DNA of 64,000 nucleotides, from positions 62,001 through 126,000 of the forward strand of contig JAOABC010000004.1 in the NCBI GenBank assembly GCA_026418535.1. The letters run 5' to 3'. This stretch comes from Hydrogenothermaceae bacterium (GTDB lineage Bacteria; Aquificota; Aquificia; Aquificales; Hydrogenothermaceae). Of this stretch, positions 1 to 64,000 are shown in pieces (position 1 is the first letter of the stretch; every line of letters begins with the position of its first letter). A model generated the notes under the pieces. It worked only from the letters and a program-made list of their open reading frames with translations, was not told the DNA's origin and did no database searches. The position numbers and the translations under genes were made by a program.

Positions 1-653
1 TGGAGAAGGTATTCTTCTTAGATTTTATCAAAGGTTTGAAAACTACGATAAAGCATCTTTGGAAAAAGGTTATAACTACCGACTTCCCTTACGAGATGGT
101 GGTTCCTCCAGTTAGGTTCAGAGGTATCCATGGACTTAGGACTGTAGATGGAACTGAGAGTCCTGAGTTTGATGGTTGGGTGAAGAGACTGAAGATAAAG
201 CCTCCAGAGAAAGGAGAGACGAGATGTATAGCCTGTAAATTCTGTCAGGCTGCTTGTCCGGTTCCAGAACTATTCGATATACAATCTGAGAAACTGGATG
301 TTCCGGAAGACCACCCTCACTATGGGTTGAAGGTCCTAACTATGTTTAACATGGACCTATCTAAGTGTACTTTCTGTGGTCTTTGTACTCAAGCTTGTCC
401 TACAGACTGCATAATAATGACAGATATATACGACCTATCCTCCTACACAAGAAGAAACTGGGTTCTTAATAAGGAGATGCTGACCCAGATAGCCAACGAT
501 TTTACATCAAGAAGAAGGGATGAGAAGTTTGACCAACATTCTCAGTGGAAAGAGAGTCAAAGTATATGGCCAGATTACGATAAAACAAGGGAAAAGTTAT
601 GGGACTTCAACATGCCTAAACTTGGTCCTAACTACCAAGACCAGACAGTTTAA
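1..653 (+). CDS. nuoI: NADH-quinone oxidoreductase subunit I, start just off the left edge
   Basis: This is the peripheral-arm subunit of complex I that carries clusters N6a and N6b and passes electrons towards quinone. Two [4Fe-4S] motifs are visible, CIACKFCQAACP and CTFCGLCTQACP, the usual pair in NuoI. A TTG codon at 36 could be taken as the start, but the frame is open to the left edge and reads EKVFFLDFIKGLKTTIKHLW, a normal NuoI N-terminus. Bases 1-2 are TG followed by GAG, so an ATG whose A is the base before the window would give the correct start. The stop overlaps the next start by one base (TAATG), so the two genes are probably co-transcribed. The extended C-terminal tail rich in W, D and K follows the second cluster. 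Confidence 0.95.
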   Translation, partial: EKVFFLDFIKGLKTTIKHLWKKVITTDFPYEMVVPPVRFRGIHGLRTVDGTESPEFDGWVKRLKIKPPEKGETRCIACKFCQAACPVPELFDIQSEKLDVPEDHPHYGLKVLTMFNMDLSKCTFCGLCTQACPTDCIIMTDIYDLSSYTRRNWVLNKEMLTQIANDFTSRRRDEKFDQHSQWKESQSIWPDYDKTREKLWDFNMPKLGPNYQDQTV

Positions 654-1804
654 TGAAGTTATCTGGGAAAGATGAGTTAATCAGAGTCATCAAAAGTAAG
701 ATAGAAAAAGAAGGAGTTATCTCCTTTAGAGAGTTTATGGAGATAGCTCTTTACTATCCGGAGTATGGTTATTACACATCTGATAAAGACAAGATAGGAG
801 GGTTTGGTGACTATTTTACCGTCTCAGAACTTGACCCAATATTCGGACAGCTTCTTGCTAAACAGTTTATGGAGATCTATAGAGAGTACTTTTCTGGTGA
901 GGATTTTCAGGTCGTAGAGATAGGCTCTGGAAAAGGTTATCTACTCCAGGATGTAATCGGATCTATCAAAGAAAATTGGCCTGATATATTTGACAGGATA
1001 ACCTTCATCTCTGTTGAGAGATCACCCTATCACAGGAAGTTACAACAAAAGCTCTTACGAAATTTTAATAATCTTTTCTATTTAGAGGATGTTTCTGAAC
1101 TTCCTAAGGTCAGGGGTGTTATATACTCTAACGAACTTTTTGATGCTATTCCGACCTATATGGTGAGAGTAAGGGATGAAAAGGTTTACGAAGTTTATAT
1201 AACATTAAAGGATGGAGAAGAAGTAGTAGAAGAGGAAAGAGTTCCACCGGCGGATATACTCTCCTACCTTAAACACCTGGGTATAAGGCTTCCAGACGGT
1301 ATGACTACAGAGATAAACCTTGATGCTGTGAAGCTGTTGAAGGAGATAGGGCTAAAGTTAGAGAAAGGCTTTATCTTTACAGTAGATTATGGATATCCAT
1401 CTGCTGAGCTATACAAGCCTTACAGAAACAGAGGAACTCTAATCTGTTATCATAGACACAAGTACAACGAGAACTACTACGAGAATGTTGGGATTCAAGA
1501 TATAACTTCCCACGTGAACTTTTCAGCTCTCTCTCTCTACGGGGAGGAAGTGGGTTTAAAGACTCTTGCCTTTACAGATCAAGCTCACTTTCTGATAAAC
1601 CTTGGACTGGTAAATGAGCTGAGTAGTCTGTACGAGAAAGGAGACTATAGATCCTACGAGAGGGCTAATAGACTTAAGACTTTAGTCCTACCAAAAGGTA
1701 TGGGTGAGAAGTTTAAGATATTAGTTCAATTTAAAGGTATAGAGAATCCAAGGATCGAAGGACTGAAAGTCCTGCCACCTAAAACAGATAGATACAGACT
1801 CTAA
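653..1804 (+). CDS. midA: MidA/NDUFAF7-family SAM-dependent methyltransferase
   Basis: The protein belongs to the MidA (DUF185) family of class I methyltransferases. The glycine-rich SAM motif VVEIGSGKGYLL lies near residue 90, preceded by the family-typical GDYFTVSELDPIFGQLLAKQF block. In eukaryotes this family (NDUFAF7) methylates an arginine of the 49-kDa complex I subunit and is needed for assembly. Here the gene overlaps the stop of nuoI by one base, so a complex I maturation role is a reasonable inference, but the substrate in bacteria is not shown by the sequence. The length of 383 residues is normal for the family. Confidence 0.85.
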   Translation: MKLSGKDELIRVIKSKIEKEGVISFREFMEIALYYPEYGYYTSDKDKIGGFGDYFTVSELDPIFGQLLAKQFMEIYREYFSGEDFQVVEIGSGKGYLLQDVIGSIKENWPDIFDRITFISVERSPYHRKLQQKLLRNFNNLFYLEDVSELPKVRGVIYSNELFDAIPTYMVRVRDEKVYEVYITLKDGEEVVEEERVPPADILSYLKHLGIRLPDGMTTEINLDAVKLLKEIGLKLEKGFIFTVDYGYPSAELYKPYRNRGTLICYHRHKYNENYYENVGIQDITSHVNFSALSLYGEEVGLKTLAFTDQAHFLINLGLVNELSSLYEKGDYRSYERANRLKTLVLPKGMGEKFKILVQFKGIENPRIEGLKVLPPKTDRYRL

Positions 1805-1815
1805 GAGAGGTTAAA

Positions 1816-2184
1816 ATGGTATACAACTTTTTAGTGGCTTTTGTCTTCTTACTGGTAGCCACTTTCTCCTACTGGTACTCCTCAAAGCTCACCTTATACA
1901 AAGAGAGTTCCTTTTTAAAGTCCTTCTTTTTGGTCCTTGTATCCTATACACTGTCCGGACTCTTTAAGATAACAACTCAGAAGTTCTTAGGTATTTACTC
2001 TATACCTATGATGTTATTCGTACTGGTGATACTTCAGGTATTCCTGGCAGGCTACATATTTAGAGAGTCTTATAAGAAGAGTGTTCTTACCTCCCTCCTT
2101 GCCTTTGTAGTCACCATCATAATAGGTTTGCCTATCTTAGTCTTAAGTGGTATAGCTATAAGCTACAAGAATATTCCAAAATAG
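1816..2184 (+). CDS. small multi-pass membrane protein, unknown
   Basis: I do not recognise this 122-residue protein. It contains about four hydrophobic segments (near residues 3-20, 33-50, 62-82 and 90-112) separated by short basic loops, so it should be an inner-membrane protein. An AGAGAGG ribosome binding site lies a few bases before the ATG, and the gene follows the methyltransferase after 11 bases, probably as the last gene of the nuoI-midA transcript. It converges on the Tim44-like gene with a 10-base gap. Confidence 0.6.
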   Translation: MVYNFLVAFVFLLVATFSYWYSSKLTLYKESSFLKSFFLVLVSYTLSGLFKITTQKFLGIYSIPMMLFVLVILQVFLAGYIFRESYKKSVLTSLLAFVVTIIIGLPILVLSGIAISYKNIPK

Positions 2185-2194
2185 TCAGTTTCTT

Positions 2195-3061
2195 CTATTC
2201 CACCTGTTTTATATCGTCCAGTCTCCAGTCTAAGGACTTTCCTACAAAAGCCCAGTACTCTCTGAAAGTTGTAGGTTTATCTGGAGAACCTTCTACTATC
2301 TTTCCGGACCTGTCTACTGTGTAGTCTATCCCTTCAGCCTCTATCTCCACTATCACCACCTTTTTCTCTCTTTCTTCTTCCACGTGGACTATCTCTATGT
2401 TCTTTATAGATAATTCTTTTACTATGTTTTTTAAACCTTCTGACTGCATCTGTGTTAACTGGTCGTTTAGGTAGTTAAACATTCTATCTGTTGTAAAGTT
2501 CTTCACTTTTGAAAGGTTCCCCTCTGACCACGCTTTTTGAATATCAAGAAAGGCATTTTTAGCAAGGTTCAGTATCAGCTCTTGGTTTATACGCGGTAGT
2601 GTTGGTGAAGTTGCATAGCTCTCTTTTCCTTCAAACTGTAAATGACCTCCGGATACAGTTTGAGGTTGTGGTTCTTCTCTCTTTGACCTGAACATCTTGT
2701 ACATAAGAAAAACTATACCTGCAAGTAAGAGTATCTCAAGGAGTCCAGGCATACCTATGTGGAAACCGTGTCCAAGTAAGAGAGATAAAATAGCTCCAAA
2801 TATCATCCCACCTATTAGCCACTTGAAGATTGGATTTGACAGGAATAATGGCCTTTGGTTTAGAGTTGGAGGACTCTTTTGGTAAGATGGGGAAGAAGGC
2901 TGGTAAGAGGGGGTTTGGGAATTATCTGGCTTTTTGTAGTTGAACTCATGTGGTTTGTAATCTCTGAATCCGGAAGACTTACCTTTCCCAGCTCTTGCAA
3001 AACCATCCTGAGACATAGCCAAGATTACTAAAATAGATAAAAGTAGTTTTAAAACCCTCAT
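2195..3061 (-). CDS. Tim44-like domain membrane protein
   Basis: An N-terminal signal sequence is followed by a Gly/Ser/Lys patch, a Pro/Ser/Gln-rich linker (about residues 35-70), two membrane segments (about 80-100 and 105-122) and a C-terminal Tim44-like domain starting near residue 160. This is the usual order of bacterial Tim44-domain proteins, whose function is not established. The start codon overlaps the stop of the RND pump gene by four bases, so it is translated from the same transcript. Whether it helps the pump is unknown; translational coupling is the only link visible. Confidence 0.75.
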   Translation of the reverse strand: MRVLKLLLSILVILAMSQDGFARAGKGKSSGFRDYKPHEFNYKKPDNSQTPSYQPSSPSYQKSPPTLNQRPLFLSNPIFKWLIGGMIFGAILSLLLGHGFHIGMPGLLEILLLAGIVFLMYKMFRSKREEPQPQTVSGGHLQFEGKESYATSPTLPRINQELILNLAKNAFLDIQKAWSEGNLSKVKNFTTDRMFNYLNDQLTQMQSEGLKNIVKELSIKNIEIVHVEEEREKKVVIVEIEAEGIDYTVDRSGKIVEGSPDKPTTFREYWAFVGKSLDWRLDDIKQVE

Positions 3062-6000
3062 ATCTTCACCTCTATCTGTTTTGATTCTAAATTATACCCT
3101 ATAACTTTGTATACAATAGGGAGAACTATCAGAGTAAGTATAGTTGAGCTAAATATACCACCTATAACTACTACAGCTATGGGTTTTTGGACTTCTGAAC
3201 CAATGTCTGTTGTCAGAAGTATTGGTATTAAACCTAAAGATGAGGCTGTAGCAGTTATGAGTATAGGTCTCAGTCTGAGAGTTGTAGCTCTGTTTATCGC
3301 TTGATTAATATCCATACCTTCTTGTAGCAGTTGTCTTAAGTATGAGACTAAAACTACCCCGTTTAGTGTGGCTATCCCAAAAACAGCTATAAACCCTATA
3401 GCTGACGGGACAGAGAGGTTGAACCCGGATACGTAGAGAGCCAATATACCTCCCATTGTGGCAAAAGGTACATTCAGTATAACTATAAGGGCATCCTTTA
3501 GTGAACCGTAGTTTAAAAAGAGGAGTAAGAATATAAGTAGTATCACCACAGGTACTATCACAGATAGTCTCTTCATAGCCCTTTCTTGGTTCTCAAACTG
3601 TCCACCAAACTTTATGTAATATCCCTCTGGAAGCTTAATATTTTTTTCTATCTTCTCCTTTATCTCCTTAACAAACCCCCCTAGATCTCTACCCTCCAAG
3701 TTAGACTGAATAAGAGCAAACCTCTGCCCATTCTCGTGTCTTATCTTAGCAAAACCCTCTGAAACATTTATCTCTGCTACTTGGGAGAGAGTTAGCATGT
3801 ATCCCTTCTTTGTCTTGAAAGTGAGTTGTGATATCTTGTCTACACTGTCCAATATATCTTCCCTAAACCTTACAACTATAGGAAATGTTATAACTCCCTG
3901 CTTTATGTAACTCACATCTTCTGATGCGAAGTAACCTCTTATGACAGAGAGTATATCCTCTACTGTCAGATCATACCTAGATAGTATCTCTTTTTTTGGG
4001 GTTATTTTAAGTTGCAGTTTGCCACTTTGTGCTTCTGTTTCTACGTCCACCGCTCCTTTAGTATCCTTTATCAGATCCTCCACTCTGTAGGCTATCTCGT
4101 TTATCTTGTTAAGGTCATCTCCAAACACCTTTACAGCTACAGTTGATTTAACTCCGGATAGAAGCTCGTCTACCCTCATCTGGATTGGCTGTGTAAAACT
4201 AAAGTGGACTCCTGGTATATCTTTTAACTTCTCCCTTAGAGCATCTTCAAGTTCATACCTGGATTTTAAAATTTTCCACTCCTTGTAAGGTTTTAGTGTA
4301 ACAAAGGTTTCTATGTAGTAAACATCTTCTGGCTCTCCCTTCTCCGACCTTCCTATGGTTGAAAAGGCATTTTCAACCTGAGGAAAGGATTCAGCCATCT
4401 CTTCCACTAAAGACGCAACAGCCTTAGCTTGAGATAGGTTTACATTAGGGTCTAAGAAGCTCTTTATCAATACACTTCCCTCATCTAAAGTGGGAGCAAA
4501 CTCTGTCCCTATTCTGGATAATAAAAAAAGACTAAAGATAAACATAGAGAAGACAGCAACCAGAACTGACTTACTATGTTTTAGAGCAGATTTTAAGACC
4601 TTATGATAACATCTTACCAACATCCTTAGTAAGAAAGGCTCCTCTTCCGCATCTCTTTTCAGGAAGAAGTAAGATAGAACAGGCATGAATATAAAAGCAA
4701 CTAAAAGAGAAGATATCAAGGCAGAGATGATCGTAAGAGCTAGTGGCTTGAAATATTTCCCTTCTACAGATTCAAAACTAAAGATAGGTAAAAACACAAC
4801 GATGATTATCAGGATAGCGAAGAATACAGGTTTAAAGACTTCCTTCACAGACTTCTCTATAAGAGTCATCTTGTCTAAATTTTCCCTATGAGAAAGATGC
4901 CTGTGGATGTTCTCTATCACTACAACTGTTGCATCTGCGAATAGTCCTATTCCTATGGCTAACCCAGACAGGGACATAAGATTTCCACTTATGTTTACCT
5001 GCTTCATGAATATAAAAGTCATCAGTAGAGTAATTGGTATAGATAGGACAACTACAATGGCAGTCCTTATATTTCCAAGGTAAACGACTATTGCTATAGC
5101 TGCGAGGATTATCCCCTCTACAAAAGCCTTTTTAATAGTATTTATTGCTTTCTCTGTTAGATAGGACTGGTCATAGAGTATCTTGATTTCAACATCCTTT
5201 GGGAGGATCTTCCTTATATTTTCTATCTCCTCTTTTAAAGCAGATACTACTTCTTTGGTGTTTGTATTTATCCTTTTTAGAACGATGTTACCTTGGACTT
5301 CCTCTCCATTTAAGGTGAAGGCCCCTCTTCTATTTGGTATTTCCCCATCTTCTACAGTTCCTAAGTCAGATATTTTTATAAAATTTCCATCTATCACCTT
5401 AACAGGTGTTCTCTCTATGGCGGGAATGTCTGTATAGTATCCAATACCCCTGACAACCAGATCTCCTTCTGGAGTCTTTGAGTATCCTCCACCTGCTACA
5501 CCCCCGAAAGTTTTTAAAGCATCCATGATATCCCTGTAGTCTACATTGTAGAGCAACATCTTCCCAGGGTCTACTCTCACTATGAAAGCTCTATCAGGTC
5601 CCCATTGGGATATCTCCTCAACCCCTTCTACAGTTCTAATAAGTGGTCTTATCTTCCATTCCTGCAATGTCTTTAACTGTGTTAATGTTTGGTTCTTTGA
5701 AGTGAGTACATATATCAGGACATTTCCAAGTCCAGAGCTGTTTGGCCCCATTACTGGGTTATAATCCTGGGGCAGATACCCTTTAACGTCCAGTAATCTC
5801 TCCATAACAAGTCTTCTTGCGAAGTATACATCTGTTCCATCTTTGAAAAAGACAGATATGTAGGAGAGTCCTGGTAGTGAGATGCTCCGGACAAGCTCCA
5901 CATCCTTTATCCCAGACATGAAGGTCTCTATCTTCTTTGTAATTAAGCTTTCAACCTCTTCTGCAGACAGACCTGGACCTTGGGTGTATATGTTCACCTG

Positions 6001-6129
6001 AACAGGGGTAGGGTCCGGAAATGTGTCTATAGGTAGTGTTCTGTAAGAGTAGACTCCTATGGAGAGAATGGGAAGCAAAAAAAACAGGACAGCAAACCTG
6101 TGTTTAAGGAGTAGGGCAAAGATACTCAT
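3058..6129 (-). CDS. cusA: heavy-metal efflux RND permease, CusA/CzcA family
   Basis: This 1023-residue protein is a full-length inner-membrane proton-driven RND pump of the heavy-metal (HME) type. It starts with the typical N-terminal helix and IDTFPDPTPVQVNIYTQGPG, and contains the HME motif QMRVDELLSGVK and the transmembrane block around VVVIENIHRHL. In that helix one Asp (FADATVV) and the Glu of IEN are present, but the extra upstream Asp found in the divalent-metal pump CzcA is absent. That pattern resembles CusA, the Cu(I)/Ag(I) pump, so a monovalent substrate is favoured without proof. It abuts the adaptor gene upstream with no gap and overlaps the Tim44-like gene downstream. No outer-membrane channel gene is present nearby. 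Confidence 0.92.
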   Translation of the reverse strand: MSIFALLLKHRFAVLFFLLPILSIGVYSYRTLPIDTFPDPTPVQVNIYTQGPGLSAEEVESLITKKIETFMSGIKDVELVRSISLPGLSYISVFFKDGTDVYFARRLVMERLLDVKGYLPQDYNPVMGPNSSGLGNVLIYVLTSKNQTLTQLKTLQEWKIRPLIRTVEGVEEISQWGPDRAFIVRVDPGKMLLYNVDYRDIMDALKTFGGVAGGGYSKTPEGDLVVRGIGYYTDIPAIERTPVKVIDGNFIKISDLGTVEDGEIPNRRGAFTLNGEEVQGNIVLKRINTNTKEVVSALKEEIENIRKILPKDVEIKILYDQSYLTEKAINTIKKAFVEGIILAAIAIVVYLGNIRTAIVVVLSIPITLLMTFIFMKQVNISGNLMSLSGLAIGIGLFADATVVVIENIHRHLSHRENLDKMTLIEKSVKEVFKPVFFAILIIIVVFLPIFSFESVEGKYFKPLALTIISALISSLLVAFIFMPVLSYFFLKRDAEEEPFLLRMLVRCYHKVLKSALKHSKSVLVAVFSMFIFSLFLLSRIGTEFAPTLDEGSVLIKSFLDPNVNLSQAKAVASLVEEMAESFPQVENAFSTIGRSEKGEPEDVYYIETFVTLKPYKEWKILKSRYELEDALREKLKDIPGVHFSFTQPIQMRVDELLSGVKSTVAVKVFGDDLNKINEIAYRVEDLIKDTKGAVDVETEAQSGKLQLKITPKKEILSRYDLTVEDILSVIRGYFASEDVSYIKQGVITFPIVVRFREDILDSVDKISQLTFKTKKGYMLTLSQVAEINVSEGFAKIRHENGQRFALIQSNLEGRDLGGFVKEIKEKIEKNIKLPEGYYIKFGGQFENQERAMKRLSVIVPVVILLIFLLLFLNYGSLKDALIVILNVPFATMGGILALYVSGFNLSVPSAIGFIAVFGIATLNGVVLVSYLRQLLQEGMDINQAINRATTLRLRPILITATASSLGLIPILLTTDIGSEVQKPIAVVVIGGIFSSTILTLIVLPIVYKVIGYNLESKQIEVKI

Positions 6130-7173
6130 CTACTCACCACTGCCAAAAAACTGGGCTTTTAAGAAGATAACTCCCTCTGTTACTACTTCTTCTCCTTCAT
6201 TTATTCCAGACTTTACTTCTACACTATCCCCAAACTGGGATACACTTACCTGTCTAAGGGTTATACTGTTTCTTTCTTTTAAAAAGATATAACTCTTACC
6301 ATTCACACTTAGAATACTCTGCCTTGGTAGTACTATTCCCTCTCTGATTAATACAGGTATCTCAACATTTATAAACATGTTTGGTTTTATAACATTCCCA
6401 GGGTTCTTAACCTCTACTCTGACCATATTTCTTGAGGTTTTAGGGTCTATTTCGTGGTTTATTAGTGTTATAGTTCCTTCTATTCTTCTACCCTCCGGGT
6501 TTACCACGTAGACCTTACTTCCTACTTTCACCTTTTTTACATCTTCAAAAGGGACCATTACCTCTACCCAGAGTATCCGGTGGGAGTGGACTTTCATCAG
6601 ACTATCTCCAGTATTTACAGGCATACCTCTTATAACCTTTGACTCAGCTATGAAACCATCTACCTTAGACCTTAAGATGAGACTGTTTCCCTCTACTTCC
6701 CCGTATGACCTTAGAGCCTTCTGTAGTGCTTCTAACTCACCCTTTGCTTTTTCGTAATCTATTTTTGCACTGTAAAACCTACTGTAAGGAATGACCTCTT
6801 CTCTGTATAACATCTGCTCCCTTTCTAGAGTATCCAGAGCTGTCTTTAGTCTGACCTTTGCTATCTCTATGTTAGACTTTAAACTGGCTATCTGTGGAGA
6901 GTAAACCCTGATCAAGATATAGCCATTCTTTACACCGTCTCCTTGTTTTACATAAACATTTTCAACTATACCTTCCACTGGAGATGATACATCAAAACTG
7001 AGTATAGGGTTATCCAACACAGTTCCAGGATAGACTTTAACATCCTTAAAAGTCTTAACCTGGGCTTTTATGGTCTTTATATTCAGCTTTTTCTCTACAT
7101 CTGGGGAAAGGGTTATAGTTTTGGCTGTTGAAAGGTGGAACAAAATAAAGATAGGTACGAAAAACTTTAACAT
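6130..7173 (-). CDS. cusB: RND efflux periplasmic adaptor (membrane fusion protein), CusB-like
   Basis: The protein has a signal peptide, a barrel-sandwich half-motif (VSSPVEGIVENVYVKQGD), a short helical hairpin (about residues 105-155) and the second half-motif (LRSKVDGFIAESKVIRGM), followed by beta-barrel and membrane-proximal domains. This order identifies a membrane fusion protein that links the inner-membrane pump to an outer-membrane channel. Its stop is immediately followed by the pump start. No Met- or His-rich N-terminal metal-binding extension is seen. At 347 residues it is a little shorter than E. coli CusB. Confidence 0.88.
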   Translation of the reverse strand: MLKFFVPIFILFHLSTAKTITLSPDVEKKLNIKTIKAQVKTFKDVKVYPGTVLDNPILSFDVSSPVEGIVENVYVKQGDGVKNGYILIRVYSPQIASLKSNIEIAKVRLKTALDTLEREQMLYREEVIPYSRFYSAKIDYEKAKGELEALQKALRSYGEVEGNSLILRSKVDGFIAESKVIRGMPVNTGDSLMKVHSHRILWVEVMVPFEDVKKVKVGSKVYVVNPEGRRIEGTITLINHEIDPKTSRNMVRVEVKNPGNVIKPNMFINVEIPVLIREGIVLPRQSILSVNGKSYIFLKERNSITLRQVSVSQFGDSVEVKSGINEGEEVVTEGVIFLKAQFFGSGE

Positions 7174-7211
7174 ACTAAATCCCCTTTAGTATCTTTATTA
7201 GGACTTCTTGT

Positions 7212-7622
7212 CTACTTTATTAAGAGGACTTTTATGTACGTGTTGGTAACACCATAACTTATCTTTAGAACTATCATTTGCCCTTCTTTCGAGTAGGCGA
7301 GTATAGCATCTCTACCTATTACCACAGACTCTTTTTTCCATCCAGACTTTTCCATGTTAGTGTCGAAGAACTTCAACAGATCCTTTACAAAACCTTCTCC
7401 TTTGTAGAGTAGATAAGCTCGGTATACAGAACCTATTTCGTATATAAAAGACTCACTATCTACAAGCTGGAAGTTAGATGGTATGACAAAGCTATAATCC
7501 CCTCTTCTTTCTTGTTTTGCAACAAAAGTTAGTGGAGCATTTGGCTGTATTATTATCTCTTTGGTAGAGCAACCCACTAAAAGTGTAGTAGTTAAGATAG
7601 CCATACCTAAAATTCTCTTCAT
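7212..7622 (-). CDS. small lipoprotein, unknown function
   Basis: The N-terminus MKRILGMAILTTTLLVGC is a lipoprotein signal with lipobox LVGC, so the mature protein begins at Cys18 and should be membrane-anchored. The rest (about 118 residues) alternates beta-strand and helix and has no motif I recognise. It lies 38 bases upstream of the adaptor gene on the same strand and may be the first gene of the efflux operon. Confidence 0.7.
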   Translation of the reverse strand: MKRILGMAILTTTLLVGCSTKEIIIQPNAPLTFVAKQERRGDYSFVIPSNFQLVDSESFIYEIGSVYRAYLLYKGEGFVKDLLKFFDTNMEKSGWKKESVVIGRDAILAYSKEGQMIVLKISYGVTNTYIKVLLIK

Positions 7623-7717
7623 CTGATATCCCCATAGAAAAAGTTTATAAGAAATTATATCAGAATGAAATTAACTAATCTATTAACTAGCTTAAAGCAG
7701 TTATAAGGGATTTTCTT

Positions 7718-7723
7718 TATAAT
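7718..7723 (+). promoter_or_regulatory. candidate -10 box for sbtAB
   Basis: A TATAAT hexamer lies 33 bases before the sbtA start, in the divergent spacer between the lipoprotein gene and sbtA. No good -35 hexamer is found at 16-18 bases; TTAAAG at 7692-7697 is the nearest but is 20 bases away. An activator-dependent promoter is possible. Confidence 0.35.
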
Positions 7724-7756
7724 ATAATACTACCTAAAATATCTAGGAGGAATAAA

Positions 7757-8734
7757 ATGGCATTCGATTTAATGTTACAGAATATACTTAATCCCCCAAT
7801 ACTTTTCTTTATAGCAGGAATGCTTTCTGTCTTCTTCCGGACAGGTCTAGAAATACCACAACCACTTCCAAAGCTGTTCTCCCTCTATCTACTAATAGCT
7901 ATAGGTATACACGGTGGTTATGAACTTTCTAAGAGTGGTATCACTACAGATGTATTAACTGTTCTTGGACTTGCTATGCTACTGGCAACCTTAGTTCCTA
8001 TATATTCTTTCTTTATATTGAGGCTGAGGTTAGATATTTACAATACGGTGGCTATAGCTGCTACATACGGTTCTATAAGTGCGGTTACCTTTGTAACAGC
8101 AGGAGCTTTCCTAGAGTCCTTAGGGATAAAATTTGGAGGCTATATGGTGGCAGCTATGACCCTTATGGAGTCTCCGGCTATAATTATAGGTCTTATCATG
8201 TTAAATCTTTTTGCTAACACAAAGAACAACGGTTCTGGAGAAACAGACTGGAAAGAGATACTAAGAGAAGCGGTGTTCAATCCTTCTGTTTACCTGTTGA
8301 TGGTTTCTTTATTTATAGGATATATTACCGCAGAGAAAGGTTGGAAAGCTATGGAACCTCTATTCTGGACACTGTTTAAGGGTATGCTGGCTTTCTTCTT
8401 GTTGGATATGGGTATAATAGCTGCAAAGAGGATTGGTGATGTAAAAAAAGTAGGTATGTTTTTAGTAGGGTTTGGTGTGTTTATGCCTGTTTTAAATGCT
8501 CTTTTTTCTATAATCCTTGCTTCTATGTTTGGTCTATCAAAGGGGGATGCGTTTATGTTGGCAGTACTGGCAGCAAGTGCTTCTTATATAGCCGTTCCTG
8601 CTGCTATGAGATTATCAGTTCCGGAGGCAAACCCAAGTTTGTATATAACTATGGCTTTAGCTATCACATTTCCATTTAACATAACTTTTGGACTACCTTT
8701 ATACTATTCTATAGTAAACATGATTTGGGGGTGA
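7757..8734 (+). CDS. sbtA: SbtA-type sodium-dependent bicarbonate transporter
   Basis: The 325-residue protein is a ten-helix membrane protein of the SbtA (formerly DUF897) family. It shows the repeated halves typical of the family, with GMLSVFFRTGLEIPQPLPK in the first half and an Ala/Ser-rich unwound segment (VLAASASYIAVPAAMRLSVP) in the second. In cyanobacteria SbtA takes up bicarbonate with sodium at the plasma membrane. An AGGAGG site precedes the ATG. The next gene, six bases downstream, encodes a PII-like protein, the known regulator pair, which strengthens the call. In an autotroph it could feed bicarbonate to carboxylases; the window also holds a biotin-dependent carboxylase subunit at 60.3 kb. 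Confidence 0.9.
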   Translation: MAFDLMLQNILNPPILFFIAGMLSVFFRTGLEIPQPLPKLFSLYLLIAIGIHGGYELSKSGITTDVLTVLGLAMLLATLVPIYSFFILRLRLDIYNTVAIAATYGSISAVTFVTAGAFLESLGIKFGGYMVAAMTLMESPAIIIGLIMLNLFANTKNNGSGETDWKEILREAVFNPSVYLLMVSLFIGYITAEKGWKAMEPLFWTLFKGMLAFFLLDMGIIAAKRIGDVKKVGMFLVGFGVFMPVLNALFSIILASMFGLSKGDAFMLAVLAASASYIAVPAAMRLSVPEANPSLYITMALAITFPFNITFGLPLYYSIVNMIWG

Positions 8735-8740
8735 CGTATT

Positions 8741-9034
8741 ATGGTAGAAAAAAAGAAGATAGAGGTAGTGATAAGCAGTTTTCACCTAGATAATGTCCTA
8801 AAAATCTTTGATAAGCATGGTATAGACGGTTATACAGTCATAAAGGATGTTTTAGGAAAAGGGGAGAGGGGTCTGATGTCTGCAGATGAGCTGACAGATG
8901 CCTTTAAAAACAGTTATGTCTTCACTGTATGTGACGAAGAAGTGGCTATGAAGGTGGTTACGGACCTTAAACCTGTTTTAAAAAGATACGGAGGGATATG
9001 TATCATCTCAGATGTTATGTGGGTTCTACGCTAG
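8741..9034 (+). CDS. sbtB: PII-like regulator SbtB
   Basis: This 97-residue protein has the ferredoxin-like length and layout of a PII-like protein. The T-loop segment GYTVIKDVLGKGERG resembles the GYTV...GKGSR segment of cyanobacterial SbtB, which binds adenine nucleotides and controls SbtA. It lies six bases after sbtA and is surely co-transcribed. The protein ends at WVLR and lacks the C-terminal Cys-containing redox loop (CGPEGC type) found in many cyanobacterial SbtB proteins. Its 3' end overlaps the convergent gene by nine bases. Confidence 0.85.
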   Translation: MVEKKKIEVVISSFHLDNVLKIFDKHGIDGYTVIKDVLGKGERGLMSADELTDAFKNSYVFTVCDEEVAMKVVTDLKPVLKRYGGICIISDVMWVLR

Positions 9035-9268
9035 AAATCTAGTATACCTATGAAAGATGACTGGTAGGAACTGCCCGTGATTATAAAGTCTAAAGCCCAC
9101 ATCAGAGACATCATAAACCCTTCTATCGTAGAGAATTGATTGTATGGCTATGTTTATAGCTACCCTTTCAAACATCTGTGGAATGGACTCTATGACCCGC
9201 CTTTCCTCGTCCTTCCTTAGACACCTTGCCTCTAAAAGCCTCTTTGCATTTTTGTCAAACATAACCAT
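9026..9268 (-). CDS. short conserved-looking protein, unknown
   Basis: I do not recognise this 80-residue protein. It is basic, predicted mostly alpha-helical in its first 50 residues (ESIPQMFERVAINIAIQSIL), and ends in an aromatic segment with no membrane span or signal. It follows the 206-residue unknown gene after 12 bases and appears to be the last gene of the arsR-trxA-lpx operon. Its stop lies inside the convergent sbtB gene. Confidence 0.5.
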   Translation of the reverse strand: MVMFDKNAKRLLEARCLRKDEERRVIESIPQMFERVAINIAIQSILYDRRVYDVSDVGFRLYNHGQFLPVIFHRYTRFLA

Positions 9269-9280
9269 GAGTAAGATAGG

Positions 9281-9901
9281 CTAAAATGGTATGTTGTAAA
9301 GCTTCTTTATTAGGTATATTCTCGAGAGCTTCTTAGCTTCTTCTCTCTCTTTGTCAGATTGAGTATTTAACCTTGAGAGTCTTGACTTTAGAGTTCTTTC
9401 TAAGTTCTCCCTTTCCTGTTGAGACATCTTTGAGTAGATGTATTCAGCTACTTTCTTGGATATGTAGAAGTTTCTTAAATCCGGTTGAAGTTTGGAAATT
9501 TCTTTCTGTGAGATTAGGTCACGGGGTATATTATACTCTTTAAAGATATTGTTCCAGATAGTTCTACCACCTTCATACTTGACCTGTTTTTTAGTTTCTG
9601 GTTTCGGTGGAGAAGGTGGAACACTTATCTGTGTCTGATTGTTCTGAAGGTCTTTCTCAGCTTCCGACATCACTTGTACACTTTCCAGATTCCGCTGTAG
9701 AATCTTTATGATTTTTTGGGGAGTCAGGTTTTTAGTCTCCAATATCTCATTGAAGCTGATGTCTATAGCCTCTACTATCTTAGAGAGTTCATATCTGTAG
9801 AGAGCCTCTTCAAAGAAATCTGTAATAATCCTTGGTAATTCTGATTTTTGTAAGTTTAGTTTCTTTATATAGTGATCTTTCAGTATCTTTAACTCTTCCA
9901 T
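9281..9901 (-). CDS. coiled-coil hypothetical protein
   Basis: I do not recognise this 206-residue protein. It has a helical N-terminal half (1-90), a Pro/Lys linker near 92-107 (SVPPSPPKPETKKQ), and a charged, helical C-terminal half (about 108-206) that ends YLIKKLYNIPF. No signal peptide, membrane span or catalytic motif is evident. Its start overlaps the aldolase stop by 13 bases, so it is translationally coupled to an operon that otherwise makes lipid A enzymes. Confidence 0.55.
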   Translation of the reverse strand: MEELKILKDHYIKKLNLQKSELPRIITDFFEEALYRYELSKIVEAIDISFNEILETKNLTPQKIIKILQRNLESVQVMSEAEKDLQNNQTQISVPPSPPKPETKKQVKYEGGRTIWNNIFKEYNIPRDLISQKEISKLQPDLRNFYISKKVAEYIYSKMSQQERENLERTLKSRLSRLNTQSDKEREEAKKLSRIYLIKKLYNIPF

Positions 9902-10455
9902 ATCTTATACCTGTAATAAATCTTGGCAGAGTTCTCCAGCGTGGATGTGTACTTTAGAGCATCGTTTATACTCTTACCTACAGAAAAACTTCCATGAGAC
10001 CTTACTATAGCTGTGTTGTATAGACCTGTAAAAATCTCTATTAAAGCCTCTGCAAGTTCTTTTGAGGCTGAGGGCTTCGAAATAGATACTACAGGCACAC
10101 TCTTTATAAATAACTCTCCTTCTATATCTATTGGAGTGAATAGATCTAAGAAGTATCCCAGAGTGGTAGCGTATACAGGATGGGCGTGGACTATACCTTT
10201 TATCTCCGGATTATTTTTGTATATCTCCCTGTGGACAATAAGCTCTATAGATGCTTCTCTATCTTCCTCTGACTCACTGTGCACAGGTAGCTTGACAATA
10301 TCCTCTTCACTCAAAAACCCTACCATTCTTCCTGTTTTTGTTATGTACATGAAATCCCCATCTCTTACACTTAAGTTACCTCCATGAGAAGAAACCAGCC
10401 CAAGTTCGTGAAGAACCCTACCTGTAAATATGATCTCCTTTATCTCTTTACTCAA
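9889..10455 (-). CDS. class II aldolase/adducin family protein
   Basis: The protein matches the class II (zinc) aldolase family that includes L-fuculose-1-phosphate aldolase. The SSHGGNLSVR phosphate-binding segment is near residue 22, the zinc ligands HAHP near residue 92 and a third His in RSHGSFSVG near residue 155. At 188 residues it is a minimal family member. Substrates differ within the family (fuculose-P, rhamnulose-P, methylthioribulose-P dehydratase), and no sugar catabolic gene sits nearby, so the true substrate is open. It overlaps lpxI by eight bases. Confidence 0.8.
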   Translation of the reverse strand: MSKEIKEIIFTGRVLHELGLVSSHGGNLSVRDGDFMYITKTGRMVGFLSEEDIVKLPVHSESEEDREASIELIVHREIYKNNPEIKGIVHAHPVYATTLGYFLDLFTPIDIEGELFIKSVPVVSISKPSASKELAEALIEIFTGLYNTAIVRSHGSFSVGKSINDALKYTSTLENSAKIYYRYKIWKS

Positions 10456-11254
10456 CCTTTACTCCCATAACTGTTATACCTAGATCTTTAGCTTTCTTTA
10501 TAAATCTCTCTCTATCTAATATGTATGTCTTGCCTGCTTCTACTGCAAGGGCTTTACCTCTGAGTTTCCGGATACTATCTAGAGTTTTAATACCCACAAC
10601 AGGAACATCATACCTCATATCCTGGTTTTTCCGGGCTGCTTTACAGACAACAGCTCCATCATCTGTTAGCTCTCTCGCCCGGAGGATACATCTATCCGTT
10701 CCTTCTACCCCTTCTACAGCTATTACTACTTTGTTTTTAACAACCACAGTCTGTCCTATATCAAGGTCTGCCACTTCCTTAGCTATCATCATACCAAAGT
10801 GTATATCTTCCAGTGTCTGTTTCTCAGGCTGGATATCCGTTATCAGACCTTCCGGAGCTAACAAACTACCAAGGTATGGTGTAGGGTCGATGAATTTAAA
10901 ACCCTCTCTCTCTAACTCTTCTATAACACCCTGGAGTACAGACTTTGCCCGCTTATCCTTCAGTTTAGATAAGAACTCTCTCGCTCTTTTGTCAAGCTTA
11001 TAGAAGTGGAAGATCAGTGAAGAGTGCTCAATCTTACCGAGCATTACAAGGTTCTCTATTCCTTCTCCCTTTATAGTATCTACAAGCTTTTGAGCTTCAC
11101 CAAAAGAAAACCAAAAAGTTTTCCCAAAACTCTCTATCTCTCTGTCTGTAGAGGACTTGATAGCAAAGATACATACCTCATCACCTATGGTGTGAGCTGT
11201 CTTGGCAAACTCCAGAGGGAGTTGACCAGATCCGGCTATGAGACCAATCTTCAT
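10448..11254 (-). CDS. lpxI: UDP-2,3-diacylglucosamine diphosphatase LpxI
   Basis: LpxI hydrolyses UDP-2,3-diacylglucosamine to lipid X and UMP in lipid A synthesis and replaces LpxH in many bacteria. The 268-residue protein begins with the family N-terminus MKIGLIAGSGQLPLEFA and contains the conserved C-terminal block GTDRCILRARELTDDGAVV and KAARKNQDMRYDVPVVG, the DUF1009 catalytic domain. It starts on the last base of the lpxA stop codon, so the two are translationally coupled. The cytosolic enzyme supplies LpxB, encoded at 59.2 kb. Confidence 0.93.
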   Translation of the reverse strand: MKIGLIAGSGQLPLEFAKTAHTIGDEVCIFAIKSSTDREIESFGKTFWFSFGEAQKLVDTIKGEGIENLVMLGKIEHSSLIFHFYKLDKRAREFLSKLKDKRAKSVLQGVIEELEREGFKFIDPTPYLGSLLAPEGLITDIQPEKQTLEDIHFGMMIAKEVADLDIGQTVVVKNKVVIAVEGVEGTDRCILRARELTDDGAVVCKAARKNQDMRYDVPVVGIKTLDSIRKLRGKALAVEAGKTYILDRERFIKKAKDLGITVMGVKVE

Positions 11255-12075
11255 TATATATCTTCGTCTACTGTTATGATCTTTCTCTTTGATGCTTCTG
11301 GAGCTATTCCTCTTTTGGATGTTTTGATGAAGTTAAGAAGATTCTCTATTTCCGGAGTTTTTGGAAAGTTGGATTCTACCTCTGCTACTCCTTCTGAGAT
11401 TGTTTTTGAAGTCCTAAAGAGAACTCTATAAGCTTCTTTTAGTAGTTTTATCTGCTCGGGAGAAAATCCCCTTCTCTTTAGACCTACTAAGTTAAGACCA
11501 TACAGCATAACATGGTTCTTTGAAGCTCTGGTATAGGGAGGTACATCCTTGTCTACAGCTGAGGCACCACCTACCATGGCGTAGTCCCCTATTCTACAGA
11601 ACTGGTGTATTGGAGTTAGACCACCGATGAACACGTAGTTCCCAATCCTCACATGACCGGCTAGGGTTACACAGTTGGCAAGTATGGTATTGTCTCCTAC
11701 TTTACAGTCATGGGCCACATGGACATAAGCCATAAGGTAAGAGTTTTTACCTATTCTAGTTACACCATCATCAAAGGAAGTACCTCTATGAACTGTGCAG
11801 TACTCTCGAATAACAGTGTTATCTTGGATCTCTACGTAGGATACTTCTCCTTTAAATCCTAGATGTTGAGGTATACTACCTATAACACATCCTTCGAATA
11901 TCTGACAGTTATTTCCTATCCTTGAGAACCTCTTTATCTTTACATTAGATGATATTTTAGTGTTATCTCCTATCTCTACCTCATCCTCTATGATAGAGAA
12001 GGGGCCGATCTCTATGTTGGCCCCGATTTTTGCGTTCTTACTTACTATAGCTGTTGGATGTATGCTTACAGGCAT
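11254..12075 (-). CDS. lpxA: acyl-ACP--UDP-N-acetylglucosamine O-acyltransferase
   Basis: LpxA performs the first step of lipid A synthesis, acyl transfer to the 3-OH of UDP-GlcNAc. The N-terminal two thirds form a left-handed beta-helix with repeated hexapeptides such as IGANIEIGPF and IGDNTKI, and the catalytic His is in HVAHDCKVGDN near residue 122. The C-terminal helical domain (about 190-260) is complete. It lies 9 bases downstream of trxA. LpxA and LpxI together imply a Gram-negative outer membrane. Confidence 0.94.
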   Translation of the reverse strand: MPVSIHPTAIVSKNAKIGANIEIGPFSIIEDEVEIGDNTKISSNVKIKRFSRIGNNCQIFEGCVIGSIPQHLGFKGEVSYVEIQDNTVIREYCTVHRGTSFDDGVTRIGKNSYLMAYVHVAHDCKVGDNTILANCVTLAGHVRIGNYVFIGGLTPIHQFCRIGDYAMVGGASAVDKDVPPYTRASKNHVMLYGLNLVGLKRRGFSPEQIKLLKEAYRVLFRTSKTISEGVAEVESNFPKTPEIENLLNFIKTSKRGIAPEASKRKIITVDEDI

Positions 12076-12084
12076 AAAAAACCT

Positions 12085-12402
12085 TTATGCTAGTAGAGCC
12101 TTGAGAACTTCTTTAGGCTGAACTCCAACCTTAGTGTCTACTACTCTTCCATTTTTAAACACCATTATAGTTGGGATAGCTCTTATACCGTACTTCATGG
12201 CTAGATTTGGGTTTTCATCTGTGTTGACCTTAACCACTTTCGCTTTTCCTTCCATCTCTACCGCTATCTCTTCTACAACCGGAGCTATGAGCCTACAAGG
12301 TCCACACCAAGGTGCCCAAAAGTCTACCAAAACTGGTAGGTCAGAGTTTAAAACTTCTTGTTCCCAGTTTGATTCACTCACGGATATGACTTTACCTGCC
12401 AT
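12085..12402 (-). CDS. trxA: thioredoxin
   Basis: A 105-residue cytosolic thioredoxin with the canonical active site WCGPC (Cys33 and Cys36) and the cis-Pro segment [13 protein letters not shown]. No signal peptide is present. An AGGAGG ribosome binding site overlaps the end of the arsR-like gene, one base upstream. The genes may share redox-linked control because the regulator carries two cysteines. Confidence 0.95.
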
Positions 12403-12403
12403 A

Positions 12404-12715
12404 TTAATCCTCCTGTGTTAAATTTCTATAGAGTTCCAAAACTCTCTTGTCTTTAATATAATAACACACAATTGAGCCTTCTCGCTTATATCCAAGAATT
12501 CCTCTGTTTCTTAGAACTGACAGATGTTGGGAGACATTTGGTTGGGGAAGGTCTAAAGCTTCCCAGATATGCTTCACACACTTTTTACCACTTGCCAAAA
12601 ACCCTACAATCTTTAACCTACTTGGATGTGCTAAAGCTTTTAAAAGCTCTGCTGTATCCTCTAAGAACTGTTCATCTTGCCACTTTTCTATTCCTTCTTT
12701 TGCATGCGTTTCCAT
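12404..12715 (-). CDS. ArsR-family transcriptional regulator
   Basis: The 103-residue protein is a winged-helix regulator of the ArsR/SmtB family: [17 protein letters not shown], then a recognition helix [19 protein letters not shown] and wing [11 protein letters not shown]. It lacks the ELCVCDL metal motif and has KKCVKHI instead. Its only cysteines are Cys46 and Cys84; two separated cysteines are also the sensing feature of the sulfide/redox regulators BigR and SqrR, although those positions are not identical. It is the first gene of the operon and sits next to trxA. Redox or persulfide sensing is an inference. Confidence 0.85.
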
Positions 12716-12724
12716 ACTGCCACC

Positions 12725-12778
12725 ATATTTTTTAAAATATTAGAATAGTATTATAAATATCAAAATGTAGATTTTCAA
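12725..12778 (-). promoter_or_regulatory. sigma-70 type promoter and palindromic operator of arsR-trxA-lpxA operon
   Basis: Read on the minus strand, TTGAAA (12773-12778) and TATAAT (12750-12755) are separated by exactly 17 bases, a near-consensus housekeeping promoter. A perfect inverted repeat ATATTTT-TT-AAAATAT (12725-12740) lies just downstream, around the expected transcription start and 9 bases before the regulator's start codon. ArsR-family repressors typically bind such palindromes over their own promoter, so autoregulation is likely. Confidence 0.75.
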
Positions 12779-13054
12779 GCGAGAAAAAGAGGGAGTTTAA
12801 AAAAAACAGAAGCCATTGATAAACGATAATAACCGATTAAATACAATTCTGAAGGATAATCTGTGGTTGATCTAGTAGTATAACAGGGTCACTGTAAAAA
12901 AAGTCTATCTTACCATTTTACCTTTATTTGATGGTTATTTTCTAGATTCTTATTAGAAACCTTATCTGTCCTTATTTTTTGAAATTCTAAATTACTTTTC
13001 TCCAAGGCATTTATTTGTTTAAAATAATGTTGAATAGACCAAAGGGTAAATGTA
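12779..13054. other. AT-rich intergenic region
   Basis: No convincing gene is seen in these 276 bases. Positions 12958-12990 (starting AACCTTATCTGTC) resemble the end of the decayed element at 33292-33324, with about 28 of 34 bases alike by eye, which suggests a third, strongly worn copy. The rest is AT-rich with no clear hairpin. Confidence 0.4.
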
Positions 13055-13591
13055 ATGGCAAATATTATAACTATTCTGTCCTCTTGTTTGGCATCTTATC
13101 AGGCTGGTTGTTTTATAATAAACTATATTTAGAAGGAGTTGTATTTCTTATCTTAAGTGGTTTAACTGATATTTTAGACGGAGTAGTTGCAAGAAAGACA
13201 GGAACAGTAAGTAAATTTGGTAGTTTCTTAGACTGGGTTTCTGATAAGTTTGTTGATGGTGTGATTGTAGGCACAGTTTCCTATTCATACTTAGGAGGTT
13301 TTCTTGGCAGTTTTGCTTGTGATGGTAATATTACACTCCATGGTTAAAGTTGTCTACTACCTTGAATACGGTGACTTTGACCAGAGATTACAGAAATTCT
13401 CAGGAGAGATAGAGAAGATCGGAGTGTTCAGAAGATATCATATATTCCTGATACTTCTAGTTTCTGCAGTCTGTCAGTATGCTTTTGGTTTTGGTATGAA
13501 AGAGGGAGTGTATGTGCTAATTATCCTTGTAACTATTTCACTTTTACAGAGAATTTTGTACGTGTACAACAGCTATGAAGCCAATGGTTAG
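13055..13591 (+). pseudogene. CDP-alcohol phosphatidyltransferase, two frameshifts
   Basis: The reading frames together encode a membrane enzyme that swaps a phosphoalcohol onto a CDP-activated lipid (phosphatidylglycerophosphate or archaetidyl-type synthase). The complete family motif D-x2-DG-x2-AR-x8-G-x3-D-x3-D is present at about 13171-13248. The best start is ATG 13055 (MANIITILS), but this frame must lose one base of register near 13079-13081 to join LLFGILSGWLF. A second, opposite shift is needed near 13301-13306, where the frame ending in TAA at 13345 passes into the frame that ends at 13589. The rebuilt protein has about 178 residues, normal for the family. Either the gene is decaying or the sequence holds indel errors. 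Confidence 0.75.
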
Positions 13592-14226
13592 TATAATTTC
13601 CGGAGTTACAATAGATGGAAAGATATCTATAGGAAGAGGTGTCTCCTCTAAGGATGTGATGCCTCTTCCTCTTTCAGTGAGGAAGTTCCTACATAACCTA
13701 AGGTCCAGGTTTGACGGGATAATGGTAGGGTGTAACACTCTCCGGATAGACAACCCTTACCTGACTGTCGAGTACACAGAAGGTAGAAATTCTATAAGAG
13801 TTATACCATGTAATAAAGTAAACTTTGACGAAAGTCTAAATGTCTTCTCCAAACCTGGGAAAGTCATGATAGTTACCACAGATAGAATCGGCTCTAAGCA
13901 TATAAAGAAGGATAGTGTAGAGTTTATAATTCTTGGACGGTGAGAAAGTGTGTACTTTAAGAATGATGGAAGAACTATGGAAGAGGGGAGTAAAGAGTCT
14001 GATGGTTGAGGGTGGGTCAAAATTGAACTGGTCTTTAATCTTAAACGGCTTAGTAGATGAACTCATTATCATACACCATCCTATGGTGGTAGGAAGTCTG
14101 GAAGCTCCTACCTTTGTGGAAGGGTCGGGTAACACTTTTTTTGGGTTTAAGATAGAGAGTGTTGAAGTTTTAGACGGCTACCTTATAACGAAGTGGAATT
14201 TTGATAAAGTGATGAAAAAGCCATAA
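13575..14226 (+). pseudogene. RibD C-terminal-type (HTP) reductase, frameshifted
   Basis: The product resembles the stand-alone reductase domain of riboflavin synthesis (RibD C-terminal, archaeal RIB7-like), which uses NAD(P)H to reduce the ribosyl group of the pyrimidine intermediate. The first frame holds SIISGVTIDGKIS and the GIMVGCNTLRIDNPYLTV block, and stops at 13941-13943. The second frame, open only from 13930, continues with MMEELWKRGVKSLMVEGG and DELIIIHHPMVVG. The two must be joined by a +1 shift within the 14 bases 13930-13943. The rebuilt protein has about 216 residues and overlaps the preceding gene by 17 bases. No deaminase domain is attached. Confidence 0.75.
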
Positions 14227-14294
14227 AAAGTAGTGTTATAGTTCTTTAAAAGTTGGACTGTAAGTCCTATTTTATTCTCAATTAGGTGGATGTC

Positions 14295-14726
14295 ATGTTG
14301 AAAGAAGGCAGTCTAAAAGTTTACACAGAGTACTTAACGTTCAACACTAAAAACCGGAGGGAGCTTGTAAAGATGACAGACAAGGTTAAGGAAGTTGTAA
14401 AGAGGTCTGGGATTGAGGATGGGATGTGTTTGGTGTCGGCTATGCACCTTACAGCCTCTGTCTTCATACAGGACGATGAAGAAGGGCTCCATGAAGATAT
14501 CTGGGAGTGGTTAGAAAAAATTGCACCATTCCGAAGGGAATACAGACATCATAGAACTGGAGAAGATAACGGAGATGCACACCTTAAGAACCTTCTTACC
14601 CATCTTCAGGTGGTGTTACCTATAACCTCCGGAAAGTTAGACCTAGGACCTTGGCAAGAGATATTCTACGCTGAGTACGATGGTCAAAGACCCAAAAGAG
14701 TGATAATAAAAATATTAGGAGTTTAG
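14295..14726 (+). CDS. yjbQ: YjbQ/UPF0047 family protein
   Basis: The 143-residue protein matches the YjbQ (UPF0047) family, small trimeric proteins some of which show weak thiamine-phosphate synthase activity. Conserved blocks include [32 protein letters not shown] and [25 protein letters not shown] at 14286 is in frame, but it lies inside the AGGTGG ribosome binding site, so the ATG at 14295 is the better start. The physiological role is not settled. Its stop is directly followed by the mqnL start. Confidence 0.88.
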
Positions 14727-16562
14727 ATGAAAATAGAAGAGTTTTTAAAAGAGGTTGACAGGAGAAGTTGGCTTAAAATAATCCAAGATCCTCTCGATGT
14801 GAATCTAGAGATTCCACATCTAGCTTATGTAGAAGTAAAGAAGGAGAACCCAAAAGTATTACTCTTTACCAATCCAGTGGACAAACTTGAAGGCAGGAGA
14901 TACAACATACCTGTCTTGATGAACACCTTTGCTAATTTTGAGATAACTGAGTTTATATTCGGAAAACATCCGGATAAGATAGCCCAGGAGATAGAGCAGA
15001 TAATCCATCTTAAACCACCCTCCAGTCTGCGAGACAAACTTTCAACTCTATCAAAATTGTTTAAGCTTAAAAATGTGTTTCCGAAGAGGTCGAAGAAGAG
15101 GGGAGAGTGTCAAGAAGTTATACACACTACAGATGAAGTGGACTTAGATATACTACCGATTTTAAAAACATGGCCGAAAGATGGAGGAAAGTTTATAACT
15201 GCAGGGCAGATATACACAAAGAGCCTGTCTGAAGATGTTCAGAATCTAGGACTGTACAGAATCCAGAAACTATCGAAAGATAGGTTGATCATCCACTGGC
15301 AGATACACAAAGATGGCTCTAACTTCTACAGCGAGTATAGAAAAGTCGGGAAGAAGATGCCAGTGAGTATAGCTATAGGAGGAGACCCTCTCTACTTCTG
15401 GTGTGGACAGGCCCCCCTACCTCCTAAGATGTTTGAGCTACTCCTGTATGGGTTTATAAGAGAGAAGAACCCTGTGCTTGTGAAATCTATAACAAACGAT
15501 ATCTACATCCCATCAGATGTAGATATAGTAATAGAGGGAGAGATAGAGCCAGAAGAGATACACCCGGAGGGACCTTTTGGAGATCATACAGGTTACTACA
15601 CACCTGTTGAAAACTTTCCTGTTATGAGGGTCAAGGCTATAACCATGAAGAAGAGCCCTATCTATATGGCAACTGTTGTTGGAAAACCTCCATTGGAAGA
15701 CAAGTACATGGGATGGGCCACTGAGAGGATATTCCTACCTCTTCTTAAGGCAACAGTTCCAGACATGATAGACTACCACATGCCAGAGAGTGGTTGTTTT
15801 CACAATTTACTGATAGCGAAGATAAATCCCAGATACAAAGGTCACAGTAAACAGATAATGCATGCTCTTTGGGGTGTTGGTCAGATGAGTTTCTTAAAAC
15901 ATGCCATCTTTGTCGGTCCTGACGCTCCATCCTTAACTGACTATGAAAACCTATCTAAGTATATACTAAACAGGCTTACTCAGAAATCTTTTCTCGTAAC
16001 AGAGGGGATAGTTGATCAGCTTGACCACTCAAGCTATGAGGAGTTGGTAGGAGGTAAGTTAGGGATTGATGTTACACAGGAGATAGTAGATAGAAATATA
16101 ACAGAGGTCCTACTAGAAGCAGATCTATTAGGTAGGATTAAGGAGTTGGATGAAGATATTGTTAGTTTAAAGCAGTACATGACAGACACCAAAAATCCAA
16201 TAACATTCATAGCTGTTAAAAAAACAAAGCCTATGAGACAGGTCTTTGAAAAGCTAAAGTCCTTAAAAGACAATTTAAGAATAGTTATTTTCATAGATTC
16301 AGAGAATAATCAGTTGGACAATCCATACATGTTACTCTGGAGAGTTTCTAACAACATAGATGCTCTTCACGATGTATGGATAGAGGAGATATGGGGTATA
16401 GATGCTACCAGAAAGCTTCCATACGATGGTTATAACAGAGAGTGGCCAGAGGATGTGTTCTGTGATAGAGAGGTTATTGAGAATCTGAGAAAGGAATTTC
16501 TTTTAGACGTTACGGAGGATTTTCTGTACAGATATCAGATAATCAGGAGAGAAGGTCTCTAA
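14727..16562 (+). CDS. mqnL: UbiD-family decarboxylase, probable menaquinone (futalosine route) type
   Basis: A UbiD-family decarboxylase that should need prenylated FMN made by a UbiX partner. The conserved catalytic region GEIEPEEIHPEGPFGDHTGY and PPLEDKYMGWATERIF are clear. The length of 611 residues, longer than E. coli UbiD (about 497), matches the SCO4490/MqnL-type proteins of the futalosine menaquinone pathway found in Aquificota and Helicobacter. The extra length is C-terminal and includes an Asn/Asp-rich segment near 505-550. No other mqn gene is in the window, so the pathway assignment rests on family length and taxonomy. The 3' end overlaps the convergent sigma factor by 20 bases. 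Confidence 0.8.
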   Translation: MKIEEFLKEVDRRSWLKIIQDPLDVNLEIPHLAYVEVKKENPKVLLFTNPVDKLEGRRYNIPVLMNTFANFEITEFIFGKHPDKIAQEIEQIIHLKPPSSLRDKLSTLSKLFKLKNVFPKRSKKRGECQEVIHTTDEVDLDILPILKTWPKDGGKFITAGQIYTKSLSEDVQNLGLYRIQKLSKDRLIIHWQIHKDGSNFYSEYRKVGKKMPVSIAIGGDPLYFWCGQAPLPPKMFELLLYGFIREKNPVLVKSITNDIYIPSDVDIVIEGEIEPEEIHPEGPFGDHTGYYTPVENFPVMRVKAITMKKSPIYMATVVGKPPLEDKYMGWATERIFLPLLKATVPDMIDYHMPESGCFHNLLIAKINPRYKGHSKQIMHALWGVGQMSFLKHAIFVGPDAPSLTDYENLSKYILNRLTQKSFLVTEGIVDQLDHSSYEELVGGKLGIDVTQEIVDRNITEVLLEADLLGRIKELDEDIVSLKQYMTDTKNPITFIAVKKTKPMRQVFEKLKSLKDNLRIVIFIDSENNQLDNPYMLLWRVSNNIDALHDVWIEEIWGIDATRKLPYDGYNREWPEDVFCDREVIENLRKEFLLDVTEDFLYRYQIIRREGL

Positions 16563-17400
16563 GGCTCCTCTTTGTTGCTAACTTCCTAAGTTTCTTTAGT
16601 AGTCTTGCCTCTATCTGTCTTACTCTCTCTCTGGATATACCTACTATGTTGCCTACTTCGTTGAGAGTTTTTGGCTCTTCTCCAAACAGACCAAATCTGT
16701 GAATGATTATCTTTCTCTCCCTCTCCGAGAGACTTTCTAATATCTGGTTTATTACCTTTTCTAGATCTTCTCTCACTATATTGCTTTCTATCTCCTCTGT
16801 TCCAGAGCTTGAAAGTATGTCCTTAAGGGACAGCTCTTCATCCTTACTGTATATAGGCTCTTCCAAGGAAACATAGGATTTTTTGGTGGTTATGTACAGG
16901 TTTACAGTCTCTTCGTCTACGTCTAACCCTTCATCCCTTAGTAAGTTTAGTATCTCCTCTATCTCCGGCTCTTTTCCGCGTGAGTTCCTAATCTGAGCTA
17001 TAATCCCATTTATCTTAGAACCTAAGGACTGAACTTTATCTGGCTTTCTTATCATCTCTCCCTGGGTGTTAAGAAAGTGGTGGATGGACTGCTTTATCCA
17101 CCAAACAGCATAAGAGATGAACCTAACACCCTTAGATGGGTCGTACCTCCTTGCAGCTTCTATTAAGCCAAGATTGCCAGCTGATATGAGATCCTGGAAA
17201 CTAACATCGTATCCAGCATACCTTTTGGCTATATTTATGACAAACCTAAGGTTGGCTTGAATCAGTCTTGAGAGAGCTTGAGAGTCTTTAGCCTGAACTC
17301 TTTCTAAAAGCTCCTTTTCTTCTTCCGGAGACAGCAATGGTATCTTATAGATAGACTTTATGTAGTAGTTTACCCCTTCCTCATACTTAAACCTTTTCAT
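16543..17400 (-). CDS. sigma-70 family RNA polymerase sigma factor (group 2, RpoS/RpoD-like)
   Basis: The 285-residue protein has region 1.2 (VNYYIKSIYKIPLLSPEEE), region 2 (RRYDPSKGVRFISYAVWWIK), region 3 and region 4 with the -35 helix NEVGNIVGISRERVRQIE. It lacks region 1.1 and the long non-conserved insert of the primary sigma factor, so it is probably an alternative group 2 factor such as RpoS. Its regions 2.4 and 4.2 are close to consensus and should recognise promoters like the TTGA../TATAAT pairs seen elsewhere in the window. It is separated by 66 bases from the HtrA gene upstream. Confidence 0.88.
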   Translation of the reverse strand: MKRFKYEEGVNYYIKSIYKIPLLSPEEEKELLERVQAKDSQALSRLIQANLRFVINIAKRYAGYDVSFQDLISAGNLGLIEAARRYDPSKGVRFISYAVWWIKQSIHHFLNTQGEMIRKPDKVQSLGSKINGIIAQIRNSRGKEPEIEEILNLLRDEGLDVDEETVNLYITTKKSYVSLEEPIYSKDEELSLKDILSSSGTEEIESNIVREDLEKVINQILESLSERERKIIIHRFGLFGEEPKTLNEVGNIVGISRERVRQIEARLLKKLRKLATKRSLRDLLS

Positions 17401-17466
17401 AACTGTTCCTTCATCTCCCTTATTCTACTTCTACCTAAACACACTCTTAGGTTGTCAAACACTAAC

Positions 17467-18501
17467 TCACTCTGTCTGGGTTATTAGATTTATCGTAATT
17501 TTTTGAGAGTTTCTTAATATCTCGAGCTCCACCATCTGGTTAGGTTTTATCTCCAGCAGTATTCTATTCAGTTTTTTTACACTGTGTATTAACTCTCCGT
17601 TAAGTTTTATTATTACGTCTCCTGATTTCAAACCTGCCTTCATAGCAGGACTGTTTTTTTGAACTCTAACCACCAACACACCACTGTCTACGTTTAACTT
17701 CTCTCTCTGCTCTTCTGACAAGTCGTCTACTGTTATTCCTATATACCCTCTCTCCAACTTTCCATACTTTACTATCTGGTTTACCACGTATTTAACCACA
17801 TCTACTGGTATGGCAAAACCGAGTCCTTGTCCACTCTGGACAACAGCTACGTTTATCCCTATCACCTGTCCGTTCATATCTAAGAGAGGTCCTCCCGAGT
17901 CTCCCGGGTTCATCGAGGCGTCTGTTTGTATATACCCTTCGAAGGGAGATATACCCACATCCCTGTCTACTGCCGAGACTATTCCTAATGTGTAAGTAGT
18001 TCCAAGGTTGTATGGGCTACCTACAGCAAGAACGAAACTTCCAATCTTGACAGTTTTTTCTCTTGCTAAACTTAGTGGAGCTATATCCCGTAATGGATTG
18101 TGTATACTTACCTTTATCACTGCTATGTCTGTCTTCTCATCTAGACCTGCTAATTCTGCCTTGTAAGACCTATTGTTGTAAAACTTAACTTTTATACTCT
18201 TTGACTTTTCTACAACATGTGCATTCGTTACTATATATAGGTACTTAAGATCCTTTTTTATTACAAATCCAGAACCTATAGACTCATCATCAAACTCATT
18301 ATCCGGGATAAACTTTATCTTCTCTAAGTGTGTATTGTAGACAGTTACTATCGATTTGTTAGTCTGGTTTACTATTCTATTGATCCTGTCTTGTAAGTAC
18401 TCAACCGTGTCTTTCTCTCTCTTCTTCTCGCAGGACACCAAGAATAATACTAAAAGTACGAGTAGAACAGTATATCTTCTTACGTTAATTTCGTTATCCA
18501 T
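17467..18501 (-). CDS. HtrA/Deg-family serine protease, lipoprotein with one PDZ domain
   Basis: The catalytic triad is visible as His95 (TNAHVV), Asp125 (TDIAVI) and Ser202 (GDSGGPL), followed by a single C-terminal PDZ domain (about 250-335). The N-terminus has a hydrophobic stretch ending in the lipobox LVSC (Cys24), so the protease should be lipid-anchored in the envelope rather than soluble like DegP. The architecture with one PDZ resembles DegS. Periplasmic protein quality control is the expected role. The gene is divergent from glnE. Confidence 0.9.
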   Translation of the reverse strand: MDNEINVRRYTVLLVLLVLFLVSCEKKREKDTVEYLQDRINRIVNQTNKSIVTVYNTHLEKIKFIPDNEFDDESIGSGFVIKKDLKYLYIVTNAHVVEKSKSIKVKFYNNRSYKAELAGLDEKTDIAVIKVSIHNPLRDIAPLSLAREKTVKIGSFVLAVGSPYNLGTTYTLGIVSAVDRDVGISPFEGYIQTDASMNPGDSGGPLLDMNGQVIGINVAVVQSGQGLGFAIPVDVVKYVVNQIVKYGKLERGYIGITVDDLSEEQREKLNVDSGVLVVRVQKNSPAMKAGLKSGDVIIKLNGELIHSVKKLNRILLEIKPNQMVELEILRNSQKITINLITQTE

Positions 18502-18564
18502 AAAACCTCTAAAATCTGCTACAATAGTTTAATAGTATTATACAACAGAGCTTAAAGTGAAAAT

Positions 18565-21279
18565 ATGTCAATTCTGTTTAAGTTTGAAACCTTAAAAGGA
18601 GATTTCCTTGAGAATTTAAACCAAGACCAGAGAAAACTCCTGGAAGAAGTAGCTTACTTCTGTAGTTGTGTATACGACTTTTTGTTCAGGCATCCTCAAG
18701 AGCTGTTTTTCCTATACGATAACTTAGATAAGCCTCTCCTTGGAAGGGATAAGCTTGTGGAAGAGGCACTGTCTCTTGTGAATATACTCTCAGAAGATGA
18801 GTTTGTGAAGTCTCTCACTTACTTTAAGATGAAACACTTTGGTAGGATTGTTGCCAAAGATATAAGGAATAAGAATCATCTCCTTGACCTGACGAAGGAG
18901 TACTCTTTCTTAGCAGATGCATGTTTTGAAGCTGCTTACCGGAGAGCTTACCAGAAATATCTCCAGAGGTTTGGAGCTCCAAAAGATGAAATGACAGAAA
19001 AGGATGCAACTGGAAGTGTAATAGCCCTAGGAAAACATGGTGGCATGGACCTAAACTACTACTCAGATGTGGATGTTATGTACATATACTCTTCAGAGGG
19101 ACATACCAGTTCAGGTCTCTCAAACAGGGAGTTCTTTACTAAAGTGTTTACAGATGTGAACCTTTACCTAACTAAGAGAAACCCGGAGGGAGTGGCTTGG
19201 AACGTAGACCTTGATCTTCGGCCAGAAGGCAAGAAAGGATTACTGGCTTACAGTATAGCCTTCATAGAGAACTACTACTGGACTGTAGGGAGAACATGGG
19301 AAAGGCACATGCTTATAAAGGCTCGCCATGCAGCGGGAGACGAAAATCTTACAAAAGAATTTATAGATGTAATAACTCCTTTTGTATACAGGAAAAGTTT
19401 TTCTAAGGATGTTATAGATGATATACTGTCTATGAAGAAACTTATAGAAAAGCAGTCAAAGGAGCATCCATTTACTGAGGTGGATGTAAAGAAAAGTGAA
19501 GGAGGCATCCGGGAGATAGAGTTCACTATCCAGATATTCCAACTACTTCATGGAGGAACAGACCCTGAGTTAAGGGAAAGAAGAACGATTCTTGCCCTTA
19601 GAAAGTTGATAGAGAGGGGTTTGATATCTTCGGAAGATGGGAGATTGATGGAAGAAGCCTACCTCTTCTACCGTAGGTTAGAGCATACAATACAGCTTAA
19701 AAACTGTGTTCAAACTCAGATCTTCCAGTATAAGAATGCCCCGGAGTATGCAAAGAAGATGGGGTTTCAAGGAGAAGAAGACTTTCTGAGACTGTTTGAA
19801 GATTACCGAAGGAGTGTTAAAAGGATATTTGAAAGCTTAGGTGGAGAGAAAGGCCCAGAGCTTACACCCCTGCAGGTTTATATCCTTACCAAGACAAACC
19901 AACAGCAAGCCTTAGACTACCTCAAAGAAAACCTAGGCTTTAGAGAACCTAATCAAGCTCTCAGGTTGATAGAGGAGATCTTCTCTTCAGAAGAGTTTGT
20001 CTTGTTAGGTGAAAACGATAAAAAAACGCTTATAAACTTCATACCAAAAATAGAGTCAGAACTTAGAGAATTTACCGATAAGGAAAGTTTCCTGTCCAAC
20101 CTTCATAGATTTTTAGTAGTGGGAAACATATACAGACTGATCTCCACTGCTGCAACCCAAAACCAAAAACTGATAGACTTCATAATTTACATAGCTAAAA
20201 CATCTGATTACATATCTGACATCATGTCCAAATATACAGAAATCATAGACCTTGCTTTCTCATCGCCTAAACTGTATGAAAGTGAGAGGGATTTCAGTAG
20301 AGAACTGGAGTTTATAAAGATAGATAATCTTGTAGATAAACTTAAAAAACTCAAGAAGATAGTAGAGGTTTTAGCTACCATAAACTATCTATCAAGTTTT
20401 GGGACCTTCAGTTCGGTTAGTAGGGTCAAAAAACTTAACAATATTCTTTCCAACTACGCAGATTTCACTGTTAAAAGGTTGTATCAACTCAACGGGGGAA
20501 GGGATTTTGTAGTATACGGCCTTGGAAAACTTGGTAGTAGAGAGATGAACGTAGGCTCGGATTTAGACCTAATCTTTGTGTTTAAAGATGAAGAGAGTAA
20601 GTATACTTACACCACAATACCCCAGAAGATAGTCTCTGACCTTACAACCTACACAAAAAATGGTCAGTTATACCAGATAGACCTAAGACTTAGACCTTAC
20701 GGAAGATCCGGAGAACTATCTCCTTCTATAGAGTTCTATAAAAACTATTTTGAGAAAGAAGCCAGAGTCTGGGAAGTTTTAGCATGGACTAAAGCTAGGT
20801 TTATAGCAGGAGACGAGAGTCTAAAGGATGAATTTGAGAAACTGATAGATGGCTTCATCTTCTCTAGGAAGATAGATAACGATTTTATAGATGAGATGTT
20901 TGATATGAGGTTAAAGTTAGAGAGTCTTTCTAAAGAGTCTTCAGAGGAGTTTGATATAAAGCTTGGTAAAGGTGGTATAACTGATGTAGAGTTTATGGTT
21001 CAGAGTTTTTATCTAAAGAATAAAATAAGGAAGACAAATATGTTAGAAGGTCTGTTAGACTATAAGCCTGATCTGATAGATGACTACCTTTTCTTACGAG
21101 AAGTAGAGACGAGACTTCGGATGGTAAAGGGCAGCTCCACTTCTAAACTTCAAAAGAATAGTTGGATAACCAGCAGAGTTGCTCATACATTTAATATGGA
21201 ACTAACAGTATTTTGGGACAATTTAAAGAAAGCTAAGGAAAGAATAAGAAGAGTATTTAGTGAAATTGGCAAATTATGA
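18565..21279 (+). CDS. glnE: bifunctional glutamine synthetase adenylyltransferase/removase
   Basis: GlnE adds and removes AMP on glutamine synthetase in response to nitrogen status through PII. Both nucleotidyltransferase domains are present: an N-terminal one with GGMDLNYYSDVDVMYIYSSE near residue 155 and a C-terminal one with GKLGSREMNVGSDLDLIFVF near residue 655. Each is followed by its helical GlnD/GlnE-type domain. The 904 residues are close to the usual 940. The divergent spacer to htrA is only 63 bases. No glnA or glnB is near. Confidence 0.93.
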   Translation: MSILFKFETLKGDFLENLNQDQRKLLEEVAYFCSCVYDFLFRHPQELFFLYDNLDKPLLGRDKLVEEALSLVNILSEDEFVKSLTYFKMKHFGRIVAKDIRNKNHLLDLTKEYSFLADACFEAAYRRAYQKYLQRFGAPKDEMTEKDATGSVIALGKHGGMDLNYYSDVDVMYIYSSEGHTSSGLSNREFFTKVFTDVNLYLTKRNPEGVAWNVDLDLRPEGKKGLLAYSIAFIENYYWTVGRTWERHMLIKARHAAGDENLTKEFIDVITPFVYRKSFSKDVIDDILSMKKLIEKQSKEHPFTEVDVKKSEGGIREIEFTIQIFQLLHGGTDPELRERRTILALRKLIERGLISSEDGRLMEEAYLFYRRLEHTIQLKNCVQTQIFQYKNAPEYAKKMGFQGEEDFLRLFEDYRRSVKRIFESLGGEKGPELTPLQVYILTKTNQQQALDYLKENLGFREPNQALRLIEEIFSSEEFVLLGENDKKTLINFIPKIESELREFTDKESFLSNLHRFLVVGNIYRLISTAATQNQKLIDFIIYIAKTSDYISDIMSKYTEIIDLAFSSPKLYESERDFSRELEFIKIDNLVDKLKKLKKIVEVLATINYLSSFGTFSSVSRVKKLNNILSNYADFTVKRLYQLNGGRDFVVYGLGKLGSREMNVGSDLDLIFVFKDEESKYTYTTIPQKIVSDLTTYTKNGQLYQIDLRLRPYGRSGELSPSIEFYKNYFEKEARVWEVLAWTKARFIAGDESLKDEFEKLIDGFIFSRKIDNDFIDEMFDMRLKLESLSKESSEEFDIKLGKGGITDVEFMVQSFYLKNKIRKTNMLEGLLDYKPDLIDDYLFLREVETRLRMVKGSSTSKLQKNSWITSRVAHTFNMELTVFWDNLKKAKERIRRVFSEIGKL

Positions 21280-21462
21280 GTGTCTCACGAATATCTTTGA
21301 TTTAACCTTACACCAATATATTTTATATACAAAGCTATTAGGTTTTTCGTAAACAACAATTGAAACTATACCTTATAACCGCCACACGGTTCAAATGTGA
21401 CGCATTAAAGATTAAATGAAAAGTAATAACAAAAGTTTTGGCTTTTGTCAAGCAATTTAAAG

Positions 21463-21715
21463 GGCTGTTTAAAAATCCAAGAAACAAAGACAGATGAAAT
21501 TCAATATCTTAGACCTAATCCAAAAACTAACTAAAGCAGTACAGATCCTAACATAATAAACCTACCAAAAAGACAAGTGAGAGGAAAGAAGATAGTATCG
21601 TAGGCCAGTGTAGAGGTAGCGTAACAGAGTAGAGATAATAGTGGAAATGAATTTTTAGTATTTTTGGATATACTGTATTATCTTTATGTATCAATGGTTT
21701 ATATTTTTTAAATAG
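21463..21715. mobile_element. decayed transposable element, copy 1
   Basis: This region between glnE and ppa is noncoding but structured. Its outer segments (21463-21495 and 21636-21685) recur, in inverted orientation, at 33292-33324 and 33211-33264. The ends look like imperfect inverted repeats: GGCTGTTTAAAAAT at the left and, on the other strand, GGCTATTTAAAAAAT at the right. Inside, ATG 21494 opens a 20-codon frame (MKFNILDLIQKLTKAVQILT) that ends at 21556, and another frame (21553-21600) reads NLPKRQVRGKKIVS, as in a broken transposase N-terminus. The family cannot be named. The right end overlaps the last codons of ppa. Confidence 0.6.
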
Positions 21716-22244
21716 CCTCAGAGTTTTTAAAGTTGTTTATAGACTTTTTTATATCTTCTTTTGCTGTGGTAGAGTCTTTAAAGGATTTAACCTTCACCCA
21801 CTTTCCTGCTTCCAACTCTTTGTAATGCTCGAAAAAGTGTTTTATCTTATTTAAAATAGCCTCTGGAAGGTCAGAAACCTCTTTTATACTATCGTAGCTG
21901 TTGTCTAACTTGGAAACCGGAACAGCTATTATCTTTGTGTCTACTCCTTCTTCATCTTCCATCTCTAACATACCGATAGGTCTTGCTCTTATAATACTAC
22001 CTGGAACTACCGGCTCCCTTGATATGACCAACACATCAGTTGGGTCTCCATCGTCTGCCAAGGTGTTAGGTATAAATCCGTAGTTGAAAGGGTAGTACAT
22101 CGCAGTAAATAGGAATCTATCCACAAAAACAGCTCCACTTTCCTTATCAACTTCGTACTTTATGCTACTACCCTGAGGTATCTCGATAACTACAAATATT
22201 TCTTCTGGAGGGTTCTTTCCAGCGTGGATCTTCTTTAAGTCCAT
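21708..22244 (-). CDS. ppa: inorganic pyrophosphatase
   Basis: A 178-residue cytosolic family I pyrophosphatase. The signature [11 protein letters not shown] supplies metal-binding aspartates, with [19 protein letters not shown] at the N-terminal substrate site and [16 protein letters not shown] near the C-terminus. The start ATG follows an AGAGGTTAAG site on the minus strand. tRNA-Asn lies upstream on the same strand. The last residues (SEAI) are encoded by the inverted-repeat-like end of the decayed element, so the C-terminal tail may have been altered by insertion. Confidence 0.95.
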
Positions 22245-22278
22245 CTTAACCTCTTTTTTGGAGTTTTATTGATAGAAG

Positions 22279-22351
22279 CTCCCGAGGAGGGATTCGAACC
22301 CCCGACCAGTCGGTTAACAGCCGACCGCTCTGCCTGCTGAGCTACTCGGGA
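22279..22351 (-). tRNA. tRNA-Asn (GUU)
   Basis: On the minus strand a full cloverleaf can be folded: acceptor arms TCCCGAG and CTCGGGA, D arm AGCTCAGCAGGCAGAGC, anticodon arm with loop CTGTTAA giving anticodon GTT, and T arm with GGTTCGAATCC. The discriminator base is G and the CCA end is not encoded. It lies between valS and ppa, both on the same strand. Confidence 0.95.
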
Positions 22352-22381
22352 ACGATAGTTATATATTATACACAAATCTTT

Positions 22382-25306
22382 TTAAGATTTCAACAGAGAT
22401 ATGATATATAGAACCCTATCTTTTTTCTCTAAGAGCTCTTTGTAAAGCTGTCTCTCTTTCTCTACAACATGAGTAGGTGCCTTCTCTACGAAGGAATGGT
22501 TGTTTAGTTTGCTCTCTGCTATCTTCAGGGACTTTTCTATCTCTGCTAAGATCTTTTGTTGTCTTTCCATCTCTTTGGACTTATCTATCACACCCTCTAG
22601 ATCTACAAACCCTTCCCCTATATCTGAGATTACAGCTACTTCAGTCTCTCTTTTGTTGAGGTTTGATATTTCTAAACTCTCTGCCTTTGTAAGAAGGGCA
22701 ATTTGAGTTTTCATTTTCAAGAGTAGATCTTCTGTTATCTTATTAACTGGTTTGATTCTCATCCGGAGTTTTCTGGTTGGTTCTATGTTAAAGTCGGTCC
22801 TCACAGACCTTATCCTTGAGATAAGCAGTTTTAAGTCTTCTATGAATCTTTCCTCTTCTTCAGAGATAAGACTACTTTCTACCTCTGGATATTTTCCTAA
22901 AGCTAAGAACCCAACATCTTTTTTTGGAATGTGGCTGTATATCTCCTCCGTTATAAACGGCATTATAGGATGTAGTAGCTTTAGAGAGTTCTCAAGGATA
23001 TACAAGAGGACTGTCAGGGCTATTCGTTTTTCTTCTCTACTTCCTTTGTAGATCCTTTCTTTTGTTAACTCTATGTACCAATCACAGTAGTCATGCCAGA
23101 AAAAGTCGTACAGAGTTAAGGCATACTCGTTAAACTTGTAGGACTCTATCTCCTGGGTGGATTTTTTCACTATTTTCTGTAGTTTAGAAAGTATCCATCT
23201 GTCCTCTGTTGTTAAGTTTATGCTGTCTCTCTTGAGTGTGTAGTCTACTCCTTCTTCTAGGTTTGAGAGGACAAACTTAGATGCGTTATATATCTTGTTT
23301 GAAAAATGTTTGTAGCCTTCTATCCTTTTCTCGGAAAGTCTTATATCCCTACCTTGGGCTGCCAGTGCTGCCAGTGTAAACCTAAGAGCGTCAGCTCCAT
23401 ACTTTTCAGCCATCTCAAGAGGGTCTATCACATTCCCCTTTGTTTTAGACATCTTCTCCCCTTTCTCGTCCCTGGCCAGGGCATGGATGTATACCTCCCG
23501 GAATGGCTCGATTCCAGTGAACTTCATGCCCATCATTATCATACGAGCTACCCAGAAGAATATTATGTCGAACCCAGTAACTAGTAGGGATGTAGGATAG
23601 AAAGCATCTAGATCTTTGGACTCTCGAGGCCAGCCTAAGGTTCCAAAAGGCCAAAGGGCAGAAGAGAACCATGTATCAAGGACGTCTTCATCCTGTTTAA
23701 GTTTGGTGCTTCTACACTTCTCACATTCTAAAACTATATCAAACCTCTCTGGATATACTTCCCTTACCCTTTTAGACTCCCTTAGAGCTTTTAGTAGACT
23801 TCCTTTATCCTTAAACTCCTGGATCTTAACTCCAAAGACTACATCCTCGTAGAACTGGAGGTTTGTCTTCTCTTCTTGGGTGAAGTTCTTAAGAGATAGG
23901 ATCTCCAAAACTTCATCAACACAGAACAGTTTTCCTATTTTACTGTCAGCGTAGAGGTTGAAGATAACTTTTTCGAACTCTCTCTCAAACAGTTCATCAC
24001 TGAAGGCGTTAGGATGATTACATTCTTGGCAGCACCAAACTGGAATTCTGTGCCCCCACCATATCTGTCTTGATATACACCACTCTCTGATGTTGTGCAT
24101 CCAGTTTAGATAGGTTTTAGTCCAGTTTTCCGGGATGAACCTTACCTTGTTTATCTCTATCACTTCTATAGCCTTTTGGGCTAACTTCTTTGTATCTACG
24201 AACCACTGTGTAGACAGATAGGGCTCTACCACTTCCTTAGACCTCTGAGAGTGTCCTACTTTGTGGACATGCTCCTCTACCTTTTCTAATATACCCAATT
24301 CTTGGAGCTTTTTTACTATCTCCTTCCTTGCTTCGTATCTGTAAAGGCCTTTAAACTTTCCTGCATTTTGGTTCATCGTTGCAGACTTATCCATAACCAC
24401 CACCATAGGTAAGTGGTTTCTTTTAGCCACTTCAAAGTCGTTTGGGTCGTGGGCTGGGGTTATTTTAACTGCTCCGGTCCCAAAAGCAGGGTCAACATAC
24501 TCATCCCCTATTATTGGTATAAGGTTAGAGATCTCTCTTCCTTCTATGTCTACCCTCACATCTGGAGCAAGAGGTAAAACGGCATACTTACCTATGAGAT
24601 GTTTGTACCTTTCATCCTCTGGATTTACCGCTACCGCAGTATCTCCAAGCATCGTCTCCGGTCTGGTGGTTGCTACTGTTATAAATTCATCACTGTCCTT
24701 TATAGGGTACTTTATATACCAGATATGCCCTTTTTTCTCCTCATACTCAACCTCAAGGTCGGAGATGGCTGTTCTTTCCTTTGGGTCCCAGTTTACTATG
24801 TAAGGAGCCTTGAATATAAGCTCTTCCTTGTATAGCTTAACGAAAGCCTCTCTGACAGCCCTTGAGAAGCCTTCATCAAGGGTGAACCTCTGTCTAGACC
24901 AATCACAAGAAGCACCCAGTCTTATAAGCTGCCTCTTTATAGAATCTCTGGACTGAGGAACCCACTCCCAGACTCTCTGGATGAACCTCTCTCTTCCAAG
25001 GTCAAATCTACTTATTCCTTCCTGAGATAACTGCTTAACCACCACCCACTGGGTTGCTATACCAGCATGGTCAAAACCTGGAAGCCACAAAACTCTGTAT
25101 CCCTTCATCCTCTTGTATCTAACTACTATGTCCTGTAGGGTAGTGTTCAGGGCGTGTCCGATATGTAAACTTCCTGTGACGTTGGGGGGAGGTATTACTA
25201 CCGAGAAGTAGTCTCCTTCTTCTTCCTTGGGTTTAAAAAGGGCTGTTTTTAGATACTCTTTACTCCATTTTTCTTCTATCTCTATATGATTATAACTATG
25301 TAACAT
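22382..25306 (-). CDS. valS: valyl-tRNA synthetase
   Basis: The 974-residue class I synthetase charges tRNA-Val. The HIGH signature is in PPPNVTGSLHIGHALNTT near residue 40, and the KMSKS loop is EKMSKTKGNVIDP near residue 575. A long CP1 editing domain with TTRPETMLGDTAVAV and ITPAHDPNDFEV is complete, and a C-terminal coiled coil (about 905-970) is typical of ValS. It begins three bases after the argG stop, so the two genes form one transcript. Confidence 0.97.
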   Translation of the reverse strand: MLHSYNHIEIEEKWSKEYLKTALFKPKEEEGDYFSVVIPPPNVTGSLHIGHALNTTLQDIVVRYKRMKGYRVLWLPGFDHAGIATQWVVVKQLSQEGISRFDLGRERFIQRVWEWVPQSRDSIKRQLIRLGASCDWSRQRFTLDEGFSRAVREAFVKLYKEELIFKAPYIVNWDPKERTAISDLEVEYEEKKGHIWYIKYPIKDSDEFITVATTRPETMLGDTAVAVNPEDERYKHLIGKYAVLPLAPDVRVDIEGREISNLIPIIGDEYVDPAFGTGAVKITPAHDPNDFEVAKRNHLPMVVVMDKSATMNQNAGKFKGLYRYEARKEIVKKLQELGILEKVEEHVHKVGHSQRSKEVVEPYLSTQWFVDTKKLAQKAIEVIEINKVRFIPENWTKTYLNWMHNIREWCISRQIWWGHRIPVWCCQECNHPNAFSDELFEREFEKVIFNLYADSKIGKLFCVDEVLEILSLKNFTQEEKTNLQFYEDVVFGVKIQEFKDKGSLLKALRESKRVREVYPERFDIVLECEKCRSTKLKQDEDVLDTWFSSALWPFGTLGWPRESKDLDAFYPTSLLVTGFDIIFFWVARMIMMGMKFTGIEPFREVYIHALARDEKGEKMSKTKGNVIDPLEMAEKYGADALRFTLAALAAQGRDIRLSEKRIEGYKHFSNKIYNASKFVLSNLEEGVDYTLKRDSINLTTEDRWILSKLQKIVKKSTQEIESYKFNEYALTLYDFFWHDYCDWYIELTKERIYKGSREEKRIALTVLLYILENSLKLLHPIMPFITEEIYSHIPKKDVGFLALGKYPEVESSLISEEEERFIEDLKLLISRIRSVRTDFNIEPTRKLRMRIKPVNKITEDLLLKMKTQIALLTKAESLEISNLNKRETEVAVISDIGEGFVDLEGVIDKSKEMERQQKILAEIEKSLKIAESKLNNHSFVEKAPTHVVEKERQLYKELLEKKDRVLYIISLLKS

Positions 25307-25309
25307 CTT

Positions 25310-26506
25310 CTACCTCTTGTTTGCCCTTGCAAATACTTTTAGTGGTAAAGACCATACTTTTGTGAAAGCACCTCCAGCTTTGTGGTCAAAGGCATCTTTA
25401 GGAGAGTAGGTTGCAAGCTCTTCACTGTAGAGGGAATTAGGAGACTTCCTTCCAACTATACTGAAGTTCCATTTATACAGTTTTACTTTAACTGTTCCGT
25501 TAACTACCTTTGCAATCTCATTGTTGAAGGCGTCCATAGACTCTCTAAGCTTGGAGAACCATAGACCTTCGTACACTAACTTTGAGTAAGGATGAGAGAT
25601 ATGCTCTTTTTTATAGTGGTATGTGAACCTATCTAAAACTATACTTTCAAGTTGGTCGTAAGCGGATATCAGTATTAGAGCTGCTGGAGATTCGTACACC
25701 TCCCTTGTCTTTATACCGACAAGTCTGTTCTCAACCATATCTATTCTTCCAACCCCATGTTTTCCTGCAATCTCGTTAAGGTCCCATATAAGCCTCCACA
25801 ACTCCGGATACTCTTCCCCGTTGAGTTTTACGGGTACTCCCTCTCTAAATTCTATCTCCACATATTCCGGATAGTCAGGGGCCTTTTCTGGGGGGACAGT
25901 TATTTCGAAGGCGTCTTCCGGAGGCTCTATCCAAAGGTCCTCCAGTGGACCAGCCTCTATGGCCACTCCCCATAGGTTTCTATCATAGGAGTAAGGTTTA
26001 TCTTTTGTTGCTTTTACAGGTATACCGTGTTTTAAGGCGTAATCTATCTCTTCCTCTCTCGACCTGAACTCCCACTCTCTAACAGGTGCTAAAACTTCTA
26101 TATCAGGGTCTAAAGCCCACACAGAAGCCTCGAATCTTACCTGGTCGTTCCCTTTACCTGTAGAACCGTGGGCAACGAAGTGAGCATCTTCCTTATGGGC
26201 TACCTCTACGAGTTTTTTTGCTATCAGAGGTCTTGACAGGGATGAAAGGAGAGTGTATTTTCCTTCGTAAAGAGCTGTAGCTCTCATCAGAGGAGTACAG
26301 TAGTCTCTTGCAAACTCCTCCTTTATATCATCTATTATTGCCTTTACAGCCCCGGCTTTTAATGCTTTCTCCTCTATCTCTCCAAGTTCCTCACCTTGGC
26401 CAACATCCGCTGTGTAAGTTATAACTTCGAATCCTCTATCAGTTAACCATCTGACTATAACAGAGGTATCAAGTCCCCCAGAATAAGCTAAAACAACTCT
26501 TTTCAT
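25310..26506 (-). CDS. argG: argininosuccinate synthase
   Basis: The 398-residue enzyme joins citrulline and aspartate in arginine synthesis. The N-terminal ATP pyrophosphatase P-loop AYSGGLDTSVIVRWL and the citrulline/aspartate-binding segment FVAHGSTGKGNDQVRFE are clear. A ribosome binding site CTGGAGGAG precedes the ATG. The upstream spacer (26507-26742) has no other gene; it contains an AT-rich stretch with a minus-strand TATAAT near 26540 but no clear -35 hexamer. Confidence 0.97.
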   Translation of the reverse strand: MKRVVLAYSGGLDTSVIVRWLTDRGFEVITYTADVGQGEELGEIEEKALKAGAVKAIIDDIKEEFARDYCTPLMRATALYEGKYTLLSSLSRPLIAKKLVEVAHKEDAHFVAHGSTGKGNDQVRFEASVWALDPDIEVLAPVREWEFRSREEEIDYALKHGIPVKATKDKPYSYDRNLWGVAIEAGPLEDLWIEPPEDAFEITVPPEKAPDYPEYVEIEFREGVPVKLNGEEYPELWRLIWDLNEIAGKHGVGRIDMVENRLVGIKTREVYESPAALILISAYDQLESIVLDRFTYHYKKEHISHPYSKLVYEGLWFSKLRESMDAFNNEIAKVVNGTVKVKLYKWNFSIVGRKSPNSLYSEELATYSPKDAFDHKAGGAFTKVWSLPLKVFARANKR

Positions 26507-26742
26507 AAACTCCTCCAGAATGTTTAAAATTAGCAGAAATATTATAGCAGTATATTAATTCTCCTATTCAGGATAAGCTGTTCGAGACGGATAATAAGAG
26601 ACTTTCTATATTTCTATTTCTAGATATGAATAGATAGACTGCTGTTGTAAGTTAAACAAGGATTACAGGTATAAGAGAAAGATAAATTGTTAAATTTAAA
26701 CTGATTGGGTTTTGCGGAGGTTTTAAAGAAAGAATGATGAAA

Positions 26743-26760
26743 GGGTGGCTTTTGCCACCC
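26743..26760 (-). terminator. rho-independent terminator after the repeat lipoprotein
   Basis: GGGTGGC-TTTT-GCCACCC forms a perfect 7-bp GC-rich stem; on the minus strand it is followed by TTTTCATC. It lies 13 bases past the lipoprotein stop. Confidence 0.85.
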
Positions 26761-26773
26761 TTCGTATGGGAAA

Positions 26774-26959
26774 TTACTTCTTCTGTTCGCCAGCTGGAGC
26801 AGCTTGCTGTTCAGCTGGAGCTGGAGCAGCTTGCTGTTCAGCTGGAGCTGGAGCAGCTTGCTGTTCAGCTGGAGCAGGTTGCTCTTCTTTTTTTTGGCAG
26901 CTAAATAGTAATGCTGAAGACAATACAGCTGCAGAAACTCCTAAAACAAACTTCTTCAT
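26774..26959 (-). CDS. small lipoprotein with tandem PAPAEQQAA repeats
   Basis: This 61-residue protein has a lipoprotein signal ending in LLFSC (Cys21), then a charged stretch QKKEEQ and three tandem nonapeptides PAPAEQQAA encoded by near-identical 27-bp DNA repeats. It has a strong AGAAGGAGG ribosome binding site and its own terminator, so it is a real single-gene unit. Proline/alanine-rich lipoprotein tails often act as flexible spacers in the periplasm; the function is unknown. Repeat number may vary between strains by replication slippage. A Cys-rich frame on the opposite strand is only a shadow of the repeat. Confidence 0.85.
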   Translation of the reverse strand: MKKFVLGVSAAVLSSALLFSCQKKEEQPAPAEQQAAPAPAEQQAAPAPAEQQAAPAGEQKK

Positions 26960-27022
26960 GGACTATACCTCCTTCTAAGAATATTAATATAAGGATTATA
27001 TCACAATCTGCTTGGGAAAAAA

Positions 27023-28150
27023 TTACAAATTTTTAATTATAATCTCTTTGTTCTCATAATTCCTGATTTTTAGGAAGTTATTTCCTCTTTCTAGAATGTA
27101 CTCTGGAAGTAATGGGACTTTACCCATACCTCCTTCTATATCTAGGACAAAGGTAGGTATCCCTATTCCAGATAGCCTACCCCTTAGATGTTCCATTATC
27201 TCCAAACCTTTATCTATTCCTGTCTTGAAATGATAAACACCTTTAGTGGGGTCACAGTGGAAAAGGTAGTATGGTTTTACTTTTAACCTTAAGAGCTCTC
27301 TCATTAACCTCTCTACAGTATGCTTGTTATCGTTTATGCCTTTTAGTAAAACTGTTTGGTTAAGCACTGGTGCTCCTGTCCTTAGGATATTCTTTACCGC
27401 TACTTTTGTGTAACTCGTGATTTCCTCTGGATGGTTAAAATGTGTCACTACCCAAACTTTGTCATATTTAGAGAGTATCTCTAACAACTCTTCATCATAG
27501 AACCTAAAGGGGTTTACTACTGTCTCTCTGGTTGCTATCCGAATGAGGTCTATATGATCTATCTGTTGGATACTACTTAGGATGTAGTCTAACTTTTTGT
27601 TTGGAAGAGTTAGAGGGTCTCCTCCGGAGAGTATGACTTCCCTCACCTCTTCTTTTTCTCGGAGATACTGAAACATTTTCTCAAACTCTTCTTTGGGTCT
27701 TGCTCTCTCATCTTCGAGAAACATCCTCTTTCTCATACAGTGTCTACAGTATACACTACAGACATTGGTAGTCCTGATTAGAACTCTGTCTGGATACCTA
27801 TGGGTCAATCCGGGGACAGGACTTTTCACATCCTCTAAAAAAGGGTCAAGGTATGCACTCTTCTGATACTCTTCATCTATCTCTTTAAGATCTGGCAGTA
27901 TCTGTAAGAGGATAGGATCGTTCTTATCTTCTAGGTTTGCTAGTGAAAGGTAGTAGGGAGTGGTGGCAAAGTGGTATACATCACTTATCTTCTTGAGGAC
28001 AGTCTTATCTACCCAGTCTATTACCCTTTTTATATCTTCAACTGCCCTTATCTTGTTTACTGTTTGCCACTTCCAATTAGTCCAGTCTTCCTCGGCTACA
28101 TCTTTCCATATATATATGCTCTTCCAGTAATCTCTACTCAGTTCTCTCAA
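27023..28150 (-). CDS. kamA: KamA-family radical SAM aminomutase
   Basis: A lysine 2,3-aminomutase-type enzyme. The radical SAM cluster motif is C131SVYC135RHC138, and the PLP-binding Lys should lie in GGMGKVPLLPEY near the C-terminus. At 375 residues it is shorter than clostridial KamA (about 416) and nearer to EpmB, which makes beta-lysine for elongation factor P. Neither an epmA-like nor a beta-lysine acetyltransferase gene is next to it, so lysine metabolism, osmolyte synthesis or EF-P modification all remain possible. The start is TTG 28150 behind an AGAAGGTAAG site, 16 bases after the MFS gene. Confidence 0.82.
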   Translation of the reverse strand: MRELSRDYWKSIYIWKDVAEEDWTNWKWQTVNKIRAVEDIKRVIDWVDKTVLKKISDVYHFATTPYYLSLANLEDKNDPILLQILPDLKEIDEEYQKSAYLDPFLEDVKSPVPGLTHRYPDRVLIRTTNVCSVYCRHCMRKRMFLEDERARPKEEFEKMFQYLREKEEVREVILSGGDPLTLPNKKLDYILSSIQQIDHIDLIRIATRETVVNPFRFYDEELLEILSKYDKVWVVTHFNHPEEITSYTKVAVKNILRTGAPVLNQTVLLKGINDNKHTVERLMRELLRLKVKPYYLFHCDPTKGVYHFKTGIDKGLEIMEHLRGRLSGIGIPTFVLDIEGGMGKVPLLPEYILERGNNFLKIRNYENKEIIIKNL

Positions 28151-28166
28151 CTTCTTACCTTCTTCT

Positions 28167-29357
28167 TTAACTTTTGTTAAATTTTACTATAACTTTAAAG
28201 GAAAAAAAGAGGTATAAAACAGCTATGACCTGTACAACTATCAAAGACCATACCGTAACATCCACAGATATATCGTAAAGCAAACCTGTAAGAGCACCCC
28301 CGGAGAAGGCAGAAACACCATAAACCAGGTTAAACACACCAAAGGCAGAGCCTCTCTTCCCCTGTTCTACATGGTCCACTATGTAAGCTTTAAAGACCAC
28401 CTCATGTAGACCCAGTACAACCCCCCATACAAACATTCCAAGAACTGTATAGATAGTGTTCCCTGAGAACAGTAAAGCTATAGTTATAGCTGTGAGAAAA
28501 GGAACAAGCAGTAGTGTATAGACCTTCCTGTCTACTCTATCGTAGATCTTCCCTATTACCATGGCAGAAGCTCCATCTACAACCATTGCCAATAGGTAGA
28601 GTAGTGGTATGTATAGGTCTGGTATTATATGGTTGATCTTTAGATGGTAACCCACCAGGGCAAAGTTTACAAACCCAAACACTGTGAAAAATGTAAATAC
28701 ACAGAAGATCCAAAAAGCTTCTGACAGACTTTTCTCTTTTTTTCTTTCTCCACCCCTCTCTATTTTGATTACCTCTTTGAATCTCAGATATGTAAATAAA
28801 AGTATGACCATCAGTAAGACGAATAGGATCCAGAAAATCTCGAAAGAAGATCTGTACTCTTGGGCTGTTGGATTACCTTTATAGGAGAGGAAGAGAAGAA
28901 ACAGAATTAGCGGTCCAATAATGGCTCCTACTTGGTCTATTAGCTCAAGGACTCCAAACCCAAAGCCAGTTCCAACCTTTTCAGTTGCATTTGAGAGGAC
29001 AGCATCCTTAACAGGTGATCTTAACCCTTTTCCAACTCTCTCAAGGATTACAAAAACAGCTGCCAACTGCCAGGATTCAGATATAGACAGTAGGGGTATG
29101 CTCGCCAAGAGCCCATAACCTAAGAAAAGGAAAAACCAGTATGAAGATGTTTTATCTGATATGAACCCTGAGATTAACCTGCATACGTATCCTAAGAACT
29201 CTCCTATCCCTACCACAACCCCAACTGTAAAAGCTGATGCTCCAACTAAGCTAAGGTACTGACCACTGACACTTCTTCCCCCTTCGTATATTATATCTCC
29301 AAGGAGACTTATTACTCCAAAGAGTAAGATTAACATCCATACTTGTTTTTTATCCAT
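28167..29357 (-). CDS. major facilitator superfamily transporter
   Basis: The 396-residue protein has about twelve hydrophobic segments and MFS-type loop motifs (GFISDKTSSYW after helix 2 and GKIYDRVDRK in the second half). The substrate cannot be told. It overlaps the bioF stop by eight bases and so belongs to the trpA-hisH-bioF transcript. Confidence 0.8.
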   Translation of the reverse strand: MDKKQVWMLILLFGVISLLGDIIYEGGRSVSGQYLSLVGASAFTVGVVVGIGEFLGYVCRLISGFISDKTSSYWFFLFLGYGLLASIPLLSISESWQLAAVFVILERVGKGLRSPVKDAVLSNATEKVGTGFGFGVLELIDQVGAIIGPLILFLLFLSYKGNPTAQEYRSSFEIFWILFVLLMVILLFTYLRFKEVIKIERGGERKKEKSLSEAFWIFCVFTFFTVFGFVNFALVGYHLKINHIIPDLYIPLLYLLAMVVDGASAMVIGKIYDRVDRKVYTLLLVPFLTAITIALLFSGNTIYTVLGMFVWGVVLGLHEVVFKAYIVDHVEQGKRGSAFGVFNLVYGVSAFSGGALTGLLYDISVDVTVWSLIVVQVIAVLYLFFSFKVIVKFNKS

Positions 29358-30486
29358 TTACTATCTCAGAGAGTGTACTTAGAAACCTTTTTATATCCTC
29401 TGGGGTGTGTTTTGATGTTATGGTTATTCGCAGCCTGGACGTTCCTGGTGGGACTGTAGGGGGTCTGACTGCTCCAATGAAGAAGCCATTCTCTAAAAGT
29501 TTATCTCTTATGTATAGAGTCCTCTTTGGTTCTCTGACGATGTAGGTTATGATAGGTGTCCCGAAGAAGTTTACATCTAAACCCTCTCTTTTACTGATTT
29601 CCAGAAAGGTTTCTACATTCCTAAATAGCCTTTCTCTTCTGTACACTTCTTCCTTTATAGCTCGTAGATTGTATAAGGATACGAAGTTTTGAAGTGGGGA
29701 CAAGGCTGTTGTAAAGATAACTGACCTCATCCTGTTTATTAAATAGTTTATCAGGAGCTTTGTTCCACAGATAAAGGCTCCGTAACTTCCAACTGCCTTT
29801 GATAGTGTTCCCATCAGGATGGTGTTGTCTGTCGGCTTTATCCCAAAGTGGCTGAATATGCCTCTACCCTCTTTCCCTAAAACACCTGTAGAGTGAGCTT
29901 CATCTACTACCAAAACTGCATCGTACTTCTGAGAGATCTTCACAAGCTCATCCAGGGGAGCTATATCTCCATCCATACTGAACACACTGTCTGTTACGAT
30001 TATTCTCTTTCCTTTAGTGTTGGTCGTTCTTATCTTTCTCTCTAAATCTTCTACATCACAGTGTCTGTATACCAGTTTGCTTGCTTTTGATAGTCTTATG
30101 CCGTCTATTATGGATGCATGGTTTAACTGGTCGCTAAAGATCGTATCTCCCTCCTCTGAGATAATGGGGATCAGTCCGATGTTTGCCATATATCCACTTC
30201 CAACCACCAGACAACTCTCTGTGTTCTTAAACTCAGCTAGGGACTCTTCTAGCTCCTTCTGGATAGGGTGAAAGCCGGATATAAGTGCGGATGCTCCGCT
30301 TCCTAATGCTATACTTTCAATAGATCTATAGAGTTTCTCTTTTGTGGAGGGATTGTCTCTCAGTCCAAGATAGTCGTTTGACGAGAATTCCACAGTATCC
30401 GGAGGGAGAACTATTCTTTCTCTGTAAAGTCCTGCCTCTTCTATCTCCCTTAACTTTTCCTTCAAGAAGTCATTAAACTGCTTCAT
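29350..30486 (-). CDS. bioF: 8-amino-7-oxononanoate synthase
   Basis: A PLP enzyme of the alpha-oxoamine synthase family that condenses pimeloyl-thioester and alanine in biotin synthesis. Visible motifs are SSNDYLGLRDNP, VVDEAHSTGVLGKEGRG and the PLP Lys in GTLSKAVGSYGAF near residue 230. The 378 residues are typical for BioF; KBL (glycine C-acetyltransferase) is the alternative but is usually a little longer. It overlaps hisH by 14 bases. Biotin is needed for the carboxylase encoded at 60.3 kb. Confidence 0.85.
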   Translation of the reverse strand: MKQFNDFLKEKLREIEEAGLYRERIVLPPDTVEFSSNDYLGLRDNPSTKEKLYRSIESIALGSGASALISGFHPIQKELEESLAEFKNTESCLVVGSGYMANIGLIPIISEEGDTIFSDQLNHASIIDGIRLSKASKLVYRHCDVEDLERKIRTTNTKGKRIIVTDSVFSMDGDIAPLDELVKISQKYDAVLVVDEAHSTGVLGKEGRGIFSHFGIKPTDNTILMGTLSKAVGSYGAFICGTKLLINYLINRMRSVIFTTALSPLQNFVSLYNLRAIKEEVYRRERLFRNVETFLEISKREGLDVNFFGTPIITYIVREPKRTLYIRDKLLENGFFIGAVRPPTVPPGTSRLRITITSKHTPEDIKRFLSTLSEIVNG

Positions 30487-31096
30487 ATATTAGAAATCTT
30501 TTAAAGTTTGAGAGGAGCTTTAAACCTGCCCTCTGACTTTTCTCCGGATGAAATTGAACAGCCCAGATGTTTTCAACTTCAACACTAGAACAGAAATCAA
30601 CACCATAGTCTGTGGTGGTGGAGACAACCTCTATATCCTCTGGTTTACCGTGGTAAGAATGGACGAAGTAGAAAAACTCTCCATCCTCTATCTGGTCAAA
30701 CATTTTGCTCTCTTTCTTGATCCATATTTGGTTCCAACCCATATGGGGTATCTTTATGTCTAACTTTTCATCAAATCTGACCACACTACCCTTTATAACT
30801 CCCAATCCTCTATGTTCTCCAAACTCATACCCATACTCAAAAAGTAGCTGGAGACCTAAACATATCCCTAGGTAGGGTTTCCCTTTCTCTATGTTCTCTA
30901 AGATCTTCTCTTTTAGAGATAGCCTCTCAAGGTTGTGGACAGCATCCCCAAAAGCACCAACTCCAGGAACTACAATTCCTCTTGCTCTGTCTAGATCTTC
31001 TGGATTTGATGTTATCACCGCCTCAAGTCCTACTTTCTCCAGAGCTTTTTGGACACTTCTTAAGTTTCCCATCCCGTAGTCTACTACAGCTATCAT
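30473..31096 (-). CDS. hisH: imidazole glycerol phosphate synthase glutaminase subunit
   Basis: HisH is a class I glutamine amidotransferase that supplies ammonia to HisF in histidine synthesis. The nucleophile Cys is in YLGICLGLQLLFE near residue 78, and the His/Glu pair in VQFHPEKSQ near residue 185. The 207 residues are typical. HisF is not in the window. The start overlaps the trpA stop by four bases. Confidence 0.95.
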   Translation of the reverse strand: MIAVVDYGMGNLRSVQKALEKVGLEAVITSNPEDLDRARGIVVPGVGAFGDAVHNLERLSLKEKILENIEKGKPYLGICLGLQLLFEYGYEFGEHRGLGVIKGSVVRFDEKLDIKIPHMGWNQIWIKKESKMFDQIEDGEFFYFVHSYHGKPEDIEVVSTTTDYGVDFCSSVEVENIWAVQFHPEKSQRAGLKLLSNFKRFLIYEAV

Positions 31097-31860
31097 CCTT
31101 CTATTCCCTCTTTCAGCTCTTTCACCAAAGATCTTAGAGTTTGAAAGTCTGCTTTCCCCTGTAGTTTAACTACAGCACTACCTACTATAACTCCATCTCC
31201 CACATTTGATATCCTCTGGGCATGCTCTTTCTTAGATACACCAAAACCTACAGCCACTTTTTTGTCTGTTAGTGTCTTTATATATCTGATCTTCTCTTCA
31301 AGTTCTTCCCAGGGGAGACTCTCTCTCTCTCCAGTGATACCTGTCAAGGATACGTAGTAGATAAAATCATCACTCATCCCAGATATGAGTCTTATTCTCT
31401 TCTCGTCAGAGGTAGGAGCAAGTAGAAAAATAACTGAAAGTCCGTAGCTGTTTGCTATCTTCTTAAAACTCTCTGCTTCCTCCGGAGGCAAGTCTGGAAC
31501 TATAAAACCATCTACACCACTTTCCTTAGCAACTTTACAGAACTCCTCTTCTCCTGTTTTGAATATGGGATTATAGTAAGTCATTCCAACTATTGGAACA
31601 TCCAGATATTCCTGCTTTATTCTTTTTGTTACCTCAAATACCTTGGATGGAGTTATACCATCCTTTACGGCTTTCTCGTGGGCTATCTGGATGGTGGTTC
31701 CATCAGCCACAGGGTCTGAGAAGGGGAATCCAACCTCAAGCATGTCTGCACCACTATCTATTAGTACTTTGGCTGTTTCTAGACTGTCTTCTATGGATGG
31801 ATAACCAGCCATGAAGTAGCATATTAGAGGCTTCTTACCTTCAAAAACTTTCCTTATCAT
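31093..31860 (-). CDS. trpA: tryptophan synthase alpha subunit
   Basis: The 255-residue TIM-barrel enzyme cleaves indole-3-glycerol phosphate. The signature LEVGFPFSDPVADG contains the catalytic Glu and Asp region, and the second half has VGFGVSKKEHA and DGVIVGSAVV phosphate-binding loops. It is the first gene of a mixed biosynthetic operon with hisH and bioF; trpB is not adjacent. Confidence 0.96.
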   Translation of the reverse strand: MIRKVFEGKKPLICYFMAGYPSIEDSLETAKVLIDSGADMLEVGFPFSDPVADGTTIQIAHEKAVKDGITPSKVFEVTKRIKQEYLDVPIVGMTYYNPIFKTGEEEFCKVAKESGVDGFIVPDLPPEEAESFKKIANSYGLSVIFLLAPTSDEKRIRLISGMSDDFIYYVSLTGITGERESLPWEELEEKIRYIKTLTDKKVAVGFGVSKKEHAQRISNVGDGVIVGSAVVKLQGKADFQTLRSLVKELKEGIEG

Positions 31861-31926
31861 AACGTTTCTCCATCTTTTTTAAAAATTATACTTCCTTTAG
31901 GGGAAGGTTTTGTTGTTCAAATTTTA

Positions 31927-33093
31927 CTACATTCCCGGAAGTCTTGGTATTTTACCCAGTTTTGATAGTTTGTAGTATACTCCCCAACCTTTTTTCATCC
32001 AGTGTCCTAACACAGGAAGGGGTATAAACATAGCTCTTCTGTTACTTCTGTAGGCAAGCCCTCCACCGTTTCCCATATCCATAAGACATAGGATGTTTAT
32101 ATGTTCCACATAAGACTTTGGCTCTCCTTTCTCTAAACCCTCCTTTAGAGCTATGTTATAGGCTGTGTTTCTCGCCATCACTTCAGCAAGGTGTCCCTGT
32201 TTTGCCTTCCAATCCGGACCTTCCAGAGACACACAATCTCCCATAGCATACACATTCTCCAACCCTTCTACCTGATTATATCTGTTTACTATAACAAATC
32301 CTGCCTCTGTTTTTGGTAGATCTCCAGATCTTACAGCCGGATGCCCATCACCTGCTGGAACAAAGCAAGTTAAGTCTGACTCTATTTTATGAGTATCCTC
32401 TAAGATAACTCCATCTGGTGTGAACTCAGATATCTTTTTACCTGTTATACTCTTTATCTTCAACTTTCTGAATATACCATCCATCATCTTTAGTGCAGTT
32501 TCTCCAAGTTTCTCTCCAGGTCTTGCCATAGAAGCAAAGAAGGTTATCTCAAAGTTCTCTCTCAGTCCTAATCTTCTTAAGTAGTAGTCTACATTAAACA
32601 TAACCTCAAATACGGGACCACCTCTGATAGCTTCCTTCGCTTTTGGATTTCCCCCGAAACCAAAGGCTAGTTTACCTTTGCCTTTTTGGACTAGTTGTTG
32701 GAGTTTATCTCTGTATAGAACTATTTCTTCCGGTTTTCCACATATAGAGTAGGTGTTGTGTATGCCCTTATGTTTTAGTTTTTCCTGACCTATGGCTATT
32801 ATAAGGTAGTCAAAGTCTTTTCTTATGGTTCCATGCTCCATGATAAAGCTGTCTCTGTTTACCTGAGAAACAGCTCCCTTTGTAAACTTAAACCCATAGA
32901 CCTTTCCGATATCTGTAATTGGTACAATTACTTCCTCGAACCTTTTCTCCCCTGTTGGAATCCAGATAGATATAGGGTATACAAACAGAAACTCCCTATC
33001 AGATACAACTTCTACGTCAAATTTGTATTTCCTTAAAAATATGGCACACTCTATCCCAGCTATACCACCACCTAGGACCACAACCTTCTTCAT
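31927..33093 (-). CDS. sulfide:quinone oxidoreductase-like flavoprotein
   Basis: The protein has an N-terminal FAD-binding fold (VVLGGGIAGIECAIFLRK) and a second FAD motif (GLENVYAMGDCVSL), and aligns with sulfide:quinone reductase. Of the three SQR cysteines known in Aquifex, two equivalents are seen, Cys118 in TYSICGKP and Cys336 in NILCLMDMG. The central one (Cys156 in Aquifex) is absent; the segment reads GFGGNPKAKEAIRGGPVFE. Without it the usual disulfide/polysulfide cycle should not work, so the substrate may differ. The C-terminus (about 350-388) has aromatic residues and could form a membrane-binding helix pair. It is flanked by its own promoter region and by the decayed element. Confidence 0.78.
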   Translation of the reverse strand: MKKVVVLGGGIAGIECAIFLRKYKFDVEVVSDREFLFVYPISIWIPTGEKRFEEVIVPITDIGKVYGFKFTKGAVSQVNRDSFIMEHGTIRKDFDYLIIAIGQEKLKHKGIHNTYSICGKPEEIVLYRDKLQQLVQKGKGKLAFGFGGNPKAKEAIRGGPVFEVMFNVDYYLRRLGLRENFEITFFASMARPGEKLGETALKMMDGIFRKLKIKSITGKKISEFTPDGVILEDTHKIESDLTCFVPAGDGHPAVRSGDLPKTEAGFVIVNRYNQVEGLENVYAMGDCVSLEGPDWKAKQGHLAEVMARNTAYNIALKEGLEKGEPKSYVEHINILCLMDMGNGGGLAYRSNRRAMFIPLPVLGHWMKKGWGVYYKLSKLGKIPRLPGM

Positions 33094-33210
33094 CCTATAG
33101 ACACCTCTCTAAGATATTGACTTAGATATTTTACCTACTCTGAATGGGTGTATAAAGAAAGTGAAGGGGATCTGTAACAGTTTTTATTTTTAAAAAGTTT
33201 TTACCTGCTC

Positions 33211-33324
33211 TAAAGATAATACAGTATATCCAAAAAATACCAAAGATATTATCTCCACTATAATCATGACATTCCATAAACAAAAAACCTTATCTGTCTT
33301 TGTTTCTTGGACTTTTAAACAGCC
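33211..33324. repeat. decayed transposable element, copy 2 (internally deleted)
   Basis: This segment repeats two blocks of the element at 21.5-21.7 kb in inverted orientation. Block 33211-33264 (TAAAGATAATACAGTATATC...) matches the complement of 21636-21685, and block 33292-33324 (ATCTGTCTTTGTTTCTTGGA...) matches the complement of 21463-21495 with one mismatch visible. The transposase-like middle (about 140 bases) is missing. It lies between the SQR-like gene and dtd. Confidence 0.7.
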
Positions 33325-33369
33325 TTAGGAGAACTTCTTCAAAGGAAAAAAGAAGTGATTAAAAAGTAG

Positions 33370-33813
33370 TCATAGCTCTTTAGAGTTCAGTATGAATGTA
33401 ACGGGTCCGTCGTTTAGTATATAGACCTTCATATCTACCCCAAAGACTCCAGATTGAACCCTGATGAAGTTAGATATTTTCTCTATAAACAACCTATACA
33501 ACCTATCAGCTTCCTGAGATTCTGCAGCTGTTTCAAAGGAGGGTCTCCTGCCTTTCCGTAAATTTGCAACCAATGTAAACTGAGACACAACCAAAACCTC
33601 CCCCTGAACATCCTGGACTGAAAGGTTCATCCTCTTACTCTCGTCCTCAAATAGGCGGAGATTTACTATCTTGTTTACCAGTTTATCCACATCTAACTCA
33701 GTATCCCCCTTGCATACTCCAAGTAGTATATTTAAGCCTCTCCCTATCTTCCCAACAACTCTGCCTTGCACCTCTACAGAGGACTCAAGAACTCTCTGTA
33801 CTAGAGCTATCAT
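33370..33813 (-). CDS. dtd: D-aminoacyl-tRNA deacylase
   Basis: DTD removes D-amino acids (and glycine from tRNA-Ala) to keep translation homochiral. The family motifs SQFTL near residue 75 and NDGPVTF (NxGPxT) near residue 135 are both present in a 147-residue protein of normal length. The start overlaps the TetR stop by four bases, so the two are coupled. The window has about 50 bases of AT-rich spacer between its stop and the decayed element. Confidence 0.95.
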   Translation of the reverse strand: MIALVQRVLESSVEVQGRVVGKIGRGLNILLGVCKGDTELDVDKLVNKIVNLRLFEDESKRMNLSVQDVQGEVLVVSQFTLVANLRKGRRPSFETAAESQEADRLYRLFIEKISNFIRVQSGVFGVDMKVYILNDGPVTFILNSKEL

Positions 33814-34403
33814 CTCTTCATTATCCCGTAGAACAACTCTGAAATTAACTGGTCTGGGTCCTTTATTATGGGACCTTCTCTTTTCTCCATAATGTAGGCA
33901 AACACTTTAGCCTGTATCAATCCTACAAAAAGCATTGCAATCTCTTTTGGGTCTATATCTGCCCTTACTATTCCCTCTTCCTGACCCTTTTTTAGAATCT
34001 GTGCCAATTTCTCTCTGTAGTTCTCCACAAAAGAGTGCAAAATATCAAAGAACCTTACATTTCCGGACCTACTGAACTCAAAACAGAGAACAGGAACAGC
34101 ACCGTTTGTCTCCTCTAACACAGAGATATGTTCTTTGATTACCTGTCTTAAGGTTTCTTCAACTGGAAGATTCATCGCTAAAGATCTATCAACACTTCCG
34201 GAACATCTTGAGATATACTTGTTTATAATCTCTATAACTATATTGTCAAGAGATGGAAAGTGTTTGTATATTGCTGCATCCGTTATCCCAACTCTATAAC
34301 CTATATTTTTAGCTGTAAACTTTCTTAGCCCTTCCTCTACTATGATTTGAGCCCCTGCCTTTATTATTCTCTCTCTAGTAGAAAGCTCCTCTTCTATTGT
34401 CAT
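33810..34403 (-). CDS. TetR-family transcriptional regulator
   Basis: An N-terminal helix-turn-helix (IIVEEGLRKFTAKNIGYRVGITDAAIYKHF) is followed by a helical ligand domain, giving about 197 residues. Two adjacent ATG codons exist (34406 and 34403); the second has the better distance of five bases from AGGAGG. Ligand and targets are unknown. It sits upstream of dtd and downstream of the DHH gene, all on one strand. Confidence 0.85.
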   Translation of the reverse strand: MTIEEELSTRERIIKAGAQIIVEEGLRKFTAKNIGYRVGITDAAIYKHFPSLDNIVIEIINKYISRCSGSVDRSLAMNLPVEETLRQVIKEHISVLEETNGAVPVLCFEFSRSGNVRFFDILHSFVENYREKLAQILKKGQEEGIVRADIDPKEIAMLFVGLIQAKVFAYIMEKREGPIIKDPDQLISELFYGIMKR

Positions 34404-34418
34404 CATTACCTCCTATCT

Positions 34419-35279
34419 TTATATTAAAAGCATATTACAGAACTCTGTAAGGGATACAGAAGCACCTGCTGCATTTCTATGACCTCCACCACCAAGTAGT
34501 CTAGCAAGGTCCAAAGCAGAAGGAGTATAGTTGTCTAAACTTCTAAAACTCAGTTTTACGTAATCTCCGTTTATACTGAACAGACAGACTGACTGCTCGA
34601 ACTTTTTGCTGAGTATATTACCAATCTCAGACTGGAACAGGCCTGTATTGTACGCTCTTACTTTGTAATCACCGATCTTTATAAATAGGTCTTTAGACTT
34701 ATCTACAAAACTATTTATAAGATAGCTAGTGTACTCTGAGATTGTCTTTCCTTTTTCAATAATGACTTTTAGATCTTCTTTTATCAGAATTTCCTTTATC
34801 TTATCCGGTTGATTTGTATACAGGAAGAGGTAATTATTAACATACTTTGTCTCCTCGCCAAACTCCCATTTCCAGATATCCTTATCTTCTACATACTTTA
34901 TTATTTTAGGAATGTTCTCCCCAAAAAGATACTTATAAGTCAATGATGCTCCGGATGCATTGTTATCAAAAGCGAACTTAAATTTTGAGAACCTTTTAGA
35001 AAGGTCCTCCAACATCTGTCTAACGCTTATGTGATGGTCTATGTTTATCACTTCCTTAGCCTGCTCAAGGACTTTTTGAATATCATCCTCTCTAAGAGCA
35101 AAATCTAATATGTATATCACCGTATCCCTATCTACATCTTGAAGTAAGTTACTGATATCTTCATCTTTATAGTTGTGGTCGAAGCTGTAGAGCTTACAGT
35201 CCGGATGCTTTAAAAGCAAAACAGCAGCAGCGGTTGTTCCATCTGTACAATTCTTATGGTAAATACCAATAGTTTTCAT
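34419..35279 (-). CDS. DHH/DHHA1-family phosphoesterase
   Basis: The N-terminal domain has YHKNCTDGTTAAAVLL, YILDFAL and the DHH motif in NIDHHIS near residue 85; the C-terminal DHHA1 domain ends with GGGGHRNAAGAS. This is the layout of small nucleases such as NrnB/NrnA that cleave short oligonucleotides or dinucleotides with Mn2+. An in-frame TTG at 35294 would put the AAGGAGG ribosome binding site inside the gene, so the ATG at 35279 is chosen. It is divergent from nrdB. The exact substrate is not decided by sequence. Confidence 0.82.
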   Translation of the reverse strand: MKTIGIYHKNCTDGTTAAAVLLLKHPDCKLYSFDHNYKDEDISNLLQDVDRDTVIYILDFALREDDIQKVLEQAKEVINIDHHISVRQMLEDLSKRFSKFKFAFDNNASGASLTYKYLFGENIPKIIKYVEDKDIWKWEFGEETKYVNNYLFLYTNQPDKIKEILIKEDLKVIIEKGKTISEYTSYLINSFVDKSKDLFIKIGDYKVRAYNTGLFQSEIGNILSKKFEQSVCLFSINGDYVKLSFRSLDNYTPSALDLARLLGGGGHRNAAGASVSLTEFCNMLLI

Positions 35280-35399
35280 ACAAACCTCCTTCAATATATT
35301 TTAAGTTAATAGTTGCTAACTGTAAAGTGTAAAAAATGTGTGAAAAAAATATTGTAATATGAAAATTTTAAACTATATATATGGTAAAAATATAAAATC

Positions 35400-35423
35400 T
35401 TTACGTATCATCTGTTACGTAAA
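35400..35423. promoter_or_regulatory. perfect interrupted palindrome in the DHH/nrdB spacer
   Basis: TTTACGTA and TACGTAAA form a perfect 8-bp inverted repeat with an 8-base spacer (center-to-center 16 bp), the geometry of a dimeric repressor or activator site. It lies about 120 bases from the DHH start and 170 from the nrdB start. No known regulator is matched. Confidence 0.45.
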
Positions 35424-35513
35424 ATAGTTATTTACTAGTAAATTAAGCAATATGACATTTTCAAAAACCCTCGAAAGGTTATAGGATAAAATAGAATTAA
35501 AGGTGTGATGGTA

Positions 35514-35566
35514 TTGACCTACACTAAATACAGTGGTATATTGTGTAAAAACACTATATGTAGGAG
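35514..35566 (+). promoter_or_regulatory. nrdBA promoter with two NrdR-like boxes
   Basis: TTGACC (35514-35519) and TATATT (35537-35542) are 17 bases apart, a good sigma-70 promoter. The spacer is filled by ACACTAAATACAGTGG (35521-35536), which matches the NrdR box consensus acaCwATATaTwGtgt at about 13 of 16 positions. A second box, ACACTATATGTAGGAG (35551-35566), begins exactly 30 bases later, three helical turns, and overlaps the ribosome binding site. Paired boxes in phase are how the ATP/dATP sensor NrdR represses nrd genes. The nrdR gene itself is not in this window. Confidence 0.85.
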
Positions 35567-35572
35567 GTAATT

Positions 35573-36553
35573 ATGAGTCTTATCGGGAAGACTTCTGTAA
35601 GGGACAATATCCGGATAACAGAGGACAGTAAGTATCCTGTTTTTAGAGATCTCTATACAAAGCAGAAGAAGGCTGTCTGGTTTCCAGAAGAACTCAATAT
35701 ACAACAGGATGTTTTAGACTACAAGTCACTCTCTCCTACAGAGAAAGACCTTTTCGACTCTGCAGTTGGGTACTTTGCTTCTTCTGAGCTTCTTGTTCAG
35801 AATGTGCTCGGGAATGGCTTTTTCCCAGTTCTTACAGACCCATACGCTAAGATGAGCTTCTCCACTCAGATGTTTATGGAGAACATCCACTCTGACTTTT
35901 TTGAGATAATCTTAAACAGTTTTGACCTTGACAGAAAGTCAATCTACGATTTAACACTAGAAGATGATCTTCTTAAAGAAAAACAGGAGTTGATAGTAAG
36001 GGCTGTAGACAAGATAACTTACGGTAAAGCAGACCCGGATACTCTTGAAGGTAAGAAGCAGATCTTAACTTCTATATTGCTGAACAACATCATCCAAGAA
36101 GGACTCTTTTTCTACTCTGCTTTTGCCTACTTCTTTGCTATGAAAGACATGGGAAAGATAAAGAACGTAGTCAGTGGGGTAGAGCTTATCCTGATAGACG
36201 AATCTCTCCATCTACAAAACGGTATAGAAGCTATCTTAACAATAGTTGAAGAAAATCCGGAAATCTTAGATGACTACTCTTTCATAGAAAGAGTAAAACA
36301 ATCTATAGTAGACTCTGTTGACCTTGAACTTGACTATCTAAAAAGAAAGTTTGGAGGAACCACAATATTCGGTCTCTCGTACAAAGAGTTAGAGCTCTAT
36401 ATGAAGTACATTGCAGACAGAAGACTTGTAGAACTTGGCTTTGACCCTCAGTTCAATGTTTTGGAGAACCCTTTAAAATTCCTTCAAAAAGAAGATGTAA
36501 AGAAACTGACAAACTTCTTCGAAGTTTCATCTACAGAGTACACTAACTTTTAA
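35573..36553 (+). CDS. nrdB: ribonucleoside-diphosphate reductase small subunit, class Ic-like
   Basis: The 326-residue R2 protein holds the dimetal site that starts the radical chemistry of NrdA. Metal ligands are placed at Glu72, Glu103, His106 (MENIHSDFF), Glu176, Glu210 and His213 (IDESLH). The radical Tyr of class Ia (four residues after the first His ligand) is Phe110 here, and the first ligand is Glu rather than Asp. Both changes together are the mark of class Ic R2 (Chlamydia type), which uses a Mn/Fe cofactor instead of a tyrosyl radical. Tyr323 near the end is the likely radical-transfer residue. No intein is present, unlike the Aquifex homologue. It precedes nrdA by 10 bases. Confidence 0.92.
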   Translation: MSLIGKTSVRDNIRITEDSKYPVFRDLYTKQKKAVWFPEELNIQQDVLDYKSLSPTEKDLFDSAVGYFASSELLVQNVLGNGFFPVLTDPYAKMSFSTQMFMENIHSDFFEIILNSFDLDRKSIYDLTLEDDLLKEKQELIVRAVDKITYGKADPDTLEGKKQILTSILLNNIIQEGLFFYSAFAYFFAMKDMGKIKNVVSGVELILIDESLHLQNGIEAILTIVEENPEILDDYSFIERVKQSIVDSVDLELDYLKRKFGGTTIFGLSYKELELYMKYIADRRLVELGFDPQFNVLENPLKFLQKEDVKKLTNFFEVSSTEYTNF

Positions 36554-36563
36554 GGAGGATTGA

Positions 36564-38864
36564 ATGGAGAGGGTCGTAGTAAAGAGAGACGGCACTGTTG
36601 AAAAATTCCAGATGAAAAAATTGATAGATGCCATCTTTTCTCTTCTAGATGGATTAGATATACCGGACGACTATGAGATTGTATTTAAAATAGCCAAAGA
36701 GTTGGACCTAAAGATTCCGGAAAAGACAAGCACAGAAAATTTAGACTACTTGGTCTTAAAAGCAATCGAGCATCTCATCCCAAAAAGCTTAGTTTACGAC
36801 GCTTTGGCCACCAGACAGCTACTGAAGATAATAAACAGAAAGATAGACAGAGAGTTTTCCGGATTTAAAGATTACATAGAGTATGGTATAAAAGAAAAAC
36901 TCCTAAAGCCAGACCTTAAACAGTTTGATTTAGACCTACTAGAGAGTAAGATAGACTATACAAGGGATTTTAACCTTGACTACTTTGGTCTATCTACATT
37001 GAGAGACAGGTACCTTATGAAGGATAGAAATTTCCAGATTATAGAGAAACCCCAGTGGTTCTTTATGCGTGTTGCTCTTGGTATAGGAAACAACGAAGCA
37101 GAAGTGATAAAGATATACAATAAGCTTTCCAACTTAGAGTACCTTCACTCTACCCCTACTTTGTTTAACTCTGGAACCTTAACAAATCAATACTCTTCCT
37201 GCTATGTGAACGTGATAGACGACTCTCTAGAGTCTATAATGGAAAAAGCCAGAGAAATTGCCTTTCTTGCCAAATACGCAGGTGGTGTGGGAACCGATAT
37301 AACCCGGATAAGAGCCACCGGCAGTAAGATCCACTCCCTAAACGCCAAATCTTCCGGCATAGTTCCATTTATAAAGATATTTGACTCAATCATAAACGCC
37401 ATTCAACAAGGAGGAAGGAGAAGAAGCTCCCAAGTTGTCTACCTTCAGCCTTGGCATCTTGACGTTGAAGCTTTCTTAGACCTTAGAGAGACCACAGGAA
37501 ACCCTTACTTCAGAACTCCATCCCTAAATACAGCCCTATGGATGCCAGATGAGATAATGAGAAGAATTAAAGAAGGAGAGCCTCTGTATCTCTTTGATCC
37601 TGCAGAGTGTCCTGAGTTGATTACTGCCTACGGAGAGAAGTTTAAAACTCTGTACAGTAATTGTATTGAAAAAGCCGAATCCGGACAGCTAAAGCTCTGG
37701 AAGAAGATAGACAGTCAAGACTTCTATAAAAGGTACCTATTTAAACTTGCCAAGACAGGCCACCCTTGGCTCACCTTTAAAGACAGACACAACCAATATA
37801 ACCCTTGTCCTGACTATGGTGTCATAAACTCTTCTAATCTCTGTACAGAGATCTCCATTCCTAACTCTCTAGATAGCACAGCAGTCTGTACTCTAGCTTC
37901 TGTAAACCTTGCCCGTCACATCTTAGAGTCTTCTAAACAGATAGACTGGGAAAAACTGAAAGACACTATTGATATAATGGTTGTAGCACTGGATAACATC
38001 CTGGACAAAAACTTTTATCCATCTGAAGAGTCAAAGAAAAACACCTACGACCTAAGACCGATAGGAATTGGAGTGATGGGATTCCATGAAGCTCTGATAA
38101 AACTCGGCATCCCCTACGACAGTAATGAATCTGTAGAGTTAGCCAGACAGATAATGAGCTTTATAAAGGAAGCTGCCTATAAAAAATCCGAAGAATTGGC
38201 AAAGGAAAGAGGACCCTTCCCCTTCTATAAAGAGTCTTACCCCTACCCACCAAGAAGAAATGCTGTCTTGTTAGCTATCGCCCCTACAGCCTCTATTTCT
38301 ATCATAGCCGGAACATCCTCATCTATAGATGGCTACTTTTCTAACATCTTCTCTAGGGATACTCTTTCTGGAAAGTTTATCGTGGTAAATAAACTACTAA
38401 TGAAAGAACTGGAAGAAAAAGGTTTATGGAATGAAGAACTAGCAGAAAAAATAAAGGCACACGGAGGCAGTATTCAGTATATTCAGGAGCTAGATAGTAA
38501 AATAAACAAATCCCTGTATAAGACAGCATACGAAATAAGCCCTTACAGGCAGATCGACATTGCGACAGCCTTTCAAGAATACGTAGATCAAGCAGTCTCA
38601 AAATCTCTTTATATAGAGGAAGACCTCCGTGACGAGATGGATAAGATTTACATGTACGCATGGGAAAAAGGCCTAAAGTCCACCTATTACTGCTTCATCG
38701 ACAAAACAGTAAAAGGAGAAAAGTATACATTAGCCGTCAACAAAAGGGGTGAGAGAAGAGGCTTTGGCTTAAGCTTAGAGAAAGCTGCAAAGGAAAACTC
38801 TGAAGAAACAAAAGCCTGTCCAACAGACCCTATCCTGGCAAAACTCTGCTCCAGCTGCGAATGA
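36564..38864 (+). CDS. nrdA: ribonucleoside-diphosphate reductase large subunit
   Basis: The 766-residue catalytic R1 subunit reduces ribonucleoside diphosphates. An N-terminal ATP-cone (about 1-90, beginning VVVKRDGTVEKFQMKKL) should give dATP feedback inhibition. Active-site Cys residues are seen in SSCYVNVIDDSLE, NSSNLCTEISIPN and AVCTLASVNLA, with the AP TASIS phosphate loop (IAPTASISIIAGTSSSIDG). The C-terminal tail ends LCSSCE, the redox pair that is rereduced by thioredoxin. It follows nrdB in one operon under the NrdR-like boxes. After the stop, 38865-38946 contains only a short GC-rich palindrome CCTCCGGAGG. Confidence 0.95.
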   Translation: MERVVVKRDGTVEKFQMKKLIDAIFSLLDGLDIPDDYEIVFKIAKELDLKIPEKTSTENLDYLVLKAIEHLIPKSLVYDALATRQLLKIINRKIDREFSGFKDYIEYGIKEKLLKPDLKQFDLDLLESKIDYTRDFNLDYFGLSTLRDRYLMKDRNFQIIEKPQWFFMRVALGIGNNEAEVIKIYNKLSNLEYLHSTPTLFNSGTLTNQYSSCYVNVIDDSLESIMEKAREIAFLAKYAGGVGTDITRIRATGSKIHSLNAKSSGIVPFIKIFDSIINAIQQGGRRRSSQVVYLQPWHLDVEAFLDLRETTGNPYFRTPSLNTALWMPDEIMRRIKEGEPLYLFDPAECPELITAYGEKFKTLYSNCIEKAESGQLKLWKKIDSQDFYKRYLFKLAKTGHPWLTFKDRHNQYNPCPDYGVINSSNLCTEISIPNSLDSTAVCTLASVNLARHILESSKQIDWEKLKDTIDIMVVALDNILDKNFYPSEESKKNTYDLRPIGIGVMGFHEALIKLGIPYDSNESVELARQIMSFIKEAAYKKSEELAKERGPFPFYKESYPYPPRRNAVLLAIAPTASISIIAGTSSSIDGYFSNIFSRDTLSGKFIVVNKLLMKELEEKGLWNEELAEKIKAHGGSIQYIQELDSKINKSLYKTAYEISPYRQIDIATAFQEYVDQAVSKSLYIEEDLRDEMDKIYMYAWEKGLKSTYYCFIDKTVKGEKYTLAVNKRGERRGFGLSLEKAAKENSEETKACPTDPILAKLCSSCE

Positions 38865-38946
38865 CCTCCACACTTTTATTACAGATCCTGTCTCTACCCC
38901 TCCGGAGGCAGGAACATTACAAGAGAGAAGTTAAAACAGACAAGAG

Positions 38947-40287
38947 ATGAAAAGAATAAAGACTGATATAACGTCTAGAATAGACAACCTACCCTGGACT
39001 CCATTCCATACGAAGTTTGTAGCAGCCCTAGGGATAACCTGGGTTTTGGATGCTTTTGAGGTTGTTATAGTCAGTGTTGTTTTAAAATCCATGTCAAAGA
39101 GTTTAGAGCTATCAACTTTCCAATCATCTTGGATAGTAAGTAGTTTTTTAGTGGGAGCTCTTATAGGTGCGCTTCTCTTTGGATACCTTGCTGACAAGTA
39201 CGGAAGGAAGAAGATATTCTTCATAACTCTGTTACTCTATTCCTTAGGAACTTTCTTCACAGGGTTTGCAAACAGTTTTGAAGTAGTTCTCCTATTCAGA
39301 TTCTTAACTGGCATGGGATTGGGAGGGGAGTTCTCGGCCATACACTCTGCTATAGATGAGTTTATCCCATCAAAGTATAGAGGTAGAGTAGATGGCCTTG
39401 TAACTTCTTCTTGGAATCTAGGTAGCGTTCTTGCGTCCTTAACAGGTATGTTTCTGCTATCTAAACTTCCAGAGGAGTTTGCCTGGAGGTATGCCTTCTT
39501 CTTTGGGGGTGTACTGGCATTACTTATCGTATTCATACGCTTTTTCATTCCAGAATCTCCAAGGTGGCTAATATCCAAGGGGAAGATAGAGGAGGCATCG
39601 GAGATAGTAAAGAAGATAGAGATCAAATACGGCATTCAACCTACAAAGAAAGAATGTGACATATACATATACAAGAGTAACTTTGTAGAAACGGTGAAGA
39701 CTATACTCACAAAGTACAGAGGAAGATTCATCTTTGGAAGTAGTATGAGTTTTACTATACTCACAACTTACTATGGTTTTATAACAATACTACCATTAGT
39801 AATAACCAACCAATATAATCTCCCTACATCAGAGATACCAAAACTACTTTTGATCTCAAGCTCTGCAGGACTCATTGGAGGAATTATAGCATCTATCTTG
39901 ACAGACATCCTTGGAAGAAAACTAACCGGAACAACAGTAGCTATGATCTCTATGTTGTTATCTATATCTTTCATGTTCTCCCAGAATATCTATACAACTG
40001 TGTTCGTGTACTCCTTCGTGGCTTATTCCTTTGCAAGTGTGGCTTATGTGTCCGCGATGGAGTTATACCCCTCCCATCTAAGGGCTACTGCCATAGGGAT
40101 ACTGTCAGTAATTGGAAGATTGTCTGGAGTTTTAGCTCCTCCTACACTAACCTATCTGTCAACCATAGATTATAGATACAGCATCCTTGGATTGACGTTC
40201 TTCTGGCTCGTTGGATTTATAGGGTTCTTCGTATGGAGTAAGTTTGGAGTGGAAGCAAAAGGCAAGTCGATAGAAGAGATAACTTAA
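38947..40287 (+). CDS. MFS transporter, metabolite:proton symporter type
   Basis: A 446-residue twelve-helix transporter. The loop after helix 2 has GYLADKYGRKK, the sugar-porter/MHS-type signature, with GMGLGGEFSAIHSAIDEF in helix 4 and IPESPRWLISKGKIEEA at the central loop. The closest families carry carboxylates, aromatic acids or sugars, and the substrate here is unknown. The weak ribosome binding site (AAGAG directly before ATG) suggests an alternative start may exist. It stands alone between nrdA and the outer-membrane protein gene. Confidence 0.85.
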   Translation: MKRIKTDITSRIDNLPWTPFHTKFVAALGITWVLDAFEVVIVSVVLKSMSKSLELSTFQSSWIVSSFLVGALIGALLFGYLADKYGRKKIFFITLLLYSLGTFFTGFANSFEVVLLFRFLTGMGLGGEFSAIHSAIDEFIPSKYRGRVDGLVTSSWNLGSVLASLTGMFLLSKLPEEFAWRYAFFFGGVLALLIVFIRFFIPESPRWLISKGKIEEASEIVKKIEIKYGIQPTKKECDIYIYKSNFVETVKTILTKYRGRFIFGSSMSFTILTTYYGFITILPLVITNQYNLPTSEIPKLLLISSSAGLIGGIIASILTDILGRKLTGTTVAMISMLLSISFMFSQNIYTTVFVYSFVAYSFASVAYVSAMELYPSHLRATAIGILSVIGRLSGVLAPPTLTYLSTIDYRYSILGLTFFWLVGFIGFFVWSKFGVEAKGKSIEEIT

Positions 40288-40354
40288 ACCTAAAGTACAC
40301 ACTTTAAAACGGATAAAATCACCAATAAAATAAGATACAATAAGGAGGTTGAAA

Positions 40355-41260
40355 GTGAAGATAAGAGCTCTACTGCCGTTACTACTTATATACACGAACA
40401 TCTCATCTGGAGAAAACAGGATAGGGTTTGGTGGACTTCTGAACCACGGAAGAGACAATCTATCTACCCTTGGAACCGGATACATACAGACCTTGAACAT
40501 AACTAAAGACACCTTCACGAACCTGATGCCAATAGGAGAGTTCTACCTTGAGAAGAGAGTAGATAGACACATCTACTATGGAGGAGTTTTCCCAAAAAGG
40601 GACTTCTTTGCCATAACCCTAGGGATTAAAGAGAAAACGTCAAAGACTGAAAGTAACGACTTTTTCTATATCTTCAATCCGTTCAGGTCTGTCTGGGATG
40701 ACCCTCTACTTACAGGGGTAGAGAGAAAAGCAACAAATCAAAGAGAGATAGGAGCTGGAGTTATGTTAGATAGGAGACACTTCTCACTAAATACGATAGC
40801 TGTCTATTCAGATGTTGAGAGGGACAAACTGGGAGAGAGAATCCCGGAGCTCAAAAGAGATGGATACAGAGTAGAAAACCGTCTATACTTAAACAGTCGA
40901 CTTTCAGAGAATATCTTCTTCAAGCCTGGTATAACCCTAGAGAACTTTTTCTCAAAAGGAGATGCAAACTCCTACGATAGCATAGGTTTAAGCTTTAACT
41001 TAGTGTACAGGAAAAAAGATTACATCATCGTATCATTTCTAAACTCTGAGTTCCAGAGATATAGAGAAACAGACCCTGTATTCAGAAAGAGAAGAGAGGA
41101 GGTAAACACAACTCTTTTTACTATCCTAACTAAGAGAGAAGTCTTCTTAAAACAGACTTACATATCTGGAATAGCAGGTTATAACCTCCGGAAGTCTAAT
41201 ATAGACTTTTACGATGCAGATAGACTCTTTTTAGCTTTTCTAACAGGATACAGTTTCTAA
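40355..41260 (+). CDS. probable outer-membrane beta-barrel protein
   Basis: The product has a signal peptide (MKIRALLPLLLIYTNISS) and then alternating polar and aromatic residues typical of membrane beta-strands, and it ends in ...TGYSF with a C-terminal Phe, as in outer-membrane proteins inserted by BamA. About 12-14 strands could fit in 301 residues. GTG 40355 is taken as start because AAGGAGG ends at 40348, leaving a six-base spacer; a TTG at 40349 would touch it. The family is not recognised. Its last bases overlap the convergent gene by four. Confidence 0.65.
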   Translation: MKIRALLPLLLIYTNISSGENRIGFGGLLNHGRDNLSTLGTGYIQTLNITKDTFTNLMPIGEFYLEKRVDRHIYYGGVFPKRDFFAITLGIKEKTSKTESNDFFYIFNPFRSVWDDPLLTGVERKATNQREIGAGVMLDRRHFSLNTIAVYSDVERDKLGERIPELKRDGYRVENRLYLNSRLSENIFFKPGITLENFFSKGDANSYDSIGLSFNLVYRKKDYIIVSFLNSEFQRYRETDPVFRKRREEVNTTLFTILTKREVFLKQTYISGIAGYNLRKSNIDFYDADRLFLAFLTGYSF

Positions 41261-41574
41261 ATCCTATAGACTCTGTATGTATCTTCTTTATCCTGATAAA
41301 ACAGAACTATCTCAAAATGTTCCAAAGTCTGTAAAAGCTCCATCATAACATCTTCTCTGACCTTAAGGAACAATTTAGTTGAAGAGAGATTTTCCACTCT
41401 ATCATCCGGAAAAGAGTCTACACTGTACTCAACTCCTTCAGATTTCCAGACTCTTTTTACAAGACCAAAAGTAGGATGCTCCTGAACCTCGATAGGAAAC
41501 ATAGAAACTATCTGACTTGGAAGAACCTCTATCTCTACTTTTTGAGAATAGATCCTTGATAGTTTAAACTTCAT
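41257..41574 (-). CDS. hypothetical protein, 105 residues
   Basis: I do not recognise this protein. It is soluble and charged, with several predicted beta-strands and one helix (VREDVMMELLQTLEHF) and no motif. An in-frame TTG at 41598 lies inside the terminator hairpin of the peroxiredoxin gene, so the ATG at 41574 (MKFKLSRIYS) is the likely start. It may be transcribed by read-through from the peroxiredoxin gene. Confidence 0.6.
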   Translation of the reverse strand: MKFKLSRIYSQKVEIEVLPSQIVSMFPIEVQEHPTFGLVKRVWKSEGVEYSVDSFPDDRVENLSSTKLFLKVREDVMMELLQTLEHFEIVLFYQDKEDTYRVYRI

Positions 41575-41589
41575 ATCTAAAAATATGAA

Positions 41590-41606
41590 GGGAGGCAAAG
41601 CCTCCC
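41590..41606 (-). terminator. terminator after the peroxiredoxin gene
   Basis: GGGAGGC-AAA-GCCTCCC makes a 7-bp stem, followed on the minus strand by TTCATATTTTT. It lies 11 bases past the peroxiredoxin stop. Confidence 0.75.
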
Positions 41607-41617
41607 TTGGTTATTTA

Positions 41618-42223
41618 CTATCCTTGTAGAGCTTCGTATACCTTTCCTACCATCTCTTCAGAAGGCTTTAAGGTCTTTTTTCCAGGCTCCCACTTAGCAG
41701 GACAAGCTTCATCTGGATGTCCTATGAGATAAGCATTAGCTTTCATCTTCCTTGCTAACTCATCCGCATTTCTACCAACATTGTAGAAGTTAACTTCTGA
41801 AGACACCAACTTTCCGTCAGGGCTTATAATGAAGGTTCCCCTTAAAGCTAAACCAGTTGCACAATCATAGACACCAAACATCCTTGAAACCTTTCCTGTT
41901 GGATCTGCACCCATAGGATACTTCACATTTTCAAGCAGTTTTTCATCCCTTTGCCATGCAAGGTGAACGAACTTTGTATCTGTAGATACAGATACGACCT
42001 CTGCACCAAGTTGTTTTAGTTCTTCATATTTCTCAGCCAAGTCTGCTAACTCTGTAGGACATACGAATGTAAAGTCAGCTGGATAGAAAAATAATATTGT
42101 CCACTTTCCAGCCTTTTTGGCGTCAGCTAAAGAGAACTTTCCAAACTTGCCAGTAGATGGGTCATAAATTTCCATCTCAAAATCCGGAACTTCATGACCT
42201 ACTAAGATGATTCTTTCTTCCAT
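41618..42223 (-). CDS. 2-Cys peroxiredoxin (AhpC/Prx1 type)
   Basis: The 201-residue enzyme reduces hydrogen peroxide and organic peroxides with thiol electrons. The peroxidatic Cys lies in PADFTFVCPTELADLAEKY and the resolving Cys in DEACPAKWEPGKKTL, the typical 2-Cys arrangement. The frame is open to a start at 42268, but the ATG at 42223 follows a clear GGGAGG site and begins MEERIILVGHEVPDFEM, the normal N-terminus. The reductant is unknown; no AhpF gene is adjacent, so thioredoxin is likely. Confidence 0.94.
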   Translation of the reverse strand: MEERIILVGHEVPDFEMEIYDPSTGKFGKFSLADAKKAGKWTILFFYPADFTFVCPTELADLAEKYEELKQLGAEVVSVSTDTKFVHLAWQRDEKLLENVKYPMGADPTGKVSRMFGVYDCATGLALRGTFIISPDGKLVSSEVNFYNVGRNADELARKMKANAYLIGHPDEACPAKWEPGKKTLKPSEEMVGKVYEALQG

Positions 42224-42411
42224 GTTTAACCTCCCTGATGAAGTTTTTTTACCCCTTAATAATAACAATTCCTAATAAAATCAAAAATGATATTCATCAC
42301 AATGATTAAATCTAAATGAACTTTTGAAAATTTGCAAACAGAAAATCTGGAGATACACCTGTTGTTATGGATGTATAGAATGGTATATATTTTGACTAAA
42401 CAAAGTATAGA

Positions 42412-42437
42412 ATTGAATAAGATTGAATAAGTATAAT
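42412..42437 (+). promoter_or_regulatory. candidate promoter with tandem 10-bp repeat upstream of cytochrome c
   Basis: Two exact tandem copies of ATTGAATAAG (42412-42421 and 42422-42431) end directly at a TATAAT hexamer (42432-42437), 65 bases before the cytochrome gene. A -35 box at standard distance is not evident, so the repeats may bind an activator on one helix face. The spacer 42224-42411 has no gene. Confidence 0.4.
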
Positions 42438-42501
42438 TGATTTTAAAACAATGTTATCATAAACTATATGATGGAAATTTAATATCATAGGAGGTATAAA
42501 C

Positions 42502-42822
42502 ATGAAGAAGTTATTAGTAGCAGCAGCTGTTATGACTGTCTCCACTGCGTCTTTTGCAACAGACGGAAAGGCGTTGTTCCAACAAAAAGGTTGCACCGCT
42601 TGCCACCAAGCTGCAGCTGAAACAGTAGGACCCTCTCTTAAGAAGATAGCAGCAGCTTACGCTGGTAAGGAAGCTGACCTAATCAAATTCCTCAAGGGAG
42701 AAGGAAAAGCTATAGTAGATCCATCTAAAGAAGCTATAATGAAGCCACAGATAAACACAACAAAAGCTATGAAGGACGACGAGCTTAAAGCTTTAGCCCA
42801 GTATATGCTTTCTAACAAGTAA
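42502..42822 (+). CDS. cytochrome c-552-type monoheme cytochrome
   Basis: The 106-residue product has a signal peptide ending near AFAT and a single heme site CTACH (Cys31, Cys34, His35), with a Met axial ligand in EAIMKPQI. The size and helix layout match class I c-551/c-552 electron carriers of Aquificota, which shuttle electrons from the bc complex or sulfur enzymes to the terminal oxidase in the periplasm. The AGGAGG site and the terminator show a single-gene unit. Confidence 0.93.
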   Translation: MKKLLVAAAVMTVSTASFATDGKALFQQKGCTACHQAAAETVGPSLKKIAAAYAGKEADLIKFLKGEGKAIVDPSKEAIMKPQINTTKAMKDDELKALAQYMLSNK

Positions 42823-42831
42823 TATCAAAAG

Positions 42832-42846
42832 GGGGCTATGAGCCCC
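42832..42846 (+). terminator. terminator after cytochrome c
   Basis: GGGGCT-ATG-AGCCCC followed by TTTTTCTTTT is a standard rho-independent terminator, 10 bases past the stop. Confidence 0.9.
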
Positions 42847-42859
42847 TTTTTCTTTTAAG

Positions 42860-43228
42860 ATGAGTCATATTTCCATTCTGATCCTCCTTACAATAGCTTT
42901 AGTTAGCTTTTCTTACTCAGAGGAAGGTAAAAAACTTTATGTAAAGTACAACTGCAACGCATGTCATGCCCCCTTTGAGAGGAAAACTGGACCATCCTTC
43001 AAAGAGATAGCCCAAAGATATGGAACGAGTAAAAAGGCAATGGAAAAGGTAGCAAAGTTAATAATAAACCCAAACCCATCTAACTGGCCAGGGTTCGCTT
43101 ATATGCCCCCGTATAACATACCTTTTGAGGAGGCTATCAAACTAGCTGAGTATGTTCTAATTCACTCCCAGAAGGAGAAGGTAGAGAAAGGCCATCAAAA
43201 CTCTATCCCAAGCTCAGAGTTCTTTTAA
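42860..43228 (+). CDS. monoheme cytochrome c
   Basis: This 122-residue protein has a signal sequence and one heme site CNACH (Cys32, Cys35, His36), then [13 protein letters not shown] and the Met ligand region [14 protein letters not shown]. It is a class I cytochrome c with a basic, unstructured C-terminal tail after residue 100. It starts immediately after the terminator of the first cytochrome, whose T-run could hold its promoter or ribosome binding site; none is clear. It may form a partner pair with the upstream cytochrome. Confidence 0.85.
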
Positions 43229-44091
43229 GGTTTATCCTCTTTTTTCCTGAGCATTTCCAAGATCTCTGTAGGTAGTGGAAGGATTACAGTATTAGAGGGC
43301 TGTTGGCTTACTGTAGCAAGAGTCTCTAAGTATCTAAGTTGCATAGCTAGAGGATGTTTTGCTAGTAGCTCTGCCGCTTCTGTCAATTTCTGTGCTGCCT
43401 GATATTCAGCCTCAGCCTGTATTATTTTAGCTCTCCTTTCCCTTTCAGCCTCAGCTTGCTTGGCTATTGCTCTCTTCAGCTCTTCAGTTATATCTATCCT
43501 CTTTAATTCTACAGCAACCACCTTTACACCCCAAGCGTCTGTTTCTTGGTCTATTATCTCCTGTAATTTTATATTTATCTTATCCCTCTGGGAAAGTAAT
43601 TCATCTAGCTCAGCCTGACCACATACGCTCCGGAGAGTTGTCTGGGATATCTGGGAAGTAGCGTAAAGGTAGTTCTCTACATTTATCACTGCTTTTATAG
43701 GGTCCACTACTTTAAAGTAAACAACCGCATCCACCTGGACAGAGATGTTATCCTTAGTTATAACATCCTGAGTAGGAACATCCATAGTAACTACCCGGAG
43801 AGATACTTTTATCATCTTATCTATAAATGGTATAAGAATAAAGACACCAGGTCCTTTAGCCCTTCCGAGAACTCTACCTAATCTAAATACAACAGCTCTC
43901 TCATACTCATTTACAACTTTGACAGAAGAGGCTAAAAATATAACCCCTAAAACTACCATCACTACTAAAAGACCATCCATCTTAAAACCCCACTCTACTC
44001 TTGATAGTATATCAAATATAAAATCAAGATCAAATATCCCTACAAAAACAAAGATAATAAAGATAAGGAAGAGTATAAGGTTCTGCACCAA
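43225..44091 (-). CDS. stomatin/slipin-type SPFH protein
   Basis: The core (about 40-288) is a slipin: a membrane segment, [19 protein letters not shown], the SPFH domain and a coiled coil with [20 protein letters not shown], then a C-terminal [10 protein letters not shown] segment. Such proteins form oligomeric membrane scaffolds. The ORF adds an extra hydrophobic hairpin (residues 1-37); Met38 (MDGLLVVM) would give the usual length, so the start is uncertain. It follows the second SPFH gene after two bases. Confidence 0.85.
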
Positions 44092-44093
44092 TC

Positions 44094-44936
44094 CTACCTC
44101 TGTCCTTGGTTCTGTGGCACATTTAAGATAGGTGTCAGTTTAGAATCATAGGGTATCAGTATGATTGTGTTATTCTGGCTCTTTGCATACTCTTGAATGT
44201 TCTCTATAAACTTCCAGGAGAGGTACTCTTTCGTGAGGGAATTGGCTATTATCTGGTTAGCTTTGGCTATCCCTTCGGCCTCTACTTTCTTCCTCTCTGC
44301 CTCTAACTTCTCCCTTTCAAGTAAAAACTGCATCTTCTGAGCTTCTTCGTAAGCTCTTCTTTTTTGTTCTACAGCTTCCACTACAGAAGCAGGAAGCCGA
44401 ATATCTCTAATCAAGATGTCCTCAAGGGTTATGAACCTATCTGCAAGCTGTCCTTTAACTTCTCTAACTATGCTATCTTGTAGCTTTTGCCTCTCTTGGT
44501 ATACACTTGCACTATCCATAAGGGATATAGAGTCTCTAACAGATGTCCTTATAATCTGCTTTATTACCCTGTCGTCAAAGTCGTATCCGTACTGTTTTAC
44601 AAGCTCCGCTGCCTTATCCGGCTTGACCTTATATAAGATAGCTATATCTATGTTTATTGGTAGTCCATCTTTAGACAGAGCATTAATCTGATTTTCTCTT
44701 TGAGATACAAACTCAAGAGCTCTAGTCCTCACTTCAACTTTATCTACAGACTGTATTATAGGTATTACTAGGTTTAGCCCTTCTTTCAATTCATTCTCGT
44801 CTATCTTTCCAAATGTCTTCTTAATCCCTACATATCCACTAGGTATAATTACAAAAGGATTGAGAAAAAGTATGAAAACAATGGCAAGTAGTATAAAAAC
44901 CGGAACAAGTTTTAACTTTGAAATTATTGCATCCAT
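44094..44936 (-). CDS. prohibitin-family SPFH protein
   Basis: The 280-residue protein has one N-terminal membrane anchor (about 12-35), an SPFH domain ([13 protein letters not shown] onward) and a long coiled coil (about 195-230, [20 protein letters not shown]). It matches the prohibitin group, ring-forming membrane scaffolds that influence proteases. It is paired with a stomatin-type gene, and cutA precedes it by three bases, so the three form one transcript. No FtsH or NfeD gene is nearby. Confidence 0.87.
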
Positions 44937-44939
44937 CTC

Positions 44940-45260
44940 TCACCCTCTGTTCAGTGTGTCGTCTATCCAGACAAGGTAATCTTCATTTCCAATAACTATC
45001 GGAACAGCTACTATCTCTGGGACTGTGTAAGGATGTATACTCTTTACAGATATCTTCAGGTCCTCAAACTTCTCCCTATTTGTCTTCACTATCAGGAGAA
45101 ACTCCTTCTCTCTCTCAATATTTCCTTTCCAGAAAAACGTAGACTGAACCAACTCCACAACGTTAACACAAGCACCAAGACTCCTCTCTACAATGTAGTC
45201 GGAAATCTTAAGAGCATCTTCCTTAGTTGGAACTGTTATAAAGACCATTATATAGTCCAT
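44940..45260 (-). CDS. cutA: divalent-cation tolerance protein CutA
   Basis: A 106-residue trimeric PII-like fold protein linked genetically to copper tolerance. Motifs include FITVPTKEDALKIS, ERSLGACVNVVELVQSTFFWKG and IHPYTVPEIVAVPI. The AGAGGTG site on the minus strand fits the ATG at 45260. The biochemical role of CutA is unsettled. Confidence 0.95.
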   Translation of the reverse strand: MDYIMVFITVPTKEDALKISDYIVERSLGACVNVVELVQSTFFWKGNIEREKEFLLIVKTNREKFEDLKISVKSIHPYTVPEIVAVPIVIGNEDYLVWIDDTLNRG

Positions 45261-45371
45261 CTTACACCTCTCTTTCGATAAACTTTACTTTAAGGATATC
45301 ATAACTTTTTTAAAATTCAATAGTAGAAATTTGATAAAATCTTAAAACAAATTTCTTGTAAGGAGATGTTT

Positions 45372-46553
45372 ATGGAACTTTCAGAGAAGATAAAGAAAAT
45401 TAAACCATCCCAGACTCTGGCAATAACAGCTAAGGCAAATGAGCTAAAATCAAAGGGAGTAGACATTATAAGCTTTGGAGCAGGAGAACCAGACCTCGAC
45501 ACTCCGGACTATGTTAAAGAAGCAGCTATAAAAGCCTTAAAAGAAGGAAAAACAAAATATTCCCCGGCAGGAGGTATACCAGAGCTCCGAAAAGCCTTAT
45601 CAGAAAGGATAAAGGAGAAAAACGGTATAGAGTATAAACCCTCAGAAGTTGTAGTGTGCCCGGGAGCAAAGATGGGACTCTACGAGATATTCTCAGTTAT
45701 TCTAAATCCAGGAGATGAGGTTATAGTTCCGGCTCCTTACTGGGTATCCTACACGGAGCAGATAGCCCTAAATGACAGTGTATCAAAAATAGTAGACCTA
45801 TCTGAAGAAAACGGCTTTGTCCTTACCGTTGAGCACATAGAAGATGCTGTCTCTGAAAAGACAAAGGCGTTGGTTCTAAACACACCATCTAACCCTACAG
45901 GAGCGGTGGTTCCAAAAAAGGAACTTGAAAGGATAGCTGAGTTCTGTCTGAAAAATAACATCCTCATAATCTCTGACGAATGTTATGAAGAGTTTACCTA
46001 TGGTGAGGAACACGTTAGTATAGCTTCACTGTCTAAGGAAGTCAGAGATATAACCTTTACAGTTAGTGCCTTCTCTAAATCCTACTCAATGACAGGATGG
46101 AGGCTCGGCTGGGTAGCAGCGCCAGAGAAGTTTTCAAAGGCTATTGTGGATATGCAGAGCCAGACGATCTCAAACCCGACGACATTCATACAGTATGGAG
46201 CCTTGGAAGCCTTGAAAGATGGGGGAGAGTTCCCAAGGAGAATGAGAGAGGAGTTCATAAAGAGAAGAGACTATATAGTTAGCGCTTTAAACTCAATAGA
46301 GGATGTACACTGCATGCTACCTCAGGGTGCATTCTACGCATTCCCTAATGTATCAAAATATACCCAAGCCACTTTCGAAAACGATTTAAAACTTACTGAG
46401 TATCTCCTTGAAGAAGCTAAAGTTGCTGTAGTCCCAGGTTCAGCCTTTGGAAGAGAAGGTTATATAAGACTCTCCTACGCAACATCTATGGAAAAAATAC
46501 AGAAAGGAGTTGAGAGAATAAAACATGCCCTTGAAAAGTTAAAAAAGAGGTAA
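45372..46553 (+). CDS. aspC: aspartate/prephenate-type aminotransferase (class I-beta)
   Basis: The 393-residue PLP enzyme transfers amino groups between aspartate or glutamate and oxo acids. Conserved blocks are ISFGAGEPDLDTPDYVKEA, NTPSNPTGAVV, SDECYEEFTYG and the PLP Lys in FSKSYSMTGWRLGW near residue 235. Subclass I-beta is typical of thermophiles and may also use prephenate. ATG 45366 touches the AAGGAG site, so ATG 45372 is preferred. It is divergent from cutA. Confidence 0.93.
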   Translation: MELSEKIKKIKPSQTLAITAKANELKSKGVDIISFGAGEPDLDTPDYVKEAAIKALKEGKTKYSPAGGIPELRKALSERIKEKNGIEYKPSEVVVCPGAKMGLYEIFSVILNPGDEVIVPAPYWVSYTEQIALNDSVSKIVDLSEENGFVLTVEHIEDAVSEKTKALVLNTPSNPTGAVVPKKELERIAEFCLKNNILIISDECYEEFTYGEEHVSIASLSKEVRDITFTVSAFSKSYSMTGWRLGWVAAPEKFSKAIVDMQSQTISNPTTFIQYGALEALKDGGEFPRRMREEFIKRRDYIVSALNSIEDVHCMLPQGAFYAFPNVSKYTQATFENDLKLTEYLLEEAKVAVVPGSAFGREGYIRLSYATSMEKIQKGVERIKHALEKLKKR

Positions 46554-46590
46554 TAACTTAGAAGTGTTAAACAAAAAAGAGGTATTCAGC

Positions 46591-47097
46591 ATGAAAAAAT
46601 TTTTAGTGACAGGTCTTACTGTACTCTACATTAGCTCCTGTAACAAATCTACTAGCGAGCCAAAATTCGCTGTTGACCCAAACTCAGTTATAAAACCGGC
46701 CATAGAGACAAAGAAAACCCTTATAGTGGTTTTTGAGTCTGAGACCTGTCAGTACTGTGATAAACTAAACAGGGACCTAAAGGATTTAAAGTTAAGAGAG
46801 AGTTTGGCAAAGAACAACGTGGATGTTGCAATCGTTGACGTAAACGGAAAGAGGATGGTTACAGACCCAGAAAGCAAAAAAGTTATGGAAGAGCGGAGCT
46901 TGGCCTCTGTGTACAGAGTAACGGGATACCCTACAATCGCAGTTTTTTTACCAGAGAAAGACTACCAACTATTCGGAGTGATCCCTGGATATATGCCCAA
47001 AGAGTATTTTGTAAGACTTACAAACTACATAGGGACAAAATGCTACGAAAAGGTCAGGTCTTTTCAAGAGTACATAGAGAAGGGAGAACAATGTTAA
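46591..47097 (+). CDS. thioredoxin-fold lipoprotein (SoxW/DsbD-C-like)
   Basis: The ATG at 46591 gives a lipoprotein signal ending in ISSC, placing the protein in the envelope. A thioredoxin fold follows, with active site CQYC in ESETCQYCDKLN near residue 55 and the cis-Pro segment VTGYPTIAVFLPE. It resembles the periplasmic thioredoxins (SoxW and the DsbD C-domain group) that reduce or service cytochrome and sulfur proteins. An extra Cys pair near the end (Cys148 and the terminal Cys) is unusual. The gene overlaps moaE by seven bases. Confidence 0.8.
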   Translation: MKKFLVTGLTVLYISSCNKSTSEPKFAVDPNSVIKPAIETKKTLIVVFESETCQYCDKLNRDLKDLKLRESLAKNNVDVAIVDVNGKRMVTDPESKKVMEERSLASVYRVTGYPTIAVFLPEKDYQLFGVIPGYMPKEYFVRLTNYIGTKCYEKVRSFQEYIEKGEQC

Positions 47098-47510
47098 TAC
47101 CGGATGTTTATATAGGAGAAGAGTGGTTCAGTTTGGATGATGTATTCAACTCTTACAAAGATGAAAGGTGTGGTGGCATTAACATATTCTTGGGAGTAGC
47201 AAGGTCTGCTCCGGAGGATGGAGAAGTTCAGGAACTCCACTACGAAGCCTATACAAACATGGCTCAGAAAATAATAAGGGAGGTCATACAAGAAGCAAAG
47301 GAAAAGTTTAGAATAAGACATGCTATAGTTCACCATAGAACAGGTGTGGTAAAAGTTGGAGTTCCATCGTTTTTAGTAGTTGTTTGGGCAGGTCACAGGC
47401 AGGAAGCTTTTGCAGGATGTAGGTACATAGTAGATAATGTAAAGGCAAGAGCCCCCATCTGGAAAAAAGAGGTCTTCAAAACCGGAAACTACAGCTGGAA
47501 AGAGGTTTGA
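47091..47510 (+). CDS. moaE: molybdopterin synthase catalytic subunit MoaE
   Basis: MoaE joins sulfur from MoaD to precursor Z. Family motifs are GGINIFLGVAR, LHYEAYTNMAQKIIREV, HHRTGVVKVG and the catalytic Lys in PIWKKEVF. The start is ATG 47091, seven bases inside the previous gene, with AGGGAGAAC ahead; upstream in-frame codons belong to the earlier gene's frame shadow. The 139 residues are usual. MoaD and other moa genes are not nearby. The stop overlaps trmFO by one base. Confidence 0.93.
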   Translation: MLIPDVYIGEEWFSLDDVFNSYKDERCGGINIFLGVARSAPEDGEVQELHYEAYTNMAQKIIREVIQEAKEKFRIRHAIVHHRTGVVKVGVPSFLVVVWAGHRQEAFAGCRYIVDNVKARAPIWKKEVFKTGNYSWKEV

Positions 47511-48823
47511 TGTCTGAAGTTATAGTTATAGGTGGAGGTTTAGCAGGGTCAGAGACTGCATACAAGATAGCCCAAGCTGGATACAGGGTAAAGCTATTCG
47601 AGATGCGCCCCAAACTCTTCACTCCAGTCCATAGAACTCCCTACCTCGCAGAGATAGTCTGTAGTAACTCCTTCGGGAGCATGTCAGAAACTTCAGCATC
47701 TGGACTCCTTAAAAAGGAAATGGAAATATTAGACTCCATAGTGTTGGAGGTTGCCAAGAACTACAGAGTTCCTGCAGGTCAGGCCTTTGCTGTAGATAGG
47801 GAGAAGTTCTCTAAAGAACTGACAAAGGTAATAGAGAACCACCCTAATATAGAGGTGATAAGAGAAGAGGTTGTGGAAATTCCAAGGGATAGGTTGGTGG
47901 TGATAGCATCCGGACCGCTGACCTCAGAGAGACTGTCCCTAGAAATTCAGAATATAACTGGAAGTGAACACCTATACTTCTACGACGCCATATCCCCTGT
48001 TGTAGATGCCTCAACAGTAGATTACTCAAAAGGTTTTTGGGGAGACAGGTATGGAAAAGGCAGTGGAGACTATTTCAACTGTACCCTTACAGAAGAAGAA
48101 TACGATCTGTTCTACAATGAGTTGATGAAAGGAGAGCAGGTTCCTCTGAAAGATTTTGAAAGAGCTGTTTATTTTGAAGGATGTCTACCTATTGAGGAGA
48201 TAGCCAGAAGAGGGAAACAAACTCTCCTATTTGGACCTATGAAACCAGTTGGATTAGTAGACCCAAGCACAGAAAAACAGCCCTTTGCTGTGGTCCAGCT
48301 TAGAAAAGAGAATGTAGAAGGAACCATACTATCTCTGGTTGGTTTTCAGACTAAACTTAAGTACCCAGACCAGAAAAGAATATTTAGATTAATTCCAGCC
48401 CTAAAAGATGTAGAGTTTGTTAAGCTTGGCTCTATTCATAGAAATACCTTTATTCAATCTCAAAAACTGTTAAAACCAACCCTGCAGTTAAGGAAAGAAC
48501 CAAACATCCTGTTTGCAGGGCAAATAACAGGAGTTGAAGGTTATATGGCAAGTGCAGCTACGGGCATAATAGCCGGAATAAATATAGTTAGGATGCTAAA
48601 AGGGGTAGAACCAGTTGTACCACCAAGGGAGAGTATGATAGGCTCCCTCATAAATTATGTAACGACCGCAAAGAATGAACTTCAACCTATGGGTCCAAAT
48701 TTTGCCGTACTTCCGGAACTTGAAATAAAGATAAAAGACAAAGAAAAAAGAAAAGAACTAAAGGTTAAAAAAGCAATAGAGGCTATAAATCGATATAAAG
48801 AAAAAATAAATTTACAACCTTAA
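47510..48823 (+). CDS. trmFO: folate-dependent tRNA uracil-54 methyltransferase TrmFO
   Basis: TrmFO makes 5-methyluridine at position 54 of tRNA with methylenetetrahydrofolate and FADH2. The FAD motif VIGGGLAGSETA is at the N-terminus, with EIVCSNSFGSMSE holding the conserved Cys near residue 52 and GQITGVEGYMASAATGI near residue 335. The 437 residues are typical. The ATG at 47510 shares its first base with the moaE stop. The C-terminal Lys-rich tail is longer than usual. Confidence 0.96.
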   Translation: MSEVIVIGGGLAGSETAYKIAQAGYRVKLFEMRPKLFTPVHRTPYLAEIVCSNSFGSMSETSASGLLKKEMEILDSIVLEVAKNYRVPAGQAFAVDREKFSKELTKVIENHPNIEVIREEVVEIPRDRLVVIASGPLTSERLSLEIQNITGSEHLYFYDAISPVVDASTVDYSKGFWGDRYGKGSGDYFNCTLTEEEYDLFYNELMKGEQVPLKDFERAVYFEGCLPIEEIARRGKQTLLFGPMKPVGLVDPSTEKQPFAVVQLRKENVEGTILSLVGFQTKLKYPDQKRIFRLIPALKDVEFVKLGSIHRNTFIQSQKLLKPTLQLRKEPNILFAGQITGVEGYMASAATGIIAGINIVRMLKGVEPVVPPRESMIGSLINYVTTAKNELQPMGPNFAVLPELEIKIKDKEKRKELKVKKAIEAINRYKEKINLQP

Positions 48824-48871
48824 CTTTTTTCTGTATAATATTAACCGATTACGAAACAATGGAGGCTGAAC

Positions 48872-49510
48872 TTGGAGTCCCAGATACTGCAAACTCACGT
48901 TATTATGGCTATTTTAGTAGTTATCCTAGTTCCTATGTTGTTCAGTTTTCTTGCCAAGAAACCTGGTCTTGTGCCAACTCCAGTCCAAAACCTATTTGAG
49001 ATTTACATACAGTTCATAGAAGAAATGATAAAGGAGAACATGGGAGAAAAAGGTAGAAAATACTTTCCATTGATAGCAGGAATCGGACTGTTTGTATTCT
49101 TTGGAAACCTTATAGGTATGATTCCTGGGTTAGAGTCTCCAACGGCTAACTTAAACACTACTATGGCTCTTGCGCTACTTGTATTTTTCATATACAACTT
49201 TGAAGGTGTAAGGGAGAATGGTCTGTCTTATTTCAAACACTTCCTTGGACCAGTTCCAGCTATGGCTCCAGTGTTCGCCATAATAGAGCTTTTGAGCCAT
49301 CTCAGTAGACCTGTTACCTTGGCTCTACGTCTTTTTGCCAATATGACAGGAGGAGAACTTATAAGTATAGTTCTAATCATGCTGGTTCCTCTTCTTGTAC
49401 CTATGCCAGTTATTTTGATACACTTGATAGCTGTGTTTTTACAGACATATGTTTTTGTAGTTTTAACGACAGTATACATAGCAGGTGCCATATCACACGG
49501 AGAACACTGA
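48872..49510 (+). CDS. atpB: F1Fo ATP synthase subunit a
   Basis: The 212-residue Fo subunit a forms the proton half channels. The essential Arg is in SRPVTLALRLFANMTGGEL near residue 150, and about six membrane helices are seen. The start is TTG 48872, placed six bases after GGAGG; no in-frame ATG lies near. It heads an Fo gene group (atpB-usp-atpE) that is separated from the F1 genes, as common in Aquificota. Confidence 0.95.
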   Translation: MESQILQTHVIMAILVVILVPMLFSFLAKKPGLVPTPVQNLFEIYIQFIEEMIKENMGEKGRKYFPLIAGIGLFVFFGNLIGMIPGLESPTANLNTTMALALLVFFIYNFEGVRENGLSYFKHFLGPVPAMAPVFAIIELLSHLSRPVTLALRLFANMTGGELISIVLIMLVPLLVPMPVILIHLIAVFLQTYVFVVLTTVYIAGAISHGEH

Positions 49511-49526
49511 TCTGAGGGAATAAGGT

Positions 49527-49922
49527 ATGGAAATCAAGAAAATATTCGTCAACTTTCAGTTTGATAGTAAATCTCTGAAAGCTCTCGAGTTGGCAAAAGA
49601 TTTATCTCAGAAGTACTCAGCTGAGTTGGTAGTTTTTCATGAGATAGTGGATGTATACATGCTCAAGAGAGTAAGTAATAGTTTTGGCATGCCTGTTCCT
49701 TTAGACCTGGACCAGAAGAGCAAGGAGAGTGCAAAGGCCAAGCTGAATGATATAATGGCAAACTTTCATGGGAATTACAAGTACATAATAGATATCTCCG
49801 GAAGGGTTAAAGATACTATAAGCAAGTTTTTAAAAGATGAAAGTCCAGATATGTTAGTCCTCACTGAAGAGTACGATTACCTTTCAAAGAAAGCAGATTG
49901 TAACGTACTGATAGTAAAATAA
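49527..49922 (+). CDS. universal stress protein family (UspA-like)
   Basis: The 131-residue protein starts with IKKIFVNFQFDSKSLKALELAKDLSQKY and ends DMLVLTEEYDYLSKKADCNVLIVK, the general shape of a Usp domain. The canonical ATP-binding G-2x-G-9x-G(S/T) motif is not visible, so nucleotide binding is doubtful. It lies between atpB and atpE with small gaps, an unusual insertion in an Fo operon. Confidence 0.78.
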   Translation: MEIKKIFVNFQFDSKSLKALELAKDLSQKYSAELVVFHEIVDVYMLKRVSNSFGMPVPLDLDQKSKESAKAKLNDIMANFHGNYKYIIDISGRVKDTISKFLKDESPDMLVLTEEYDYLSKKADCNVLIVK

Positions 49923-49947
49923 ATACTCGTAGGAGGTTGTATAAGTA

Positions 49948-50289
49948 ATGAAGTTTTCAAAACTAGTTATGCTGATGGTTTTGGCTGGAACAGTTTCTGC
50001 TGCTTTAGCTGCAGAAGGTGATCCAATGGCAAGAGCTGTGTTTTACGGAGCTCTTGCTATAGGTGCTGGTGTTGCTATAGGTGCTGCTGCAGGTGGTGGT
50101 GCTGCAGGCCTTGGAAATGCTATAAGGGGTGTTCTTGAGGGTATGGCAAGGAACCCTAACATGGGTCCAAAACTCTTAACTACTATGTTCATAGGTATGG
50201 CTCTTATAGAGACTTTCGTTCTTTATGCTCTACTTATAGCAATAATCTTCATCTTTACTGGTATATTCGACTCTAAAGCTGGTTTCTAA
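49948..50289 (+). CDS. atpE: F1Fo ATP synthase subunit c with signal-peptide-like leader
   Basis: The protein has a leader ending in SAALAAEGD (about residue 22) and then two membrane helices around the polar loop ARNPN, with a Gly-rich first helix ([12 protein letters not shown]) and the ion-binding Glu88 in [10 protein letters not shown]. Leaders on subunit c are rare but known in Aquifex. No Gln at the Na+ position of helix 1 is seen, so proton coupling is expected. Mature size is about 91 residues. An AGGAGG site and a terminator frame the gene. Confidence 0.95.
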
Positions 50290-50318
50290 CTTTTTATAAA
50301 CAGAAAAGTCTAGAGTAT

Positions 50319-50345
50319 AGAGCAGGTTAAACCTGCTCTTTTATT
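50319..50345 (+). terminator. terminator after atpE
   Basis: AGAGCAGGTTTAACC-type stem: AGAGCAGGTT pairs with AACCTGCTCT with almost no loop, and is followed by TTTATTATTTTT. It ends the atpB-usp-atpE unit before rpmH. Confidence 0.85.
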
Positions 50346-50380
50346 ATTTTTACACTATATCTTTACAGGAGGTTTTTGAA

Positions 50381-50527
50381 ATGGCAAATATGAAGGCTAA
50401 GTCCCACCTCTCTAATAGAAAGAGAAAGAGAGTATCTGGATTTCTGGCAAGGATGAGAACAAAATCTGGAAGAAAGATAATAGCCAGAAGAAGAGCAAAG
50501 GGTAGAAAGCGTTTAGCTCCTGCATGA
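50381..50527 (+). CDS. rpmH: 50S ribosomal protein L34
   Basis: This 48-residue, very basic protein reads [20 protein letters not shown] and ends in GRKRLAPA, the L34 pattern with its Arg/Lys-rich body ([20 protein letters not shown]). An AGGAGG site lies before ATG 50381. It precedes rnpA with a four-base ATGA overlap, the conserved rpmH-rnpA arrangement near bacterial origins. Confidence 0.96.
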
Positions 50528-50865
50528 TAACCCTGAAGAGTCAAAGAGACATCAAGGTAGTTTTTAATCAAAAGAACAGATTAGATTTTGAGGATTTTTA
50601 TACTCTATACATAAAAAATTCTTTAGGATATCCAAGGTTTGGGTTTGTAGCTTCTAGGAAGTTCTTCAAAAGGGCTGTAGACAGGAACAGAGCAAAGAGG
50701 CTGTTGAAGCAGACTGTTAGGTCTGCTGTCAGGGTTTACAAAGAATTAAGTTATGATATACTGTTCATAGCTAAAGTGAGTATACTAAAAAAGAAGAGCT
50801 ATCATATAGTTCCGGAAGTTGTAGAGAGTCTTGAGAAGATAAAGAAGTCATGCTTGCAAGGTTAG
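50524..50865 (+). CDS. rnpA: ribonuclease P protein component
   Basis: The 113-residue basic protein assists the RNase P RNA in cutting tRNA leaders. The RNR motif region [15 protein letters not shown] near residue 57 and [13 protein letters not shown] are present. It overlaps rpmH at its start and yidD at its end by 16 bases. The RNase P RNA gene is not seen in the window. Confidence 0.93.
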
Positions 50866-51056
50866 CTGTATCCAGTATAAAGTTGTACCAGAGAGTTTTT
50901 TCCTTTAAACAGCCGTCATGTAGGTTCTATCCATCTTGCTCTAACTATGCCATCATGGCTTTTGAGAAGTACGGGTTTGTCAGAGGTTTATTTAAGACTG
51001 TTTGGAGAGTCATCCGATGTAACCCCTACTCAAAAGGCGGCATTGATTATCCATAA
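50850..51056 (+). CDS. yidD: membrane protein insertion efficiency factor YidD
   Basis: A 68-residue protein with the invariant CRFYPSCSNYA block and CNPYSKGGIDYP end of the YidD family. It is thought to help membrane protein insertion with YidC, encoded 20 bases downstream. Confidence 0.94.
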   Translation: MLARLAVSSIKLYQRVFSFKQPSCRFYPSCSNYAIMAFEKYGFVRGLFKTVWRVIRCNPYSKGGIDYP

Positions 51057-51076
51057 AATCATATAGAGAGGTAAAC

Positions 51077-52618
51077 ATGCAACAGGAAGACGTTCAGAAA
51101 AGGATGCTCATATTCTTTGTGGCTGTTTCTTTTTTGCTGATAACTTTCTCTGTGATGAGTCCTATTTTCTTCAAGGATACATCCACACAACAGCAAAAGT
51201 CAGAGAGTAAATTGAAGCAGACAGAACAAAAACCTGTTCAACAGCTGTCCAACTTAGACCTTATCTTAACTGAGAAAAGAACCCAATTAACCTTGGAGAA
51301 AATAAGGAAAGAAAGTGAGATTGGTTATATAGAGTTTACTCCACAAGGTGGAAGAATAGTATCCATCTATAACGGACACTACAACCAAGATATGGTTCCA
51401 GAATTTTCAAAGGAAAAGTATATATTCCCAGGGGAAATTATAACTAATGACCCAAGTCTCACACAACTCCTCAACTTATCTAAATATGAGATCTCTCAAT
51501 CTGAAGATGGGATAATTTTCTATCTAAAGGGAGAGAACTTCGAGGTTACAAAGAAGTACAGAGTGAACAGAGATGGAACGATCGACCTGTCCGTCTATTC
51601 TAAAGGTTTAGAAAACTACAGTCTATGGTTTCTGTCTGCCTTTACACTTAGATCAGAAGGTAGCTTTGGTCATGAGGGACCCATAGTAAAAACAAATAGA
51701 GAGTTGATAAAGTACGATCTAGAAGATATAAAAAACGAGATAACCCTAAAAGAGCATACTCTCTGGGTTGGAGAGGAGAACAAGTATTTTCAGCAGATAA
51801 CAGCTGTAAAATCGGGGGTCTCTACTGTAAAGATTATACCTGTTGGAAAAGAGACTATAGCCGTCCTTATGAGTGTCCCAGTTAACTTTGAGGGATTCAT
51901 CTTTGGGGGGCCAAAACTTTACTCTCTTCTTGGAGATATAACTGAAAAATATAACAAACTCTGGGGTATAGATTTAGACCTTAGAAGCTCTATAGATTTT
52001 GGATTTTTTGGAATACTCGGGAAACCTCTGTTCTTATTTCTTCATTTCTTTTACCAGTATCTTCCAAACTGGGGAGTAGCAATAATAATACTAACCATTC
52101 TCATAAGGATAATATTCTTCCCTCTAAACCATAAGAGCTTAAAAGCTATGAAGAAGATGGCAGACTTAGCTCCGGAGATGGAAAAACTCAAGAAGAAATA
52201 CAGTAAAGACCCTCAGAAACTACAGGAAGAGATGATTAAACTCTACTCCCAAGCAGGAGCCAATCCTCTATCAGGATGTTTACCTATTCTAATCCAGATA
52301 CCAGTTTTCATAGCTCTTTATAACGTCCTGATGGTTACAGTAGAGTTAAAAGGAGCTCCTTTTATCTTATGGATAAAAGACCTTTCAGACAAGGACCCTT
52401 ACTATATACTACCTATACTTATGGGATTGTCGATGATTGTTCAACAGTTTATAACCCCTTCCACAGACAAAAACCAGCAGATAATCATGTATGTGATGGC
52501 AGCTGTGTTTACTTTCATGTTCTTAACGTTTCCGGCTGGATTGGTTCTATACTGGCTAACTAACAACATTCTCGGATTAATCCAGAGTTTTATAGTCAAT
52601 AAAACGATGAAGAGATGA
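51077..52618 (+). CDS. yidC: membrane protein insertase YidC
   Basis: The 513-residue insertase has the N-terminal membrane segment, a large periplasmic domain (about 60-315) and a C-terminal five-helix core from LPNWGVAIIILTILIRIIFF onward. The conserved Arg of the hydrophilic groove is in ILIRIIFF, near residue 345. The coiled linker EMEKLKKKYSKDPQKLQEEM is typical. It inserts membrane proteins such as the ATP synthase c subunit encoded upstream. Its stop overlaps the mnmE start by four bases. Confidence 0.96.
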   Translation: MQQEDVQKRMLIFFVAVSFLLITFSVMSPIFFKDTSTQQQKSESKLKQTEQKPVQQLSNLDLILTEKRTQLTLEKIRKESEIGYIEFTPQGGRIVSIYNGHYNQDMVPEFSKEKYIFPGEIITNDPSLTQLLNLSKYEISQSEDGIIFYLKGENFEVTKKYRVNRDGTIDLSVYSKGLENYSLWFLSAFTLRSEGSFGHEGPIVKTNRELIKYDLEDIKNEITLKEHTLWVGEENKYFQQITAVKSGVSTVKIIPVGKETIAVLMSVPVNFEGFIFGGPKLYSLLGDITEKYNKLWGIDLDLRSSIDFGFFGILGKPLFLFLHFFYQYLPNWGVAIIILTILIRIIFFPLNHKSLKAMKKMADLAPEMEKLKKKYSKDPQKLQEEMIKLYSQAGANPLSGCLPILIQIPVFIALYNVLMVTVELKGAPFILWIKDLSDKDPYYILPILMGLSMIVQQFITPSTDKNQQIIMYVMAAVFTFMFLTFPAGLVLYWLTNNILGLIQSFIVNKTMKR

Positions 52619-53958
52619 TAAGGGATACGATAGTTGCTCCTGCAACCCCACTGATACCATCCGGAGTGGCTGTAGTGAGGATCAGTGGGGATAGAGCTTT
52701 AGAGATAGGTAGAAGACTCTTTAAAACTTCGAGAGAAATTCAGGAGAGAAAAGTCTATTTTGGGAAGATGGTTGACAGATATGGACAGATAATAGATGAA
52801 GGACTGTTCATATACTTCAAAGGAAAGAAGAGCTTCACAGGAGAAGATACTGTAGAGATACATCCCCATGGAAGTGTTCCAGTTGTGAAGAAGATAATCC
52901 AAGAAGCTATACACTTCGGAGCAAGATTTGCTAACCCAGGAGAGTTTACAGAGAGAGCCTTCTTAAACGGAAAGATAGACCTTCTACAGGCTGAGAGTAT
53001 AGCTGATCTGATCTCTGCAAAGAGTCAAAGAGCGGCAAAGGCAGCCCTAAACATCTTAGAAGGAAAACTTTCAAGTAAGATAAACAAACTTAGAGATGAC
53101 CTGTTAGAGCTCATAGCACTATTAGAAGCTGAAATAAATTTTCCAGAGGACGTTGAAGAGATAGACAGTCAATTTATCCTTGGTAGGCTCTCTGTGGTAG
53201 AGCAAAGATTAGAAGAATTATTAAAGACTTACAAGAAGGGACAGATACTAAAGGAAGGAATAAAGATCGCCATAGTTGGAAGACCTAATGTAGGGAAGTC
53301 TTCACTTTTCAATGCCCTAGTCGGTTACGAGAGATCGATAGTCTCAGAGATATCCGGAACTACAAGGGACTTTATAGAGGAGAGATTAAGTATAAAAGGT
53401 ATCCCAATAGTTCTTTTAGATACAGCAGGTATAAGAGATACTTTAGACAAAATAGAGAAGATAGGTATAGAGATAGCTAGGAAGAAGATAGAGGAGGCAG
53501 ACATAGTCCTGTTTGTTTTTGACGCCTCTGTAGGTTTTACAGATGAGGATAAAAAACTCTATCGAGAGATTATGGATAAAAATCATATTTTAATAGGGAA
53601 CAAAGTAGACCTTGGTAGAAAAATTATTGATTTTTTAGTAAAAACTGATAATATAATATATGCGAGTTCTCTTTCAGGTATAGGAATCCAAGATTTAGAA
53701 AACAAAATCATCGAAAAAGTTGGACTTTCAGATATAGAAGATGAATTTTATGTTAACATAAGACAGCAATCCCTTATTGAAAAAGCTCTAGAGGGTATTG
53801 AAAGGATTAACGAAAAGATAGACTTTCTAATAGAAAACAAAGAGATTTTGATGCTCTACATTCAAGAGGTAAAGAAAGAGTTAGATGAAATTGTTGGATA
53901 CATCACAACGGAAGAAGTCCTTCAGGGTATTTTCAGTAGGTTCTGTATTGGAAAGTAA
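52615..53958 (+). CDS. mnmE: tRNA modification GTPase MnmE
   Basis: MnmE with MnmG makes the cmnm5 group at U34 of tRNAs. The N-terminal folate-binding domain begins MIRDTIVAPATPLIPSGVAV, the GTPase domain has P-loop GRPNVGKSSLFNAL and DTAGIRD, and the protein ends with the invariant FCIGK. The insertion helix region is complete and the length of 447 is normal. It overlaps yidC. Confidence 0.96.
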   Translation: MIRDTIVAPATPLIPSGVAVVRISGDRALEIGRRLFKTSREIQERKVYFGKMVDRYGQIIDEGLFIYFKGKKSFTGEDTVEIHPHGSVPVVKKIIQEAIHFGARFANPGEFTERAFLNGKIDLLQAESIADLISAKSQRAAKAALNILEGKLSSKINKLRDDLLELIALLEAEINFPEDVEEIDSQFILGRLSVVEQRLEELLKTYKKGQILKEGIKIAIVGRPNVGKSSLFNALVGYERSIVSEISGTTRDFIEERLSIKGIPIVLLDTAGIRDTLDKIEKIGIEIARKKIEEADIVLFVFDASVGFTDEDKKLYREIMDKNHILIGNKVDLGRKIIDFLVKTDNIIYASSLSGIGIQDLENKIIEKVGLSDIEDEFYVNIRQQSLIEKALEGIERINEKIDFLIENKEILMLYIQEVKKELDEIVGYITTEEVLQGIFSRFCIGK

Positions 53959-53975
53959 AACATAAAGGAGGAAAT

Positions 53976-55244
53976 ATGGATATAACCACCATTACCCCAG
54001 AGAAATTAAGAGAAAAGAATCTTAATGAACTCAGGAAGATTGCAGAGGAGCTTGGACTAGAAAGGACTACTGGATTAAGAAAAGATGAGTTAATAAGTAG
54101 AATCATGTTGAAGAAAGAAGAGAAAGAAGGTATAAGCAGAATAGAAGGGGTGCTAGAGGTATTGCCAGAATCTTTTGGATTTATAAGGTTTCCTGAGAAC
54201 AACTACGCACCAAGTCCACAGGACATATACGTGTCCCCCTCCCAGATAAAAAGGATGGGACTTAAGAATGGAGATTTCATAAGGGGTGCAGCAAGGAACC
54301 CAAAGGAAGGAGAGAAGTACAGAGCTTTAGTAAGAGTTGACTTTGTAGGTAACACTCACATAGAGGATGCAAAAAAGAGGCCTTCCTTTGATAAACTGGT
54401 TCCTTACCACCCAACTGAAAAGTTCAATTTAGAGTATGACCCTTCAGACTTATCAACAAGGGTTGTAAGCCTTATATCCCCTATAGGTAAAGGTCAGAGA
54501 GGGCTGATAGTAGCTCCTCCTAAGGCTGGGAAAACAGTCCTCATACAGAGGTTAGCGAAGGCTATAATAAGAAACCATCCGGAAGTTCATCTTATCATCC
54601 TTCTCATAGATGAGAGGCCTGAAGAAGTTACTGAGATGAGGAGGATAGTGGGGAATGGTGCAGAAGTAGTGGCTTCTACGTTTGATGAGCCACCAGAAAG
54701 ACATATACAGATATCAGAGTTGATTATAGAGAAAGCTAAGAGATTTGTAGAAGAAGGAAGAGACGTTGTGATACTCCTTGACTCTATGACAAGATTAGCG
54801 AGGGCTTCAAACTCAATAACACCTCCTTCCGGAAGGGTCCTATCTGGAGGTATAGAGGCAACTGCTCTCCAGAGACCTAAGAAGTTCTTTGGTGCAGCGA
54901 GGAACATAGAAAATGGGGGAAGCCTAACGATACTTGCAACAGCCCTGGTTGAAACAGGTTCAAGGATGGATGATGTTATATTCGAAGAGTTTAAGGGAAC
55001 AGGTAATATGGAACTATATCTAGACAGAAGGCTTATGGAGAGAAGAGTGTTCCCTGCTATAAACATAGGTAAATCTGGAACAAGGAAAGAGGAACTACTT
55101 CTGAAAGAATGGGAGCTCCAAAGGCTATGGATACTCAGAAAGTTTCTCTCAAATATGGACGATATAGAGGCGATGGAGTTTCTTCTTAGTAAACTTGTAA
55201 GGTTCAAAACGAACGAAGAGTTTTTAAAGTCTATGAATACATGA
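53976..55244 (+). CDS. rho: transcription termination factor Rho
   Basis: The hexameric RNA helicase ends untranslated transcripts. It has the N-terminal helical part (about 1-45), an RNA-binding cold-shock-like domain (GVLEVLPESFGFIRF onward), and the ATPase P-loop GLIVAPPKAGKTVL near residue 175. VILLDSMTRLARASN and the Q-loop SGGIEATALQRPKKFFGAAR are also clear. Rho-dependent termination probably operates here, as several long operons lack hairpin terminators. Confidence 0.97.
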   Translation: MDITTITPEKLREKNLNELRKIAEELGLERTTGLRKDELISRIMLKKEEKEGISRIEGVLEVLPESFGFIRFPENNYAPSPQDIYVSPSQIKRMGLKNGDFIRGAARNPKEGEKYRALVRVDFVGNTHIEDAKKRPSFDKLVPYHPTEKFNLEYDPSDLSTRVVSLISPIGKGQRGLIVAPPKAGKTVLIQRLAKAIIRNHPEVHLIILLIDERPEEVTEMRRIVGNGAEVVASTFDEPPERHIQISELIIEKAKRFVEEGRDVVILLDSMTRLARASNSITPPSGRVLSGGIEATALQRPKKFFGAARNIENGGSLTILATALVETGSRMDDVIFEEFKGTGNMELYLDRRLMERRVFPAINIGKSGTRKEELLLKEWELQRLWILRKFLSNMDDIEAMEFLLSKLVRFKTNEEFLKSMNT

Positions 55245-55285
55245 TATAATATATGCTTACATTTTTTGCTAAAAAAGGAGGAAGA

Positions 55286-55480
55286 ATGAAAGCAGGAATA
55301 CACCCAGAACTAAAAGAAACGAAGTTCATCTGTGGTTGTGGAAACCACTTTGAGATCTACACTGTTAAAGGCGGAACTGTATACCTTGAAGTGTGCAGCA
55401 ACTGTCATCCTTTCTACACTGGAAAGCTGAGAGCTAAACCTAAATTCTTAGAGTTAACAGGTCAGACCATAGAAAAGTAA
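55286..55480 (+). CDS. rpmE: 50S ribosomal protein L31, zinc-binding form
   Basis: The true start is the ATG at 55286 behind AAAGGAGG; an in-frame upstream Met gives an unlikely hydrophobic leader. The 64 residues have CGCGNHF and CSNCHPFYTGK, giving the four Cys/zinc ligands of the C+ form of L31. The gene lies between rho and prfA, a common order. Confidence 0.95.
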   Translation: MKAGIHPELKETKFICGCGNHFEIYTVKGGTVYLEVCSNCHPFYTGKLRAKPKFLELTGQTIEK

Positions 55481-55485
55481 GGCAG

Positions 55486-56568
55486 ATGAACAAAAAGTTA
55501 GTAAATCAGTTAGAAGCTATAAAGGAGAAAATAAAGAAGTTAGAACAACTCCTCTCTGAACCAGATACACTCAAGGACCAGGTCAAACTCCAATCTCTTG
55601 GTAAAGAGTATAAAGAGCTGTCGGAACTGCTAGAACTGTACCACAGGTACCAGCAGATAGTAAAACAGATAGATGAAGTTAAACAGCTTATAGCCAACAC
55701 ACCGGAGGATGACTTACGGACATTGGCAGAAGAAGAGTTGAGTTACCTTAAGGAGCAAGAAATTGAGCTAGAGAAGAAAGTAGAGCTGGCTCTACTTCCC
55801 AAAGACCCTAATGACGAAAAGAACGTCATCTTAGAGATAAGACAGGGTGCAGGAGGAGATGAAGCATCCCTGTTTGCAGGGGAACTCTTCAGAATGTACC
55901 AGAGGTATGCTGAGAGACATGGCTGGAAGACAGAGATACTCAGCTTACATCCAACAGAGAAAGGCGGTATAAAAGAAGTTATAGCCCTGATGAAAGGTCA
56001 AGGAGCCTACTCAAAACTAAAGTATGAAAGCGGCGTTCACAGGGTTCAGAGAGTACCTGAGACAGAGTCTTCTGGAAGGATACACACATCTACGGTGACC
56101 GTTGCTGTCTTACCTGAAGCCCAAGAGGTAGACATTGAGATAAAGCTAGAAGAACTCAGAATAGAAACCATGAGAGCTGGAGGAGCCGGTGGACAGCACG
56201 TAAACACCACAGACTCAGCAGTCAGGATAACCCATCTACCTACAGGTATAGTGGTAACCTGTCAGGATGAAAGGTCTCAGTTACAGAACAAAATGACAGC
56301 TATGCAGATCCTACGGGCAAGGCTAAAAGACCTATACGACAGGATAGAGAGGGAGAAGATAGCTAAAGAGAGAAAAGAGCAGGTCGGAACCGGAGAAAGG
56401 AGCGAAAAGATAAGAACTTACAATTTTCCTCAGAGTAGAGTTACAGACCACAGAGTGAACTACACTTCCTATAGAATAAACGACATCCTGGACGGAGACC
56501 TGGACGAGATTATAGATGTGCTTATAGCCAAAGAAAACGAAGAGAAATTAGCTCAATTTCAGATATAA
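55486..56568 (+). CDS. prfA: peptide chain release factor 1
   Basis: RF1 reads UAA and UAG. The GGQ loop is in RAGGAGGQHVNTTDSAVRI near residue 235, and the PxT tripeptide is in RVPETESSGRIHTSTVTVAV (PET), specific for RF1 rather than RF2. The length of 360 residues is normal. It starts five bases after rpmE. Confidence 0.97.
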   Translation: MNKKLVNQLEAIKEKIKKLEQLLSEPDTLKDQVKLQSLGKEYKELSELLELYHRYQQIVKQIDEVKQLIANTPEDDLRTLAEEELSYLKEQEIELEKKVELALLPKDPNDEKNVILEIRQGAGGDEASLFAGELFRMYQRYAERHGWKTEILSLHPTEKGGIKEVIALMKGQGAYSKLKYESGVHRVQRVPETESSGRIHTSTVTVAVLPEAQEVDIEIKLEELRIETMRAGGAGGQHVNTTDSAVRITHLPTGIVVTCQDERSQLQNKMTAMQILRARLKDLYDRIEREKIAKERKEQVGTGERSEKIRTYNFPQSRVTDHRVNYTSYRINDILDGDLDEIIDVLIAKENEEKLAQFQI

Positions 56569-56574
56569 CATTAT

Positions 56575-56648
56575 GCGCCCATAGCTCAATTGGACAGAGC
56601 ATGTGACTACGGATCACAAGGTTGGGGGTTCGAGTCCCTCTGGGCGCA
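56575..56648 (+). tRNA. tRNA-Arg (ACG)
   Basis: The cloverleaf has acceptor arms GCGCCCA and TGGGCGC, anticodon stem TGTGA/TCACA with loop CTACGGA giving anticodon ACG, which is read as inosine to decode CGN codons, and T arm GGTTCGAGTCC. The discriminator is A and CCA is not encoded. It lies six bases after prfA. Confidence 0.93.
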
Positions 56649-56734
56649 CCTTAAATTTGTTAACTTAATATTTATTCTATATTTACAAAACTAAACTATA
56701 ATAAATGTCACTTAATGTTCAAGAGGTTCTAAGC

Positions 56735-57183
56735 ATGAAAAAGATAGTAGTATTACTAACACTTATAGCAGGACTATTAACAGGTTTAGCAAAAGCTGAA
56801 ACTGAAAAACCTGAAGAGTGTAAATTCTGTAAGACAAGGTTAGCTTATGAAGAAAAAAACTTAAAATTTTAAAAAGAGAGCTAAATATATCTAACGCTCA
56901 ATTAGAGAAGGTGAGAGAGATAGAAAGGGAAAAGAGAGAAGCTATTGAAAGATTTGTAAAGGAACATAGGATTCCCATTAAAGAAGCTCTTAATTTAGGT
57001 AAATTTGATAGGAACGTGTTCTTAAACACTGTTAGAGAGAATGCAGAAAAGATGGCTAACATCAAGGCTGACTATATAGAGAAGATTTTAGAGATATTAG
57101 ACGAGAAACAGAAGGAAAAGTTTCTCCAAATGATGGAAAGAAGGATCGAAAGGATGCACCAAAGAATGAAGTATGAATTTTGA
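56735..57183 (+). pseudogene. Spy/CpxP-like periplasmic protein, one frameshift
   Basis: The first frame starts at ATG 56735 with a signal peptide (MKKIVVLLTLIAGLLTG...), a CKFC pair and LAYEEKNLKF, then stops at 56870. The second frame continues ILKRELNISNAQLEKVREIE and holds a helical body with two LTxxQ-like segments (NISNAQLEKV and LDEKQKEKF). Adding one A to the AAAA run at 56863-56866 rebuilds a single protein of about 149 residues. The helical, LTxxQ-type layout matches Spy/CpxP chaperones, and the next genes encode a two-component system. Either a homopolymer error, transcriptional slippage or real loss explains the shift. Confidence 0.75.
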
Positions 57184-57235
57184 TAAAATCTGCGTGAAGC
57201 CTCCTCATGGCTTAACCTCCTCCCCCTCCATACTT

Positions 57236-57264
57236 GGGAAGGTGCCAATGCCTTCCCCTTTTTT
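57236..57264 (+). terminator. terminator between Spy-like gene and response regulator
   Basis: GGGAAGG pairs with CCTTCCC across an 8-base loop and is followed by CTTTTTTG. It lies upstream of the response regulator start and suggests the Spy-like gene is its own unit, or an attenuator for the two-component genes. Confidence 0.75.
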
Positions 57265-57293
57265 GTTTTAGACCAGCTAAAAAGGCAGATAAG

Positions 57294-57980
57294 ATGGCAA
57301 AAGTTCTTATGATAGAAGATGACAGAGAGTTAGCAGATTTACTAGTCCTGTATTTATCAAAATTTAACATGTCTGTAAAAAATTTCGAGATCCCCTCTAA
57401 AGCTCTAGAAGAGCTTGAGAGAGATCCAAAGCAGTTTGACTTAGTGATATTAGACCTCTCTCTTCCGGAAATAGATGGTATAGAAGTCTGTAAAAAAATA
57501 GCAAGGGAGTATGACATTCCTATCATCATATCTTCTGCAAGGAGCGACGACACTGACAAAATAATAGCCTTAGAGATAGGAGCTGATGACTACTTAGCCA
57601 AGCCTTACAATCCTAGGGAGTTAGTTGCTAGGATACAGGCTGTTTTGAGAAGGAGAAGAGAGAAGCCCCGGAGTAAAGTCATAACCTGTGGTAAGATTGA
57701 GCTGGATGAGGAAGGTTATACTGTAAAAAAAGCAGGGAAAATCCTCAACCTCACTTCTGCTGAGTTTGAGATACTTTCCATGTTGATAAAAAATAGAGGT
57801 AGAGTTCTCAGTAGAGACTATATATTAGACAATACAGTAAACATCGGATACGACAGTATAGATAGAACTGTAGATGTTATAGTGGGAAGAATTCGAAAAA
57901 AGATAGAAGATGACCCCAAAAATCCAAAATATATAATATCCGTTAGAGGAATTGGCTATAAGTTTGAGTGTGAAGAATAG
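57294..57980 (+). CDS. OmpR/PhoB-family response regulator (CpxR-like)
   Basis: The receiver domain has acidic residues in IEDDREL, phospho-acceptor Asp54 in LVILDLSLPEIDG and the Lys in LAKPYNP. A C-terminal winged helix (LTSAEFEILSMLIKNRGRVL and RTVDVIVGRIRKKIED) binds DNA. ATG 57294 begins MAKVLMIEDD; upstream codons lie in the terminator. It overlaps the kinase start by 11 bases, and with the Spy/CpxP-like gene upstream forms a Cpx-like envelope-stress set. Confidence 0.92.
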   Translation: MAKVLMIEDDRELADLLVLYLSKFNMSVKNFEIPSKALEELERDPKQFDLVILDLSLPEIDGIEVCKKIAREYDIPIIISSARSDDTDKIIALEIGADDYLAKPYNPRELVARIQAVLRRRREKPRSKVITCGKIELDEEGYTVKKAGKILNLTSAEFEILSMLIKNRGRVLSRDYILDNTVNIGYDSIDRTVDVIVGRIRKKIEDDPKNPKYIISVRGIGYKFECEE

Positions 57981-59172
57981 TTCTATACTCTTGAAAGTAA
58001 GTTTAGCCTTTCTCTTTATGTACATACTCTCTACTATATTCTTCATTTACGCTTACAATCAATCTAAAGATAAGGAATTAAGAGACTTTACAAGAAGAGG
58101 CCTTTTAGCTGTATACTCTAACAATCCAGAGGAGATTGGGCAGAGTGTAGTGGAAATAAAAGACTACGATACATATAAAACTGTTACATCCACTGGTAAA
58201 ACTCTGTTAGACAAAAACCTTGGCTTTGTCCAGATACGGATCATAGAGTACCAGAATGAGCTATTTTTACTGATAAACAGGTTTGGGATGAGCTACTTAC
58301 TAAAGAAAAACGATAACAACATAGAGATACACAAGCTTATCTCGATAGGGTATGTGATGTTCAACATAGCTTTTTTACTACTCTATATAAACATCGTAAA
58401 GTCTTTCTACCATTTAAAACAACTCAGAAACAAGATAAGACTTTTAAAGGCAGGAAACTTCGACATAAAGATAGAGACAGATAGAGAAGATGAAATTGGA
58501 TTTATAGCCAAAGAGTTCAACGAGGCAGTAAGATCTTTAAAGAGGAATGAGGAGTTAAGAAAGTGGTTTTTGAGAAACATAGCCCACGAGCTTAAAACCC
58601 CTATAACGAAAGGGAAGATAGCTATAGAGCTTCTTGAGGATGAAAGGGGCAAGGAAAACTTCGAAAGAATATTCAACAGATTAGAGTATCTTGTCAACCA
58701 ACTTTTATTGATGGAGAAGGTTTCCTCAGAGAAGTTCACTCTGAACAGAGAGTGTCTCAGTTTGAAAGAGGTGGTTGAGGATTCTATAGAACTCCTGCTT
58801 ATTCCTGAGAAAGAGAATGTATCCGTACAGATAGAGACTCCGGACAATGTATATGTAGATAGAACAATATTCCCCATAGCTATAAAGAACCTTTTGGACA
58901 ACGCAATAAAGTTCAGTGAAGATAACAAGGCAAAACTTACCTATACAGACAAAACCCTCTACGTAAAGAACAGAGGAGAAAAACCACCTATAGATATAAA
59001 TCTACTATTTGAACCATTTATAAAGGAAACATCTATAAAAAACAAAGATGGACTTGGGCTTGGTCTGTATATAACCAAGTTCATACTACATGCCCACGGG
59101 TTGAGAGTAGACTATAACTACGTGGATGGAAACAACATTTTCTCCATAAACTTAGAATCTATAAGATGTTAG
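57970..59172 (+). CDS. sensor histidine kinase (CpxA/EnvZ-like)
   Basis: The kinase has two membrane helices flanking a short periplasmic domain (about 30-130), a HAMP domain, the phospho-His in RNIAHELKTPITKG, the N box in IKNLLDNAIKFS and G boxes in GLGLGLYITKFI. The GTG at 57970 is preferred because it gives MKNSSILLKVSLAFLF; an in-frame TTG at 57952 is further inside the regulator gene. Its 3' end overlaps convergent lpxB by 14 bases. The signal is unknown; the partner regulator overlaps it. Confidence 0.9.
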   Translation: MKNSSILLKVSLAFLFMYILSTIFFIYAYNQSKDKELRDFTRRGLLAVYSNNPEEIGQSVVEIKDYDTYKTVTSTGKTLLDKNLGFVQIRIIEYQNELFLLINRFGMSYLLKKNDNNIEIHKLISIGYVMFNIAFLLLYINIVKSFYHLKQLRNKIRLLKAGNFDIKIETDREDEIGFIAKEFNEAVRSLKRNEELRKWFLRNIAHELKTPITKGKIAIELLEDERGKENFERIFNRLEYLVNQLLLMEKVSSEKFTLNRECLSLKEVVEDSIELLLIPEKENVSVQIETPDNVYVDRTIFPIAIKNLLDNAIKFSEDNKAKLTYTDKTLYVKNRGEKPPIDINLLFEPFIKETSIKNKDGLGLGLYITKFILHAHGLRVDYNYVDGNNIFSINLESIRC

Positions 59173-60304
59173 TCAGGAAATTTTCTATAAGCTGAGTAAC
59201 TCTACTGATAGCTCTATCTCCCCCCAAATTACTCTTTACCTCTGAGAGCTTTTCCTTCATCCTGTTATACTTATCTGGATTATAGAGGTACTCCAAAACA
59301 GAGTTAGATATTTCTACCGGATTACATCTTTCCTGAAGTAACTCCTTCACAACCTCTTCTCGGGCTATGATATTAGGAAGTCCAAGGTGCCCAACTTTAA
59401 CCAACCTTTTACCAATAAAAAAAGTGAGAGGACTGACTTTATAAACAAGCAAGAACGGATTACCAACTATCGCCGCCTCAAGGGTGGCGGTCCCGGAGGC
59501 TATGATAGAGAATACAGAGTGCCTCATAACTTCGTGGGAAGGGTTTTCCATACACTCTGAGGTTATAACCTTCAGGGGCAGTTTGTAAGGCTTAACCATA
59601 TCCAGCACGATACTTAAAACGTTGTCTGGAACAGGAATTAAGAAGTGAACATCCCCAAGAGATCTCCTTAAAAGTTCAGCTGACTGTAGTAGTATAGGTA
59701 GGAGAACCTTTACCTCTGACTCTCTACTCCCTGGCAGAAGACCTATGAACCTCCTTTTCCAGGGAAGACCTAATCTTAAGGTGAACTCCTCTAGACTTGT
59801 CTGAGGTTTTACAATATCCACCAAAGGGTGTCCTACATACTCAAAACGAAAACTATCACTGATAAACGGCCTGTAGTAATCCTCCTCAAAGGGTAAAATA
59901 GATATCATAAGGTCTGTATTCTTAACTATCTTGTATATCCTACTGTAATGCCAAGCCCAAATCTGAGGTGAAATGAAGTATACAACTCTCTTTCCTTGTT
60001 TCTTTGCCTCTTGAATAAGTTTTATATTGAATCCAGGAAAATCTACAACTATGATGGCATCACAGTCTTTTATAGCCTTTATAGATGCCTTAAAGACTTT
60101 TTTTATATGTTTATACTTGGAAAAAGTCTCAGTTATCCCTACTACAGAGATATCATCTATCTTTGAGATAGGCTCTATGCCAGCTTGTAGCATCTTGGGA
60201 CCGGCTATGCCCGAAAAATGAAATTTTTCTTTTAGATTTTTAACTATGTATGAAGCGTAGATGTCGGCAGAGACCTCACCTACGCTTATAAATACTTTTT
60301 TCAT
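59159..60304 (-). CDS. lpxB: lipid-A-disaccharide synthase
   Basis: LpxB joins lipid X and UDP-2,3-diacylglucosamine to form the lipid A disaccharide. The GT-B fold begins FISVGEVSADIYASYIV, has YFISPQIWAWHYSRIYKI near residue 110, GLLPGSRESEVKVLLP near residue 190 and SGTATLEAAIVGNPFLLVYK near residue 285. The ATG at 60304 begins two bases after the carboxylase stop; a TTG at 60310 is an alternative. Together with lpxA and lpxI it shows lipid A synthesis in this strain. Confidence 0.95.
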   Translation of the reverse strand: MKKVFISVGEVSADIYASYIVKNLKEKFHFSGIAGPKMLQAGIEPISKIDDISVVGITETFSKYKHIKKVFKASIKAIKDCDAIIVVDFPGFNIKLIQEAKKQGKRVVYFISPQIWAWHYSRIYKIVKNTDLMISILPFEEDYYRPFISDSFRFEYVGHPLVDIVKPQTSLEEFTLRLGLPWKRRFIGLLPGSRESEVKVLLPILLQSAELLRRSLGDVHFLIPVPDNVLSIVLDMVKPYKLPLKVITSECMENPSHEVMRHSVFSIIASGTATLEAAIVGNPFLLVYKVSPLTFFIGKRLVKVGHLGLPNIIAREEVVKELLQERCNPVEISNSVLEYLYNPDKYNRMKEKLSEVKSNLGGDRAISRVTQLIENFLTNIL

Positions 60305-60306
60305 CC

Positions 60307-62142
60307 TCAATCAGGAGATACCACAACCAGACACTCATCAGGATTTACGTTATCACCTTCTTTTACTAAGATCTCAGAAACAGTTCCATCTATAGGAGAG
60401 TGTATCTCGTTCTCCATCTTCATAGCTTCTACTGTCAGGAGAACATCACCTTTCTTAACCTTATCCCCAAGAGAAACCTTAATAGAGGTAATCTTCCCTG
60501 GCATAGGAGAGCCAATATCCCCAAGACCTAGGATTCTTTTCTTGCCAGTAGAGGTTGTGACTTCCGGTAAGCTCTCTACTCCTTTGCCTACCTCTATCTC
60601 TTTTACTGGCTGAATTAAAACCTCCTCAAGCTCACCATCTATTCTTATAAAGTAAGGTCTCTTACCTTCTATAGGACTCCCTATACCAGCTATCTTTATG
60701 TAATACTGCTCTCCATGGAGTGTTATGTTGAACTCTATAGGTGCTTTACAGGTTTCTTTCTCTTTTATCTCTTCTATTTCCGGAGGTAAAGCCTCTCCTT
60801 TTTCTAACATCTCCCTATACTTGAAGAACTCCTTAGCTACCATTGGAAACAGTACATAAGACAAGACGTCTTCAGGACTTCTTGCTCCCGATCTGTAAGC
60901 CTCTTCTTCCAACTTCTCTATCTCCGGCTCTATAAGGTCAGCAGGTCTCATTGTGATAGGAACTTCGTCCCCAAGGATCTTCTTCAGTATGTCAAGCTTT
61001 ATAGGAGCAGGCGGCCTACCGTATAGACCCTTTACATAGTCTTTTGTCTCCTTGGTTACTACCTTGTACCTTTCACTTTGAAGAACATTAAGCAAAGACT
61101 GTGTTCCTACTATCTGACTTGTAGGAGTAACAAGGGGAGGATATCCAAGATCTTCCCTAACCCTTGCAACTTCCTTCTTGACCTCTTCAAGCTTATCTAA
61201 AGCATTATTCTCTTTAAGTTGGTTTATGAAGTTAGACATCATACCACCTGGTATCTGATGTATAAGGACCTGAGTATCTGGCCACTTGTCAACAGTGTCG
61301 TATTTGGTATACTTCTTCCGGACATTCTTCAGATACTCTGCAACTTCAATAATAATATCCAGGTCTATTTTGGTTTTATATCCAAACTCTCTTAAGACAT
61401 AGACCATAGTTTCAGTAGCAGGATGAGCTGTTAGCCATGACCAGGTAGATACATCTGTGTCTATTATGTCAACTCCAGCCTCTACAGCTTTAAGGAGTGT
61501 CATCTCAGCCATACCGGCAGTAGTCTGAGCGTGAACATGAACAGGAAGATCTATCTCACTCTTTAGAGCAGAGACTAAGTCATAAGCTATCTTCGGTGAG
61601 AGTATTCCAGCCTGGTCTTTTATGCTTATAATATCAACACCTAACTCCTTAAGTTGTTTAGCAACATCAACATAGTAATCAACAGTGTGGACTGGACTTA
61701 TAGCATAGGACAAAACACCTTTAACTATTTTGCCACATTCTTTTGCGGTAGAGATAGCAACCTCCATATTCCGAACATCGTTAAGAGCATCGAATATCCG
61801 GAAGACATCTATACCGTTGTCCGCTGCTCTCTTTACAAACTCTTCCACAACATCATCAGCATAATGTCTATAACCTACTACGTTTTGTCCTCTCAGAAGC
61901 ATCTCAAGTTTTGTATTCTTTGCTACTTCCTTAAACTTCCTAAGTCTTTCCCATGGGTCCTCTTTTAAGAATCTAAGACATACATCGAAGGTCGCTCCTC
62001 CCCATACCTCTAGGGACCAAAAACCAGCATCATCTAGTTTCTGTAGAGCCGGTAGGAGATCATCTGTCTTCACTCTTGTAGCCAGTAAACTCTGTTGTCC
62101 ATCTCTCAATGTAACATCAGTAAACTCTATGATTCTACTCAT
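60307..62142 (-). CDS. pycB: biotin-dependent carboxylase B/alpha subunit (PycB, OadA or CfiA type)
   Basis: The 611-residue protein has the carboxyltransferase TIM barrel (FTDVTLRDGQQSLLATRV onward, with metal site HVHAQTTAGMAEM), the conserved PXXA-type helical region and a C-terminal biotinyl domain with VEAMKMENEI, where the second Lys is biotinylated. It is the partner of an AccC-like subunit in two-subunit pyruvate carboxylase; in Hydrogenobacter a close relative, CfiA, carboxylates 2-oxoglutarate in the reductive TCA cycle. The oxaloacetate decarboxylase alternative is less likely because no membrane subunit genes are near. Substrate cannot be fixed by sequence alone. Confidence 0.88.
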   Translation of the reverse strand: MSRIIEFTDVTLRDGQQSLLATRVKTDDLLPALQKLDDAGFWSLEVWGGATFDVCLRFLKEDPWERLRKFKEVAKNTKLEMLLRGQNVVGYRHYADDVVEEFVKRAADNGIDVFRIFDALNDVRNMEVAISTAKECGKIVKGVLSYAISPVHTVDYYVDVAKQLKELGVDIISIKDQAGILSPKIAYDLVSALKSEIDLPVHVHAQTTAGMAEMTLLKAVEAGVDIIDTDVSTWSWLTAHPATETMVYVLREFGYKTKIDLDIIIEVAEYLKNVRKKYTKYDTVDKWPDTQVLIHQIPGGMMSNFINQLKENNALDKLEEVKKEVARVREDLGYPPLVTPTSQIVGTQSLLNVLQSERYKVVTKETKDYVKGLYGRPPAPIKLDILKKILGDEVPITMRPADLIEPEIEKLEEEAYRSGARSPEDVLSYVLFPMVAKEFFKYREMLEKGEALPPEIEEIKEKETCKAPIEFNITLHGEQYYIKIAGIGSPIEGKRPYFIRIDGELEEVLIQPVKEIEVGKGVESLPEVTTSTGKKRILGLGDIGSPMPGKITSIKVSLGDKVKKGDVLLTVEAMKMENEIHSPIDGTVSEILVKEGDNVNPDECLVVVSPD

Positions 62143-62190
62143 AGTATACTCCCATGATATTTTTCTTTTTCTAAAGACTAAAAAATTTTA

Positions 62191-63720
62191 TCATAAGTGA
62201 GATTCTATGGTTTCCCTTATTTTATCCTCGAAGGACTCCTTGAATTTCTGAGAGTAGCTGGCTATGTAGACCTCTCTATTCTCTCCGGTGTCTACTACCT
62301 TTATCCAGACTCGCCTATGGACTGTATAGAAGGCTAACATTGTTCCTAGGACAACTATAACGGTTCCAACCCAGATTAGGATAGTTCCCGGAAAGTAGCT
62401 TATCTGTAATCCGGAGAAATACCTCGGTTCAAACCTATCTATGAACACTATATACGGAAAGTTGTAAGGTTTAATGAACCTTTCAAAAGACATTATACCT
62501 ACATTAGGGTCTGCTGATACAGGCATATTGAAATCTCTTCCTCTATAAGAAACCTTGAAGATCATCAATGGGTCATACATGTCCTGATGAACCAAAACTG
62601 GATTCTTGTAGTTTAAAGTCTGGTTTAAAAGAGTAAAAGATATATCCTCAAATCTTACTACATCTTCACCAAATGTGAACTTTACTCTCTTGGCATTTTC
62701 AAAAAACTCTATACTCTCCCTCTGAATATCCCTCAACTTCTTCTCTAGATTTACAGATTCCGGAGTGTTCTTTAACTGTTGGAGCTGATGGTTTATAACT
62801 TGAGACCTGTCTATGAGATCTATAAGCTTCCTATACTCTACTACTACCAGCTCTGCCTCTTTTATATCTCCAGTTTTTCCGTAGGATGTCTGGAACACTC
62901 TATAGCCATAATATTCTAATGGCTCATTTACCCTGACGATCCCAGTTTTCACTTCTCTTCCATTTTTAAAGATAGCAATATCACTGTTATAAGATTTTAC
63001 AGCTCCTTGGAACTCTTTACTTTCGTAGAAATCTAACCAGAACTTTCTAACTGCTATCTCAAAAGGCAATTTATATGTCTCATCCCCAGGCACTAAAGAA
63101 CCCTCTCTGTACTTTCTAATGTAATCTGCCTTTTCCCCCTCCGGAATTTCTATCTGACCCCTAACACCAAGAACTGAACCCATAAAAGCACCTACTAAAA
63201 AAACAACAATTCCTACATGGGTAACAAGCATACCAAGTCTTGATATCCTCCCTTTTTCCGAGAACAGATAGACTGTCTTACCATCGTCCTTTATAACCTC
63301 CACCTTCTTAAACCCAAGGTTGTCTAAAAAAAAGACCATCCTGCCTATAACGTCGTCTAAAGTTAGGTTTACGTGAAATCTGAGAGTAGAGGGTTTATTT
63401 ACAATACCCTCTGTCATCCTTTTTTCCACCTTTCCGTAAGCTGTCCTATAAATGGCAGGGAATCTATCTATAGTCGCAAAGATTACAGCAACACCAACCA
63501 TAACTATCAGAAGCTGGTAGTACCAAGCGTGGAACACATTGTTTAGATAGGTCTTCCAGATTACTTTGGCAAAGAACTCACCGTATTCCTTGTAGTAAGT
63601 CGTATAAGTCTCACCTTGTTTTATATATGTTGAACCTAATACAGAAAGTAGAGCTAAAGCTATAAGATAAGCTACACCTAATTTGACATTTCCCAAAACA
63701 GATATCACCTTCTTTATCAA
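62191..63720 (-). CDS. resB: cytochrome c biogenesis protein ResB
   Basis: The 509-residue membrane protein has about four membrane helices (near 12-30, 65-85, 160-185 and 445-470) and a large periplasmic domain, the ResB/Ccs1 layout of system II cytochrome c maturation, which delivers heme with CcsA/ResC. The start is TTG 63720 after GGAGG. The c-type cytochromes encoded at 42.5-43.2 kb are likely clients. A CcsA gene is not in the window. The gene lies 15 bases after the SpoVG-like gene. Confidence 0.9.
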   Translation of the reverse strand: MIKKVISVLGNVKLGVAYLIALALLSVLGSTYIKQGETYTTYYKEYGEFFAKVIWKTYLNNVFHAWYYQLLIVMVGVAVIFATIDRFPAIYRTAYGKVEKRMTEGIVNKPSTLRFHVNLTLDDVIGRMVFFLDNLGFKKVEVIKDDGKTVYLFSEKGRISRLGMLVTHVGIVVFLVGAFMGSVLGVRGQIEIPEGEKADYIRKYREGSLVPGDETYKLPFEIAVRKFWLDFYESKEFQGAVKSYNSDIAIFKNGREVKTGIVRVNEPLEYYGYRVFQTSYGKTGDIKEAELVVVEYRKLIDLIDRSQVINHQLQQLKNTPESVNLEKKLRDIQRESIEFFENAKRVKFTFGEDVVRFEDISFTLLNQTLNYKNPVLVHQDMYDPLMIFKVSYRGRDFNMPVSADPNVGIMSFERFIKPYNFPYIVFIDRFEPRYFSGLQISYFPGTILIWVGTVIVVLGTMLAFYTVHRRVWIKVVDTGENREVYIASYSQKFKESFEDKIRETIESHL

Positions 63721-63735
63721 CTTAAAATTCCTCCA

Positions 63736-64000
63736 CTATATCTGCATAATCTCTTTGTACTTATCTATTATTACCCTTCTAACTCTTTCAGAGAAATCTT
63801 TATCTAAAAGCTGAACTATATCAACAAAGTTTCCTGCAGAGCTTTTTCTTTTTGGAAAACTTAAGAAGAGTCCTCCTGTTTTTGATTGGACGATCTTTAT
63901 ATCCTTTATCAGCAGTGTATCATCTAAAACTATCTCGGCTACTGCTCTAGTTCTTCCACCTATCTTTCCAGTATCAAAAGGATATATCTTTATGTGCGTG
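63736..64000 (-). CDS. spoVG: SpoVG-family protein, 5' end cut by window edge
   Basis: Reading the minus strand from the right edge gives KIYPFDTGKIGGRTRAVAEI, then VLDDTLLIKDIKIVQSK, GGLFLSFPKRKSSAGNFVDI and a stop at 63736. This is the SpoVG fold, a small nucleic-acid-binding regulator with the conserved FVAMPS-like segment (LFLSFPKRK) and a C-terminal helix. About 87 residues are inside the window; the start lies just outside. It precedes resB on one strand. SpoVG family members bind RNA or DNA and control several genes; the role here is unknown. Confidence 0.9.
   Translation of the reverse strand, partial: THIKIYPFDTGKIGGRTRAVAEIVLDDTLLIKDIKIVQSKTGGLFLSFPKRKSSAGNFVDIVQLLDKDFSERVRRVIIDKYKEIMQI

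Follow-up and report, generated by a model that had tools for sequence, protein, structure and literature searches.

The nrdB-nrdA gene pair in the window, that is the whole stretch of 64,000 nucleotides of Hydrogenothermaceae DNA analysed here, probably encodes a complete class I ribonucleotide reductase (RNR) whose R2 subunit would hold a class Ic-type dinuclear metal site, most likely Mn/Fe, and whose descent is separate from that of the Chlamydia enzyme. Since the usual tyrosine radical residue is missing from NrdB, the enzyme is likely to work through a metal centre, probably one of manganese and iron. By the published sequence definition, under which Phe/Glu denotes class Ic, Tyr/Asp classes Ia/Ib and Tyr/Glu class Id (PMC8463856), NrdB is a class Ic-type R2, as the initial annotation of this DNA had proposed, and that proposal stands with the Glu/Phe pair in place, a complete nrdA adjoining and no other RNR found in the genome.

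The R2 subunit and its residues

The nrdB gene and the codons that matter here, in positions of the window, are:

35573..36553, + strand: nrdB, encoding a 326-aa R2 subunit of class Ic type (PF00268, E 2.3e-60; top PDB match Chlamydia R2)
35678..35680, + strand: Trp36, equivalent to E. coli Trp48 and Chlamydia Trp51, from script and alignment
35786..35788, + strand: Glu72, the first metal ligand, equivalent to E. coli Asp84 and Chlamydia Glu89, from script and alignment
35879..35890, + strand: Glu103-x-x-His106, metal ligands, from script and alignment
35900..35902, + strand: Phe110, at the radical position, equivalent to E. coli Tyr122 and Chlamydia Phe127, from script and alignment
36098..36100, + strand: Glu176, metal ligand, from script and alignment
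36185..36187, + strand: Leu205, at the place of the Chlamydia R2c relay Tyr222, from alignment A1
36197..36211, + strand: Asp209, for radical transfer, with the metal ligands Glu210 and His213, from script and alignment
36539..36541, + strand: Tyr323, the radical-transfer Tyr near the C-terminus, equivalent to E. coli Tyr356 and Chlamydia Tyr338, from script and alignment

The Chlamydia trachomatis R2 (1syy) is the top PDB match of NrdB (E 2.7e-34), and in the alignment to it the residues W36, E72, E103, H106, F110, E176, D209, E210, H213 and Y323, assigned in NrdB by script, correspond to W51, E89, E120, H123, F127, E193, D226, E227, H230 and Y338, so that NrdB has both class Ic changes and keeps all the remaining metal ligands and radical-transfer residues. 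The initial annotation had the frame, its translation and its residue numbers exactly right, and its two central observations, Phe110 at the radical position four residues after His106 and Glu72 instead of Asp as first metal ligand, hold in this alignment, where they fall on F127 and E89. The E72 and F110 columns are invariant in alignment A1. An AlphaFold2 model of NrdB built from 40 relatives (pLDDT 85.9, pTM 0.86) retrieved the Chlamydia R2 structures first with Foldseek, then 6y2n, with the E. coli and Aquifex R2s lower; the rmsd is high (~8 A), and the model therefore informs the fold family only and not the geometry of the site.

Phe110, Glu72, the C-terminal Tyr323 and the adjacent class I NrdA are all as expected of class Ic, in which the radical Tyr gives way to Phe or some other redox-inert residue. 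A class Ia/Ib R2, with Asp as first ligand and a radical Tyr, is rejected by Glu72 and Phe110, and class Ib (NrdF) also by the lack of a PF07972 match for NrdI in the genome and by the NrdF model (TIGR04171 at 66.8 bits, cut-off 355). Class Id R2s have a Glu first ligand, keep the Tyr and carry Lys four residues past that Glu (PMC8463856), and are rejected by Phe110 and Gln76 in NrdB. The feature of R2c that NrdB lacks is Tyr222, which in Chlamydia passes on the electron by which Mn(IV)/Fe(IV) becomes Mn(IV)/Fe(III), the active state, and which has been described as conserved among R2c (PMC4118035); in the alignment its place is taken by Leu205 in NrdB, by Leu in Balneolota and by Trp in the CPR/Actinomycetota clade. 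Conservation of Tyr222 is no defining criterion of class Ic, and because Trp36, the equivalent of Trp51, is kept, direct electron injection via Trp36 is the likely substitute.

The large subunit, the upstream region and the RNR inventory

Around nrdB the window holds:

35514..35542, + strand: promoter-like TTGACC-17-TATATT, enclosing box 1 (consensus match only)
35521..35536, + strand: NrdR box 1 (ACACTAAATACAGTGG), box pair in 27/30 relatives
35551..35566, + strand: NrdR box 2 (ACACTATATGTAGGAG), which overlaps the Shine-Dalgarno sequence, box pair in 27/30 relatives
36564..38864, + strand: nrdA, encoding the 766-aa large subunit, with a single ATP cone and without an intein (PF02867, PF00317, PF03477)

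C213, C427, C442, N425, E429, Y708-Y709, C762 and C765 are all present in NrdA, with roles that we presume to be those known from E. coli NrdA. Neither NrdA nor NrdB of the window has an intein, which bears out the earlier remark that the NrdB intein of the Aquifex type is missing here; inteins in Hydrogenothermaceae were found in NrdA instead. They occur, with splicing and LAGLIDADG domains, in five of the relatives examined (L260, L261, L262, L264 and L265), begin in four of these five at residue 213, where the first active-site cysteine stands, and number two in L262.

A pair of NrdR-box-like 16-mers, 30-32 bp apart, lies upstream of nrdB in 27 of 30 relatives, versus 3 of 9000 randomised upstream sequences. 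The spacer between the predicted boxes is 14 bp, NrdR proteins are known to bind paired boxes with 14-17 bp spacers (PMC12051234), and nrdR itself is present in the genome (TIGR00244, 154 bits). Promoter-like sites are no commoner in this stretch than chance would give (10, against a shuffle mean of 8.8).

The genome from which the window comes (1.47 Mb, 99.94% complete) contains one R2 and one large subunit, and both stretches that match PF02867 belong to the same 766-aa NrdA. Searches of this genome for other RNR genes detected no class III NrdD (control genomes with class III did give matches), no class II reductase and no PF07972 match for NrdI, and they turned up no back-up RNR; as far as gene searches can detect, its host has no RNR but the nrdB-nrdA product. 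With no other RNR in the genome, it would follow that the enzyme must be functional and that dNTP synthesis should need O2 or peroxide for activation. The one other genome from this genus (G078, locus L263) encodes a class II NrdJ (TIGR02504, 681.8 bits), and the two species of the genus thus differ in RNR back-up; genera g6 and g7 of the family mostly have NrdD. A literature search on the RNR of Hydrogenothermaceae or Sulfurihydrogenibium found nothing on the NrdB enzyme.

Distribution and descent

Within Hydrogenothermaceae (family f1, Aquificota) the Glu/Phe pair occurs in 30 of the 30 NrdB loci read (83-100% identity), and it occurs also in all seven Balneolota loci that the tree includes; such agreement means that the pair is neither chance nor sequencing error, and both are rejected as its source. 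In the Aquificota families f2, f3 and f5, the R2s read are Asp/Tyr and ~23-33% identical to the query NrdB, with the exception of genus g14 of family f2, where L033 and L035 carry another R2 of Glu/Phe type, distantly related to the query (~32% identity), that has Trp at the place of Tyr222 and, in L033, no nrdA within the 7 kb read. A single Hydrogenothermaceae genome (G077, locus L032) has an Asp/Tyr R2, which lies with its own nrdA on a 6.6 kb contig and finds its best phage match, at ~44%, in Synechococcus phages; this match and the short contig indicate that it may be of phage or contaminant origin.

Outside Aquificota, the nearest relatives among the matches listed are from Balneolota (Gracilimonas 69%, Aliifodinibius 67%), then MAG L059 (53%), and next among those matches come CPR and Actinomycetota R2s (31-36% identity), likewise Glu/Phe. 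The 67-69% form is found in 11 of 296 sampled Balneolota genomes, and a plasmid search gave only matches below 60%. The Balneolota loci have nrdB ahead of nrdA, as here, with NrdA 62-71% identical, and this shared order, together with the closest sequences among the matches listed, makes transfer of the operon likely. The CPR/Actinomycetota loci examined have nrdA ahead of nrdB.

The initial annotation had named an R2 phylogeny as a check, and this was run as an unrooted maximum-likelihood tree with columns 72 and 110 left out. Hydrogenothermaceae, Balneolota and MAG L059 form one clade (100/100), in which the tree places NrdB, and the CPR/Actinomycetota clade adjoins it (96/93); Chlamydia R2c is placed elsewhere, near Asp/Tyr sequences. 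In AU tests, for which, as in the tree counts, two Glu/Leu rows were counted as Glu/Phe, a single clade of all Glu/Phe rows, that is one origin, was rejected (p-AU 0.0006), as was a clade of Chlamydia with Hydrogenothermaceae and Balneolota (p-AU 0.0013), and the pair has changed at least three times on well-supported branches. Because the tree is unrooted, these changes may be gains or losses and the transfer may have run in either direction.

Polyphyly of R2c is said to have been suggested earlier, by Lundin et al. 2010 (cited in PMC3824934), and elsewhere R2c-type enzymes are said to occur mainly in extremophiles and pathogens (PMC4118035). What is new relative to the earlier suggestion is the Hydrogenothermaceae/Balneolota lineage, its support and its sole-RNR status. 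On balance, we lean towards regarding it as a second, separately evolved tyrosine-free R2 lineage, without the relay Tyr and here the only RNR of its host, that would have arrived at a metal-based oxidant by convergence.

The NrdB of L059 (bacterium isolate MAG-33, 3906-4880) has an in-frame TGA just before its SELLVQN motif and several long frames of that locus contain TGA, which suggests that TGA is recoded there, perhaps as Gly, as in Gracilibacteria/Absconditabacteria. Three contigs from the viral collection (L134, L140 and L145) carry Glu/Phe class Ic-type R2 genes adjoining nrdA, and L241 and L242 (genomes G168 and G312) encode R2s in which Glu is the first ligand and Leu occupies the radical position.

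Proposed mechanism and its alternatives

In the mechanism proposed here, nrdB-nrdA would yield a complete aerobic class I RNR with a dinuclear metal site in R2. Given Glu72 as first ligand and Phe110 instead of a radical Tyr, the oxidising equivalent would stay on the metals once O2 (or H2O2) has reacted; its most probable form is Mn(IV)/Fe(III), Mn occupying site 1. The electron path would run from C427 of NrdA through Y709/Y708 to Y323 of NrdB and on through W36/D209 to the metals; substrate would be reduced by C213/C442 of NrdA, which C762/C765 would recharge, and NrdR would repress the operon at the two boxes over the promoter. A Mn/Fe cofactor is likely, with the Chlamydia pair as guide. 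The sequence itself shows the residues, the operon, the conserved boxes and the lack of other RNR genes, and from these the metals, the missing Tyr radical, the activity and the repression are inferred. For this explanation count the residue match to Chlamydia R2c, Glu/Phe in all 30 loci, the intact nrdA, the sole RNR, the lack of NrdI, the closeness of the model to Chlamydia R2, the NrdR box pair with nrdR, and the separate clade in the tree and AU test. Against it count the search for a Mn importer of the Nramp type, the only type covered, which gave no match over cut-off in the genome (19.4 bits, cut-off 29.8), Leu205 in place of Tyr222, and an identity of only ~30% to the one class Ic enzyme that is well characterised.

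The Glu/Phe pair could instead mark the loss of the Tyr radical and not the identity of the metals, in which case NrdB would be a metal-radical R2 with Fe/Fe or Mn/Mn. This is an unlikely reading, to which the arrival of the NrdB lineage at Glu/Phe apart from Chlamydia, the lack of Tyr222, the glutamate first ligand that di-iron BMMs also have, and the failure of structure to explain metal specificity (PMC4118035) all lend something, yet both positions match those of Chlamydia R2c, which is highly active only with a mixed-metal cofactor (PMC4118035). That the enzyme is class Ia-like, with its radical on another tyrosine near the site, seems very improbable: Tyr67 and Tyr181 are close to the ligands in the sequence, but Tyr181 is found in Chlamydia R2c too, Tyr67 (Phe in Chlamydia) lies five residues before Glu72 and not at the radical position, and the clade's R2s examined include no E/Y or D/F intermediates.

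Even less credence is due to an R2-like ligand-binding oxidase (R2lox) with no role in nucleotide reduction, which would share with NrdB the Glu first ligand and the missing radical Tyr, and whose models match NrdB weakly and far under cut-off (NF006200, 49.6 bits, cut-off 194). NrdB has Asn171 where R2lox would have its cross-link Tyr, five positions ahead of the third carboxylate ligand. R2lox proteins lack a C-terminal Tyr and are not considered partners of an R1 subunit (PMC3824934), whereas NrdB keeps Tyr323, W36 and D209, shares an operon with an intact nrdA, is the only R2 of its genome and belongs to the only RNR there, and R2lox is rejected.

Significance

In the literature consulted, class Ic biochemistry rests mainly on one enzyme, the Chlamydia R2, and an R2 that has the Glu/Phe pair by separate descent and belongs to its host's one RNR would offer a natural replicate of that case. 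If NrdB also needs Mn/Fe, the residue pair would be a cofactor code reached repeatedly, and if it does not, the sequence-based Ic label is unsafe; such a lineage, if truly separate, would let one ask directly whether Glu/Phe by itself determines the use of Mn/Fe. The absence of Tyr222 makes NrdB a natural variant for testing the electron-injection step, and the operon in common with Balneolota points to movement of a core enzyme of DNA-precursor synthesis between phyla.

Comparison with known systems

Of the R2s known from Aquificota, that of Aquifex aeolicus (NrdBh, class I, PDB 7ail) has phylum and fold in common with NrdB, and it has Tyr134, a tyrosyl radical measured by EPR and an intein in NrdB (PMC8772380). 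Aquificaceae-type R2s are Asp/Tyr, 26-31% identical to NrdB and in some cases have an intein-sized NrdB frame, unlike the gene here, and the contrast with Aquifex drawn in the initial annotation is thereby upheld. The Balneolota NrdBs (Gracilimonas amylolytica L057 and Aliifodinibius salipaludis L058; 67-69%) share Glu/Phe and the Leu at the place of Tyr222 but belong to another phylum, and our searches found no characterisation of them. The CPR/Actinomycetota R2s (such as L060 and L061) share Glu/Phe and form the sister clade (96/93), but differ in identity (33-36%), in Trp at the place of Tyr222 and in nrdA-nrdB order. Chlamydia trachomatis R2c (PDB 1syy, 4d8f, 4m1i), the closest solved structure by PDB search and by Foldseek of the model, has the Glu/Phe pair and the other ligands in common with NrdB, which keeps the equivalents of Trp51, Asp226 and Tyr338, but it is only ~30% identical and falls in a different clade (p-AU 0.0013). 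NrdB is best read as belonging to a chemically known kind of RNR and, as a lineage, as a distinct variant of it.
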